Assembly (NCBI RefSeq): GCF_048771995.1 | Contig: NC_133032.1 | Location: forward strand, 24,267,501 to 24,331,500 | Source of the DNA: Taeniopygia guttata | Taxonomy: Eukaryota; Chordata; Aves; Passeriformes; Estrildidae | Direction of reading: 5' to 3' | DNA: 64,000 nt | Shown here: positions 1 to 64,000 of the stretch, piece by piece | How positions within the stretch are numbered: the first letter of the stretch is position 1 | How the letters are laid out: every line of letters starts with the position of its first letter | Notes under the pieces: generated by a model | Databases searched by the model: none | The model's input: the letters and a program-made list of their open reading frames with translations, nothing else | Told to the model about the DNA's origin: nothing | Made by a program: the position numbers and the translations under genes

Positions 1-1700
1 GGAAACAAGCAAACAAAAGTGTTATTTCTGTTTTGTCACTTTCCATGCTTGAACAGACATTCTGCTAGTGTTTATTCTTTAAGCACTCTCCAGGGAAAAA
101 AAAAAAGCCTTTTATTTTTATAACATTAAAATAATTCCCGAAAATATTTTGCACTGAATGTACCAAAGTTGAAGGGACATTATGATCTGACTGATAGCAA
201 ACTGCATCACTATCAAATATCTATAAAAATGCTTAGGAACCAGGCTTTCTTCACAGTGCCATGTCTATAGATATCAGGACTGTGCACATAAGTAATAATT
301 TTATAATACTATATGTGATATTGTAATATGCATTTATTTTAAATGCATCTGGGTCATTTTTCATGCATTGGATAACTTAATGCAGTGGAATTTAATACAG
401 ATATTTCATATGCTCCCCACAACTTTTTATTTGTACAGCACTGTAAAACACTAGCTCATTTGGAAAACCATGAATAACTTCTTTAAGGTGAGCCACTGGT
501 CATAATGCCACTGTCCTATATCAGTGAACACCTACAAAATGTAACCTGTTTGTAGTGTCCAAGCTTGCATTTTCATTGATAAATAGTTTTCTTATCAAAT
601 GTTATTTGAAGCAGTTTCTATGGCATATCAAGCACTGCATGGACACCAATTTCTTTATGCTTAATTTTGCTGAAATACACAAGGCTTGCTCGCTTCTATT
701 TTTGGTACTTTTCCTCCAGATGGTCTTGTGTGAACACCTGTGCAGCTGCGCCCCGTTTCTTGCACAGCTGCTGTCACGCACTGCATCCACCACATTTTAC
801 AATGGCAGGAGTTGCGCTTGGATACTGGATGACAAGAACACAAATCCAGCTCTGTGCTAGCCCTTTTGGTACTGCTGCAGCACAGCAGCATTTTCCCTGT
901 TCTGTGGGACACGTAGCTTTTGGAGTAACCTCCTCACTTTGGAGGCTCTTGAGGGGGCATCTGAGGGAGGTGTCCTGCTTGTTCTGGTGGGAGGTTTTTT
1001 CCAGCGGAGGCGAGTGTCCCTGGAGATGTCGTCAGCAGAGACTGCCAGTCCACCCTCCGAGGCAGAAGGCAGCTGCAGCTGTGGTGGGGACTGAGAAAAC
1101 CCTTCAGACTTACTGAGGAAATGTCACATGTGCAAAGGAAAAGCAAAATCAGGGGGAAAGCATTCTTTAATTTCAAGAATAATCGAGCTTCTGCATGACA
1201 TCTGGGACTCTCTTAAGTAACTTAGGTTTTTTTAGGCTACTTCTGGCTGGTATGAAGTAGCAAAGAAAAATCCAAACACATCACCCTGTTTCTACATGTA
1301 TATTTATCAGTCTTTGCTGAGATTGCATGTCATGGGTCCTAATGCACATCTTTTTTCAGAACATGAATGAGCAGTAGGCAAACTGACTTTTCAGCAGGTC
1401 ACTCCAGCATGGCTCATGTTTTATGGGATCCATTCACTGAGTAGCTGAAATTCTGGCACTCGGAGCAGAGTGCAACTTCTGATTGGTTGAAGGACTACAG
1501 AATTTTCATTTTGCAATACTGTGTTATCTGTGGTCTTAAAAAAGAGATTTCCCAGGTGGAAACTGTATCTACAAGTTTTGAACCAGATACTCTTTGGAAT
1601 GAAAAGTTTAAATATTTGGCACAAAGTAAGTTTATACTAGTCTGCCTTTTAAGTTATGCTTTTGTACAAAACTAAAACAATAAATGCATCTTGTCAATTT
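1..1700 (+). other. Possible end of an upstream gene's 3'UTR (HECW2 by synteny)
   Basis: No convincing coding exon is seen here. The stretch is AT-rich, has no long credible frame, and ends with an AATAAA at 1679-1684 followed by T-rich sequence. In other vertebrates HECW2 lies upstream of STK17B in the same orientation and has a very long 3'UTR, so this may be its tail. The assignment rests on synteny and one poly(A) hexamer only. Open frames around 555-1176 overlap on both strands and look fortuitous. Confidence 0.25.
1679..1684 (+). terminator. Candidate poly(A) signal AATAAA
   Basis: A canonical hexamer followed within 50 bases by T-rich sequence. It would end a transcript entering from the left edge. 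Isolated hexamers are common in AT-rich DNA, so this is weak without transcript data. Confidence 0.25.
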
Positions 1701-4700
1701 TTATTTAAATATATCTACTACACCCATTTGTTCTGTATTTATGCATGTAAAAATAATTGAAATCAGCCATGATAATCTGATGTTCTGTAAAGATGGTGGC
1801 AGGGTCATGAGTGAGGCAGCTGTCAGTTAGAAAATAGATAAATAAAAAAAAAATCCAGAATCTTTGTAGCACTGAAGCCAAGAGAGACTAAGGAGAAGTT
1901 GCTGCTTCCTCCTGTGCTGCCAACATCCCCTGGGGGACTCTAGAAAAAGTGCTGTGTGAAGGCTGAGGTGTCAGCTGGGTACAGCTCCCTGTGCTGCCTC
2001 GAGCACTTGGCTCTTTGTGACTGTAAGTGATGCTGCTGCTCTGAAGGGATTAGCAAGGAGGAACTATAGGAAAGGAAGCCTGAGCTTAGTCAAATACCCA
2101 CATCTCCTGGCAACTGCTTGGAATGTTCTTCCTTTGGTTTTGGAAGCCTTGCCATTAAATGTGTCCCAAGGGAAAGCCAGTTTTCATGTCCTGCAGCTGA
2201 CTGCAGCAGGCACCACCATGTCATTGCTTATGACACAGGGATGAGGGTCCACACAGAGCAAAACTGGGGAGCCTTTCCAAAGTTCTGTATGTTCTTGGAG
2301 GTTTTCCAGATGGTGCTAAGGAGCTTTGCATTTAGGAAGGAAAAAAGTACACTGAAGAATCCCTTCAGCCAATGATAACTCATACTAGCTTAACCTGCAG
2401 CATCTCCATCACACAGAAGCTGGCAGGGGAGGTCCCTGCAGGAATTTAAGTGAGGTGCCCATGTTTCCTGCTCTGCTGGGAAGTGGAGCCACACATCAGC
2501 AGCCAAAAAAGCAGCTCCCAGGTCACTGCAGCCTCCCAGGCTGGCAGGAGACTGGCCTTTGTCCCCCATATGCTAGGGCAGGCCCCTCTCCCCAGGTCCC
2601 AGCATCCCAGCCTAGCAGAGGTGTGCTTTGCTCAGCTGGCACTGCTGGCAATCAGGTTATAGCCAGAACACTCCTAAATACACCACAAAAACTTGGAATC
2701 AGTAAGTTCTGCAGTGTGGCACCTGCTCTGTGGCAAGCACCCATTGAGAGTCTGCAGGCCAGCAGCAGTGAGGGGAGTGGTGCCTTTGCCCACAGCAGCA
2801 GGGCACAGCCATCTGCCACCTCTGTCACACCGCCAGCAGCACCTGGCAGGGCAGGACAGGAAAGCCTTTCAATCCACCCCCTCCCTGCCAGCTCTTTTTC
2901 CTTGGAATTCATCAAATATTTGCCTCCTTTTGCTTTTAAACATCATTTTCATTATCCTGTACTGACCTTACCATAAAAAATGTTAATATGGCTTAGAGAG
3001 TATGTGGGGTGAATTCTTCATTCCCAGGCACGCCTGCTCATGGGCACCACATGAGCTCCACATGGCAGCAGGCAGCCCTGGGTCACACAGGGGTGGGAAT
3101 AGCTGTAATCTTCAGGGAACTGAAAATTTAGGCAGCAGTGCTCTGGCAGGACATCACACAAAGCTTCTGGTAGGAATTGGACTGGCAGAGCACTGGACTG
3201 GTAGTTTGCTCAGTTTAAAATTATAGGAAAGAGAAGAGGTTTGTGGTTTCTTATGTATTTTTAATCCTTTAGAAAAAGTAAAAAAAATTCCTTCTGAAGT
3301 ATTTGTAGTTGTATCATCTGGTTGTTAAATGTAATCTCAGCAGTATTAATTGCAGATGTTTACTGAGTTGCTGCAGAGTTTTATGGAGCTGCTTGAAGCA
3401 CGCTGTCTCTGGACTGAGAGAATCTCTGTTCACATCAGGGAAACTTCAGCAGCTGTGTTTGAATGGCCAGTGTAAGTTCATTTCCCATAGCATAACGCAA
3501 GTTACTTTTTTCAGTGAATGAAACTTAACTGCATCAAGTTATACTAATAGTGTTTTTTGCCTGCTACTTTTTTATGTGGTTAATATATTCCTGTTAGCAC
3601 TAATGGGAATTGAGCAGAAGGTTAATCTCCAATCATAAGACTGCAGATGTAGCTTCCTATACTGTTGTTTCCCCTTCTCATCCTTTTCTCTCTGGGCAAG
3701 CAATTGAACTCCAAGCAAAATTTCAGAAGAATTACTGAAAGCTGGCTTCATAAACTGTGGCTTGACTCAATTATGTGCTATAAAACAGAACTGCAGAAAT
3801 ACTATGGGTGGACTGGCTCATCAGTTTAAGTAAAAAAATTCTTTACAATTTTGATAGTGCAATGACATAGCTGCTGTTGGACTAGTTTAACATTTTGCCT
3901 AAATACTTTACAATAAAAAAATTTTGGAGGTTGAATTTGAAATTACTTGTTTGCTGGAAAACTAAATATATGTTAGGTAAATACTAGAGGAAAAGAATAA
4001 CTTTACTGTAAAGGCAGTATAACCCACTTCAGTTAGCAGTATGCAGAATTACAGTGCTGACTCTCCAAACACAGAATTTTCACAATGAAAGATGGGGTTT
4101 ATATTTTGCATGTCTTCTAAATAGACCATGAACTTCACAGTGCTTCTGTTCAGCTTTAGACTGACTAATTTTGGCACTAGGCTACTACTGTTTGGGGTGT
4201 TCATTGCTATGGAATGTTTTTTACTTAAACGTTTTTAGTATTTTTTACTAAATATTTTCCTTTAGGACTTTACTTCATAGGCTTTGATCAGAACCATATT
4301 ATGCTGTAGGTATTTTAAGGTAAATCATGATTATTTGATAATTCTGTTTAGTATGACTGACCTTCTGGCCACTGTTTAGAAAGGTTCCTCCTGATTTTTG
4401 ATAAAAGGATGACAGTCAAGGACTCCTGGAATGGTTACAATCCATTGAAGTGTCTGAATGTATTCAAAATGCATTTAAAAATACCTCCTGATGACTATGT
4501 GAAATAATTGCTACACTCATTGATTATCCCCTTTCTAAGTCTCTATTTCAAAATTTGAACTTGTTTCCTTTCAGATTACATTGCGGAATAATTATACTAA
4601 AATTTTAACTAGAGATGTATTCTGACAAATTTCTCAAAGCTATGATGGATGTGAAAGGGAGACGAGCTATGCTTCTCTCAGTCCTTTTGCCTGTTAAAAA

Positions 4701-7700
4701 ACTTCTGAATAAGGAAACTTTATATTTTGGGTTTCAGTTGTTTCTTGTTTTCAGAACTTTGAGAAGCTTCTCATTCAGCCGTGTTAGAAAAAGCCTTGCC
4801 TGCTTTGAGGCTTTTGTTAAGCACTCAGGAGGTATATTGTTCAACTAATTTAACATCCTTTTGTGCTGACATCAATTAGCTTTTAAATGTATAGACCTAC
4901 AGAACTCCACAGGACTCTGGTCTCCCTTATTCTGGGCTGCCTTCCAAAGCCATCCATCCTGTCCCTTTTGATTGCACATAATCCTACAATCACCCAGAGA
5001 CAATTGCTGACCACCTACACTGACTGTAGCTGTAGTATCGCAGTAAGACTCTTGGTTTGGGTTTGCTTTCAAAAGCAGCTCAGTCCAGAGTGGACAGGAT
5101 GACTGTTACTCTGACATCAAGACTGAGCTGTTCAATAAAAATAGTCATAAAAGTGGTTTTGAAAATAGTTGATTAGATATCCAAGGGTAAAATGTCTTTT
5201 GGTTTTGCAAAATTAATGAGGCAGGGGATTTTGCTTGCAATGTTTTATATTACCAGAATTTGTGGGCCTCATGGGCTGCCCCAGGCTGTTGGCCAGGTGG
5301 GTGCAGAGCCCTTGCAGTGAGGCAGGTGATGCTGATTCAGAAATCACAGCAGCAGGAGATCTGTTCTGTAGTGAGCACTGTGCCTTCCACAGCTGGAGGC
5401 TTTTTCATGCAGCCCTTGAGCTGGATTCTTCCCAAAAGCTCATTCTATGTGTGATGCCTGCTGCTTGCAATACAAGCAGCTCGTGACACACTCCCCTGAC
5501 TACTCAATACCTTTCGTTTTAAACAAGGATTACATTTTTCATAGTTAGAAATTCCCATCCAGCAGTATAAGGTCAATAAAAGAGGATTTTGCTGAGACAT
5601 CATATTTGATTGCCATGCTGACTGCAGTCAGACGTTGGAGCTCACTAATTTTAAAGTAGATTACTGTATGAATAAGGAAATAAATCTTGGAAGCCTCATA
5701 AATAATTCTGAGAAGGAATGTAATTGTAGGTGCTGTAATGATAAGACAGGGCAGTTCCACGCAGCGCACAAGGTACAGCTATGGAGGAGTGCTGGAGTGA
5801 AGACAAGTCTGAGAGTAGGCACAGGAAAAGGACTGCACTTTGAGGACACTGAGCTGTGATGAGCCCTGGGATATAAAATAGGATACTTCCTGCTTGAAAA
5901 TTAGGCTAGGATAATGCACCTAGGAAAAAATGACTGTTCATCCTGAAATACATTGGTGTTACTGCAACTGCAGGACATGCTTTAACTGATTATTAGCTTT
6001 TGAAAATCTTAAGTACACAATCAGAAAATTTACTTCTACGTGGTTTGGCTGTTTTGTTTTATTGGGACTGGGTTGTTTTTTTATTTGGGCTATTTTCAGG
6101 AAAAGGGAGGCTTTTAAATAAGGATGGTTTGTCGAAGTGGTCTTCTATTTGTACAAGTAATGACTATTTATTATTATCTGCATTTGACAAGGGATACCAC
6201 TTCTGATAAAAGATTAAATCATCACAACCAATGGTGACTTTCCTTTTCAATGTGATGGGACAAATCCCTAATGTTTAGATGTGTCAAAATGCAGATTTTG
6301 GGTTTTTTTAAGATACTTGATATTTGTATTATAGTTGTGTAAGAACCATAATGCAAATATCCACATGCATTTCCACAAAGACAGAGATTGATGTGGCATT
6401 TTCAAAGCTTACTTAGGTAATTGTGAAGATTCTAATTACCCTAGGTAGCTTTAGCCAAGCAGATGCAAGTCTTGATTCCATTCACACTCTAATGATATTA
6501 TCAAAAAAAATACTGTGTAAGAGAGTGGGAGGGTTTCATGATGGGTTTCTGTACCTAAAAGTTGATGTGGTTTTTTTTTACCTGAAAGACAAGACTATTG
6601 GATCATTCAATATGAGAGTAAAAAGAAGAATTCCTTGTGATTTTTCTTCTGCAACATGGTTACTGAGATGGGAGGAGTTTTATATAAACTTGAAGTCCTA
6701 AATGAGAAGACAGCTTGCATGTTGAACCATACTGGTTCAATAGTTCCATACAGTAGGACATTTTTCTGCAACGAGTCTGCAACACTCAGGAGACTGCTGT
6801 TTATTATCAGCATTGCAGGGAGGAGGAGAATTATGATAATATTAACTACATAAATCACATTTGGAGGATGCTTTTTCTTTGCACGCTGTTTTTCCTGGGA
6901 ATGATGTAGCCTTGAGGGCATCCATGAATCCTGATCAGCAAGGCTGCTTTTTGAATAATTGACTGAACATTTGTACTTGTAAGGGCTGGTACAGTATGGA
7001 AAGGGAGATCTTTAGAGGAAAAGAAGGTAATGAGGGATGTGGTGTGGAATACTGCTACCCCCAAGTCAGTTGATGTTCCTGCCCTTGCTAGGTTACAGTT
7101 TGGGTTATTCAGCATGTTTGAAAGTGTGTAGAGTTTTACAGGTTTTTGTAGTGGGGATGCAGGCATCCAGAATCTAACAGGATTACAGGTGCATCTTCCT
7201 CATTTTTGACAATTACTTGATATAATTTTATACCAAGTTCTTTGTTTTTAAAGAATTTCAGGCACTGAGAATATGGAGTGCATATTTATTTCTAAGCTTT
7301 AAGTAGAACACGGTGTATTTTTTAATCCTTTCCATACTTTTCAGTTAAGTGTTCACAAGACTGTATATCAAATACAATTCCAAGTTTTTCTATCTTTCTA
7401 CAAGCCAGTTTTAAGTTTCATCTGAATTTGGTACATGACTTTCACAAAACACTAAATGGGGAATACGTGCGTCAAGCATTAACATGGTTTCCCTCCTTTT
7501 CCCTCTTTACATTGCATTACATTTCAGGATTTTTTTCTTCGAGGCAGAGAGAATAGATAGAAAATGTGTTGAGTGTGTTACAGGGGCACACAATGTGTAT
7601 CATTGTGCCTGGCTTCAAGGAATGTACTATAATGTTTGACTGCTCACAGATTTACATAATTTGAATACAGGACTGTTGTGTTGTATTCCCTGTTACTCAA

Positions 7701-10540
7701 AAACATTTGGGGAAAAGAATTTTCTGTGTATAATTTTATTTTCATACTGATCTCTATTTTATTTAAGACCATGTTTCATCATGAAATCACTTAATTAAAA
7801 TAAATCTTCTTACAAAATCCACTTTGTAAAACATCTCTTTTATTGTGCCTCTGAATATATCGTAACATACTTTTTGAAGTGAGTACCTTTAGATCATTCT
7901 GTCATTTGAAGCTTTAAAAACCTTTAGAGAAACCACAAGGCACTTTTCCTGATACCTACTTTGCTCAGTGGTTTCTGGTGGCCTGTGGAGTCTGGCATAT
8001 TACAAATCACGAATTTGGAAGTGGGGAAATTAAGGATTCTGCAGCCATATGCAACATAATTTGAATAAGAGCTACATATTAAAAAAAACCAAACCTACAA
8101 CAAACAAAGCAGCAAATATCACAGCAAACACCTTGGAGAGGCCTGGGCCTCATGGAAGAGCCTCTGCTTTTGAATGGAGCATCAGAGCTGGCAGCAAAAT
8201 ACTTCCCAGCAGTGGCTGTAACACAGGAAAGCTCTCTTTTTCACAGGGAAATACCTTCAGGGGGAAATGCATTCTGTTGTCTTTTATAATAGCCAGTGGC
8301 CCCACCAAATACTTCCTTCTACTTTTCTAAGAGATGGTAGTGGTTAGAGTGAAAGAAACTGGTCTTTAATCAGCTCTTAGGCAAGGGTTCTCCCCACCAC
8401 AGCACAGCCCAAGGAGAATGGTTAAATGGCAACTTGTCACTTCTCCAGTGTGCTACACAAACTGTTTGGAGAATCTGATAGTGAAGTGATATTTCCATTT
8501 TTAAAAACCTTTTTCTAGAAGATGATTTTACATTCTCTTGCTTCTACTCAAATGTGGTGCAAGCTAACCTGAGTCATTGAAGGAGAGCTGCTGTGGGAAG
8601 AGGCAAGGCTTTGGGACTGGAGCCCTTTCAGAATCTGTTCTCTGTCACTCCTGATATCAGACTCAGAAGCTATTTTCATTGGGTTACTGATAACTGATGC
8701 CACGTAGGGCACAATCACTTACTTTCCCTCAGTGTAAACACTGGAGTTGACCTGGAGCTCATGCTGGGTGACACTGAGGCAGCTGTGGGAAGCAGTGCCT
8801 GGTGGAATCCGGAGATTTTCCACTGCATTGAGGAATGCCTTTTGTGAGAAGGTGGAGAGACTTTAGCATGGGGGAATCAGATTTTTTTTAATGACCTATT
8901 AAATAAAAACGAGTTGGAGAAGGCTCAGACACTTTGAGCTTCCAGCTGCGAAGCTCTTAATGTCCTGTGCTTGTCCCCACTGTCAGTGACACAGTTCCCT
9001 GCTAAGAAGGGTTACCTGCTATCTCTTCAAACATCATCAGCCCGGGACAGACCTGAGCTGAAACCAGCATTCCTTGAGGGAGCTGAGCTTTTCCACAAGC
9101 CTGGCTCCTCAGAACACCTGTGCCTGGTCACCGGGGGCTGTGCCTCACAGCTGTGCTGAATGGCTGCTGATCAAGTGGAAATAGTTCTTTCCATGAGAGC
9201 TTCCAAAGGCTGAAAAGACCCAGCTTTGTAATGGATCAATAATCAAGGTAAGCCAGAGAACAACTAACTAAGAATGGGAGTTATGACGCTAACACCTTTA
9301 ATTGCTATTTTAAAATTATCCCACAGACAAGGTGTATACATTAGGAATAATAATAGTTCATGATCCTGTACTCTTGTGACCTTCAGCCTACCCATTCCCC
9401 CTCCTCCACCTTTGTTTGTCCGTCGCAGTTGTGGTGTATCTAAGTAAAATTCCAAAGTCCTCAGGGTGGAGTCCTGTCAATTATACCCTTCTCTAAGTGC
9501 CATTCATGTTTCCATAGCATTATAGAAACAGATAACCAAGAGTACAATAACATGCATGTCATTAAGCATTTTTGCTATTGGCTTCCAAAACGTAAAGGGA
9601 GAGTAGAACAAATCCTGAAGAGCATCAGTAAAGACAAAAAATCAGCTAAGCAGACAAACATAAGCACTGTCATTTACTTCTTGGCACCATGTGCTATAAT
9701 AACCTAAAACATCTTAATTGTGGGCATCATTTAAATTTACTCTGTGGCTCATTTGGTATGTTTGGAATGCTGCCTGCTTTTCATACTGCGCAAAGAGCAC
9801 TTCTCAACAAAACCTATCCTGTCCACACGTTGTATTTTTATTTGACAGATGTATTTGAAATCATGTTATAATCAAGAAAGGGTATTATCTGGAATCCTGC
9901 AGAGATGGTGGAACTCTGGGAGAGAGTAAAGATTTTGGGCTGCTTTTGTCAAAAATATCCACAGCTCAAAGTGCTAAAAAGCCAGATGGAAGTTCAAGCA
10001 AGCAGGAGTTACATGTTTTCAGTAGGTATGTCAGGGTGCCAGCTACATGGTGTGATATATTCTAGACTCTTCAAGAATGCTTTCTGCTTTCTTATCTTCA
10101 TTTATGTTACTTTCATCTTTATGCAAGCCTTGCTGTGACTGCGTGACTTAGGCACTGTAATAAACACAGCAATTACCCATTTCACTGGCAGTGCCATGGC
10201 ACAAACAGAATTAACCCAGTAACTCTAATGGTGCACTGCTGAAATTAAATACACAGCTCTTAAACTCTTATGCTATGTTACTATTACTGCCTTCATGGCA
10301 AATGTATTACAAAACGGATGTTTGCAAATTTCTAACTCGGATTGCTTCAGAGGAAATCAATTTGACAAACAAATTGCAACTATTTTAGAACTCTTTCTAG
10401 CTTCAACTTATTTCTGAACCATGCTTTAGGCTACTTTGAGTCCTTGGAAAGAGTCTTTGAAACCACAGGTTAGTCTTTTAACTAATGTTTTTTTGGGTGG
10501 GCTTCTCACGAGGGTCTGAAGACCCTGTGTCCACTTGCAT
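1701..10540. other. Intergenic region upstream of STK17B
   Basis: I see no exon with a recognisable protein match and no tRNA or rRNA. The sequence is mostly AT-rich, with a moderately GC-richer patch at about 2450-2900 that holds overlapping open frames on both strands, which suggests base composition rather than coding. No well-preserved CR1 copy was recognised here. Confidence 0.5.
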
Positions 10541-11057
10541 GCAGGACTAAGAGACTGTCAAACGTGCGAGCCGTGTCCTCGTACCGAAGTGCTGAAAGCG
10601 CTCTGTTCCCGGCAGCCGTGGCTGCTTTCCGGCTCGCTGTTTAACTGCACTGGGCGGCTGCTGTGTTCGCTGAGCCTTCGCGGCCGCGCCACCCGCGCAG
10701 CGGCGGCGGGGCCCGCACGGCGCCTCTGTCCCCGCCACGTCCCGCACCAGCGCGGAGCGGGAGCGCTGCAGGCGCGGCTCAGTCCCCGGCTGAGACGCGT
10801 CCTGCACCGGGACCTGCCCGCGCACCTGCCCCGCTGCCACGGCCGTTCCCCGCTGCTCCAGCGCTCGGGGATGCAGCGGACGCACGGAGGAACCTTCGCT
10901 GAGGGGTTAGGCTGCCGCAGCAGCGGGAGCGGGAAGCCCATCGGTGCCGTGTGGCCCGAAGCGGCCGCCCCGAGCCCCGGTACCCCCGCGGCCCCGGCTC
11001 CCTCACGGCCGGGCCCGCAGCGCCGGCGGGCGGCACCTGCTGCGGGGGGCCGCGCGG

Positions 11058-11075
11058 CCGGCAGGGGGCGCTGCC
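11058..11075 (+). promoter_or_regulatory. CTCF-like binding site
   Basis: The core GCAGGGGGCGCTG agrees closely with the published CTCF consensus. It lies roughly 100-200 bases before the presumed STK17B first exon. Occupancy cannot be judged from sequence. Confidence 0.5.
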
Positions 11076-11179
11076 CGCAAGGAGGGCGCTCCCGCCAATC
11101 GCCGGGCCTCTGGGCGCCGGGGCTGGGCGCCGATTGGTTGTTCTGCCGAGTGGGCGGGGCCTGGCGCTCGCGCCGCTGG

Positions 11180-11266
11180 GCCAGCCGCTCCTCCCGGGTT
11201 GCGCCTTTCAAACGCCGAGAGACGGCGAGAGAGTGGGAGCGGCGCTCTGAGGGACGGCGGCCAGCG
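11180..11266 (+). other. STK17B: STK17B non-coding exon 1 (5' end approximate)
   Basis: A strong splice donor, GCG|GTGAGT, follows position 11266, just downstream of the NF-Y/Sp1/TTCAAA cluster. No ATG here opens a frame continuous with the kinase, and the next exon carries its own ATG after an acceptor, so this is read as an untranslated leader exon. The 3' edge is set by the donor; the start is an estimate. Confidence 0.55.
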
Positions 11267-13340
11267 GTGAGTGTGCCCGGCCGGGGGGAGCGGGAACTGT
11301 GCCTGGCCGCGGGGTGAGTGTGCCCGGCCGCGGGGCTGCTGTGCTGTTCTGCAGGCTGGGCGCGGTGGAAGCCCCGCGCTGCCTTCCCCCCCGGTGCCGG
11401 TGGGAGCGCGGGGTGTCTGTGAGGGGAGTCGGGGCTGTCCCGCGGGGACCGGGCAGGGTTCGCCCGGCCGCTGCCGCCCTCCGTGCTCCTTCGCTGCCAA
11501 ACATCTTCCTGGCCCGGGCCAGGGACTCGACGTCCTTAGAAAAGGCTAAAGGAGCTGACTTTTTTCCTGGTTAAACTTCCCTAGTTTAGTGGGAAACCTT
11601 TTTCCCCCCCGTAGCTAGTTGAATCTCATTCTCCTGAGTAGATTACGTGTTTCTTTGTGGGTTTCTGCCTTCTATGGGTATGTGTTCTTCTCTGTTCTTG
11701 ATGATACTGAGCTAAAAAATGGAGATGTGGTGTCTTACCAGAGGAACAACGTCAAGGCAACGTGAGGCAGAACTTCTTAGTAATTGCTCTATACGAATGA
11801 TCGTGTAAAATGAAAGCTTACGTAATAAGCGCGATAATGATAATAAATTTGATAATGGTAAGCTCTCGGTCAGGCCAGTTATCGAGCACAAATGGTTTTC
11901 TACTGAAGTACAGCAGGAAGAAGATACAGTTTAGGAGTTAAAGTTATCGAGTCAGCACAGCCCTAAGGAGAGTCATGTAAAATTTCAGACATCAGAATCG
12001 TCCTCTTAAATGGTAAACTGCCATATAATGGGGGAGAAGGAATGCTTGCTTGTTACAGTGAGCAAAGACTTGTGTATTAGATTGTATTGTGACCTTCACA
12101 TAATTTCTTAAAGAAGCTGTTTCCTGCATATCAGATGATACTTTGAAGATATTTTTAAACTGTAGTTTGGGTCTTTTTCCTGCTAAATGATGTACAATGA
12201 TTTGCATCTAAAATAGTTCTGATATGAATATCCATGTTCCATCCCACATGGGAATGTGAAAAACGCTGGATGGGCACTGGGTTACATGTGGATCAGAACT
12301 AGTTCCATTGCTCCCCCAGAAGTGTGTGACAGTGCATTTCTCTCATTTAAGCTGCAAGTGTATTTTTGTGAGTTTGCTAACTGTCTCTGAATTGCAATTT
12401 GCCTTATTTTTTTTCTTTCACTAATGAGGGTAAACCTGCTCTTTAACTTAAAGAAGCCATCAATTACTACTTCTGGTATCCTTCAGTAACCTTTTTCTGC
12501 TTTGCTTTTGCATTTCACCTGAAGAGATGCTTCAGGCCTATAAACGTGAATACCAAACCCCAGTATTTTTATTGGGTTTGGTTTTGTTGGGGTTTTTTTT
12601 CAGTGGGTGGGTGCATCTTCATAATGTGCTGTTCTACTGGTTTATTAAGGTAATTTAATCAGGATTACTACATCATTTGATTCTAAATGATCTGAACTTG
12701 CAAAGAGGATGTTGTCCATTCATGCTTCTCTCTCATAATTAACTCGGCCTTAAAAAGGAAACTTGGAGGAGCTATGAGTGAGTCTAATAACAAATGTGAA
12801 TATTCCCACTGGGAAAAGAGCCCCACTTTGTCCTGTTGTTACCTATTCCTGCTGTGTTGCAGTTAACAAACAGGAAGGAGTTTTGGTAAATTCCCCCAGG
12901 AACAAATATCTGTTAAAAAGTGTAAACTTAAAGGAAGTGTGGAATTTACCCAGAATACAGAGAAGAGTTTCAGAATGATTAACAAAAGGTACATGTCATT
13001 AATAGTTAAGTAGCTATTAGCATTTTTATTAGATCTAAAGCTTATCCCTAGTATCTTATGGATATACTCCAGAGAGGGAAAGAAACCTCCACTTATCTTG
13101 AGTGTTTACATTATTAAATTATCATGCCTTGATTAGTATTCCTTTCAGGTTTTATTTTTACAGTGATTAAATGTGTTGTTTTCAGGATGCTATTGAACAA
13201 AGTTCTGGCTATTCTACTTTTATAGCCCTAAACTCAAAATATTTGTGTACTTTGCTTTGCTGTAGCTATGGAGTTTCCAAAACTCTTAATTGTTTTGCTT
13301 CAGCAGGTGGCTGGTATAAGAGAGAGGCCTGCTCCTGACA

Positions 13341-13462
13341 ATGTCGAGGAGAAAGCTGGAGAATAAAAGCCTTTCTGGCTTGTTGGCCACGTCTCTGCAC
13401 ACACCAATCAAGACAGAAAACTTCTACAATTTTTATATGCTTGAATCAAAAGAGTTAGGAAG
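13341..13462 (+). CDS. STK17B: STK17B coding exon 1
   Basis: Encodes residues 1-40 plus two bases ([10 protein letters not shown]... to KELG), the N-terminal lobe up to the glycine-rich loop. The exon has about 35 bases of 5'UTR (acceptor at 13303 or 13306, CAGCAG). Donor AG|GTAAGA. Confidence 0.95.
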
Positions 13463-16400
13463 GTAAGATTATTCCTATTTATTTTATTTGAGCAAGAGGA
13501 ATTTCTGCTGCAAGAAAATTCTCTGTACAATGAAGCAAACCTTTATGGTAGTAGGTGGAGAATAAAGTATGTCCCTCTCTTTCTCTGCCCCCTTCTTTGC
13601 ATCACAGTGGGTTCTTTAGGGACACTGAGGCATAAGCTGCCAGGCTATTCCATGCCAGAGAGATCTGGAGGGTTTTCATAGGCATGTAGATTTGGGATTA
13701 TCTTCCTTTCCCTGCCACACAGATTCCAGGGGCATGGCCTAAACAAGAGATGACATAGGGTGATCCTGTAAGAAAAAGAATGAGGATTTTGAGTTGGTTA
13801 TTCCAGGTGTTTGGGTGAGTTTTCTGAAATCCAGAAAACAAAGACCTTTTCTGTCCCCTTCCCAGCCTCAAGTAGTTAGACTGAGCTTTAAACAAGTTGC
13901 TGTTTCAGAGCAGTTTGGCAGCCTGCTTCACTTGCTCTTGTTTGCAACAGTAAAATAGGAAATATAACAACAAAGCACCCAAACCCTTGGCATTTATGAC
14001 AGTTTCAGACATACAAGTGAATGTGTGTTTTGAAATCACTGGGTTAATTCGTACCTGGAAAAGACTCAGCAAACATGATGCTGTGATGTGTGTCCAAGCT
14101 CCCTGAGCAGGAGGGTGCTGGGTCAGTCTCAGCTGTGCCTTGCTGTGCTGCATAAGGATCCTTTGCACCTGCAGCTCCTTCTGTCAGCAGAGATGCTTTT
14201 CTGAATGTGGTTTGGGAACTCTTCAGCCTTCATTGTTCTCTTGGGTTTTTTTTCTATTATTCTAGCATGTGCTTTGTATCTGGTACACTCTTATAGAAGT
14301 GCACATTGCAGCCCATAACTTTCTTCTTTTCTTAACTTTTGTCAGCTCTGCTTTTGAATTCTAAGCTCTACAGAAGCAGTTTATATGCAGCACCCTCTAG
14401 AACTCAGGTATTGTTCCAACGCTGGATTTTCAGACTCTACATGCTTGTGAGATGGTATCTAAAGCAAACAAAAGTGTAGATTTTATGTGAATTCCAGAAC
14501 AGAGTTTTTTAATTTTTTCTGTGCATGCAAAACCAGGCATAACAAAGTAAGTGCCAAAATGCAAAGAAAATGGAAGCAGGACTCTGTTTCACAAATGTTT
14601 TTGTGATTTCTTCTGGCCTAACTACATGTGTATTTTTTTCATGTTTTTAAGTGTATAAATGCTTTTTAAGTGATCCATCTTTTCTTGTAATATTTCTAAA
14701 GTATTCAATATGCTTTAATTTTCACTTGCAATTTTCTTTTTCCTGTTGAGATTATGTAGTAAATAGTTCTCTTGTTCTCTGCTTAAGCTTCCCAAGCCCC
14801 ATTTCTTCCTCCCACACCCTTATCTGTTGGGTCCTTTGGTATTTAAGACACTGACTCACAAAGCTGGCAGGTTGGGTTCTGTTTAGTGGGTTAAGTAGTT
14901 CTGTCCCTGGTGTGTGCATGGCTTGGCTTCTTTTGAAGGAGTTAAATTTCTGTGGTTTCTGGGCTGAGATATGAAAACATCCTGAAATCAGATTTTCTTG
15001 TAGAGCTTCTTGTGAAGGGGGATGGTTGCGCAGGCGAGGAGTGGGAACTGCTTCGCTTGCGTCAGTGCAGCGCTTCCGAGCTGATTTTTTTTTTGTGTTT
15101 CTGGAGCAATTTTTGTGTTTCTGGAGCAGCTCTAAACTACTTTTTTGTCTTATTTTTTTGCCTTAATTGGCACACTACTTATAAACAAGTGGAAATTGTT
15201 ACATCTCAAATCTGGAGGTATCACTGCCCCTTCAGAGTTGTTGAACCCACAGCAAGCAGAGGGAAGATGTGCCAAAATTACTGGGGAAGATCGTGCTGTT
15301 CTCATGAAACTGAACTGGTTCCCTTTATTAATTTTAGAGACACTTTGGTGGCTGGCAGGGTTGATGTGATGCTAAAAAGAGAATGTGAGCTGGACACGGG
15401 AGTGTTTTCAACTCGTGTATATTATAAAATTGAGCTCAGTAACTTGAAGTGCTCTGCAGTAATAAGCTGAGTTAACAATTGGGAAAGAACGCGGCCCTTT
15501 TGGACTTACAAATAGTTGCCAAGGTGAAGGGTGTGCATGTATCAGACTAAATAACTTTCACATTTAAAGTTTAGTGCCTTCAAAAAAGGGTAGAGAAAAT
15601 CTACAGCTAATTGATGTTGAAATAAATTATGACAGAAGGCCTGTTTTGTTAAATTTAAGTTATAGCAGTATGAGTCAAAATAATCTCTTTTAGGCACATT
15701 TGTGCAGTTATTTGCAAATGAAAATTGATTTTTTGCATGAGATGCTCATCCCTGTTTTAAATACTGAAGTATAGATGTTTTTTTAAAAGATACTTTTTTT
15801 TTTAAAGGAATGTTCCTTTTAAGCACTGGGATTTTTGCACCAGAAAAAGAGGCAAAGCCTGCAAGGCAATGTGATATTTTCTACTAGAGAAGCTAATTTA
15901 GTTTAAAGAACACAGCTCAGATAGCTCATTCTGAGCTGTTTCATTACGTTTGTCCTTAGTATGCTGTGGTAACAAAAACTACAGGTGGAAAGGTTCATTT
16001 TGAAGAGATAAATGTAGGTTGTGCAGTTTGTACATAGCTTGATACTGTTTTAGGAACTTTACTCACAGTTTATTGCAGTCTTTCAAGTTGTATTTTTGTA
16101 AATAAGGTTTCTTTAAATAAATATATTCTTTGTAAATAAGGTTTCTCTTTACAATTTGAAAACACTTTGCATATATGCAACCAGGCATTTCTGGGAATGC
16201 AATATTAATAACTTTTTTTTTTTCAGGAGTTTATAACTTGGCTTAAAAAACTGCATTTTTTCCCTCCTAATTGTTTCAAAGATCAGCTTGGTGTTTTAAC
16301 TACAGCATGTGGTTTTCGTCTAAAAACATTTCTTTGGCAAAATATGTTTGTTTCCATACCTAAACAGTTGGCTAGGAAATAAAGCAACACACTTTGTCTA

Positions 16401-19400
16401 ACTAATTGAGGAAGAGAATGCTAAGTGGTGGGTGCTTTTCTATTCAGATGTTTTAAAACATTTTGCAGATACCTGGGATTTTTGTAGCACTACTACATGG
16501 TTTGTGGAAGGAAATTCTCCTTATGACCAAATTTTTTTTTCACCCCTGCCCCACCCATGCATTTAAATGTGCTTTATTTTTCCTGTTCGTTCTCTGCATT
16601 TCATAGGGGTCTGCTTTGTTTATTATTGTTCTGTAGGTGTTGTAATGAGGTTGAGTGGTTTTTAATATCTTGCTAACCTGAACAAAGCTCTGGGCAGACT
16701 TCTAAGACCTCATGGCCAGCCTTGCTTTAAGCAGGAGGTTTTTAGGGACCTCCTGAAGTCCTCTCCAACTGAATCTGTGAGCTGACAGTGAGAATGTCCC
16801 TGTAACCTGATATTCTGATTTAATGTTTAGCTAGGCTGTATAAAGGGAATTTTCCTGGGTCTCACCAGAGCTTCATCTAGCTTAGTCTCCCTCTACAGTG
16901 CCTGCAAGTGAACGTTCAGGAAACAGTGTAAGAGCAAGCCAAGCATGGAATTTCCCAATACATTTTTTTGTTTGTTTTCAATTATTTGCTGTATCTTCTT
17001 ATTTCTAATGTTAATTATGCACTTTTGATTTCCTGCATCTCAGTGTTTTCCGTTTTATTTCATAGAGGAAGATGTGCTGTAGTTAGGAAATGTGTAGCTA
17101 AATCCACGGGCCAAGAGTTTGCAGCTAAATTTTTAAAGAAAAGAAGAAGAGGTCAAGACTGCAGAGCAGAGATTGTGCATGAAATTGCTGTCCTTGAATT
17201 AATGAAATCCAATCCTCGCATAGTTAATCTGCATGAAGTCTATGAAACAGCAAATGAAATCATCTTAGTGTTGGAATAGTAAGTATGCCTTTATCACATG
17301 ATCCATGTTTGTGCGGAAAAAATCTTTCAATATCTTATTTTTTGCATGAGTTGCCTGAATGCCCGGAAGAATTGCAGCAGCACCCTGTATACATGATGCT
17401 AATCTTTTATTGTCATATACTTCATATTTTTCTGTTAAGGATATTTCAGGCAGGCTGACTGGAAATAATGTTCTTGGAATACCATAGAAGGTCCTGAGTG
17501 CTTTGATGCAACTCAAATCACAGAAAAAAAAGTCACTGATTCCAAGTACACAGATTTCAAAGAGGTTAAGCACATCCATGCCTGTGAACTTCAAGTTAGC
17601 ACTTGACATTTTTTGGTAACTGGAGACTTAGAGTTACTTTGTTTTGAGCTCCTAAATTTAGTGGTTTTGTTGTTTTAAAATTGACTTTTGGAACAGTTTC
17701 CTAAAAAAATCCCATATTTTAAAATGTCCCCAGTGCTTCTTATTAGCTCTGAAAAATAAGTTTGATTTAGGAATTGAATTTGCATTATCTATCATATTTG
17801 TTGTATGTGTAAATTTTTGTGTGGATTGCAAGGAACAAAAATCCAGCCTGTGAAATTAATTCTTTCTAAGATTTAAGTTTCATGTACAAAGTATTTGAAG
17901 TACTGTTAGGGGTGGTCTCTGTACACATTCTTTGGAAAATTTGAAGGAATTTAGCTAGATTCTATCTTAAAAAGCTTTTTGCTTTTTTTTTTTTTTTTCC
18001 TGGAACTAAATGACCCTTAACATATAATTTATTCTAAGGCTTTTTTTGCAATCCTTTCCTGCAGAGCTTTCAGCTCTTTACTCATGTGGGTGCCCACTCA
18101 TCCAGACCATAATGTAACTTGAGTACAGCAATACTGTGGGAGCCAGTGCTGAAAACCTTGTGAGAGTTGAAATTCATGGCATCCTCTGCCCTTTCCCTCA
18201 TGTCCATATTGCCATAAAGGCACCTAGGGGAGAGGCATTACTGACACCTCATGTAACCTCAGCAGGTTTGTGGCTGTGATCATTCATTTTGTTCATTATC
18301 TGACTTTTTACTAGACTCTCATTTTAGAGAGTTTAGTAAACTTAGCAATGAAGTTTAGACTCAGTGATCTGTAGTTTTGAGGAAAACCTTCATCCTTGAG
18401 AGAGAGACTTGAGGCACTCAGAGCAGGCTGAGTAAGGATCTCAAACCCAGCTTGAAAGGAGACAGCTGACACTGCAGCCAAGTATAGGAATAACTCATAA
18501 ACCACAGGAACACAGATATTTCCATGCTGCTTTACACTGCTCTGAATTATTTATGAACTGGTCTCATGGAAGACATTTTAAATTTGACTTGAAAAGAAAG
18601 GCTTCTTTGATTAGGGACTGATGATAGAATTCGACTTCTGGAAGGCATCTCCCCAGTTGCTTGAGGGGACCAGAGCATTATGAGGTTACCAGTCAAAGTG
18701 CTTTTTGCTGTCTCAACTGCTGTTTCAGGCTATAAGGAAAAAGCGCCATCACATTTTCTTCCCCTGTTCTAAGTGTTTATATTACGTGCTTTAGTGTAAA
18801 TGTGTAAAAAGAAAAATATTCCCAGCCTCTCTGATATTACAGATGTCTGTTATATCGTGCTATTGAAAACATTTTTCCTTGCTAAAGTTTCAAAATTTAA
18901 ACTTAATACATAGATGTGCTTCAATGTGTTTCAGTGCTGCTGGAGGAGAAATATTTGACTTGTGTGTCCCAGATCTGGATGACAGAATTGGTGAAAGGGA
19001 TATTGTAAGGCTTATAAGGCAGATACTTGAAGGACTTTGCTGCTTGCATGAGAACAATATTGTTCATCTTGATTTAAAGGTGAGGCTGCAGCAGGCTTTC
19101 TTTTAGCACTTTATCTTCAATTTACTACGTTCATCAAAGTCATTTGTTAAATACATTAAAAAGATGAGAAAAATGAGAGTTAATAATATTAAAATGAGAT
19201 TAAAAGGATAGAGATGAAATATTTTAAAATAACGTTTAGCAGTAACTATTTCATAGTAGAAGCTCAAGTGCCATTTAGTACATCGGGCTTTTTTTTTCAG
19301 ATTGTATTTTATTAATTAGAAATGCATTTTTTTCTATTCTAGCCTCAAAATATTTTGCTGAGTAGCATCAATCCTCTTGGTGATGTAAAAATTGTAGATT

Positions 19401-22400
19401 TTGGGATGTCCCGGAAGCTTGAGAATTCCAATGAGCTGCGGCAGATCATGGGAACCACAGAGTATCTCGGTATGGAAGGGCTGCTTCACAACATCTCATG
19501 TGGGCTTTCCAGCAAACAGGAACACTTCATGTAGCACACTGAGCAACTTACAAGCTGATAAAGAATGTCATAGGACAAGGCAACATGTTCTGAGCTGCTC
19601 TTCTTTAAGAGTGGTCAACAAATATTTGCACCAAAAAATCCCGAATTATATCAATAAGTGCAGCTCTCAATTTCATACTGTAGTATTTGTGTGTTATGGG
19701 CTGTTAAATTGTTCTGATTAGAATTAAAATACAACATTAGCATGCACAAAGAAATATTCTTTGAATTAATGTAACATCTTTAATGTTATTCAATATGATG
19801 ATTTAATGAGATTAAAATAGTCCTTTGAAAGGGAAAGATTGCTGTTAGCACTTGGCCCTCTCTGAGGGACAAGTTTCCTTCATGATTTGCCAACACTCAG
19901 TGTTAAGAGCACTTCATTCTGCAGTGAATAACTTGTTACCTAACCTATGCTAACATCCACTGATCCTAAAATTGTGTTGATCATCTCGTGTTGCAGCTTT
20001 AACATGCTGAAGGCTCTGTACATTCCCCTTAAAAAGCTGTATAATTCACAAACTCTTAGGATAAAAATGTATGGGCATGCATCTGACTCAAACACATCTT
20101 GAAACTTGGATAAACTTCAGGCCATGTAATGCCACTTTGGTGTGAACCAAGTAAACATCTGTGTCTAGGCAAATAGAAGTAACTTTTTGCCACCTTGTGG
20201 CTTGGAAATAATAAACCTAATTATTGAAACTACATGTTGAGTCTCATAATAATGGTTGGCAAAAGAATGCTAGAAATGTAGTTTATGATTCAAGGCCATT
20301 TGAATAAGATATTTGTTAAAGTGTTTTTCTTCTCCCCATCTCTTTAGCTCCAGAAATCTTGAACTATGATCCTATTACTACAGCTACAGACATGTGGTAG
20401 GCTTGATCTTCATTTTACTGAGGTTTGGTGGGGCTCTTTAACAATGTGAGGGCTTGATGCAGTTTGATCTGGCTTCCAAGAATCCCTTTCTGTGGATGGG
20501 CTGGCTGAAAGAGGGAGGGAGGGATGGGAGGGGATGAAGCCCTCAGGGTATAAGTCGGAGCTTACAGGAATTTATGGGTCTGTTGCACACTTAGGGGGAA
20601 TGCAGGTGGCTTCTGAGCCTGTGAAGGAAAGGTGTTGTTCTGAGGGATTAATAACAGTGGCTAGATAATATCCTTGAGGTATTACTTACTCCTGGGAGAC
20701 ATGCTTCAGGTATTGGCTACTCTAGGACGCTTCCTTCCCCACTTTTACATTGTTAAAGAATTTTTCATACCAATTATAAGAAGGATGTAAACTTCCTACT
20801 TCTTATTTTTAGAGAAGTATCTACAGAATGAATCATAAAAAATGACAAGTACCTTGAACTGACCAACAACTTCTTGTGGTGTTCTAATTTTATGTGCTAT
20901 GTTAAAGACTAGCTTTGAAATGTTTCCTTTAAAACAAAAAAATCTTCACCATCTTTATTAATATTCACTGTTAAAAGTTGCTAGTTGCTCCTTTGAAATC
21001 CTCAATTCATAATAGTAACTAAATCTGTTCATGAATGTTTTTAAATCACATATTATTTTCCTGTTTTTGTGGGAACACATAAAACCCCTATTGTTGCTGT
21101 GCTCACAATGACAAACCCAGCAGCTGCATGTTTCCACACTGTAATGAGTACTAAATTCTGATCTATCAGATCACAAAAATGTTTTTATTATGCATCAAGA
21201 AACCATCTTAATATTTACAATCGATTGAATGCTCTTTGGTACTTTTGTTCATGTTCTTGGGAGAAACATCTCAGCTAGAAGAGATTGTAACACAACTCAG
21301 ATGTCAAATATACAGAGAGGTTGATTAAGTCTTTCCTCTGTTATCCATAATTGCCATGAAAGATGGGTTTTATTTGCATGCACATTAGAAAGTTTGTCTT
21401 TTTTGCAGCTCTATCATCCAGAATTACCACATGTCCCAAGAGTGGGCTGTGTAAAAGTGGTATTTCCTTTTCCTAACAATCTCAGTAGGAAGTAAAAGGT
21501 CTATTGAAACGAAACAGTTTTCAAAAATCCCTTAATTGAGATATATACACACGTATCTTTCCTTGTGTGTATGTGCAGTCATGTCTGAATTATATAAAAT
21601 TGAGGTGTAACATGTTGGCTGTAATTCTGAGAGTGGGATATGCCAGAAAGTTTGATCTGCAGCACAGTAAATATGCAGGGTATATTGTTCAGGTTCTCTA
21701 GTAGGTTTATACATTTTGTTCTCTAGTAGGCTTATATATTGGGTTCTTATCTCAGGAACATCGGTGTCATCTCATACATGCTGCTGACACAAGAATCTCC
21801 ATTTGTGGGAGCTGATGTTCAAGAAACTTATCTTAATATATCTCAAGTTAATGTGGATTATTCAGAAGAAACATTTTCATCAGTTTCACAGTCTGCAAAA
21901 GACTTCATTCAAAAACTTCTCATAAAAAATCCAGAGTAAGTAGCAAACTCCTCCAGGCAAAAATCCTAAATTTTTGCACCTAGAAAAAGTGAATGTTAAT
22001 TTATGTGCTTAATGTCGCTGATAAGATCAGTTGGATATTTCACAATATGTTATTTTCAACTGGATATTTAAAAGTGCAGGGTTATGCTTTTCCATAATGT
22101 GTGTGAAGAATCTTGGACTCAATGTCTGGCTAAAATTTTCAGATATTATTTTTATTATTTTTACAGATAATGTTATTATTAGTGAGGCTTGTTCTTTGAG
22201 TTTTTTTTTGGCTTGAGTTTCTTTATATTTTCATTCAGATGACAGATTTTTTATCAGATTTTATTAACATATACTCTAGAAAGGTCACCTTTTTTCCTAT
22301 TGTAGTTTGGAAAGGCAATGCAATCTCTTTGCAGTGCTTTCTTGTTTCCTGATTCACCTTTATCTTTTTACTTAAATACCTCTTTTGGTATATTTTTATT

Positions 22401-23999
22401 ATTGGCAGTGTTTTGCCTTGTTCAGTGTTCTAAAAATGCTTTCAATCCAAAATGAAAACTTGTTTGTGAGGCACACTCCCTTAAGTCTGCATTCTTTGGG
22501 AGTTCAGACTCCAATCAAGGCCTTGCAAAGAAGCTGAACTTTGAGAAGTGAGCTGGTCAGGTATAATTACGGTCACCTGTGGTGAGGCAGTAATCCTTGT
22601 CATCTTCAGAGAGCCTCCAGCCCTCCAGGAGTGATGCTGCTTGGCTGAGAGAGGCTCCTGGGTAGGAGGAGATTCCTGCAAAGTGGCTGCTCTGAGGCAA
22701 TAAGGACTCCATGTAAAGTCATGTTGAAAGAGCCCTTCCTATCTTAGCGTCTCACATATACAGTTTGTCAGGATCTGAAATGATTGACAAAACCCCAGTA
22801 TCATGAGGGAATCTTGTCCTTCATGTTTGTGGAGCACCTAGAAAAAAGGAATCGGTGATTAAGAACCTGCTTTGATAACTCTTATTGTGGACCTGTGGGA
22901 TATTTGACATTCTTTCACAATTGCTTCTCATTTTTCTCCTGGGCATCTTCAAGAGTCTATATTGTATACTCAATAAGCTGCTTTTTTTTAAATTCCCATT
23001 CCAATTCTTGATTACTATACCTCCTTGAATTTTAAGAGGAAGAGTCTGTTCTCAGAGAGTCAACTCTGTAAAGTTACACTTTTCTGACTGAAAAATATTG
23101 CTGTGTTCTGGTGGAGTTAGGGACAAGTAGTGGGTTGTTTTGCCTTGGAGCCAGTTTTCTGGCAAGTTCTGTGGAAGTTAACAAGGCAGAACACAATTAA
23201 AACTTGCAATAGCACTGTATTAGGTTATCCACAGGAGCAATTTTCTAAGTTGGGTTTGTTTGGTAGGATCTACATTTTGAAAGAGTTTATGCCAGATGAA
23301 TTGCAAGAGTAAAACACTAGAACATGTCACGGTTAATGACATCCTGTTAACTTGGCTATCCTTGAAAGTTTTAATGACTGAATATTCATGAGCCTCACTG
23401 CTGATGGTCTGTATAAAACATAGTACTTTAAAAGTAAAAGCAAGTGCCCATTTATGTGTACCATGTTGAAAACATTTCCAGGGACTAAGTTCTTTGTTCT
23501 GATGAAAACTTACCAGCTTTAGGGTAAACCATCAACTAAATTTAGATGCATGTAGCCAGTACTTAACAGTGTTTTGTAGCAGCTGAGGCAGGGGTGAAAA
23601 CACACCAATATTGACTCTTCAGTGTAAATTTTGCTTCGGATTTTTAGCATCAGAGCTATTTTGGTGTTTCAGTATTGGTGGAATTAACTCAAGCACTTTC
23701 CCTTCTCGCTCTGCAGGGACAGGCCCACTGCATTGGACTGTCTGTCCCATTCGTGGCTGCAGCAAGGGGAGCTGCCGCTCCTGTACAGCCCCGAAGAAAC
23801 TTGCTGCTCCTCTCAGCTGCCAGGACACACGGCCAAGTGCTCAGAAGAGCGGAGTGTGAAATCCAGCTGCAACGGGAGCTGCAGCCACAAGGAGGACAAG
23901 GAGAACATCCCCGAGGACAGCAGCACGCTCTCCAAACGCTTCCGCTTCGACGACTCATTGCAGTATCCCCAAGACTTCATGACAGACTTCGTGTGCTGA
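13341..23999 (+). CDS. STK17B: Serine/threonine kinase 17B (DRAK2), complete, seven coding exons
   Basis: A death-associated protein kinase-family Ser/Thr kinase; in mammals it tunes T-cell receptor signalling and apoptosis. Coding exons are 13341-13462, 17066-17278, 18935-19079, 19343-19469, 20348-20396, 21756-21935 and 23717-23999. Joined they give 1119 nt, i.e. 372 residues plus TGA, the same length as human STK17B, with GT-AG introns in consistent phases. Visible kinase parts: glycine-rich loop G40-x-G42, ATP lysine K62, catalytic D158 in the family-typical HLDLKPQN (not HRD), DFG at D179, then an APE motif. The C-terminal tail has KENIPEDSS and KRFRFDDSL, specific to STK17B rather than STK17A. 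The start ATG follows the MSRR pattern and has A at -3. Oddities: Cys at loop position 44 where human has Phe, and GTTEY in place of GTPEY before the APE motif. Confidence 0.96.
16690..16790 (+). repeat. Old CR1 LINE 3'-end fragment (STK17B intron)
   Basis: The stretch resembles the diverged end of a CR1 LINE: a CAGGAGGTTTTTAGGGACCT-like segment followed by CTCTCCAACTGAATCTGTGA, equivalent to the CR1 tail 'cttccaacctgaatctgtga'. Highly decayed and short. Confidence 0.5.
17066..17278 (+). CDS. STK17B: STK17B coding exon 2
   Basis: Encodes the glycine-rich loop (GRGRCAVV), K62 in [13 protein letters not shown], and the alpha-C helix region to ILVLEY. Acceptor CATAG, donor TA|GTAAGT. The human loop reads GRGKFAVV; here Phe is replaced by Cys. 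Confidence 0.95.
18080..18260 (-). repeat. Possible ancient CR1/LINE coding fragment (STK17B intron)
   Basis: On the + strand, phrases such as 'gtgctgaaaaccttgtgagagttgaaattc' parallel the reverse complement of the LINE reverse-transcriptase 3' region (normally 'gtgtcaaaagccttgctgaagtc'). Heavily diverged; family uncertain. Confidence 0.35.
18935..19079 (+). CDS. STK17B: STK17B coding exon 3
   Basis: Encodes [10 protein letters not shown] through the catalytic loop NNIVHLDLK, ending in phase 0. Acceptor TTTCAG, donor AAG|GTGAGG. Confidence 0.95.
19343..19469 (+). CDS. STK17B: STK17B coding exon 4
   Basis: Encodes PQNILLSS, the DFG segment [10 protein letters not shown] and the activation segment to MGTTEYL. 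Acceptor TTCTAG, donor G|GTATGG. Confidence 0.95.
20348..20396 (+). CDS. STK17B: STK17B coding exon 5 (49-nt exon)
   Basis: A very short exon encoding [16 protein letters not shown] and part of W. Acceptor TCTTTAG, donor TG|GTAGGC. The frame on both sides matches human STK17B exactly. A G-rich tract capable of forming a quadruplex lies about 115 bases into the following intron. Confidence 0.93.
20513..20533 (+). other. G-quadruplex-type motif in STK17B intron
   Basis: Five G-runs of three or four separated by one or two bases (GGG-A-GGG-A-GGG-AT-GGG-A-GGGG). This satisfies the usual quadruplex pattern on the transcribed RNA and lies 117 bases after the 49-nt exon. Confidence 0.6.
21756..21935 (+). 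CDS. STK17B: STK17B coding exon 6
   Basis: Encodes [18 protein letters not shown] through LLIKNPE of the C-terminal lobe. Acceptor TCTCAG, donor GA|GTAAGT. Confidence 0.95.
23717..23999 (+). CDS. STK17B: STK17B last coding exon
   Basis: Encodes [16 protein letters not shown], closing the kinase domain, and the acidic, Ser-rich regulatory tail ending FMTDFVC, then TGA at 23997-23999. Acceptor CTGCAG. It is noticeably GC-richer than the other exons. Confidence 0.95.
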
Positions 24000-26172
24000 T
24001 GTAGAACACAGATTTCTCATGAAATGAAAGCATAATCTGTTCCAGTGGTGAAAGAAAGATTCTGGCTTGCCAATTCATGCAGCATTGGCATACTGGAAAT
24101 GCACTTTGATTCTTTTATGCTGGTGCCTCCTTTTCTGTCCATTGCTGGCAGTGGATTTAACTCCTAAGGAATTGGAGATGTTACACCAATAAAATGAATT
24201 ATTTTTTTTAAGAAGATATAATTAAATATTTTTGCACTTTTCAAGTTCTAGTCAAAAGATGATGCTAGAATGAACAAACTGAAACCTGCAAATGAGTATA
24301 AGCATAGCCTTTGCCAAACGGGTTGAACACATGCATGCTTTTAGGACTACCTTTAATAAGAAATTGGGAAGGAAAGCAGAGAAATGAATCTTGCTGGTTT
24401 ACTGGAGTTGCTTGCTGCCATTCTCAGCACTTTGAATAGAGGCTAAATTTGATGTTTTGGGACTATGGTACATCTGTTGGGGCCATTTGGGAACCTGTTT
24501 TACCTCTAGGGCCACTAGTAGTTCTGCTTTATGATTCTGGTCTACTTGGGCATTCTCATGCATATTCTGTGTGGTTATGCTGTGTTGGATCTCTGCAACA
24601 CTTGGCATAGAAAATGGGTAGATTGTCAGTCCTTGTGCTTGTGGTCCTTGGCTTCTTACCATAAATTACATTTGAAGATGAGGCTCCTATGCTGATGTGA
24701 CTATTTGAACTTGGTGGTTTGCTTTTATTAAACCTCTGAAATAGTATAATATACCTTATTGATTTTTCCTTATCTTAAAAAAAACCCAAAATAACCCCCC
24801 CTAAAAAACCCCACACAAACACCAAAACACAAAGCCTCTAGTTAAAAGAGTAAGCTGAGTAAACTGAAAATAACCATTTTTGCCAGTGAAACAGCAATTA
24901 ACAGCTTTTCTCTGTGCCCCTCTAAAGCAGAAGCGTATCTTGCTGTCAATTAGTGTTGCCCATAATTATTCAGCTTCATGCCTGCTCTGAGAAATGGACT
25001 GCAGTGTGTTAGTATTTCAAGACAAACTACCTAATAATTGTTTTAAGCCTTTAAAATTGGTTTGGTTAGTGGTATTTTTTAAAGTTCTGTGCCTTCCACT
25101 CTCACTTGGTTCTGGTTCTGAGGTAATAATCCCTGTGTCAAGTTTTGTCTTAAAGCAAATTCCAGTTGTGCCTTAACAGCCTGAAAGTAATACTCAAAAA
25201 ATAAGCCCCTTAATCATAACAGAGCTTGTGAGCCTTTTTCGGCAGTGAATTTTTATTAAAACTCTTAGAGATATTTTGAAAGTAAATACCAGTTTAAAAT
25301 ATTTCAAGATTTTCCACTCCTCAAAGCTTAAATTTAATTGTCTTTTAATTGGATTTGTTTCCTGCAATAAAATACCACAATCTGATAATCTTTTTCAAGT
25401 GTGCCTGTGGATTTGTCAGTAGTTGGGCAGATTGGCATTTTGGAATATGATTGAGAGGTGAACCTGATGAGTGATAAAAGGTTGTGTTTTATCTTTCTTC
25501 ACGCAAGGAAAGAGCAGTTTTTTCCCAAACAGATTCCAATGTGAGGTGTCACCAAAATGCATGAGGGGATTCAGGACTGTTGTCTTGGATTGGGGGGATG
25601 CTCACGTTGACAAGTGGAAAGCAGACTGAGGTGTAAAGGCATGGAAAACTTTTCAGCTTGTGTTTGTTAGAAGAAGAAGTTCTCCAAGATTTAATTTCAT
25701 GTGAAATAAAGTAACAGGTTTGTTCAGCAGAGACAAAGCTCTGATATCTGAGTGTGAGTGAACCACACCAGGTCTCCTTTGCGTATTAATTCTCATGGAG
25801 CTTTTTCCAGTGGTACTGATTGTACATGTAATTACAGAATTCCTTTGCAGGAGGCAGCTGTTGGATTGTGCTCAGGTACTTTACACCCTTACTTTTCAAA
25901 GTCCTTGGCATTTCCCAGTTGGTGTCTTACCTGACCTTTTGATTTTTTTTTTTTCTCTCCATGGACTCCAGTTAGAACTGGCTAAGTTAAAACCACAAAT
26001 TCTTCAATACATATGTAGAAGATAAAGTTCACTTAAGGTAAAGAAGAAAATGCCAAAAAGCTGTGTAGATAAAGGTAAAAAAAAATGGTTTAAAAATTCT
26101 TATAATTTAAAATTCTGCCAAAATATTCTAGACTTGAAATTACAACTATTTTTTTAGCATCTGGAAAATAAA
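24000..26172 (+). other. STK17B: STK17B 3'UTR and downstream flank
   Basis: No coding signal follows the stop at 23999. A first AATAAA occurs 189 bases after the stop (24188-24193), with others at 25366-25371, 25705-25710 and 26167-26172. The mammalian mRNA has a long 3'UTR, so several cleavage sites may be used. How far the transcript really runs cannot be settled from sequence. Confidence 0.5.
24188..24193 (+). terminator. STK17B: STK17B proximal poly(A) signal
   Basis: AATAAA 189 bases beyond the stop codon, followed by a T-rich tract (TTATTTTTTTTAAG). Confidence 0.5.
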
Positions 26173-26586
26173 GCTGATAGCATATGCCAGCACCTTACTA
26201 CTGTAGAGCTAACTTATCTTTAAATAATCGAAAATTGGTTTTATCTAAAGAATTTAAGTTTTGAAGACTTTATTTGTATTTTATATATACTTAAAAGATA
26301 CCTTAAATCAGACTTTGTTTGGATAGTGCATTTGATTTATTTTAAAATATTGTTATGCAGATTAATTCCAGTTGAATGTAAATACATGTATTGTAGGCAA
26401 CTGTTACTCTGTTTTGCTTCCTGCCATATTACTGGGACTTTCCAAGTGTGGATGGATACTGAGTAACATTTTCAGATGGCTGAAGTTGTACTTCTATGCA
26501 GTTCCTGACCTTTTTCTATTAAAAAAAAAAAAAACAAAACCAAAAACCTGCCATGTTTTCAAAATTTCCATGTTTTTGTTTATTCA

Positions 26587-27500
26587 CAGAATCAGAGGCT
26601 GGTTGAGGTTGGAGGGACCTCTGCAAGTCATGCTGCCTGCTCCAGCCATCCCATCTAGGCCTTGCTGGCCAGAACAATGTCCAGATGGCTTTGGATCTCC
26701 AAGGAAGGACACTGTCTCCTTGGGCCACCTGCTGCAGTTCTGTCGGGCTTACAGTAAAAGTATGTTCTTGTGCTCAGACGGAAGCTCACGTGTTCCCGTG
26801 TGTGCCACTCCCCCTTGTCCTGTCACTGGGCATCCCTGACAAGAGCCTGAATCCATCTTCTTTGCACCTCCACTTCAGATGATGGTATGTGTTGATAAGA
26901 GTCTCCCTGGGCTTTCTTCTGGCTAAACAATCCCTGTTGCCTCATCCTTTCCTTGTAAGAGTGGTGCTGCAGTCCCTGAATCCCTTTGGTTGGATTCCCA
27001 GCTATGTCTGTGTGAGTAAAGGGAAGGATTGCCTCTGTCACCCTGCTGGTGCAGCCTGTGTCATCAGCCTGGTCTGGGGCACACTGCTGGCTCCTATGCA
27101 ACTCCAGGAGCCCAGGGCCTTCTTTGCAAAGGGTTTTTTTCAGCTGAATTGCTCCAGGATGTGTCAGTTTGTGGAACTCTTCCTCCACAGCCCATTTCTC
27201 CAGCCTACAGCGGTCCCTATGGATGGCAGCAGGACCTGCAGGTGTATCAGCCACTCCCAGTTTGTGTCACCTGCGGCCTTGCTGAGGGCATGCTCTGCCC
27301 ATCATCATTAACCAGGATCTTCTGGGAGAGTGTCAGAGGTCTTGGCAGGCAGTCCCTGCTGCTCTCCCTTCAGCTCCTGGCAGTCATTTCACTGCAGAGG
27401 GTTGCTCAAGTCTGACTTCCCTTGCTGAATCCATGCTGACTACTACCAGTGAATCATGACCCTAGCAGCTCAGTTCCTGGAACTGTTTTCCATGTGTCTG
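26587..27500 (-). repeat. CR1 LINE fragment, antisense, ~0.9 kb
   Basis: Starts on the + strand with ACAGAATCAGAGGCTGGTTG, the reverse complement of a CR1 3' end. It continues through the typical antisense CR1 text: 'cctgtcactgggca', 'cttctttgcacctccacttcag', 'gtatcagccactcccagtttgtgtcacc' and 'gctgaatccatgctgactac'. Translation on the - strand still shows a reverse-transcriptase-tail-like piece (HRDRCRLEKWAVEEEF). It is a 5'-truncated, internally deleted non-LTR retrotransposon preceded by an A-rich tract at 26521-26534. The overlapping open frames here on both strands come from this element. Confidence 0.8.
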
Positions 27501-28120
27501 GGGTTTATGTAGAAAATGTTGGTGTTCCTATTTATAATAATTTAGTTATCTGGCTGTACTTAATGAAGTGATACTTTTTATGTTAAATTCTACTGCCCTT
27601 TCTGAATGGCTGTGTAAGACAAATGCAATCTTTGTTATACATATTAACTTTGTAGGGCACTAATGGGACATTTGTTTCATTTTCGAGTAGATGGCTGAAA
27701 TGGAAAACAACAAACCCCAAAACAAGTGTGCTTTACAAAGGGAATTGCACTCAAAAGAGGGGGGTTAACTCCTGGTGGCCCGGGTAGTGTGTTTCTTCCA
27801 AAGGCACATTTCATTGACAAAGCTTTCCCGTTGTTTGAAATGTACAAATGGGCTTTTTTTCTAGTGAAAGAAACAGTGTGTCCATGTGGTTGCAGCATTA
27901 AATTCAGAAATTATCCGAATATTTACATTTCTCACAGTGAGAGTCCTTATCAGGAATGATGTGTATTTTTTTTAACACATCAAGAAAACAAACCATTCTG
28001 TTTAATGGTGGTTTAAGAAAACTTCAAATTTCTGCCTTTTCAAAAAAACCTAGGGGAGAAACATCTTTGAGAAATGCATCACAGTGGCTTTAAACTGAGA
28101 GTAGAGTTAGGTTAGGTTAG
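27501..28120. other. Unannotated spacer between CR1 copies
   Basis: AT-rich sequence with no exon or motif recognised. A short TTAGGTTAGGTTAG run at about 28106-28120 sits at the edge of the next CR1 copy. Confidence 0.4.
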
Positions 28121-28345
28121 CTAGGTAATGGGAAGAAATTCTTGACAGTGAGGGTTGTGAGGCACTGGAACAGGTTGCTCAAAAAAGCTGTGGATTCCCC
28201 ATCTGTAGAAGCATTCAAGGCCAGGCTGGACGGGGCTCTGAGCAATCTGATCTCTAGTGGAAGGTGTCCCTGCCCCTGGCAGAGGGTTGGAACTGGATGA
28301 TCTGTAAGGTCCCTCCCAACCCAAGCCATTATATGGTAATAACTG
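28121..28345 (+). repeat. CR1 LINE 3' end, sense orientation
   Basis: Clear CR1 tail: 'gaagaaattcttgacagtga', 'ggcactggaacaggttgctc', 'ttcaaggccaggctggac', 'ggaactggatgatctgtaag' and 'tccctcccaacccaagccatta'. The short open frames on the - strand are shadows of this repeat. Confidence 0.85.
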
Positions 28346-29940
28346 ACCCTCTTCTTACCAGGACAGCTGTGCTTGTGCTCTTGCCAAGTGAGGCAAGTTG
28401 AGTTTGAAGAAATACTTTGTAAAATTGGGGCAGAACACGAGTGTGCTATTACTCTGGTTCTCTCAGAAACTACTCATCCTGAGCATTGAGAACCTGGCAG
28501 TTGACAGGCTTGCAAATACTGCTTGGTCCACTCAGCACTGCAGAAATGAGCAAGATACAGAATGAATCAGAGTGTAGAAAGTCTTACCAAATTTAATGAT
28601 AAAATTACAAGGCTGAATTGCCAAGTCGTCTACCAGTGAGTAATGTGCTATGAGAGTATAAGAAAACTTTTTAATAATTAAAAACAGGTACAGGAATGAT
28701 CACATAAAAGTTCTTATCTGGTATCCCACGTAATGAGTAAACAGCAAGGTAGGTATTATTCTTGTTGTTAGAAGAAAATTCTGATAATGAAAATTATTGT
28801 AGTATTTCATTATCAGATTTTTATAAGGGTTTTCTTTATAATGTTTCTCATATTAGTAATCTGTTTCTTCCTTCCTCTAAAGAGTACAAGTAGGTATGCT
28901 GTTTCCAGTTTCTTATCAGACAAAAAACCCCAAAAGGTCACGTGCTAGCAAAAGGCCTCCCCTGCCCAGCAGTGGATGGCAGTGTGTGCTGAATGTGCCA
29001 CTGCTTGTTGTAGGTGTAGTTCTGATAGCTGAAATAGCAGGGAGCTCCCTTTGCTGGTTTCCAGCTGCACTGGTCCATATCATAGCCAGTACAGACCAGA
29101 GCTTCATTGAATCTCCCTATGCTAGGTTGAGTATGAGGGTATTTCTCATTTCAAAATCAAAACCAGGCTTTGGTGCTGGCTTGGATTTAGAAAATGCACT
29201 GGGAATTCCAGGTGATGTTGAGCCTTCTGCAGCTGGACAAAGCAGAAATAACCTAGTGGTTCTTTGCCTGTGGTATTTTAATAAAGGGGCTTTTATGTTT
29301 AAAACTTGCTATCTAGACTCGTAATGCTCTGGGTGCAGTTGACAAGATTGGTTACAGGCCTGAATTGGAGCTCATTTATAGGCATTTTTCAGCAGGTTAA
29401 CACTGTAAAAATTAGTGCTACCTTTTATATATTGCTGTGAAAACATACAGAAACCTCATCTAAAATTTTCAAAGTATTAAACATGGCAAAATCAGTTTCA
29501 AACCTGGCCACAGCAGTGTTAGAAGTCATACCAACTGTGCCAGTAGTTGATTTAAATTGGTCAAATCATCGGATGCAGTGGAGGAAACACCCACTGACTA
29601 CCAATGAAACTGAATAGATTTTTATGTTTCCCTGTATTCTATAATTTTCCAGGAGTGTAGGGGTAGGATGTTTAAATCTCAAGTCATTGTGCACAAGATG
29701 GGCTGATGCATGATGAGGTACCTGGAAAACCTTTGGTTGCTGTTGCGGGTTAGCCACCCAAGCCCATTCTATCTCGGTAGCAATCATTTTGCAACCACAG
29801 CTGAGTTTTTTGCATGTTTAGCTGACGCACCTGCCCTTGCTTTGCCTGGAGACGAGCACCTGCGCTCATTTATTGATACACGGGGGTTATTTATAAAGGT
29901 GAGGAGGACACCTCCTCGGCAGCCGCGAATGGCACATGCT
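28346..29940. other. Non-coding spacer before the second CpG island
   Basis: No recognisable exon, RNA gene or well-preserved repeat. The frame at 28896-29324 has no family resemblance that I know. Confidence 0.4.
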
Positions 29941-29949
29941 GCTCAAAGC

Positions 29950-30720
29950 CGTATTCACCGTTCTTGATTGAAACTGGCAGGCACAGCGGGGGCTGACGCT
30001 TTTTCTGCTGGCAGACAGTCGCGGAGCAGTACCGGCACAGCTGAGCTCCGGCCCGGCACAGCCGCAGAAAAGTTTCATGTGGAAGTTTAATTCCCCTCAG
30101 CTGCGCTTAATTCCGTTCCCTCAGGTGTGAGGTGTTCTCGGCGAGGCACGGCAAGGCAGCGCCTGCCGGGCTCCCGGTGCCGGGCGGGCTCCGCGGCCGG
30201 GACTGGGCTCCCGCAGGTGTGCAGGGCTGGGATGAGGCGGCGGGGCCCTGGGAGCAGCGGTGCCGAGCGGGACTGGGCTGCCGCAGGTTTGCAGCGGCGG
30301 TGCCCGGGAGCGGCGGTGCCCGGGAGCGGCGGTGCCCGGGAGCGGCGGTGCCCGGGAGCGGCGGTGCCGAGCTGCCGTGTCCCGCTGCAGAGCGGCCGAG
30401 CGCGGCGCCTCAGGGCGGCGGCTGAGGCGCTCGCACAGCGCCCGGCGGCACCGCGCTGCGCAGCGAGCTTTCTGAGCTGAAAGGTGGGCCTTAAAACTTT
30501 AAAGTCCTCCGCTTTTTTAAAAATCTAACTCCGCTTTTATGCGTTAACTTTCTGCCTGCCGGGTTTTACCGCTGCCAGCTCAGCCCTCGCTCGGTGCGGC
30601 GGGGCCTGGCAGAGGCCGCAGGGCCCGGTCCCGCTGAAGCGCAGGGATCCAGCAATCAAACCGCGCTCTGTGCTGCGAGCTCTGCAAAACAGGGCTTTGC
30701 AAGCAGCACGGTCCTCCTTA
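29950..30720. promoter_or_regulatory. Orphan CpG island, possible promoter
   Basis: A second dense CpG- and GC-rich block, 6 kb beyond the STK17B stop and 2.4 kb before the first dynein relic. It has GC-box-like runs, a 16-bp minisatellite inside it and a plausible donor (GAAAG|GTGGGC near 30485), but no recognisable coding exon. Its position is where the DNAH7 promoter would be expected, since STK17B and DNAH7 are transcribed in the same direction. It may therefore be a surviving dynein promoter or the start of a non-coding RNA. Open frames inside it on several frames are composition artefacts. Confidence 0.55.
30293..30367. repeat. 16-bp GC-rich minisatellite
   Basis: Between four and five near-perfect copies of the unit TGCCCGGGAGCGGCGG in tandem. 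The unit is not a multiple of three, so an encoded repeat protein is unlikely. A related, longer near-duplication (GGGACTGGGCT.CCGCAGGT) precedes it. Confidence 0.9.
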
Positions 30721-30896
30721 AAGCTGCCCAGATCTCCTTTAATTGGCTTAGCAGTGTGAATTTAAACAGATGCTTTTGGTTTGGACTGCTGCTCCTGTAA
30801 TGTTTCCAGAGAAACTCCTACGGGCACCCCTTTAGAAACCACAGAAATTAATTTACGTACCAAGTCTTCAGCTTGGTGCAAAGTACAAAATATTAT

Positions 30897-31060
30897 GTCA
30901 TTGTATTGGTTTCTGCTGGACTAGAGTTCATTTTCCTCTCAGTAGCTGGCACAGTGCTGTGTTTTGGACTCAGTATGACAATTACATTGATAACACACTG
31001 ATGTTTTGTTGTTGCTAGGTAGTGCTTACCCAAATCAAGGCTGCTCGAGCTTTATATTTC
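30897..31060. mobile_element. Fossil avian LTR-type fragment
   Basis: The text from 'attggtttctgctgg' through 'gataacacactgatgttttgttgttgctag' resembles a common interspersed avian LTR sequence. Only a piece is present; no internal region or paired LTR was recognised, and it is diverged, so it is an old, broken remnant. Family assignment is from memory and is uncertain. Confidence 0.45.
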
Positions 31061-33074
31061 AATTTCACTATTATGACATGGGTTGCAAAGAGCACGTTCC
31101 AAGTTCAGAGTCACCTGATTGATTCAGGTGATTTTACCCACGTCATCTGTAAAGCTGCTGATAAACCCGAGTCCATCAGGTCACCATGGGGTTATGGGGC
31201 TGCAGCATTTGGTGAGTGAAGACTGTCTTGAGGCAACTGCGTGTTTTGGGAGAAAATAATGAGGTGCAGGGATGTACTTACAGCCTACAGAGCAAATGGT
31301 GCCAGATTCTGCTTGGTGCTTTGCTGCAGGAGCAGCAGCTCCCTCAGTTGGCAGCGGGGGGAATTCCGACCAAGCATAGGGATGGCATTCTTTGCAGTGA
31401 ATGATAAACAGGGGAGAAGTTTGCCTGCGGAGGCAGTGGCCTTGGAGAGCTTCAAATCTCTGCTGGACAAGGGTCGGTGCAATCTCTTCCAAAAACTTTT
31501 TTTGTAATTTTAAAAATTCAGAAATGCAAGACCTTCCAGTCAGTTTGTGAGAACAATAAAGGGACATCAGGGTAGGTAAAAGTAAACTATGAATTTAAAC
31601 AAAAATAATTACATAACTGGTGGATGGAATAATGATTTATTTACCTCAGCCAATGATGCAATTCTACCATTTGAACCTGTCATCAACCTTTAAGCTATGA
31701 TAGCCATTAAAACAAAGTGCTGAAATTAACTGAACTCAGACCTTTGAAACTCAAAATATTGAACCAAGAGTAATGAAACATATTTGATCACACAATTGTT
31801 CTCACTTAAAATAGTAGTAATAATAGTATGATTACTAAAAGTAAAAAACTATTATATAAAGTTAATTAAAATTAATTATAACATTGTTAATTTCATCTTA
31901 ATTTCTTCTGGTTTTAATGTCTAACTTTTGTGTATGATTTATTGTGTATATAATATAATAGTATGGTAGGTTGTTTGTACAACCTGTAAATAAATATACA
32001 TATATTGGGGAGGTGTGCTCAAAAATTTCTTGCTCAGTCTTTCTTGTGTGATCAAGAAAGTATGGAGGTCACAGATGTAGAGGAGCATGGTAGCAGGCAG
32101 AGTGGCTGGTTAGTAATGTAGGTATTTAGAAAGTAATATAGGTATTACCCGGACATTTAAAAGCTGTTTTTCAGAAGGCACTGTCTGTATGTGATGGCTT
32201 GGGGTTTATATCGATGCCCATCTAGCCACTGTAAGCAGCAGATAACAGGTGATTTTTGTAGTGTGGGCAACATGCCAGGAGAATTAAATTGCATGTTGTG
32301 GAGGCTTCTGAGGAGGCAATGCAGTCAAACAGTGAATAACTCTTGGTTTTCCTGAATTTAATTCAAGCAATTGAATAAGCTGTGGAAAACTCAATATTCA
32401 TTCCCAATACACTAAACTAATCAAAGACCCGAAACCTGAGGTGTAGAGAACTTGAATATGCATTTGCTTCTTCACAAGAAAACTTTAAAAAGCACTCATT
32501 GGCAAGTTGTATGAAGTCATTTTGCCTTTACAGCCTTTGTTGAATGATCATTTAAAATTTAGCAGATGTACAGTTTGCAGTTTGGGAACTGTAAAATCCC
32601 ATCTCCTCAGTTCACAAATATCACTTCAGTAATCAACCCCTGCTGTTTCTTTGATGTATTTATGTTTCAGTTCAGCAAAGCACTTACATTCACCCTTGAA
32701 ATGTAACTTGTCTTTAGTCACTTGCTGCTCAGCAAAGTTCTGGTGCATGTGCCAGGTATTAAATGTTTGGAATACAGGTGGGTGCCTCAGTGGTCAGCTG
32801 AATTTGGGTCTGAGTGATTTTAACTTTTTCTACAGTGAAGTTTAATATCAGGCATAATTGCAGCAATTTTTTCAATCAAAAAGTGAACTGTTTGCTCTCT
32901 GTGAATATGATGTCTTTAAGATGAACATGTGTTATGCTATAATTTTGTGTTGGAGAATAAATAAATAGCATTTCAGCACAGGTAGTGTGTAGTATTATAC
33001 TGGCATGAAACCCCTTTTGAGATTTAAACTGCAAGTTTACTGAGCATGGTAATTTTTTCCTATATGGTCCTCAG
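31061..33074. other. Spacer upstream of the first DNAH7 relic
   Basis: No clear remains of the DNAH7 N-terminal stem were recognised here, although this is where they would lie. The frame on the - strand at 31181-31567 matches no family I know. From about 31,600 the sequence is very AT-rich. Confidence 0.4.
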
Positions 33075-33623
33075 TCATCTCAGTGATGTGGCTGTGGGAT
33101 ACAACAGAAAACAGACTGGACAGAGAGGTGAACCCAGATGAAGTAGAATGATGTAGAAAACTACTGGCATGGGCTGTATAAACTTGTCAAAGCCTCCCAC
33201 ACTTCTCCACGTGCATTAGCAGTAACAAGGCAAGTTAAATGCAAAGTAAAAGAATTGAGATCCCACATTCCTCTAATCCAGGTCATTCACAATCCTGGTT
33301 TGCAAGAAAGACACTGGGAAAGATGTCCAAAGTTGTGGGTTTATCACTGTCTTCTTCTAAAAACTTAAATGTTTTGTCATGCATTAATTTGCATTTTGAA
33401 CCATTCCTAGAAAAGTTTGAGCCTGTCAGTGAAACCGCCAGCAAAGAACATTTGATTGAGAAAGCTTTAAAGGAAAGGAATTCCAAATGGAATTGAATAG
33501 AGTTCTTGGGTATAGAGAAACAGGAACCCATATTTTGTCATCTGTAGATGTTATTCAGACCACATTGTCAAAATTCAGACTGAGAGGATCTTCTATCATT
33601 AAACATTATGAAAAGAGAAAAAG
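33075..33623 (+). pseudogene. DNAH7: DNAH7 relic: stem/linker start
   Basis: Three successive frames each read as dynein: EVNPDEVE, then [20 protein letters not shown] and [18 protein letters not shown], then VVGL...INLHFEPFLEKFEPVSETAS ending near KERNSKWN, and finally [15 protein letters not shown] and [14 protein letters not shown]. Human DNAH7 has VNPDQVEADVGNYWRGLYKL, MNLEPYIDRFEGISEAASKE and GTFILASVDEIQMLL at these places. At least three frame breaks and an in-frame TGA after KWN are present. The donor AAAAG|GTAATT is intact and in the phase expected for the next relic. Confidence 0.9.
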
Positions 33624-36088
33624 GTAATTTTCTCTAATAGAACATTACCAGCTATTGTAACCAAACAACCAATCTCTTCTGCTTAATCTAAAGCATAGAG
33701 ACTTCAAATGCTTTTGTTTATCTTCCTTAAGCAGCAAATTAATCTTGTTTTAAAGGGATAAAGCTTTTGTTCTTTGTCAGCCACACTCTACTTAATCCCT
33801 TCAAGCTGATTTTTACTCTTAATTAATGATGTGGGAGTGCTAAAGCATTGGAGATGTTCCTACATATTTTTAACTCACTCTGGTACTTAAGACAGCAGAT
33901 GTATTCTATCAATGCCTCTCTTCTACCAGCTAAATCAATACCTTTGTTTTACCAGCTAAAATATATCTGAAGTAGAGATTGAAAGGTTGAAGACTAAGAG
34001 AATTTTGTCTACACTTTCTACTTAAAAATAAAGCTACTGAATTGTTTAGCTCTTCAACAATTAAAATATGTTAGGGCTTATATAAAGGAGATGAAGAAAC
34101 TGAAGACAAGGCAAATTTTAGGGATATCAAAGATTTATATATTTTTCCCAAAGCAGAAAATGAAATTCTAACTTTAAGCATTGTGTTCAAAATTCTCTAC
34201 TTCCATCTTTGAGCATAGATTTTAATCCTGTTTTGTCTCTTTTCTCAAAGAAATACTTACTTCTTAAATCCCCCAAACATAGCCATATTGTGAAAACCCA
34301 GAAGCCTTTCCTAGGAAGCTTGGCTATAAATATCTAGCTAATATGGATACCTCAAAACTCCCACTGACCTGCAGAAATGCTCTTTCAGATTTCATTAACT
34401 ATTCAGTAATATGAATAGGTATGTACATATCCCTGCATGTGCATTCCAATATGTATTTTTCTCCAATTGCTACACTACCATAGTATAGGAGCTCCTTCGT
34501 TGTTAATGTAAAATAGTTGGGTTTGCCTATTTAAAAAGAGTAAGCTTGCCATGCTGATGTCATCATTTCAGTTTTCAGAGTGTTTTGATGACTGACAGTG
34601 ATAATACAAGGTATTTCTTCAATAACACAGGACTGTTGCTTCAGGCTTTGAGATTCAGGCATTATAGAATGGTTGCTGTCTTAGTAACCTAACAAAGCAT
34701 GGAGAGTTATAGACTGCTGCCAAAGAGAACTCCAAATTCTTTGTCTTCATTTTGGTGTAAACAAATTAACTGACCTTCCTCAACTTCCTCTTGAAAATTG
34801 CATTTTTCTTTAGCTCTTGGTAGCAGCAAGGTCAGCAGAGATGAGGTACCAGAAGCTAAAAATGAGAGAGGGACTTTGTTTAGAGTAAATGGTACATGCT
34901 GGGTACAATGGTCTGTTGTTTGGAACCTGTGGCAGTGAATTAAGTAAGAAGTTAAATAAGTTTTTACATATTTAATTTAACAGGACTTGGTGCAGCCCAT
35001 GTATGGGTGTGCTGTTGAGAAAATTACTTCTGTAGTTCCAATGATGTTGAGTGAATTTTATATTTTTACAACAAATTAATTTATTGAACCAATATGCAGT
35101 ATCTATTTTAACAGCATGCACTTTTGGGAATAATTCAATTTCTATTGCCCAGTAGTATGACAGTTGTAAAAAATGTTCCTGTTTCTATATGGGAAGGAAG
35201 AATATAGATATTTGTTATAGGGTTATAGATAGCACTTTATATATTTTTTGAAAATTGCTCATGTCAGTGAATTGGGAATAGAGAGAACTACTATCATCAC
35301 ATCTGTGTGATACTGGTGAGATAGTAAGTGTGAAATGATGGTGGTAAATAATTTTAAATTATGCAAAAAAAAGTTGAGAATACTTAGAACAAATGATAGA
35401 CTAAAGGACCTCGAATTTTTTGCTTTCAAAGGAAAGACTGAATAACTATTGAATTACATTAATGTGTACCCATAGTGGGTGCAGTAATACTGAACTCCTT
35501 AATCTATCAACCAAATATGTGCCACATCCACACCTGGAATTTGAAGTCAGAAATAAAATATGACTTTCAGTATTGGGCTATTTACCGCTTGAAATCTTTT
35601 CATGAAAACCACGTGTCTTTTTGTTGTCCTGTAGGCAGGATAAAGCTGCTTAGTTTTGGTTCACTAGTTTGGGTGGCTTTCCTGTCTTCCTTCTGCAATC
35701 CCAACCTATCCTAGCAAGCACAAATAGTGGTTGGGGCTTGGGTGTTTGTCAGAAGCCAGCTTCCATATTCTGTTCAAGGGAGTTAGTTCACAAATACTGT
35801 TGCATGCTAAAACATGTCCTGCATTTATTAACTGGTGCTGTTTATCTGTTTATTGGATTAATCTCATTCAGGAACTCCTGTCACCAGCCTTACAAATCCA
35901 GTTGCAGAAAATAACGTGGCATTTGTTATTGCAGGAAATAATATGAGGTGAAACTGCTGAAATCTTAAAGCTTCCACCTGTTGCACCTGCTGCTGAATAT
36001 GCAAATTGCCCAAAAGGTCTCAGCAATCTACTGAAAATGCTTTGCTGGAAGCACCAGTTAATGCATCAGAGCTAATGTCCCTCTGTAG

Positions 36089-36202
36089 GGAATGCAAAGG
36101 AAAGCTGTTGTTCATAAAGGAAATTCTGGATGAAAGGCTGAAGGTTCAGGCTACTTGGCTTTATTTGGAGTCAATTTTCAGTTCATGGTTCAGATGCCTG
36201 AA
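36089..36202 (+). pseudogene. DNAH7: DNAH7 relic: linker exon ([15 protein letters not shown])
   Basis: Translates as [20 protein letters not shown] then [12 protein letters not shown], against human [20 protein letters not shown] and ATWLYLEPIFSS. The invariant Trp before LKVQ is Arg. After FSS a small deletion shifts the frame, and MVQMPE (human MSQMPEE) follows in another frame up to the donor GAA|GTAAGG. The acceptor CTGTAG joins in phase with the preceding relic's AG. Confidence 0.92.
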
Positions 36203-36389
36203 GTAAGGTGCACAATTCAATACTTGACTAAAAGGGTTGATTAAATCAGTTTTTCAGGTATATGCTGCTATCTTAAGAATATACAGAGAGCTTGTAGTAT
36301 GTACCAAAAATCTGCTTCTCATGAAACAGTAATCCATTTTCTGTTTCATTTTAGCTTCCTTACTTAGGTTCTTTAAAAAATCGCTGGTT

Positions 36390-36750
36390 CAGACAGAATC
36401 AGAGAAACACTGGTTGAGAGGGGCCTCTGGAGTTCAGCTAATCTGACTCCTTTCAAAAATCAGAAACTTTTGGCACCACTCCATCAGGTCAGGTACAGCT
36501 TTGTGTATCCAAATTTCAGAAATCTACATGAACACAGATTTCTTGCAGATTACCTCCGGAGGCTTCAGAGCTCCTAGGGAATAATTTTTTTTTCCTGCTG
36601 TCCAAGCTGAATCTCCCAAGCAAAGATTTGTCCCTGTTACTGGGTACAGTAAAATTCTACCTTAATTTCCACTTCACCAAACTGAGCAAGTCCAGTTCTC
36701 CCAAACTCCTCTCATGCATGCTCTGCAGATTCTGATCCTCAGGGAATTAC
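36390..36750 (-). repeat. CR1 LINE fragment, antisense
   Basis: The + strand reads CAGACAGAATCAGAGAAACA then GGTTGAGAGGGGCCTCTGGA, the reverse complement of a CR1 3' end. About 300 bases further on, 'aaactgagcaagtccagttctccc' and 'ctcctctcatgcatgctctg' match the antisense CR1 reverse-transcriptase region. Strongly diverged. Confidence 0.6.
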
Positions 36751-37146
36751 CAGATATCTTGTGATTCTGGTAATCCTGTTATATAACTCTAATAATGACT
36801 CAAAAAACTGTCTTCATTCTGAAGATGTTTGCTAACATCAAGGGATTTCTAGTAGGTTGTTGCATGTTTAATGTATTTGTAAGTGGGCTTACTGAACTAT
36901 TAAAAAAATACAAGAAATTGATAATTTTGCTGGTATTTCTGAATATTGTGTGCTGAACGATCCATTTTGATAAAATCATCTAATTCAGATATTCAGTGCT
37001 ACCCAATTATGAATTATTTTTTTGGAACGTGCTAGCACTGTCAGGGGTTAAAAAAAAAGTAATCTTTTGTGCAGGAGAGTGTAAATGTCAGAATAGAAGT
37101 TCAACAGTGTCAGGTTGATTTTGGCTAAACGAGCAGGCATCAGTTT

Positions 37147-37162
37147 CCAGAAGGTGGCACTG
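37147..37162 (+). promoter_or_regulatory. CTCF-like site inside the dead dynein gene
   Basis: CCAGAAGGTGGCACTG matches the CTCF core pattern CCAnnAGnnGGCnCTG. It lies between two DNAH7 relics. No occupancy evidence. Confidence 0.4.
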
Positions 37163-40159
37163 TCCTTCCACAAATGCAGTGTCTGAGGTTAAGGATGCTC
37201 TTCTCCAGACTGTATATATGGTCTGTCTGCTTCTTAAAGCATAAAGCTAATTCGAGTCTGTTCAGGCTGATTTTTTTTTTTGCATTTATATGACATTGGG
37301 TAATAAAATTGCTTTATTGGCTTCATTTTTCATTGCAAATTTGAATAATCACACATTATTCCTTCATTATAAATATCTAATTCAAGCAAAGTGTGTTGAT
37401 GAGGTTTAAATTACTTAATGGCTTAATTTCTACTTCCCATAAATTTAAAGAAAATCTTGAGTACAGAAGTTTTTCTATCTTCCCAGGGCAGAAAGCAGAA
37501 GGGAAAAAAAAAAAAAAGCAAATGTAAAAAAAAATCCCAGGCTGTAATCTGTGATATATTAAAAGTTATATTTAGAAACTAGATTATTGATGGTCTTTTA
37601 ACAGCATACTGAGGCTGTTTTTGTACACTTGATTTATGTGCTTTTCTTGATACTTTTTTCCCTCGCAATTGATACTGGCAGTGTTGCTGACAAAATAAGT
37701 TACACTGATGTTTTGAATCACTGGGAATGATGCCATTCCCTTTTTTATTTCATGCCTTAGTTGTAAATAGGAAACTATGTTGAAGCATAAATTATTTTTT
37801 CCGTAGCTTTTTCTCATATGAAAGAAAAAACCAAGCAGGAAGAATCCCATTTATAAAACTAGCAATACAGCTTTGATTTGCTTTACCAGTTGCAATTATT
37901 CTGTTTGCTGATAAATATACTAAGAAAGGGAACAAACCCCAATTTTCTCTTGACAATGTGTAGTTACACAATTGTGGAATAAAAACTATTTTATAAACCA
38001 AATTATGAGCTATGCTGGCATGCTGGCATGCTGACATTTTGATAGTCTGTGTATAGATGAAGTTTCTGCAGTTTGGTGTGATTTGAGAGGCAGGAGGTGC
38101 AAGGTGAATGTGTTTCCTGCACAAAGGAAAGCTGTGATTATTGCAGTAGGGAGCTGCACCCCATCACCATCCCTTAGACCAGCACACAGGCCTGGTGTTG
38201 TCTCCAGATGGGGAAGGGTTTGTGTGACACGAGCAGGGGATTAAACAAAAGCTGAATGCATATTGCAAACATGCAGCAAACATTCAGAGCTTTTGGGCTG
38301 AAACTGAACTTGGAATTTACTATTAAATTCTCTGAACTGAAGCTGAGAAGGAGTTGTGGGTCCAGTCTGCCTTGGCTCCCTGTGAGGAGTTTGTTTCTGG
38401 GACACCTTTGGCACCCCTGGCTCCACACAGCAGTGCAGTCCTTAGGGGTCCTTGTCCCGTGAGTGACCCCAGCTGAGGTTGTTCTGCCTCTCAGGGCCTT
38501 CCCTGACAAGGTGGCTCTCCTTTTGGGATGGCCTCTGAAAACTGCTCCTGCTGGGAGCAGTTTGGGCACATCTTTGTTCTGATGTCCTCTGTAGTTGTCA
38601 CTGTCAGCAGTTCTTGCGAGCCCTCAGTAGATTGATGAGGCTGAAATTTTCCCTGTAGCTCTCTGTGGAGTTGCTCATGATGGATACAGTTGTGTGTTTT
38701 GTTTTCATCCTGGATGTGTGTTCCTGGCTGTGTCCCTTCAGGGGCAGGCACCAGGCACAGCAGAGGGACCTTGGGGTCAGCTGGCAGTTCTGGTTACCTG
38801 TTTCCATCTCTGCTCTGGCCATCCCAGCACCACTCTGCTTCTGGGGAATGCACACTGGTTTGGGTGTGAGAGGAGATGCTTTGGCAGAACCTGTGCTCCC
38901 AGGCTTTGGAAGTAGAGCAGGGCATTGGTGTTAATCAGCCCCCATTGCCAGGACTTGGCCCCGATAGAACATTTTGTATTGCAACGTGAGGGGACTGGAT
39001 CAGTTCACAATGTCCTGGCATGGAACTGAACTAGAATAAATTCAGTCATGGTTTAAATTCAAGCCCATACTGGAACTGCATAGAAACACTTGTTTGATTT
39101 CTTCATTGTAAATTTGCATAATTTCTTACATTTCAGTGTGTCTTTGCTCCCTAACCCCATACTTGATGAGCAAGATTAAAAACTGTAGTGATGATTAGGC
39201 TATAAATGGGTCATAAGGCAAATTAAATGTCAGAACCCAACATTCAGACAACTGTATTTCTTTAAAGGTATTTTCAAAACCTTTTTTGCATTTGTATTAA
39301 CTGAGATAACTTTCATTTTATGCGGTAGCTTTTCTAATAATTTATGTGAATTTAATTTGAGGAATTAATTTGGAAAGCACTAGAAAGAATTTGGCAAGCA
39401 CTCCATATCTTAATGTACATATTATCATCTGTACAGTGTACAAATACAGGAACCCCAGTGTTTGTTCAGCAATGTGTCTTGACAGGCCTAATTCAGGTGC
39501 TATTGTAAAAAGAAAAAAAAATACAATTTATTGTCTTCTTAAAACAAGTAGAACTTTGTTTTGATAACAAAATTCTTTAAACATGTATTTAGTTAGGAAA
39601 TGTCTCAGGGTCAGGGAATACCTTTCTTAGATCACATTACTTGTTAGTGTTAGTACTGAAGTCAGTGTTGCCTGTGTACAACTGCTGTATTAATACTTAT
39701 ATCTCGTGTATATATTTATATATTTTATATGGAAAGAAGGATTATTCTTTGCATTGAATTCTCCTAGTTGATTACTGGTTAAAAAGTGTCACTTTGTTGT
39801 AATAAAAGTACACTAAAAATCCATCAAAATGTATGAATTGTTCATGTTGCTTAATTGCACAATGCAGTTGAATAGCCAGTGTAAATTGATGTTTCTCCAA
39901 CAGAATGATGGGAGTTGTGCTCCTTGATCAATTGACCCTGTTTAGAAATTCTTTTCAGAAATACTTCATACAAGGTGCCTAACCACTTTTCTGGTGAACT
40001 CTGGCAATGAGCAAGGACAGCAAATTGTGAACCTGACAATGGTTGAGTAAAGCAGAATGTGATATAGAGATTAATTTTGATTAAGACTTCCTGCAGTGCT
40101 GTGTGGTGATTCACTTGGAAAGACAATAATATTTTTATCTGGAATAATTTCTTTTCCAG
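37163..40159. other. Former dynein intron space
   Basis: No exon recognised. A GC-richer patch at about 38,160-38,940 has overlapping frames on both strands and no family match; it may be an old repeat. A short tandem ATGCTGGC run occurs at about 38012-38035. Confidence 0.4.
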
Positions 40160-40350
40160 AACAGGCATCTGCTGAGGGTAGGAACAGCAGACAAGACACT
40201 GGAAAAACTGAGGAAGTGCAATGAATTTCTGGAAGTAATTCTCAAGGGACTTAATATATACTTAGAAAAAAAGCATCTGGTTTTCCCCCAGTTATTTTTT
40301 TATTGAATTAGGAACTTCTTGATTTTTTTCTCAAAGGCTAAAGACCTTAG
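40160..40350 (+). pseudogene. DNAH7: DNAH7 relic: linker exon (LEKL.K.NE.LE.ILKGLN)
   Basis: After a good acceptor (TTTTCCAG) the frame reads [20 protein letters not shown] then [20 protein letters not shown] and FPQLFFY, a TGA-type stop, and IRNFLIFFSKAKD. Human DNAH7 has [40 protein letters not shown] and ETKD. The match is unmistakable. There is one stop and no frame shift over about 55 codons. The 3' boundary is approximate. Confidence 0.92.
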
Positions 40351-41235
40351 TTTGTATGGAAGTATTTAATAGAGATCTTGTTAATTAATGTAACCTTTGC
40401 TATAAGGAGAGGAGCTGGGTTTGGGTCCCCATACACAGACTTGATAGTGTGCAGTGGCTGCCGTGCAGGCATACAAAAACAGAAATGAAAACCAAAATGT
40501 TAGTTCAGTCCCAGAGAAACATCCCTACAGTGCAAAGAACAGGACAAGGAATCTGTGAGGAAAAAAATCTTAAAGGTGTTGGTTTTGTTTTTTTTAATAA
40601 TGGAAAACTGTTGTGTTAAGGTTGTGCCTGGTTACTCTACTCAATTTCCTTAATGTTTGCTATTGCTGGGAAGGTATAAATAATAACTTTTTATATACTG
40701 GAGGTGGATTCGCTGTTGAAGAGAGAATTCTTGTTTATCCTCATTAGTTTATATGTTACAGAGACTGTAAGTAAAGTTTTACATCTTTAAACTGATCTTC
40801 AGTAAAGACAGTGGGAAACATCTTGCAGGGGGTAGTACACAAGAATTATTGCTAAGGATAAACCCTTTTTTAACCTAACATTAAATGGTCTTTTAGGTAA
40901 ATTGTTCAGATGTTTTAATTAACTATATATTCTTAGGTAGTATGGGAACGAATAAAGTGGAAACAGTAAAAGGACATGGGTATTTTCTGTGTTGCAGGAA
41001 TTAAGCTGTGTGCTGTGTGTGCTGTTTTGGTTGCAGATATGTGGCCATTGATGTTTTACGTTTGGGTTTGTAAAAGAAAAAAATAAATGAAGGATACATT
41101 GTACTGGTATCATAGTGAACAGGAACCATTTAATACAGAGAAATAAAATTAATATAGTGAAAAATAAGAAATACAAGAAAACATAATCACACCTAAGACC
41201 AGACATTCAACTTCTTAACTTAAAATTTTTTGCAG

Positions 41236-41448
41236 GCACCAGAGGACTTTCTGGGACAGGATAATAGACAGACTGAGGACACTGCCACCTTGGCGTGAGG
41301 AAAGCTGTCTAAGCAGAATCGAGTGACTCTGGGAGCACTTGTTGAGCTTGATGTTCATGCTGAGGATGTTCTTGCATCTCTAGTAAGCAAAAAAGGCAAA
41401 GATGAGAGTGACTTTGAATGGTTAAGTCAGCTTAGGTGCTGCTGCGAG
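41236..41448 (+). pseudogene. DNAH7: DNAH7 relic: segment just before AAA1
   Basis: A whole exon with intact TTTGCAG acceptor and GAG|GTGAGT donor. It reads APEDFLGQDNRQTEDTATLA, one TGA stop, then [40 protein letters not shown] and [10 protein letters not shown]. Human has [20 protein letters not shown] and [16 protein letters not shown]. Only one stop in 71 codons and no frame shift makes this the best-preserved relic. The stop replaces the Arg before GKLSK, and the YYW motif has become CCC. Confidence 0.94.
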
Positions 41449-43536
41449 GTGAGTGATACCTCTCAATCCTATTAGAAGGTAATTTCTGTTCACAGTTTTT
41501 CAATTTCTGCTTGCTTGCTCACATAGGGAATGGTTACACTACAGTGAGAATTTCTGCTGATAAGAGAATACCTGGAACAATCATTTTATGGATTGCTAAC
41601 TAGAATGGCCAGTAGCCAGACGTAAACAGTTTTTAATTAAAATGACTTGCTTCATCTCTGCTGAGTCTCAGTACATTTGCTGAATTTGCAGGGAATGTTA
41701 CAGACTGAATTTGTTCACTCAAAAACTGTATTTTGGTTTTGTGATTCTGCAGGATAAAGAATGCTATAGGCATGACAATTTCAGTTAAAGATTTTAATTG
41801 ACTTATAATGCACAAATGAAATAGTATTTGGCAGTACTTACTGGAAAAATATGAATGCTTTTACTGGATAGTGGGAGGATACAATATTTTACAAAAATCA
41901 GGACAAGATCGCTTGTAATACAAAAGATATTTTATGTGAAACATAAACTAATGCAATAAAAAAGTAGGGGTCATGCATTAACTGTAACTACAATTATGGT
42001 TGTGATTGCTTCTGTTTACCTTTTAAAAAGTCCATTAACTTCCTCAATAGCTAGACAAGACATTTTTACTCTGCAATACTGTTAGTAGGATCTAATTTTA
42101 GGTAATGTTTAGTTTAAAAACCAGTGGTTTGGTTTGATACTTTATTATCTATTGATTTGTAATTTTTTCTTTATCTGGGTTGCATTGAAAGGACACCCAT
42201 GCACTGAGACAGCACTGAGTCAAAAAAAAGTTTGTTGTTTTTTTTTTTTTTTTCCTTTAAATGAGTAATTATCATGGAGTTTTATGATATGCAAGTATGT
42301 ATTTTAAAAAATAGTTAAATTTCATTAAAGTGATTGGTCTACCAGTGTAATTTAACACCAAAAGAGAGGTGAAATTACTGGTGGGATACTTCTGCAAAAA
42401 GCCAATAATACAGATCAATTAGTGTAAGGTACCTGATAAGGTGTAGAGCCTGATTTTCAGCTGTGAATCTTTCTAAGAAAGCATGGAAGCAACATTCTCT
42501 TCAGATAGCAGCAAAGTTAACATCCTCTTAGAGTGTTGCACAAAATTGGGACATTCTTAAAATGTCCTTGGGAGGTTTCTGGTAGTCCCATCCAGCCCAC
42601 AGGATATTTTTTGGTGTGCATGGCCTTTGATGCATTGAAGAAGTGTGCTTTTTTTTGCATGCTGTTTCTAATTTGGAGCATGTGGGGCTGACAATCGAGC
42701 AGTAAATATGCTCTGGGCACTGAGGTCATTGTGGCCCTGGAAAGCTGAGTCATGGCAGGCTTCTTACTTGGGATGCCTTTATCTGAGAAGGTATTTTGTT
42801 ACTCAGCTGAAAGACTGCTAACTGCATGCTTGGGGGACTTCTCCAATTTGGAACAGCGACTAATATATAATATTTCTAACAGCCTACTGTTAGAAAATTA
42901 TTTTAAAAGGTGGACTTTAAAGAGCTGCAACTTACAGCAATATGAGAGGGGATTCAATAATTGAGGCTAATATTTGTCAATTTCTGCTTCAACTGGTCCT
43001 AGGGACATTTTACCTTACTTGTTTTTGAAATGATGATGAACGTGTTTTCAGTACATGTTACATCCGATATACTCCTCATGAAAATATCAGTATAGAAGAG
43101 TGAAATCCTCAAAATGGGAAAACAGATCCTTGGTTGTGAAAAGCTGTTAATATTTTCTTTTGTTTTGTGTACATAGTTGGCTGGATGTGTGTGTTTAGTG
43201 TTACCTAATACATATAATTGTTTCTGGCACAAATCCATAATGGATTTGAAATTGTGATAAAATGGGACACAGATTGGAAGTATAAACCTTCTTTGCTTTC
43301 AATCACTGTTATTCCAGTAAAAAAGTGTAGAAACTGTATAAATTAGTATCAGCACAGAAACAAGTGATTATGTAAAATCGAATTGTTTTCAGATAAGCAG
43401 TTATAAAATGGAATATTGTATGAACTACATAGTTGCTGAGGTTTCTCTTAATCTTTTTATTAAAAAAAAAAAAAAGACCCTTGAGTGAAGGGTGTATCTT
43501 TCAGATGTTTAACTTACTTTTTGTCCGTATTTACAG
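41449..43536. other. Gap where AAA1-AAA4 should be
   Basis: The 2.1 kb between these relics would need to hold about 1,700 residues of motor core (AAA1 to the ascending stalk) in many exons. I found no Walker A or dynein-like stretch. The frame at 42752-42964 does not resemble dynein. The simplest reading is one or more large deletions. Confidence 0.55.
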
Positions 43537-43714
43537 TCAGACAAACATTGCACCCAAAAAGCTAAAGCTGAGTTGAGCTCAAGGAAAGTAAAAAATTTCT
43601 GTGGATGGTCTAAGAAAGAAACAAGCAAACCTGAGGGAAGTTCAAGATAAATTTGCAGTGCTCCAGCAGACACTGGAATCCAAGAAACAAGTGAAAGCTG
43701 ACTTGGAAAATCAG
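43537..43714 (+). pseudogene. DNAH7: DNAH7 relic: stalk coiled coil
   Basis: Between acceptor TTTACAG and donor CAG|GTGTGT the frame reads NIAPKKLKLS-stop-AQGK-stop-KISV, then DGLRKKQANLREVQDKFAVL and QQTLESKKQVKADLENQ. Human has IVAPKKIKLAAAEGELKIAM, DGLRKKQAALKEVQDKLARL and QDTLELNKQKKADLENQ. Two stops lie in the first third; the rest is open and strongly conserved. Confidence 0.94.
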
Positions 43715-44949
43715 GTGTGTGATGCAAAAGATGAACTATTGTTCTGCTGATACCCAGAGAAGTTATTTAAAATTTGTTTCTTTATCACATGGTGGTTCCC
43801 TTTTAACTGTCATTATATGGAGCAAGCTGTGCTTTCAGATAACAATCTTTCTAATTTTGTGGAATGGGTTTAAAGTTAGAAGTGTATAAATAATTGGAAA
43901 TAAATGCTTTAAAGTAATAGAAAATGTAGATGTTATTAATTTACAAGGTGATATACCTTTCATACATCCTCACTCATATCTGCTTTCTTGTGAGGAAATA
44001 AACTTTCAATGATTTTACCAAGAGTTCAGATTCATGTCTTAACTTGAAAGTTAGTACATTTAAAGTTTTAAAGTTTATTTCTGCCTTCTGTGCTAATGGA
44101 GTTTTGAGACTGTTTTGGGTAAATCCTGTTGCTGATTATATGGGCAAAAAATAGGCAACATTTGGAAGATGATTTTTTGAGTTTTGGTATATCATCTTGA
44201 GCTTCTTTTGGAAAAATAGAAAAGGAATTTGAAACAGACTCTTAAGTTCTTGTCTGTAGTTAGAGTCAGTTCTTTGTGTATTTCTTGTGCACTCTGGTAT
44301 GGTTTGGAAGAGGAGGGGAGGGCTAAACTACACAAGCAGTTTTTTCTTGTGGTGTAACCCAGCTGCTATGGTTACCAGGAGAGAGAGGATGGTAACTGCA
44401 GCAAGAGTTGCATCACCTTCCTCCTATCCCATGTCTGAAATGTGGCTGTACTAGATAGTGAAGCATTCTCAAAGAGATGGGCTGAATTCCTGTTAAAGCC
44501 TATTTTTTGATAGAATATAAACATGCTTGGAAAGATGGCTTAGTTAGAGACTGACAACATAAATGTTGATTATGGATTTGTAAGGAGCTTTTTTTGCAGA
44601 AAAGAACATACCTGCTTTTATGAAGCAGTGATCTCTTAAGGGTGTTTTGTTTCTCTGGTAGATAACTTCCTGTATCTCACACAGAGCATTTTCAATTTGC
44701 ATGTTTTATACTGGTCTTTTTCCTTTATTTGGATAAAAATGTAACTGAACAGACTTTGGTGTGCTGGTCCTAATAGTAGTTTTTGTTCTTTAAAAATTTC
44801 CATTAGAATAAGGTGCTTTCTTTCTATCTGTTGAAGTTACTTAAGAAAAAAATCTGTATAGGAAAATAATCTGTGAATGTTTTAAATGTTTGTAAAATAT
44901 CTCTAAAATGATCTTGTAATATAATCAGCAATTTTTTTCCTATTGTGAT

Positions 44950-45134
44950 GTTGACTTATGCAGCAAAGAACTGCAGTGAGCAGAACAATTTAATGGTGGC
45001 CTTGAGAGTGAGAAAACTTGCTGGCATGAAACTGCTTTGGAGCTGGGAATGCAGGACATCAACTTGACTGGAATACTCCTGTTCCATCAGGAATTGTAGC
45101 TTAGCTAGCAGCCTTTACATCCAGTTACAGACAA
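44950..45134 (+). pseudogene. DNAH7: DNAH7 relic: AAA5 entry (EKT.W...NLTG)
   Basis: Reads VDLCSKELQ, a TGA stop, AEQFNGGLESEKTCWHETAL, ELGMQDINLTGILLFHQEL, stops and a frame change, then AAFTSSYRQ before donor CAA|GTGATA. Human has VDLCSKKLERAEQLIGGLGG, EKTRWSHTALELGQLYINLT and GAFTSTYRQ. The splice acceptor AG appears to have changed to AT (44948-44949). Confidence 0.92.
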
Positions 45135-45414
45135 GTGATATGTACAGTGATTTTTGTTCTTCTGTTCTTTTAATAATCTAAGTTTCATTAATTTTTCTTC
45201 TAATAGAAATATATTTTAAATTATGTTTTAGTAAAATTAATAAGTGGAACTAAAACTGTGTTGTTGTAGGCTTTTGAGTTTATTCTACTCCTGTGGAATA
45301 TTCGTTTTTCTTCTACTGCAGGGTACTTTGTAAAACATGGATTCCTTTGGTTAATTTTCTTCTTTAAAGCAACAGCAGTTCCAGAAGAACAGATGGTCAA
45401 TCACAACAGATATT

Positions 45415-45552
45415 GTGCTATTGTTCCATCCCTGGAAGTGTCCAATGCCAGGTTGGATGGGGCCCTGAGCAATGTGGGGGCCATGGCAGGGGGCTGGAAC
45501 TGTGTGATCTTTAAGGTCCTTTCCAGTCCAGGCCATTCTATGATTCTGTGAT
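45415..45552 (+). repeat. CR1 LINE 3' end, sense orientation
   Basis: Contains 'ccatccctggaagtgtccaatgccaggttggatggg', 'ggggctggaactgtgtgatctttaaggtcc' and the terminal 'ccattctatgattctgtga', the CR1 tail with its ATTCTATGATTCTGTG end. Less diverged than the other copies. The - strand frames at 45351-45685 are its shadow. Confidence 0.85.
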
Positions 45553-46319
45553 TTGTGCCTATAACTCTTAGTGAAATAAACAGAAATTCAGAATACAGAA
45601 AAATGTTAACATGGCAGATAATTTTTATCTGTAAGAACTTTTGGGTGTCAAGACTGCCCTGACTTTGAATGTTTTTGAACACCAAAACCTGCCACTGAAT
45701 TCAGCTGAAGAACTTAATGTCTACTTATTTTGAAAATCAGGTCCAGGTTAATGAAAATTGCTAAAAATTAAAGACAAGCAAATCAGTCTGTCATTTGAAG
45801 ATAGAATTTGGATATTATCCCTATTTCCCCTTTTCCTTCAATGCACTTACTTTGGCACTAGAAATACTGCAGATATAGGGCATTGATTGTACTTCTGGAA
45901 GCAAAACTACTTGTTGAAATGAGAAGGATGTATGCTGGCATTCAGATTGTATATGTAATTTTTTTTCAAGTAATTACTGTATTAATAATTCAATCACTCA
46001 GGCTAAACAGTCGACAAATGTTAATGAATTCAACACTTGCACTGTTCATCCTCCATTTCACTTTTACACCGCTTTGATCAAAATTCTTTTTGAACTAATG
46101 GAAAGATGATTAGCATTTTAAAACTAAATAATTATAGCTTTTAATTTTGAAAGATGAGATAGAATCTACCTCAAATTGATGGTGCATATTATGTCTGTAG
46201 TTATGAGTTTATGGCTGGATATTAGGACTACAGGAACAATGTAAAATGCAACTCAACTTTTTGTAACAACAAATTTTTTCAAAAGCAGAATTAGCAAGCA
46301 ATCAAGGATAATTTGCAAA

Positions 46320-46395
46320 CATATCCAGTGACTGCTTATGGATTCCCATCAACGAGGAAGGATTTTATAAATGATGAAAGCTGTGTGTGTTGGAC
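46320..46395 (+). pseudogene. Possible DNAH7 relic (AAA5, AGLPSDSFSIDN-like)
   Basis: Between two secure relics, exactly where this exon should lie, one frame reads YPVTAYGFPSTRKDFINDES, which may correspond to human EAVTI...AGLPSDSFSIDNGI with internal loss. Short and weak; chance resemblance is possible. Confidence 0.3.
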
Positions 46396-47164
46396 TGATA
46401 TTAGAGAACTATTCTTTAATTATCCAAGTAGTAAGTGGGATATGCTGAAAATAATGTGACTGAAACATTGAAGTAGGGAAAGAAATAAGGCAGGTTTTAG
46501 CTGAGTTTTACCCAAATGCTAAATTCCTGTTTCTAGACTGTGCTTAACATGCAGGTTTCCTGTGTTCAGCTTACAGTCTGCAATTGCTGGTAGCAGCTTA
46601 TGTTGAAAATGTAACCTGGCTCCATCTCCCTTGGGTCTCTCTTTGGGCAAGGAGAGGTGACTGAGCCACGTAGGAATCTGGCAGCTCAGCAGTTCTTCCA
46701 GTACATTTTTGACCCACTGCTGAACACTGCTGTGTGCTGTAGATTCTCTTTCTATCCCTGCTGATGCTACTGCCTCACTTGACAGATGTTCAGGTTTCCA
46801 ATCCCTATTACTTCTCCAGGCTTATGGTGTTACTCAAAATCCTTGTAACTTTGCAAAGTTTACACTTTAACTTTGTTAAAGTCATGCTATGCTGGTGGGT
46901 TACAAATGTATTTCCTGAACCTCTCAATGCATTTTACCAGTGAAAGCTTTCTTCTCTTGTGGGTAGGCTGGACAGTGTCCCTTTCAGGTGTTTTCCTGAA
47001 CCTTTCTAAAAGGAGGAAGGAAAGGCATCCTCCTTCAGCTGGTGATGGGTCACTCCCAAGGACAGTCTCTGATCCATAACAGAGAATGTTACTGCCATTC
47101 ATGGTACATTTCTCCACCAAAACTTCCTCTCCTAAATTTAGGCTTTCTTCCACAAGAAGAAAGT

Positions 47165-47245
47165 GTAAAATTATTAGTGGAAAATTCCCACTAATTATTC
47201 CTACTAAATTTCCCACTAATTATTATTAGTGGAAAATTCCCTTTG
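47165..47245. repeat. Cluster of inverted repeats (ATTAGTGG / CCACTAAT)
   Basis: ATTATTAGTGGAAAATTCCC and its inverted form CCCACTAATTATT alternate several times within 80 bases, forming perfect short hairpins in either direction and a near duplication of the whole unit. Confidence 0.75.
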
Positions 47246-47594
47246 TTTTTACTTGAAAATACTCACTTATGCATGGAACTGTATTAAAACTATTCAAAAT
47301 TTCAGAGGGATATTATTTTGAATTAAATATAAAACTAAATGTGATTAAACTTTCTAGTAAGAACTCTTATTCTAAATTGATTCTCTCAAGGAGGAAAATT
47401 GGTTTTTTGTAAACAAAGAACCTTAGGATTCATCTATCTCCTCTTAAATTCATCAAGAATTGCACTGAGTATGTGCTTGTTATGATTTCATACTGATGTG
47501 CTTTTAAGGGAATACATTGCCTTATGAAGCACTTTGAGGTAAACATTTGAAGAGCTTATATTTAAGTTTTGAAAGTTTGTATTTTTCCCTTTAG

Positions 47595-47887
47595 TAATGC
47601 AAGAAGATGGCCTCTGATGATGGCTCCTTAGGGAGCTATCAAACAAACAAATGAATAAGGAACATGGAAAAAGCCAATGGCTTGCATATAATCAGACTCA
47701 GAGACCCGCAGTTTATTACAACAATGGAAAAGTGCATTCAGTTTGGCAATTCTGGAAGGATGACTAATGAAAGTGTAAATTACAGAAAGACCTGGAGGGG
47801 GCACAATTCGCTAAAAAATGAGAGTTGTGACTATCCAGAGTTCTCAAGGGAACTAGATATGTTTTTTACCCCCTTGTTTTGAATCAA
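47595..47887 (+). pseudogene. DNAH7: DNAH7 relic: AAA5-AAA6 exon (KNMEKAN)
   Basis: Acceptor CCTTTAG and donor CAA|GTGAGT are intact. NARRWPLMMAP, a stop and a shift are followed by NK-stop-IRNMEKANGLHI, IRLRDPQFITTMEKCIQFGN, then a diverged ESCDYPEFSRELDMFFTPLF. Human has NARRWPLMIDP, NKWIKNMEKANSLYVIKLSE, YVRTLENCIQFGT and DSTIEYAPDFRFYITTKL. The Trp of NKWIKN is now a stop. The open frame at 47664-47882 is this relic, not a gene. Confidence 0.92.
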
Positions 47888-50800
47888 GTGAGTACTATTG
47901 AAGCCCTCACTCCAAGTTATACTTAAAACTAAACTAAGCTACTTCTTAGCACAATATAATAATCCGTTAAATTTTTATATTTAATTGTTTTATGAAACTT
48001 GCCATTTCTTTTTTTTTAATATTAGAATAATAATATTTCTACACATTATCATGCTGGAAAATCAGTTAAGGTGAGAATTTTGAAAATAAATGTGCAACTC
48101 TGTTTTAATTGTAAAGTGATTCCTTGGCTAAAACCTGGGAAGAATTCCTGGGATTTGTTTATTCCTACTCCCCTGCCTTTTTTTTTACTCTGCTGGGTGA
48201 CTGGTACCACAAGTGTTGGCATTATCATGTGTAATACTTCACCTTGCTATTCTGACATTCTGACATTCTTTCATCCAGTTGGGGATTTATTTAATTAATT
48301 ACTTTCATCACCTTTCCCAGTCTGAATCTCCTGATGCTAGTTGCTTACCTTTTTTTAAAAAAATATTTACAAGACTTACTACAGTAGTCATCTCACACGC
48401 AAAAGCTACATTGGGCTTTTTTACCTGTTAGGGACATGGAAAGGCCTAGGCAGTCTAAGTTTAGCAGAACTGTTATAGATATTGCTAGTAATCATTTTAG
48501 GCAGAGCTTAATATTTTGGGATCATATTTGAATGTACCTTTGAGATAACCTTTACCACCAAGTCAGTCTGTGTTCTATAAATCTAACTCTTTGACTTTAA
48601 ATCTTACTATTTTATATCTCAAACAATCCCCTGTATCCCTGTGTGCCTAAATTGGAGCATGGAATAAATAAAATTACCTCACTTTGATTCCAAACCTTTC
48701 CGTCAGCAGAAATATGAAGATACAGAACCTGAATCCCAGCTGCCATTGTGCATTACACCAGTCATCCCCAGGGAATGTTTGGTGTAAGCCCCTTGTGATG
48801 ATTTTATCCAGTGAAGGCAAGAAGCTCTCAGCATAGTCCAGCAGCAGCTGAAGAAAGCCACAAGACCAGCAAAGGCAGAGGTAGGCAGCCCCACAGAAAA
48901 TTCTCTGTGAATTAATAATTCACATAGCCCTGTTTGGCTTGGACTGCCTTCACTAGTCACACTATTTTCTCATGCAAACCATGTTACTTTTGTGACTTGA
49001 AAAAAGTTTACATCTTGTCCCACAGTCATCTTTATGTCAGTATTTTGTGCATAAATTGTAGGTACATCTTATTTTACTGATGAGGAACCATAACTTTGAA
49101 AGGACTTAATGCTAATAATAACTCAGTAATTATAACAGTGATAATATTAAAAACTATCTATTTCTTGTTAACTGAATGAAAGAAAACAGAAATAGATTGA
49201 AACACAAGACTGAAAAGGAAGAACAGATCAAACAACATATCTTGCTCTCATTCTTGATCTTCTGTCAAAAGATTTCCACTTTTTAATGATAATAGGTCAC
49301 AGTTAGGTCTCAGAATGATCACCATGCCTGAAATACAGAAATGATCCTCTGAGTAGCTCTCTGCCAAGGGCTTGGTAACCTAGGTAATTGGGAAAAAGCT
49401 ATAGAGATTTTTCCACATCTTTGTTTCTACTTGAAAAAAGAATTTGAATTATTTTCTGCAAATTCTTACACTGCATTTCAAACCACCTGAATGGACTTCA
49501 CCTAATTTTGGCTGAGGTGTTCAAGGTATTCAGACAAACAGAAAATTATCCTTCTATCTTACTCTCCATATCTGACCATAACCACTTTCATGTCCAGGTA
49601 ACACTTTTGCCAGTTCTCTTTTTGTACTGTTAATTTAAATTATGAAAATCTATCACCAATATTCAGTCAAATGACACAGGACTTCTTAGACCCTTTAAAG
49701 AAAAAGATCGATTGTGTATTTTTTTCATTGTAAAGGTCAAGGATTTAGAAATACTTTTTAATTAAAGAAATAGCCTGAAGTATGCAGAGTGAGAAAGAAC
49801 GGACTTTTGGTTGGAAATGCTCATAAAAGAATACAATGAAAGACATTAAAGGAACTAAACAGTTCTAGCTCCTTCACTTGACCAGATTGCGGGAAATGGG
49901 CAACTAATGAATATTAGGCTTTTTTTGGGCATTTACAAAAAAAAGATATAGCAAGTAGAGGACTTGAGTGCTTTGGGAAATAGTCACCTAGAAAATAAAC
50001 AGAGAAATGATGACACTGGGAAAAGAGACTGATGGGGGAACTACTTCATTATGCATACTGGGGTTATAGCTGCCCCCACTCTGGAAGCTGCAATAACAAC
50101 ATGACAGCTGGGTTCGGCATAGGCCATTTACAAACCAAGCTCTCTGGTGCTTTGCTTGACATTCATTTTCTCATTCTTGTTTTTCTGCCATCATTTTCTG
50201 CATTCAGCTGCAGCCTAACTTAGTAATAGTGTAGTGTGACTATCACTGATGATGTCTTATCATTGTAACCTTAAAGACTGGCACAAGAGTAGAGCTCTAA
50301 CAAAGAGGGAGCTAAAATGGATGCTCACTTTCCCCCTTGCATAATTTCTTCCTTTTCTAGAGAAGAACTTAAAAATTACTCCAAATCTTTCAAAGATAGT
50401 AATCCTGTGCTGTACAAGAAGCTTCTTAGAGTAACATGTATTTAAATGTTTTTTTTTTTTTAAAAGCTTCTTTAAACATGTTAGCCTCATTTCTATAACT
50501 TAAGAAAAAATACTTCATGGATTGATGTATCAAGGTAAGGGATAATTCAGTCTCAAGGTAGGGAATTCATAAATGCTTTGAAAATGTTGAAATACATGTT
50601 TCTAGGCTCCCCAGCATAAGAATTTTCTTGCAGAGTGGAAAGACAAGTCAGGGGAGTTTCAAAATCTGCTGTTCATTCACTGCCTGAGAGTTGACAAAGT
50701 AGTGTACAAAACTTTCACCTTACTGAGAAAGGCTACTTGCATCTTAAAAAATCAAACATAGTTGCATGCATTTTTATTCTATAACAATCTCTCTTAAAGA

Positions 50801-51205
50801 AAAATAGGAATTTGAATTAACAACATTTTAAAAGAACTCTAGCAAGTTTGAAATTGTAATGAAAATCTTCTAAAAACAGAATAGTAGGACTTTAGCTTTT
50901 GTTGTTTCAGTGGCACACCAAATCCCCAGAGCTCTTCCTTGAGACTGTCTTACACACCTTGTGTCTACCCTTATTTAGTACACCTGCTATTTTTGCTGAT
51001 GTCATTGTCTGGGTCAATTTTGCCTGATCTGGAAAGACAGCTTAGTGGTAAGCAGGAGTGTAGATAATGCAGGTGCCTAAGCAATTGTTGCAGACACACA
51101 GATCCATTTAGTTCCCTGGAAAGTGTTTTGAAGCAGAACTGTTCCGATTTGAGTCTAGGTATAAAGTTTTAACACAGATCACAGAAGTACTCACAGTTGT
51201 GAATC
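47888..51205. other. Former dynein intron space
   Basis: No secure exon. A patch at 48,710-48,890 with ILSSEGKK in one frame and a CAG...GTAGG border could be another dynein remnant (human EVLSSSEGN...ILSSSK), but the match is too short to claim. The rest is AT-rich. Confidence 0.35.
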
Positions 51206-51211
51206 TTTATT
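51206..51211 (-). terminator. Poly(A) signal of the BIRC5-like gene
   Basis: AATAAA on the - strand, 232 bases beyond the stop codon of the BIRC5-like gene. Confidence 0.6.
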
Positions 51212-51442
51212 CAAAAAAAAGTCAGCTTGCTAAAAATCAGAATAGAAGTATTTGCTTAGACATTTTTCATACACTAGCAGGGTAGTGGAACTGCTCTACA
51301 GCAATACCAAGAAAGCACACTGTGAGAGCTCTGATCCAGTAGTTCTCCACATACAATTCCTCACGCACCTGTTCAGCTTTGGATTGGCACTCAGACAGAG
51401 AGGACTGTTTGCAGCAAAGGAAGAGACTTGCAGAGTCAGACG

Positions 51443-51631
51443 TCACAGCTCACTTGCCCCGGGCTCCTCCTGCCCGGTGGCTGTGCCTCCTGGCTGCTGG
51501 GCTGAAGGCTCATCCCCGGGAGGCAGCGCTGCCGGCAGCGAGGGTCTGGAGCCAAAGTAATTCACCAGCCTCTGCCTCGTCGCCGCGACTTCTTCTTGGA
51601 AAGAATTTATTGTGCGGCTGCCAACTTTGCA
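51443..51631 (-). CDS. BIRC5-like coding exon 4 (helix and novel tail)
   Basis: After acceptor GATTCAAG in phase 0 the frame reads [28 protein letters not shown], then a GC-rich Pro/Gly/Ala/Gln tail ending EEPGASEL and TGA (51443-51445). The helix aligns with human KKKEFEETAKKVRRAIEQL. The acceptor's polypyrimidine tract is modest, and this exon was found by eye, so it is the least secure of the four. Confidence 0.78.
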   Translation of the reverse strand, partial: CKVGSRTINSFQEEVAATRQRLVNYFGSRPSLPAALPPGDEPSAQQPGGTATGQEEPGASEL

Positions 51632-54007
51632 CTTGAATCAAAGCAAGAGATTGAGCCTTTCAGCTGAGCTGAAGCTGCAGTTCAGCCAAATTCCAAGCCC
51701 CCCTCCTCAGGCTGCATTCAGGTATCAGTGCTTCATGATAGCAATCGTACCCTGGTCAGCCTAGTGCACAGCCCTCCCAGCTATTGGTGACTAGCCTTGG
51801 GGCTAAGTGTCCCCACCTGAAGCTGCTGCTTCAAATTTTTTATACACTCCTTAGAAATACAGTCATATTATGGCCAAGACCTCTTTTGTACCTTGAAACA
51901 TTGCTCTAAATCATTCACAATTCAAGTTAGGTAACACCAATTTCTCACTCTTAGTCCATCTTCTAAGATATCACTGTGCCACATGATCCTATTTTTTGTA
52001 CTTTAATCTGTTGCACAGTGACCTTAAATTCTTAACCTTAACATCCACCAGGTATATATTTAATACAGAACATTAGCAGGGCAGAGATCTTATTTGTGCA
52101 AACCCACCAACAAGTAATATGCAGAACCTTTTACTGTTCCTAGTCAGTGAAATTGGTTCACTTGATTCTTACTATTCATAGGATTAGGGTGCATATAGCA
52201 GCTGATTTTGATCAACTGAGTAGCTCAGCTGTGTGCTTCTGTTACATATCAACACTATGGCATGAAACCCCAGAAGTGGGGAGAAGTACAATATTTGAAA
52301 TGAGCTTTGAAATTTAATTAGGCAGATTTCTATGTTAAACTGGACATGTGAAGCAATAATCTGGTCAAATTTTGTCCCTTCACTTGTGTTGTTCATCCCT
52401 CCTGAGAATGGTAGAGCTGCTCATTGTTGAGTTTTGTGCATTGGTTATTGCACCCCACCCTATATATTTTTTTTTTTTTCTGCTGTAATGAGTTGTTGGA
52501 AAAACACTTCTAAAGGAAACTTCAAAAGCCAGACAACAAATTACACTGAGAAATGCTTAGGTGCAGATTTCTTAGCCAATAACACACATGAATTATTACT
52601 TCAGAATAAGTAATGTTCTAGCCTCCGACAATCATTCCTGGCTGATGCTTGGAAATCTTAGTGAGAGAAGTTGTTGCTTATATTCTAGCTTTGAATTTCA
52701 GATGACCTGGTTATCACTTACAATGAAGGTCCTCAGCCGTGTCATCTCCAGCATGTAGTACTCCTCCATTGTCAGCTCATCAAAGTGCTTGGGAAGGGAT
52801 AAAAAGTCACAGGTGTGACGTTTGGTGTGTTCCTCCCTGCAATGTAAACCAGAATAAGAGCAATGTTAAACCCATAGAAGTTTCATTGCAGAAGAGGAAG
52901 AGATCTGTAAAGGCAGGTCTCTTCAGTACTTGTGCAGACATAGTATCATACAGAAAAGATAAAATAGATTTTAGTTGAACAATTTCACAGTTACTGGGAA
53001 AGATAAGCTTCCAGTTTTGTGAACCGTCATAGTGGAAAATGACAAGGATATTAACTCATTGTAAAATTACTAAAAAAGTTTGGAGAGATATTTCTCAAAA
53101 GCATTGTTACATCTGTGCTTACCATGGGTCATCATTTGGTTCCCAGCCCACCAGTTCTAACAAGCAAAAGAAACATTTTGCCACATCGGGTTCATTTGCA
53201 CTTGAACAATGGATGAAGCCAGCCTTTGCCATCTGCAGGGGACAGTTCAGAAGTTTAGAGCATTGTCCCACACACACTGCTCATATTTACACATATTTCC
53301 TGACACTTTAGAATCATACCTAATCAGGACACCAACAATTTAGGTTTGCTTCAGTAACCAGAGACCTCAGGTAACACTAGCATTATGACTCATCTGAGAT
53401 TCAGGCTGGCAGTGTCATATATAAGCCAAAGTAGAAGTTAGATAGAATTTTTTATTTAAATAATATCCATTCTGAATTTGAAGTAGTGATCGTTCCACTA
53501 TTTTATCCTTCCTGATGGATCCATACTTGTTTAATGTAGGCTGCTTTGTCATGAATAGAAATCTGCAATTAGAAAGACTATGTGATGCCAGAAATTAATT
53601 TTTAAATGACAGTAAGAAAACAAAACAAAAAAAAAAAAGGAACAAGAACAGTAACTATTAAAATCTGTAGGCAGACTGTGGACTGAACACAGAAAAACCA
53701 GTCAATCCCAGTACAGTATTTCTGAGCACGGAACAGAGGAAAGCTGAGTATCTAACATTTCATCTTCAGGCTTAGTGGACTCCTCTTGAACCTGAATATA
53801 CTTTACTATGACTTCACTTTCAGACATAGCACATAAAAGCAGAAGCAAAACAACCATTTTCAGACTTACATTCTCTGGAGTGCACTTGCAGTTTTCCTGG
53901 AAGGGCCACTTGGTGAAGGTTTTTAAACGGCTCTCATATTCATACATCTCCCTAAAGTCAGTTAAGAGCTTGGAAGCTGAGCTAAGCTCTTGCAGCAGGG
54001 TCTCCAT
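51443..54007 (-). CDS. Survivin-family protein (BIRC5-like), intact, four exons
   Basis: Survivin is the BIR-domain subunit of the chromosomal passenger complex, acting with INCENP, borealin and Aurora B in mitosis. Exons in transcription order are 53870-54007, 53123-53232, 52722-52836 and 51443-51631. All borders are GT-AG, and they join to 183 codons plus TGA. Residues 24-95 form a BIR domain: [14 protein letters not shown] (Thr43-Pro matches the Cdk1 site T34), [20 protein letters not shown] and [14 protein letters not shown]. Zinc ligands are C66, C69, H86 and C92. The C-terminal part has [13 protein letters not shown], matching the survivin helix, then a 35-residue Pro/Gly/Ala-rich tail. 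Exon 2 is 110 nt as in mammalian BIRC5; exon 3 is 115 nt instead of 118. The human paralogue is elsewhere in the genome, so this is probably the second vertebrate survivin (birc5-like/survivin-2 of frogs and fish). It lies antisense within the DNAH7 ruins. Confidence 0.9.
52722..52836 (-). CDS. BIRC5-like coding exon 3
   Basis: Encodes (W)[18 protein letters not shown] then [21 protein letters not shown]86 and C92 complete the zinc site with six-residue spacing instead of seven. The exon is one codon shorter than in human. Acceptor TTGCAG, donor ATT|GTAAGT. Confidence 0.93.
53123..53232 (-). CDS. BIRC5-like coding exon 2 (core BIR)
   Basis: Encodes [36 protein letters not shown] and two bases of W. 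It contains C66 and C69 of the zinc site. Exactly 110 nt, the length of mammalian BIRC5 exon 2. Acceptor CTGCAG, donor TG|GTAAGC. Confidence 0.95.
53870..54007 (-). CDS. BIRC5-like coding exon 1
   Basis: Encodes 46 residues, [10 protein letters not shown]... to KCTPEN, phase 0, donor AAT|GTAAGT. The ATG has G at +4. The N-terminal leader is longer than in human survivin by about nine residues. A second in-frame Met at residue 21 is an alternative start. Confidence 0.9.
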
Positions 54008-54110
54008 CTATGAAAGCTGCAGTCAGTGTGAGGCAGGGCCTCCCTCCTGCTCTCACATTTAAGGCCTTTGCTGATTGGTGACACTTTGCACCTGGAGAGC
54101 AGGGGAGGGC
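54008..54110 (-). promoter_or_regulatory. Promoter/5' leader of the BIRC5-like gene
   Basis: On the - strand an ACCAATCAGC box (CCAAT complement at 54074-54078) lies about 70 bases before the ATG, followed by a TTAAAT element. There is no CpG island, unlike the usual BIRC5 promoter. Tissue-restricted expression is an inference. Confidence 0.45.
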
Positions 54111-55049
54111 CTAAGGGAGCCCTGGTCCCTTCCTAACACAGGTGAGTTTATGGGCAGGACAATCTAGGGAGCTGCTGGAATTTCTTCTTCTTGTGTCACA
54201 GGCTGTGTCCTTGGTCACACTATATATATTTTAACTGAAAGCACGTATGGTAATTGCAGATTTTACAACTGAAATGTCAAAAACTGCAAGTTAAAAGCTA
54301 GTTACAAATACAGAAACTTTACATATAAAGTTTTAAAAATATTATCCTGATTGCAACCGAAAGGGTTGAATTGACATTGCTATTTGAATCCTTCAGTGTT
54401 TCTTGAATTTCATATTCAGAGATTAATTCTTAGGATTGTCTTTGCAAATACTGTTGCATTTCTTTAAAGAGGAGGTGGTTATTTTATAATGTTGTAAGTA
54501 TTCAGTTCTATTTTAAAATATAGAGCATGGCCAGATGCTGGATGATAATATTTTAAAGGTGTATATCTGTAAGGGTTTACAGTATCAAAGTGTTAAGGTG
54601 TCATTTTATCAACTGTCTCTTATTTTGGTACAGAGTCCAGTTAAATTCGTAGAAGTTTAAACATGAGTGTCTTTAAAACTGCTGCATGCAGCAGCTTTCT
54701 AAGCCAAGATCTTAACATCTCTGAAGGATGTTGCATTGTGAGACTTGAAAATTTAAATCTTCTCCAAAATACAAGTGGAGTAAGTGCAGAAAATAATCAG
54801 CCCATAATTCTGTCCAGATGTGGTGACAAAAATGAGATAAAAGAACATTTGCGTAGGACTTCCAATGTCAGCTCTTAGGGCATTGTTTTTCCTAGATTTA
54901 CAAATGCTACATCATTGATTCCTCTGGGACTGTACAGATGTCTATTTTATGTGCAGGAATACTGTCCTTGAAATTTATATTCAGATATTTAGAGTAACAT
55001 GTGTTACATGAAAATAGGACACTTTAATTATTTTTTTTCCTTTTTCCAG
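54111..55049. other. Spacer between BIRC5-like gene and next dynein relic
   Basis: AT-rich; the frame at 54663-54878 has no dynein or other family resemblance that I know. A long T-run precedes the next relic's acceptor. Confidence 0.4.
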
Positions 55050-55157
55050 ATAATACCAATGGTGGAAGAATTTATCATTCATAACCTGGGCCCTCCAAGC
55101 ACTGATACTAGTAGTTTCTCCTGGTGCTGACTCCATGTCAGCCCTTCTTCAGATCAG
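55050..55157 (+). pseudogene. DNAH7: DNAH7 relic: AAA6 (IPM.EEFI..LG, SPGAD)
   Basis: Acceptor TTTTTCCAG, then IIPMVEEFIIHNLG, an internal deletion of about 25 codons with frame change, then LILVVSPGADSMSALLQIR and donor CAG|GTATTT. Human has VIPMLQEFIINRLG and PLIFVLSPGADPMAALLKF. Confidence 0.93.
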
Positions 55158-58085
55158 GTATTTTAATCTCTTTTAGTGTAGTTGATGTTTCTGTGTGCGC
55201 ATGTGAGTGTATTTGTATGAAGCAAGGAATTTCGTTTAACTAAAAGCTGCAATGCCAAACCAAACCCAAAACCTGTTTTTAACTGCCCAAAAAACATGGT
55301 AAAATTGATCTCATGCTTCTCTTTAACACAAGGCACTAACTCATGCATATGAATTGTTTTCAGGAATGAATATTTCTGTTGTTTAAAAGAAACTGTAGGA
55401 TAAATAGTTTATCATCTTGTGATGTCATGACCTATTTTGTGTCATTTCAAATGGAAAATGCAAAAATGGAACAAAACCATAATAGTTTAAATGTTTCTTG
55501 TAAGCAGTCTTATCTGAAAATGCTATTTTTTTTCAAACATGTGCAAGGTATTATTTAATCAAAACCACCATAGTAATATAGGACCCTGGAGTCCTGGGTG
55601 GAATTTATACATCAGAATTGAAATATGGATTTTGTTGGGTTTTTTTTTTTGCTTTGACTGTTGTTGTGGCATTTAAAACAAACAAACAAAAAATTCCCAA
55701 CAGCCCAAATCAGTTCTTATGTAGAAAAGTACTGCTAGAATACTAGAAAGTAAGATTATACATGTAATAACACATTTTAAGATGTATTTCTTGCATTTCC
55801 TGCCTATAATTCTGTCAGAATTCTGTGCTTTGAGAATGACAGGTACACTTCAAGTCTTCAGCCACCAAGCTGTAAAGGTATTCTGCATTTTATAGTAGGC
55901 TGTGTCTACATTGTTCAAGAGAACACTGTTTGCAGAAATGTTCTGAAACTGTCAGAATTGCATAGGTCCAGATTAAATGTATGGGTAGTTGGAGCTTTTC
56001 ACTGGGAGATACACAAGATGTGGCATGACATGAAAGAAAATATTTAAATTGCATTTTAAACTATAGAGTACATTAAATACCCAATACCCACTATCTGATC
56101 CTGACTTTTACAATAAGTGCAGAAAACCTGTGAGTAATGTTGCAACTTTGTAAATCGGTTAAAGCCAACCCTAATGAACGGGTATCTGTGATCTGTGGGG
56201 AGAAGGCCTCAAAAATTAAATAATTGTGTTCCACTGCAAGGAAAACAGTTTCAATTACTGCCAGTAGTGGAATAAATTTATTTTTTATTTTATTGCTTGT
56301 CTCATACTTCATCACTTGAAACTTACTGCTATAGCATTAATAATACAGCTCTCTAGGTGTTTTTTTTTAAAAAAGGTAAGATTGGGAAAACCTATCCACT
56401 GTTTTAATAATTTGATGTGTCTTTGCAATCACATTTTACATTATTTTGCATTATTTTTCTCTAATTAATGTAGCTTATCTAAATGAGATTGAATATTTAC
56501 CTAAATGGTCCGACTTGAAAACCAAATCAAACATTTCTACCTGATGTCTTTATGTAAAGGCCAGAAATCTAACTTGGTAAGGAGAAAAAAAAAAAGCTAA
56601 AATATTGTATGAACAATATAATACAGTGTATATACAATATAATACAGGTGTTTAAAAATTTACAGGTTCATGGTCTCATACATACAGTTGTACGTAATGT
56701 ATATAATAAAATAGCCTTAAAAACTAAAATTGCTTAGAGGTTTTAAGAGACTCTGGAATGATGCTCGTGACCATTCAAAGACCTCCTGCTGAAGGGGCTT
56801 CCCCTGCCTCACAAAGTGTGTGAGCAGGAAGAAGCTGGGCTCAGAGTGGCTCAGCTCTGCTGTGCAGGACAGGAGATAAAAAGTTAACTATTCCTGCAAG
56901 GTGTAAAACATCCTACGGGCACCCCTGATGGCTGGCTGTGATTTATTCAGTTCCAGGGACAAGACCAGCCCCTGGACTGCTGCGGAGTGAAAGCAGCAGG
57001 GATCCAGCTGAGGAGCTCTGACAGAGGCCGTTTCCTTCCCTGCCTGCAGAGGTGGGTTCTGCCCATGGAAGCCTTTCGGGAATTTGCCAGCGATACAGGG
57101 CATTTCTTCATGTTCAAACTTCCTAAGCAGCCCAGCATGGCCAAAGTCTGTCAAAGTTATGGATGGGCAGGAACAGGGGTGTTCCTTTCACTGTCAGCCT
57201 ACAGTGATTTCGGTTATTAATGTGGTTAACAGGCAAATTCAAGCAATAATGTGATTAACAGGCAAGTGATCAAGCAACTTCACCAAGGTGTTTCTTTCCT
57301 GAAGGACAGTGGGGAGTAAAGGGCAAGGTTGTGAAGGGGGGTATCCTCCTATCACATGACCAAAGGTTCTGAACAAATTACAAATACAGATTGTATATAT
57401 ATATATATATATATGCAAACTATATATATAACAAATATGTATTTGTAATTCTGAACAAATTACAAATATAGTTCCTAGCAGGGAGGGAACCTTTTTTTGC
57501 CCTGAAGGATAATGTATGTAGTAAACATGTAGTGGTACTTTTTTTGACTGGTTTTCTTCATCCCAGTTCTCAGTTCTCTTGCCTTTCTGCAAATAATTTT
57601 CTTTTATCACTCATAATTTTTCCTTTTTATGCACCTAAGAGGAGTCCAGCTTCTCCCAACCTCAAGAATTTAAGCATACTTGATTTTCGAAATAAATAAA
57701 TAAATTTTAAAAACTATGAGCACTGCTATGGCCTTGTGATAGCATACATTTATTTTAGAAAGATGTCAAACAAGTAGCAATAATTTTGGAAAAGTTTTCC
57801 ATAAACTTGTATCTAGGGAGTTTCAGCTGCATTACTATGGAATTTTTTGGTGCTATTATTATTCAAAAGCAGGAATGGCTGGGTGACTTGAGGGATTATT
57901 ATTAAAAAGTATTTGAAGGGCTGGAGATGAAATGGTTCAAGCATGAACTAGCAGAAGTAATTAACAGCTTTTAAACTTTGCAGTGAGAATTCTGGCTGTC
58001 TTCCAAGTGAATTACAGTGATACTGATAGGGCTGCCCAGGGAAGTGCTGGGCTGCTGCTCAGATCACTGTCCTGTTTTCCTGCAG
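55158..58085. other. Former dynein intron space; simple repeats
   Basis: No secure exon. At 56,890-57,220 there is a GC-richer patch with open frames on both strands (plus-strand MEAFREFASDTGHFFMFKLP), which I cannot assign. It is followed by a near duplication (AATGTG(G/A)TTAACAGGCAA, 57,220-57,265) and a TA microsatellite flanked by direct repeats. Confidence 0.35.
57368..57475. repeat. (TA)n microsatellite with flanking direct repeats
   Basis: An interrupted TA tract (57394-57431) is flanked by two copies of TTCTGAACAAATTACAAATA (about 57367 and 57450), with an inverted TATTTGTAAT next to the second. Confidence 0.85.
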
Positions 58086-58165
58086 GAGCTGCCAGCTGAT
58101 GCTCCTCACTGTCAGCTGGGGAATGCAATTACAGTGCCAGGGGCACTGACACTGGGATTGGCTCT
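58086..58165 (+). pseudogene. DNAH7: DNAH7 relic: late AAA6/C-terminal exon (GECNY)
   Basis: Acceptor CCTGCAG, then ELPADA in one frame and, after a shift, SLSAGECNYSARGTDTG up to donor TCT|GTAAGT. Human has [20 protein letters not shown] and VTDDWDRRTL. Confidence 0.88.
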
Positions 58166-58882
58166 GTAAGTGTTCTGAGGATGTTCTTTTCCTCTAAAAT
58201 CATTACAAATGTCAATTATGTACTGGATCCAAGTGGTGTTTATTTTGCCTCTCCTGAAGGAGATGTATGTCAGAACAATAGAATTACCAACACCTTTTTT
58301 TTTTTTTAATAGATGTAATCTTTACTGAAACTGATGCATTTCAGTGTTTACTCAGTCACTGTTTGCTTGCTGGCTTAATCTCACCTTCTATCAGAACTTG
58401 TTTCAGTGACTTCTAAGAAAGGGACATTATGTAAACACCACCCAATTACTGTCATCTAAATTGACTCTGTGTGAGTCAGCACTCAGGGGACAGTAAGTGA
58501 GAAACACAGCTCAGTGAAGTTAAAAGCATTTTAAAATAGGCATAAGAGAAATAGCTCATTATAACTACTGGAGGCAGAAAGGCCACAATAATCAGCTTAA
58601 TTAGCACAGGAGTTGTGTCAGTCATCAGCAAAACACCTTCAGGCACTTGGCAGGCAGTGGGCTCAGAGAGGGGCTGCAGCCCCTTACACTTGGAATCTCA
58701 TTTTAATAGAATTTTCGTCAGCTCCCAGAATTTTTCAGGAATTGTATCTTTGTATCTCTTATATCTTGGTTAACACACTTCATTCATCACTCTAGGAAAG
58801 CCTGTGATGGTTTTGAAGTACAGCTTGTGGCCTCTTGTGGGCTGGTTGGCTGCTTCTGCATCTTTTTTTTTTTTTGGTCTAG

Positions 58883-59038
58883 AGGTATTTTTCCCCACCT
58901 TGTCTCAGTACTGCAGCTGTACTGAATATACAAAGACACTTGCACAGAATCCTTTCCCACAGATCTTTGACTGCAAATGCTGCTATTACCAAGGATCAGT
59001 CAGGAACACAACTGCTATTTGATGACATTCTTACACAG
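58883..59038 (+). pseudogene. DNAH7: DNAH7 relic: C-terminal exon (EYTKTL, ITKDQS.TQLLFD)
   Basis: Acceptor GTCTAG, then VFFPTLSQYCSCTEYTKTLA and PQIFD. After a one-base-type shift it continues NAAITKDQSGTQLLFDDILT and Q with donor CAG|GTATGA. Human has [40 protein letters not shown] and LFDNILLTQ. This is the last relic found; the final ~300 residues are missing. Confidence 0.93.
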
Positions 59039-59599
59039 GTATGATACAAAGCCACACATCCTTACCTTAATTTCCTACTGTGTATCCATGCTGGTATGTT
59101 CACATTCCCTCCTGAGTTTTCACTGTACTTTATTGTGTTGTATCTCCATTCTGGTGAAATTACTTTTCCACTTAAAACATTCTTAAGACTTTTTTTTGGG
59201 GAGGTTGTATTGAGCAGTCCAATGACTACAGGATCAGCCAGATGATCACAGTAATTTTCTATGGAATCCCCCAATCCACTGTTCTTGTTTTTAGTATTGC
59301 TCCTACCTGACTGACCTAGACATAAATGTTGGACAGAGCATTTATGTTGGTTTTTAATTGTTTAAGCAACCCTGTTAAGCAAAGTACTTTGACACCCTCC
59401 TTTTCAGAATTTCTTCTAGGGGCTTGTAGTGATGTCTGCTGAACTGAAAGGAATACTAAAACACAAAAGTAATCACACCATAAGAAGCTCAAGAGAAATA
59501 TCTGCTCCTTGAATATTTTTTTTTTTATTTTCTGAAGGCTCCTTATGTATAAGGAACACACATAAAATGAACACAACACTGTTGACAATGAACAAAACA

Positions 59600-62533
59600 G
59601 CATTTGATAATTTCCAGCTTTATAAAATTTTTTAAAAATGGTTTAGTTATAACAAAAAAAAAACCCCAATAGCTCAGCAAGTTATCTTATTGGACCATTA
59701 TCACATTTTAAACCATAGACTCAGTTAATGGGGAGAGGAAAGAAAAAATATTAAAAAAATAATCACACTGCATCTAGCAACTACAACATTTTCTAAGCAT
59801 AATCACAGCGGATTGAGTGCAATGTGATTTACATCAGAATTCACATGGGATGTCACACAGTGACAGCATTGTAAAATATACAAGTAACATTTATGCCCTC
59901 CAACAAATACAAGTTAAATGAGACTCTGGATTCAAGCCAAATGGAATGTTGAAGCCAAGTAGAAATGTAGTGGAATTCAGATTGTCTGTAACATGACTCA
60001 GAAGTGTACATTAGAATCATCTGGAATTCAATACTGGTGGAAACGTAGAGAGGTCACAGCTTTTACACTGCTCTGTTACATTTGCAATAAATACTAGAAA
60101 ATAAAAGTAAATCTATGTTCTATGAAAAATACAGTACCTACCTTCAACGACCACGTTTTTCCCTTGTCTGAAGATGGTCTTGGAAGGAAGTTAACTATTT
60201 TCCTACAGAGGCAGTGTACTGAGCTATAACCACATTCCAACTAATACAACAGTAAGTATACTACTGGAAATACAGAAATCTTCATTTGAAAAGAATTAGG
60301 AGAAATAAATCTTTTAAAAAATCATTTGATAAAACATCAGCTGCATAATGACCCCTTTATATTTCAGAAGTAACAGAAAAAAAAAAAACAACCAAACTTA
60401 AGTCAGTCAGTTTAATACAAAAGAAATAGAGATTGTTTAAACTCAGATCTTCAGAAGGTATCCAGAAGTTTTGTCTCATTGACCTAACATGGGCACTATG
60501 CAAAAATGTCATCCAGGAGTTTTACACTGCAGAAATTCAGCAATCTGAAGCTAACAACAGCGTGTTTGCTAATTAGGGTTCTACACTAATCATGTTTAAA
60601 GAGGAAAAAAGAAAACCTGAGTTCAGAACATCAAATGGCTGCATGCCTGAACTCTGGGCTTTTGGCTTCTTCACTGAAGAAACTGCACCCTTCTTTGAAA
60701 TGGACCCTTAATACTGTTTCCTGATACTGCATTAGAAAAAATACTGGCAACCAACTGATACCTTTAAAACACATGAGCTGCTCTCAGTAAAAGCTAAACT
60801 GACCAATGAAGCTTCCAAAGTAAAGGGCCACAGGAAACACGGGAACTTGAAATGGAATGCAGATACCCACTGGCTCTCATTAAAGGCGTTAGGATTAGTG
60901 TTTTTAGCAGCTACACTGGCACCAAGCAGACTGGAACTTTAAAACTTTACAGCACACAGTCAAAGTACAGCTTTTACCTGGCATACACAGTAGAGGGACA
61001 AACTGGATGTTTTAAAAAAAAAGCTACTACCATGCTTAGGACTGGTACTACAGAATCAACTTGCACTCCCCACAAACTCACAATTAATTTTTTTTTTTTT
61101 TAAGGGGATGGGTACAAGAAGAACTAATTCATGTCTGGCAATAAATGCCTGTCAGCACAATCTGATCTAGGACAGCTGGTCCCAGCAAGTTAAGGCCCAA
61201 ATTTTCAGTCTATTCTTCTAAATGACACATACCATGGTTCTACCACATCTGCTTTTTAATAATCTAATTTAAATACCAAAATTGTAAAAAAATATCATAG
61301 AAATTAACTCCTTTATACTGGAAGTAGAAATCTTCTTACATATTCTTTACTGCCAGAAATGGCTGGTGTCACAATGTCTGATATCAAGGCATTGTAGGAA
61401 CAGATCTGATGCGCTGTTACAGTATCGTAAATACCCTACCAGTACAACATATACAGAGCATAATTTAACCCTTGTGTCTAGCTTCAGGAACTAGCACCTT
61501 GCACCTTGGTTTAACATGAAGAGGAGAAAACAGTCCAAATTAATCATTTTAAAAAACGGAGAAATTCCCACATGGATTCTCTCGTTAAAAGAGTTTGCAC
61601 AAATTCACAGCCACAATTCTTCAGTAGTTTATGCTGCAAGTGGCACACAATACATGTTTAGCATCTGTAAGAAAGAACCAGAAACAGCTCAATAACTCCA
61701 AGGTCAGGGATTTCCCCAAGCTAACACTAATTCTACTACATTTTGCATTTTCCTACTAATATCAAGGAACAAACATCAAATAAATCTCAGCTGGGGAAAA
61801 ACATCATCAAACTGACCCTCGACAGAAGTTACACTTTGCAGAGTACATGGCAACAGCCTGCCTTCTTACACAGGAGCTTTGCAATGATGGAGTGCAGCTT
61901 AACACAGCTTGTAAGAATTTAAACAGTGTTTAGGCTTGGGGTTTCTTTTCAAAAATTTAAGCCAGCACAGTGGTTTCCAGCCATGTCCTGGTGTAAGACT
62001 GAATACTTAAGTCACCACTATGCAGAAAAATCAACACAGGATTAATATGTGTCTATACAGATGTGCACACACACAAGTGTATATCTGCACATCTGTCTAT
62101 AGCTATTTAGATCTATACATACCTCGAGACAGTTAGGAGCTACTCAAGACTCATGTGGCACTAAAAGTTTCCTTGGGTTCCTTGCACAGGTGTGAGTTTC
62201 AGCTGTAACTGTTGGAATGGTATTTTCCCAAATGAGATCTTTTCCTGTACTTTTTCTTTCTTAAGTAAGCAGTGCTCCCTATACAGCACCCTGACCTTGG
62301 CCTTTATTTCTCAGATTTAGGGTCTCCTAAACATCGCTCACTCAAGTTTAGGAGTTGTGCTGGGTAAGCTCAACTGATGGGATTAGAGAAAAGCAGAAGC
62401 TACTCTAGGCAGAAAGGAATCTCCTGTCCTTGTGTAAGCAGTGCAAGCACCACGTGTCTTCTGAGCAGTGTGCACACAGCCATACAGTGCAGACTCAAAG
62501 CCAGACAGCCAGACAGTGATTACCAGCATCAGG
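59600..62533 (-). other. SLC39A10: SLC39A10 long 3'UTR (extent inferred)
   Basis: The 2.9 kb after the SLC39A10 stop has no coding frame or recognised repeat and has the complexity of a long 3'UTR, as in the mammalian mRNA. A GT-rich stretch on the - strand lies at about 59,555-59,600, next to a TATAAA-type variant signal, which could be the cleavage region. No canonical AATAAA was seen there, so the end is uncertain. Confidence 0.45.
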
Positions 62534-62692
62534 TCAAAACTGGATGTCAAGCACTATTTTGTCTTCATAGAGGGCAATCACCAGCATGATGGCAAATCCA
62601 AGAAGCAGGCCTAGATTCTGAAGAATAAACTGCCCCACAGGACAGTAACCATGCTCCTCATTGTCTCCATCTCCATGAAGCATTTCTGGAAG
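62534..62692 (-). CDS. SLC39A10: SLC39A10 (ZIP10) last coding exon
   Basis: ZIP10 is a plasma-membrane zinc importer of the LIV-1 subfamily. This exon follows acceptor TTTTAG in phase 0 and encodes 52 residues, LPEMLHGDGDNEEHGYCPVG, QFILQNLGLLLGFAIMLVIA and LYEDKIVLDIQF, then TGA. It differs from the human C terminus as I remember it by only a few residues. It contains the end of the LVDMLPEMLH helix and the last membrane helix. The gene runs tail-to-tail with STK17B and the dead DNAH7. Confidence 0.96.
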   Translation of the reverse strand, partial: LPEMLHGDGDNEEHGYCPVGQFILQNLGLLLGFAIMLVIALYEDKIVLDIQF

Positions 62693-63963
62693 CTAAAAGA
62701 TACAAAGCAATTTAAGAAGTTATTTCACCTCTATTCCATTTATACATGAACACTTTTACAAGATGATATTGTCAAAAATAAACACTTCAGGGTTCAGATA
62801 TCAAACCAATATACTAAGACACAGCTTAAACTCTACTGAACAACTACATTCAATAAAACCATGGTCACATGGTATGTTTACAAAATAAACTAAAAATGCC
62901 TTTCCTTGAACTTTCACCAGATCATCCATGTAATTGAACATTAAGTTCCTCAAGATAGGGTGCAGCCCAATATTCTTCAAGTTCTGCTCTTTTCATTTTA
63001 AAAGAATTCAAGTCATGCTCAAGTAAACATATGACTTTGGTTAATGTAGCCAGTCATCTGAGACAGCCAGGAAGGAATCAAAATCTACTCTTATTGTGTG
63101 CCAGGTAAAGAGATCTTTCAGAAGGAGGTTGATCATGCAAACACCAAGACAAAACTGGTTCAGTTTCAAGTGTTTCTTGCAGAAGATTTCCTGCTGTTGT
63201 TGAGTCAGGCCATGGGATTTTGGTTACTCTTAAGATGGTCGAGGGAAAGAAAAGGGAATGAAGGAATGAAAGTACTGCCTCCCTTTATCCATGACATCTT
63301 CAGTCAAAAGACAGGAATTAAGTATCAGACACAGAGCTTACAAGGAAGTGATATTTCAGGCATTATAGGCTACTACTTCACCTAAAGTTGCAAGAAGGAT
63401 CACTCTACCCAGACATTCTATTTAACAATTTAGCAGGCCCGGGAAAGGATTTATTCACCTATTAATAGATTAGGGTGATTTTATAACAACAGCATATTTA
63501 CAAGTTAAAGACTCCATAATGAAGTGGAGAGCATTAGAGCATTACAAAGTACCCCAAAAGTGAAAAATTATCATGTTTGGGCTGGGAAAGTGGGAAAATT
63601 GCCTTATTTAAATGAAGCTCTGAAGCAGCTTAGAGAAGAGAAATCAGGACAGAATATGGGCTGGTAACATGTGCACAGCAGTATTGCTGCCTGAAGGGTC
63701 TGATCTATGCTGTATACACACTAAGGATAAAGCACCTGTGTGTTCTTGAAGTAGCAACATTTTTCCACCAGGTAATTTTTGTAAAAGCTACTCATCACAA
63801 GAGCTCTGGATTACCAGCTGCTCATAGTAAAAGCTCAGACTAAATTTTCCAGCACTGAATATATGACGATGAAATCTCAGTGAAGAATAAGCCTGACCAC
63901 CAGACTGAAGTGCAGCACTCAGAGAAGCGCCAGGTTCCTGCCCCAAGCCCCAGGCAGCCGTAC
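62693..63963 (-). other. SLC39A10: SLC39A10 last intron
   Basis: GT-AG intron of 1271 bases. The open frame at 63098-63385 (+) has no known family and looks fortuitous. Confidence 0.85.
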
Positions 63964-64000
63964 CATGTCAACCAGGGCCACGTAGAGGAACATGCCGGCG
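63964..64000 (-). CDS. SLC39A10: SLC39A10 penultimate exon, cut by window edge
   Basis: On the - strand the last 37 bases of an exon read AGMFLYVALVDM and end at donor ATG|GTACGG, in phase with the LPEMLH exon. The exon continues past the right edge of the window. Confidence 0.92.

Follow-up and report, generated by a model that had tools for sequence, protein, structure and literature searches.

The window analysed here, a stretch of 64,000 nucleotides at C9:24267501-24331500 of a bird genome (the 1.14-Gb assembly searched has 41 contigs), carries a second survivin gene on its minus strand, lying among the remains of the axonemal dynein gene DNAH7. Its product is a single-BIR member of the survivin (BIRC5) family. 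The reading we prefer, and to which we give about an even chance, is that the gene is Survivin2, an old BIRC5 paralogue of vertebrates that sat in a former DNAH7 intron and outlived its host, and that changes in its histone pocket would leave it with weak or no binding to H3T3ph, its targeting depending on other contacts.

The survivin gene and its dead host

When joined, the four exons (Table 1) give a 552-nt frame of 183 codons plus a stop, with no inner stops. All three introns run from a GT donor to an AG acceptor, the donors being GTAAGT, GTAAGC and GTAAGT. The four-exon BIRC5-like gene with good splice sites described in an earlier note is thereby borne out, and the CCAAT box and poly(A) signal that it reported were located at positions that agree with its coordinates, the former 71 bases before the ATG. 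Exon 4 is composed of 62% G+C and its region (CpG ratio 0.55 at 51400–51599) forms an island within AT-rich, CpG-poor surroundings.

Table 1. Coordinates in the window of the second survivin gene and of the DNAH7 relics
Feature	Position	Strand	Remarks
Survivin exon 1	53870..54007	-	138 nt; ATG to CTPEN, phase 0, donor GTAAGT
Survivin exon 2	53123..53232	-	110 nt; first half of BIR, Cys pair CFFC, ends in phase 2
Survivin exon 3	52722..52836	-	115 nt; zinc-site His and last Cys, start of C-terminal helix
Survivin exon 4	51443..51631	-	rest of helix (by alignment), G+C-rich tail of ~35 residues, stop
CCAAT and TTAAAT (TATA-like)	54078-54074 and 54062-54057	-	upstream of ATG; putative promoter motifs
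AATAAA poly(A) signal	51206..51211	-	
DNAH7 relic	44995..45134	+	stop and frame change; tblastn probe only
DNAH7 relic	47596..47768	+	stop and frame change; 47655-47768 = DNAH7 residues 3001-3033 (PDB)
DNAH7 relic	50609..50704	+	beyond survivin 3' end; DNAH7 residues 3363-3394 (PDB)
DNAH7 relic	55047..55152	+	beyond survivin 5' end; frame change; E 0.001; 55044-55130 without PDB match
DNAH7 relic, weak	56088..56129	+	E 0.11
DNAH7 relic	58118..58264	+	DNAH7 residues 3638-3688 (PDB)
DNAH7 relic	58888..59032	+	frame change; tblastn probe only

Pfam recognised one family in the protein, BIR (PF00653), with a score of 72.2 bits (cut-off 22.9), and the best matches in the PDB were survivin chains (E 1e-37), which together exclude a chance match. 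Among the best 60 of 82 matched PDB sequences survivin took the top 15 places, with BIRC1, BIRC6, BIRC7 and XIAP below. The open frame, the BIR score and the PDB match uphold, on paper, the earlier description of the gene as an intact second survivin. Because its zinc signature, HX5C, departs from HX6C, we regard the protein as survivin-derived, its zinc loop having changed, and not as a canonical survivin.

The host was traced by tblastn with a provisional 1148-residue DNAH7 probe, pieces being accepted up to E 10. Of 17 pieces, 11 with E < 1 all lie on the plus strand, colinear from 44995 to 59032; the remaining six (E 1–10, two on the minus strand) break this order and were discarded. Neither the reversed nor the shuffled probe gave any piece below E 1. 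The 11 pieces cover 279 of the 1148 probe residues and show two stops and four frame changes between adjoining pieces. DNAH7 was the best PDB match for three of the four relic pieces compared, the fourth having no match. Upstream on the same strand is STK17B (16932–17276, continuing to about 24000; exon best match STK17B, E 9e-33), which we take to be the neighbour of DNAH7 in human also. Among the 70 best genome matches to a provisional probe of 372 residues no intact DNAH7 was recognised; the two strongest places elsewhere are DNAH3 (C16) and DNAH12 (C14), as judged by comparing one exon of each with the PDB. The probe controls, together with the naming of DNAH3, DNAH12 and STK17B, make this identification of the host firmer, and as far as its sequence can tell DNAH7 is a pseudogene here. 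Since the survivin gene fills the gap from 50704 to 55047 between relics, it sat antisense in a DNAH7 intron; the nesting proposed in the earlier note agrees with the colinear plus-strand relics that flank the minus-strand gene.

Dynein-like fragments also occur in multiple copies elsewhere, at many places on C41, on C3, C4, C1 and C5, and at C9:4662339. Many have the same pattern of stops (one TGA, two TAG), and they may stem from a pseudogene that was amplified or from a repeat that carries the fragment along.

Relation to BIRC5 and to other second survivins

A search of the genome with human survivin found a compact, ordinary BIRC5 on contig C4, separate from the window, which disproves the idea that the window gene is the genome's sole survivin. 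Read by hand, this BIRC5 consists of four exons (114, 110, 118 and 81 nt) that encode 140 residues (Pfam BIR, 80.6 bits); it keeps K62, E65, H80 and HX6C, as in class A. The second survivin is identical to it at 63 of 130 aligned residues (48.5%) and to human survivin at 59 of 117. Both bird genes have intron phases 0/2/0, after exons of 138/110/115 nt in the window and 114/110/118 nt on C4. Because these phases recur in a separate BIRC5 on another contig, the sequences indicate that the genome has two old survivins and that the one in the window is an old, intron-bearing paralogue rather than a retrocopy.

The protein's 17 genome matches listed comprise its own four exons, three exons of the BIRC5 on C4, nine on C1, C6 and C22, which fall where other BIR genes are, and one weak match on C4 with two stops (E 0.28). 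None of these 17 is a third survivin or another class B copy. None of four pattern matches in viral contigs encodes a relative.

The two bird genes have different promoters. That of the BIRC5 on C4 is rich in G+C (0.72) with a CpG ratio of 0.82, and has TTTGAA 13 bases before the ATG, which we take to be a cell-cycle element. The second survivin has a CpG ratio of 0.10, CCAAT and TTAAAT, and no TTTGAA within 250 bases; its promoter would rather resemble that of a tissue-restricted gene.

Second survivins as such are a kind already known. Two survivin genes are given for frog and for zebrafish in PMC2670274, and the review PMC2806521 mentions Survivin2 for chicken, adding that DT40 cells do not express it. 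The absence from mammals asserted in the earlier note accords with the single Survivin gene of that review. It is possible that zebrafish Birc5b is the fish counterpart of the window gene. What is new here are the altered H3-pocket residues (K62L and E65V) and a zinc loop one residue short. Searches of the literature by title, some of them swamped by the word “surviving”, yielded no paper on this gene in a songbird and none on a loss of DNAH7 in birds.

Survivins have been divided into classes A and B, reportedly by Niedzialkowska et al. 2012, class B being said to have R in place of H80. Among three sequences compared, the window protein is closest to frog class B (77/136), the frog sequence used being a provisional one; four-way scores, in which this provisional sequence is the sole class B member, pair the window protein with frog B and the BIRC5 on C4 with human A. 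Position 80 is R if the count starts at the zinc His or if the provisional frog sequence is the reference; against the BIRC5 on C4 the aligner puts H90 opposite H80, the outcome being set by the placement of a one-residue gap. From these comparisons, partly with a provisional sequence, we infer that the window gene is the bird's Survivin2, a class B survivin.

Altered histone pocket: change of role or early decay

Of the residues in the pocket for the H3 tail (human numbering), K62 is replaced by L (residue 71) and E65 by V (residue 74). D70 is also replaced, by N (residue 79), while E63, W67, D71 and E76 are kept. The H3T3ph signature K62, E65, H80 is therefore represented by L, V, and R or H depending on the gap. 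All four zinc ligands are present, but five residues and not six separate His 86 from the last Cys 92, so that the site reads CX2CX16HX5C in place of the strict CX2CX16HX6C (as written for Birc5b in PMC3630083). The BIRC5 on C4 has an exon 3 longer by one codon, which fits a single codon lost from the zinc loop. HX6C is found in that BIRC5 and in all four other distinct BIR motifs of the genome that a pattern could read, a count that covers motifs uninterrupted by introns and lying on the strand searched at each locus. Similarity is low in the C-terminal helix.

According to PMC7337490, the T3 phosphate is gripped by K62 and H80 of human survivin and H3 R2 by E65, and a complex with E65A-H80A had no measurable H3 binding. 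For HeLa cells the same source reports that K62A, H80A and the double mutant K62A-H80A continue to reach chromatin, the last of them spread out from centromeres, and that E65A alone is diffuse in the cytosol. K62L by itself would thus probably be mild. K62L, E65V and the short zinc loop are the grounds on which we predict weak or no H3T3ph binding, and the prediction leans most on E65V because the K62A and H80A mutants stay on chromatin and E65A does not.

The main rival is that the gene is dying: constraint would have been lost recently in this lineage, the changes in the pocket and zinc loop would be early damage and the open frame would be luck. We consider this unlikely, although it is the most serious of the alternatives. 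In its favour, K62L, E65V and HX5C all strike functional sites and the host DNAH7 is already dead; when substitutions alone were simulated, 28% of runs kept the 552-nt frame free of stops at 5% divergence and 8% did so at 10%. Against it, once indels were assumed to make up 12% of the changes, the frame stayed open in 1.9% of runs at 5% and in 0 of 4000 at 10%. The detectable DNAH7 relics bear six disabling changes in 867 nt, against no stops or frameshifts and three good introns in the survivin gene. At the relic rate a neutral frame of 552 nt would escape disablement with a rough P of about 0.02, a value that is conservative in that relics were counted only where still visible, though the survivin gene may have been released from constraint after the dynein was.

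Selection on the second survivin in the past is likely, and an open frame beside a decayed host speaks, if only roughly, against long neutrality. The earlier note went further and argued for continuing selection. Its observation of an open frame beside a dead host stands, with the rough P just given, but the conclusion was overstated, as the altered pocket and zinc loop would also fit relaxed or changed constraint.

Proposed role and comparison with known systems

If the gene is Survivin2 and not an early ruin, the steps would be as follows. It would have persisted in an intron of the former DNAH7 beyond the life of that gene; L and V at positions 62 and 65, with the shortened zinc loop, would weaken or abolish H3T3ph binding; targeting would then rest on borealin–nucleosome and microtubule contacts; and the protein would serve as a subunit of a germline or early-embryo passenger complex for which H3T3ph is dispensable. 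From the gene model onward we infer each of these steps, expression, complex formation and loss of histone reading among them. The expression of Birc5b in zebrafish is exclusively maternal; it functions in meiosis, in cleavage and in germ plasm, and Birc5a did not rescue its loss (PMC3630083).

Among six matches listed, two Nbl1/borealin loci exceed the Pfam cut-off (C13:13783835 and C25:661174). The one on C13 resembles, by eye, Borealin-2, which is presumably the same as CDCA9 and Dasra A. Chicken, frog and zebrafish have an orthologue of Borealin-2 and mammals do not, and in trout it is gonad-restricted (PMC5289475). One might go on to propose, for birds of this lineage, a second, germline passenger complex, built of Survivin2 and Borealin-2, in which the survivin has given up reading H3T3ph and Aurora B is placed without the haspin mark in meiosis or cleavage, the gene of this survivin being the lone survivor amid the remains of a dynein that the genome has lost; this fuller version strikes us as rather improbable.

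Somewhat less probable again is that the second survivin was kept for a cytosolic, non-chromosomal role, either anti-apoptotic or in blood and vessels, and is not a passenger subunit. The diffuse cytosolic E65A survivin of human cells (PMC7337490) would suit such a role, as would the part in haematopoiesis ascribed to Survivin2 (PMC2806521) and the endothelial proliferation induced by one frog survivin (PMC2670274), but BIRC5 is matched both in intron phases and in that portion of the C-terminus which can be aligned, and fish Birc5b acts as a passenger protein (PMC3630083). That BIRC5 was recently duplicated or retrocopied to give this gene is very improbable, and the processed form was rejected: its sole recommendation is that the window gene is a second survivin, and introns at BIRC5 phases, the 48.5% identity and the longer N and C ends are all against it.

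Should the preferred reading of a Survivin2 with an altered H3T3ph pocket hold, the bird would offer a natural test of whether meiosis and early cleavage require that the haspin mark be read. If the changes represent decay, the paralogue would be on its way out in this bird, as it is missing in mammals.

Compared with class A BIRC5, human or on C4, the window protein is alike in its single BIR, its zinc ligands C, C, H, C and the retained E63, W67, D71 and E76, and its gene is like that on C4 in its intron phases; it is unlike them in its N-terminal extension, longer C end, type of promoter and H3 pocket. With the provisional frog class B sequence it shares an N-terminal stretch of 27 residues and a similar EE..A...RL..YF end, whereas that sequence keeps K62, E65 and HX6C. 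Zebrafish Birc5b is likewise written HX6C (PMC3630083). The tail encoded by G+C-rich sequence also sets the window protein apart from its Survivin2 or class B relatives. Borealin-2, like Survivin2 a passenger-complex paralogue missing in mammals, is a different subunit and a candidate partner only. The closest parallel is Survivin2 of chicken and Xenopus, which like the window gene is a second survivin beside BIRC5 that mammals do not have.
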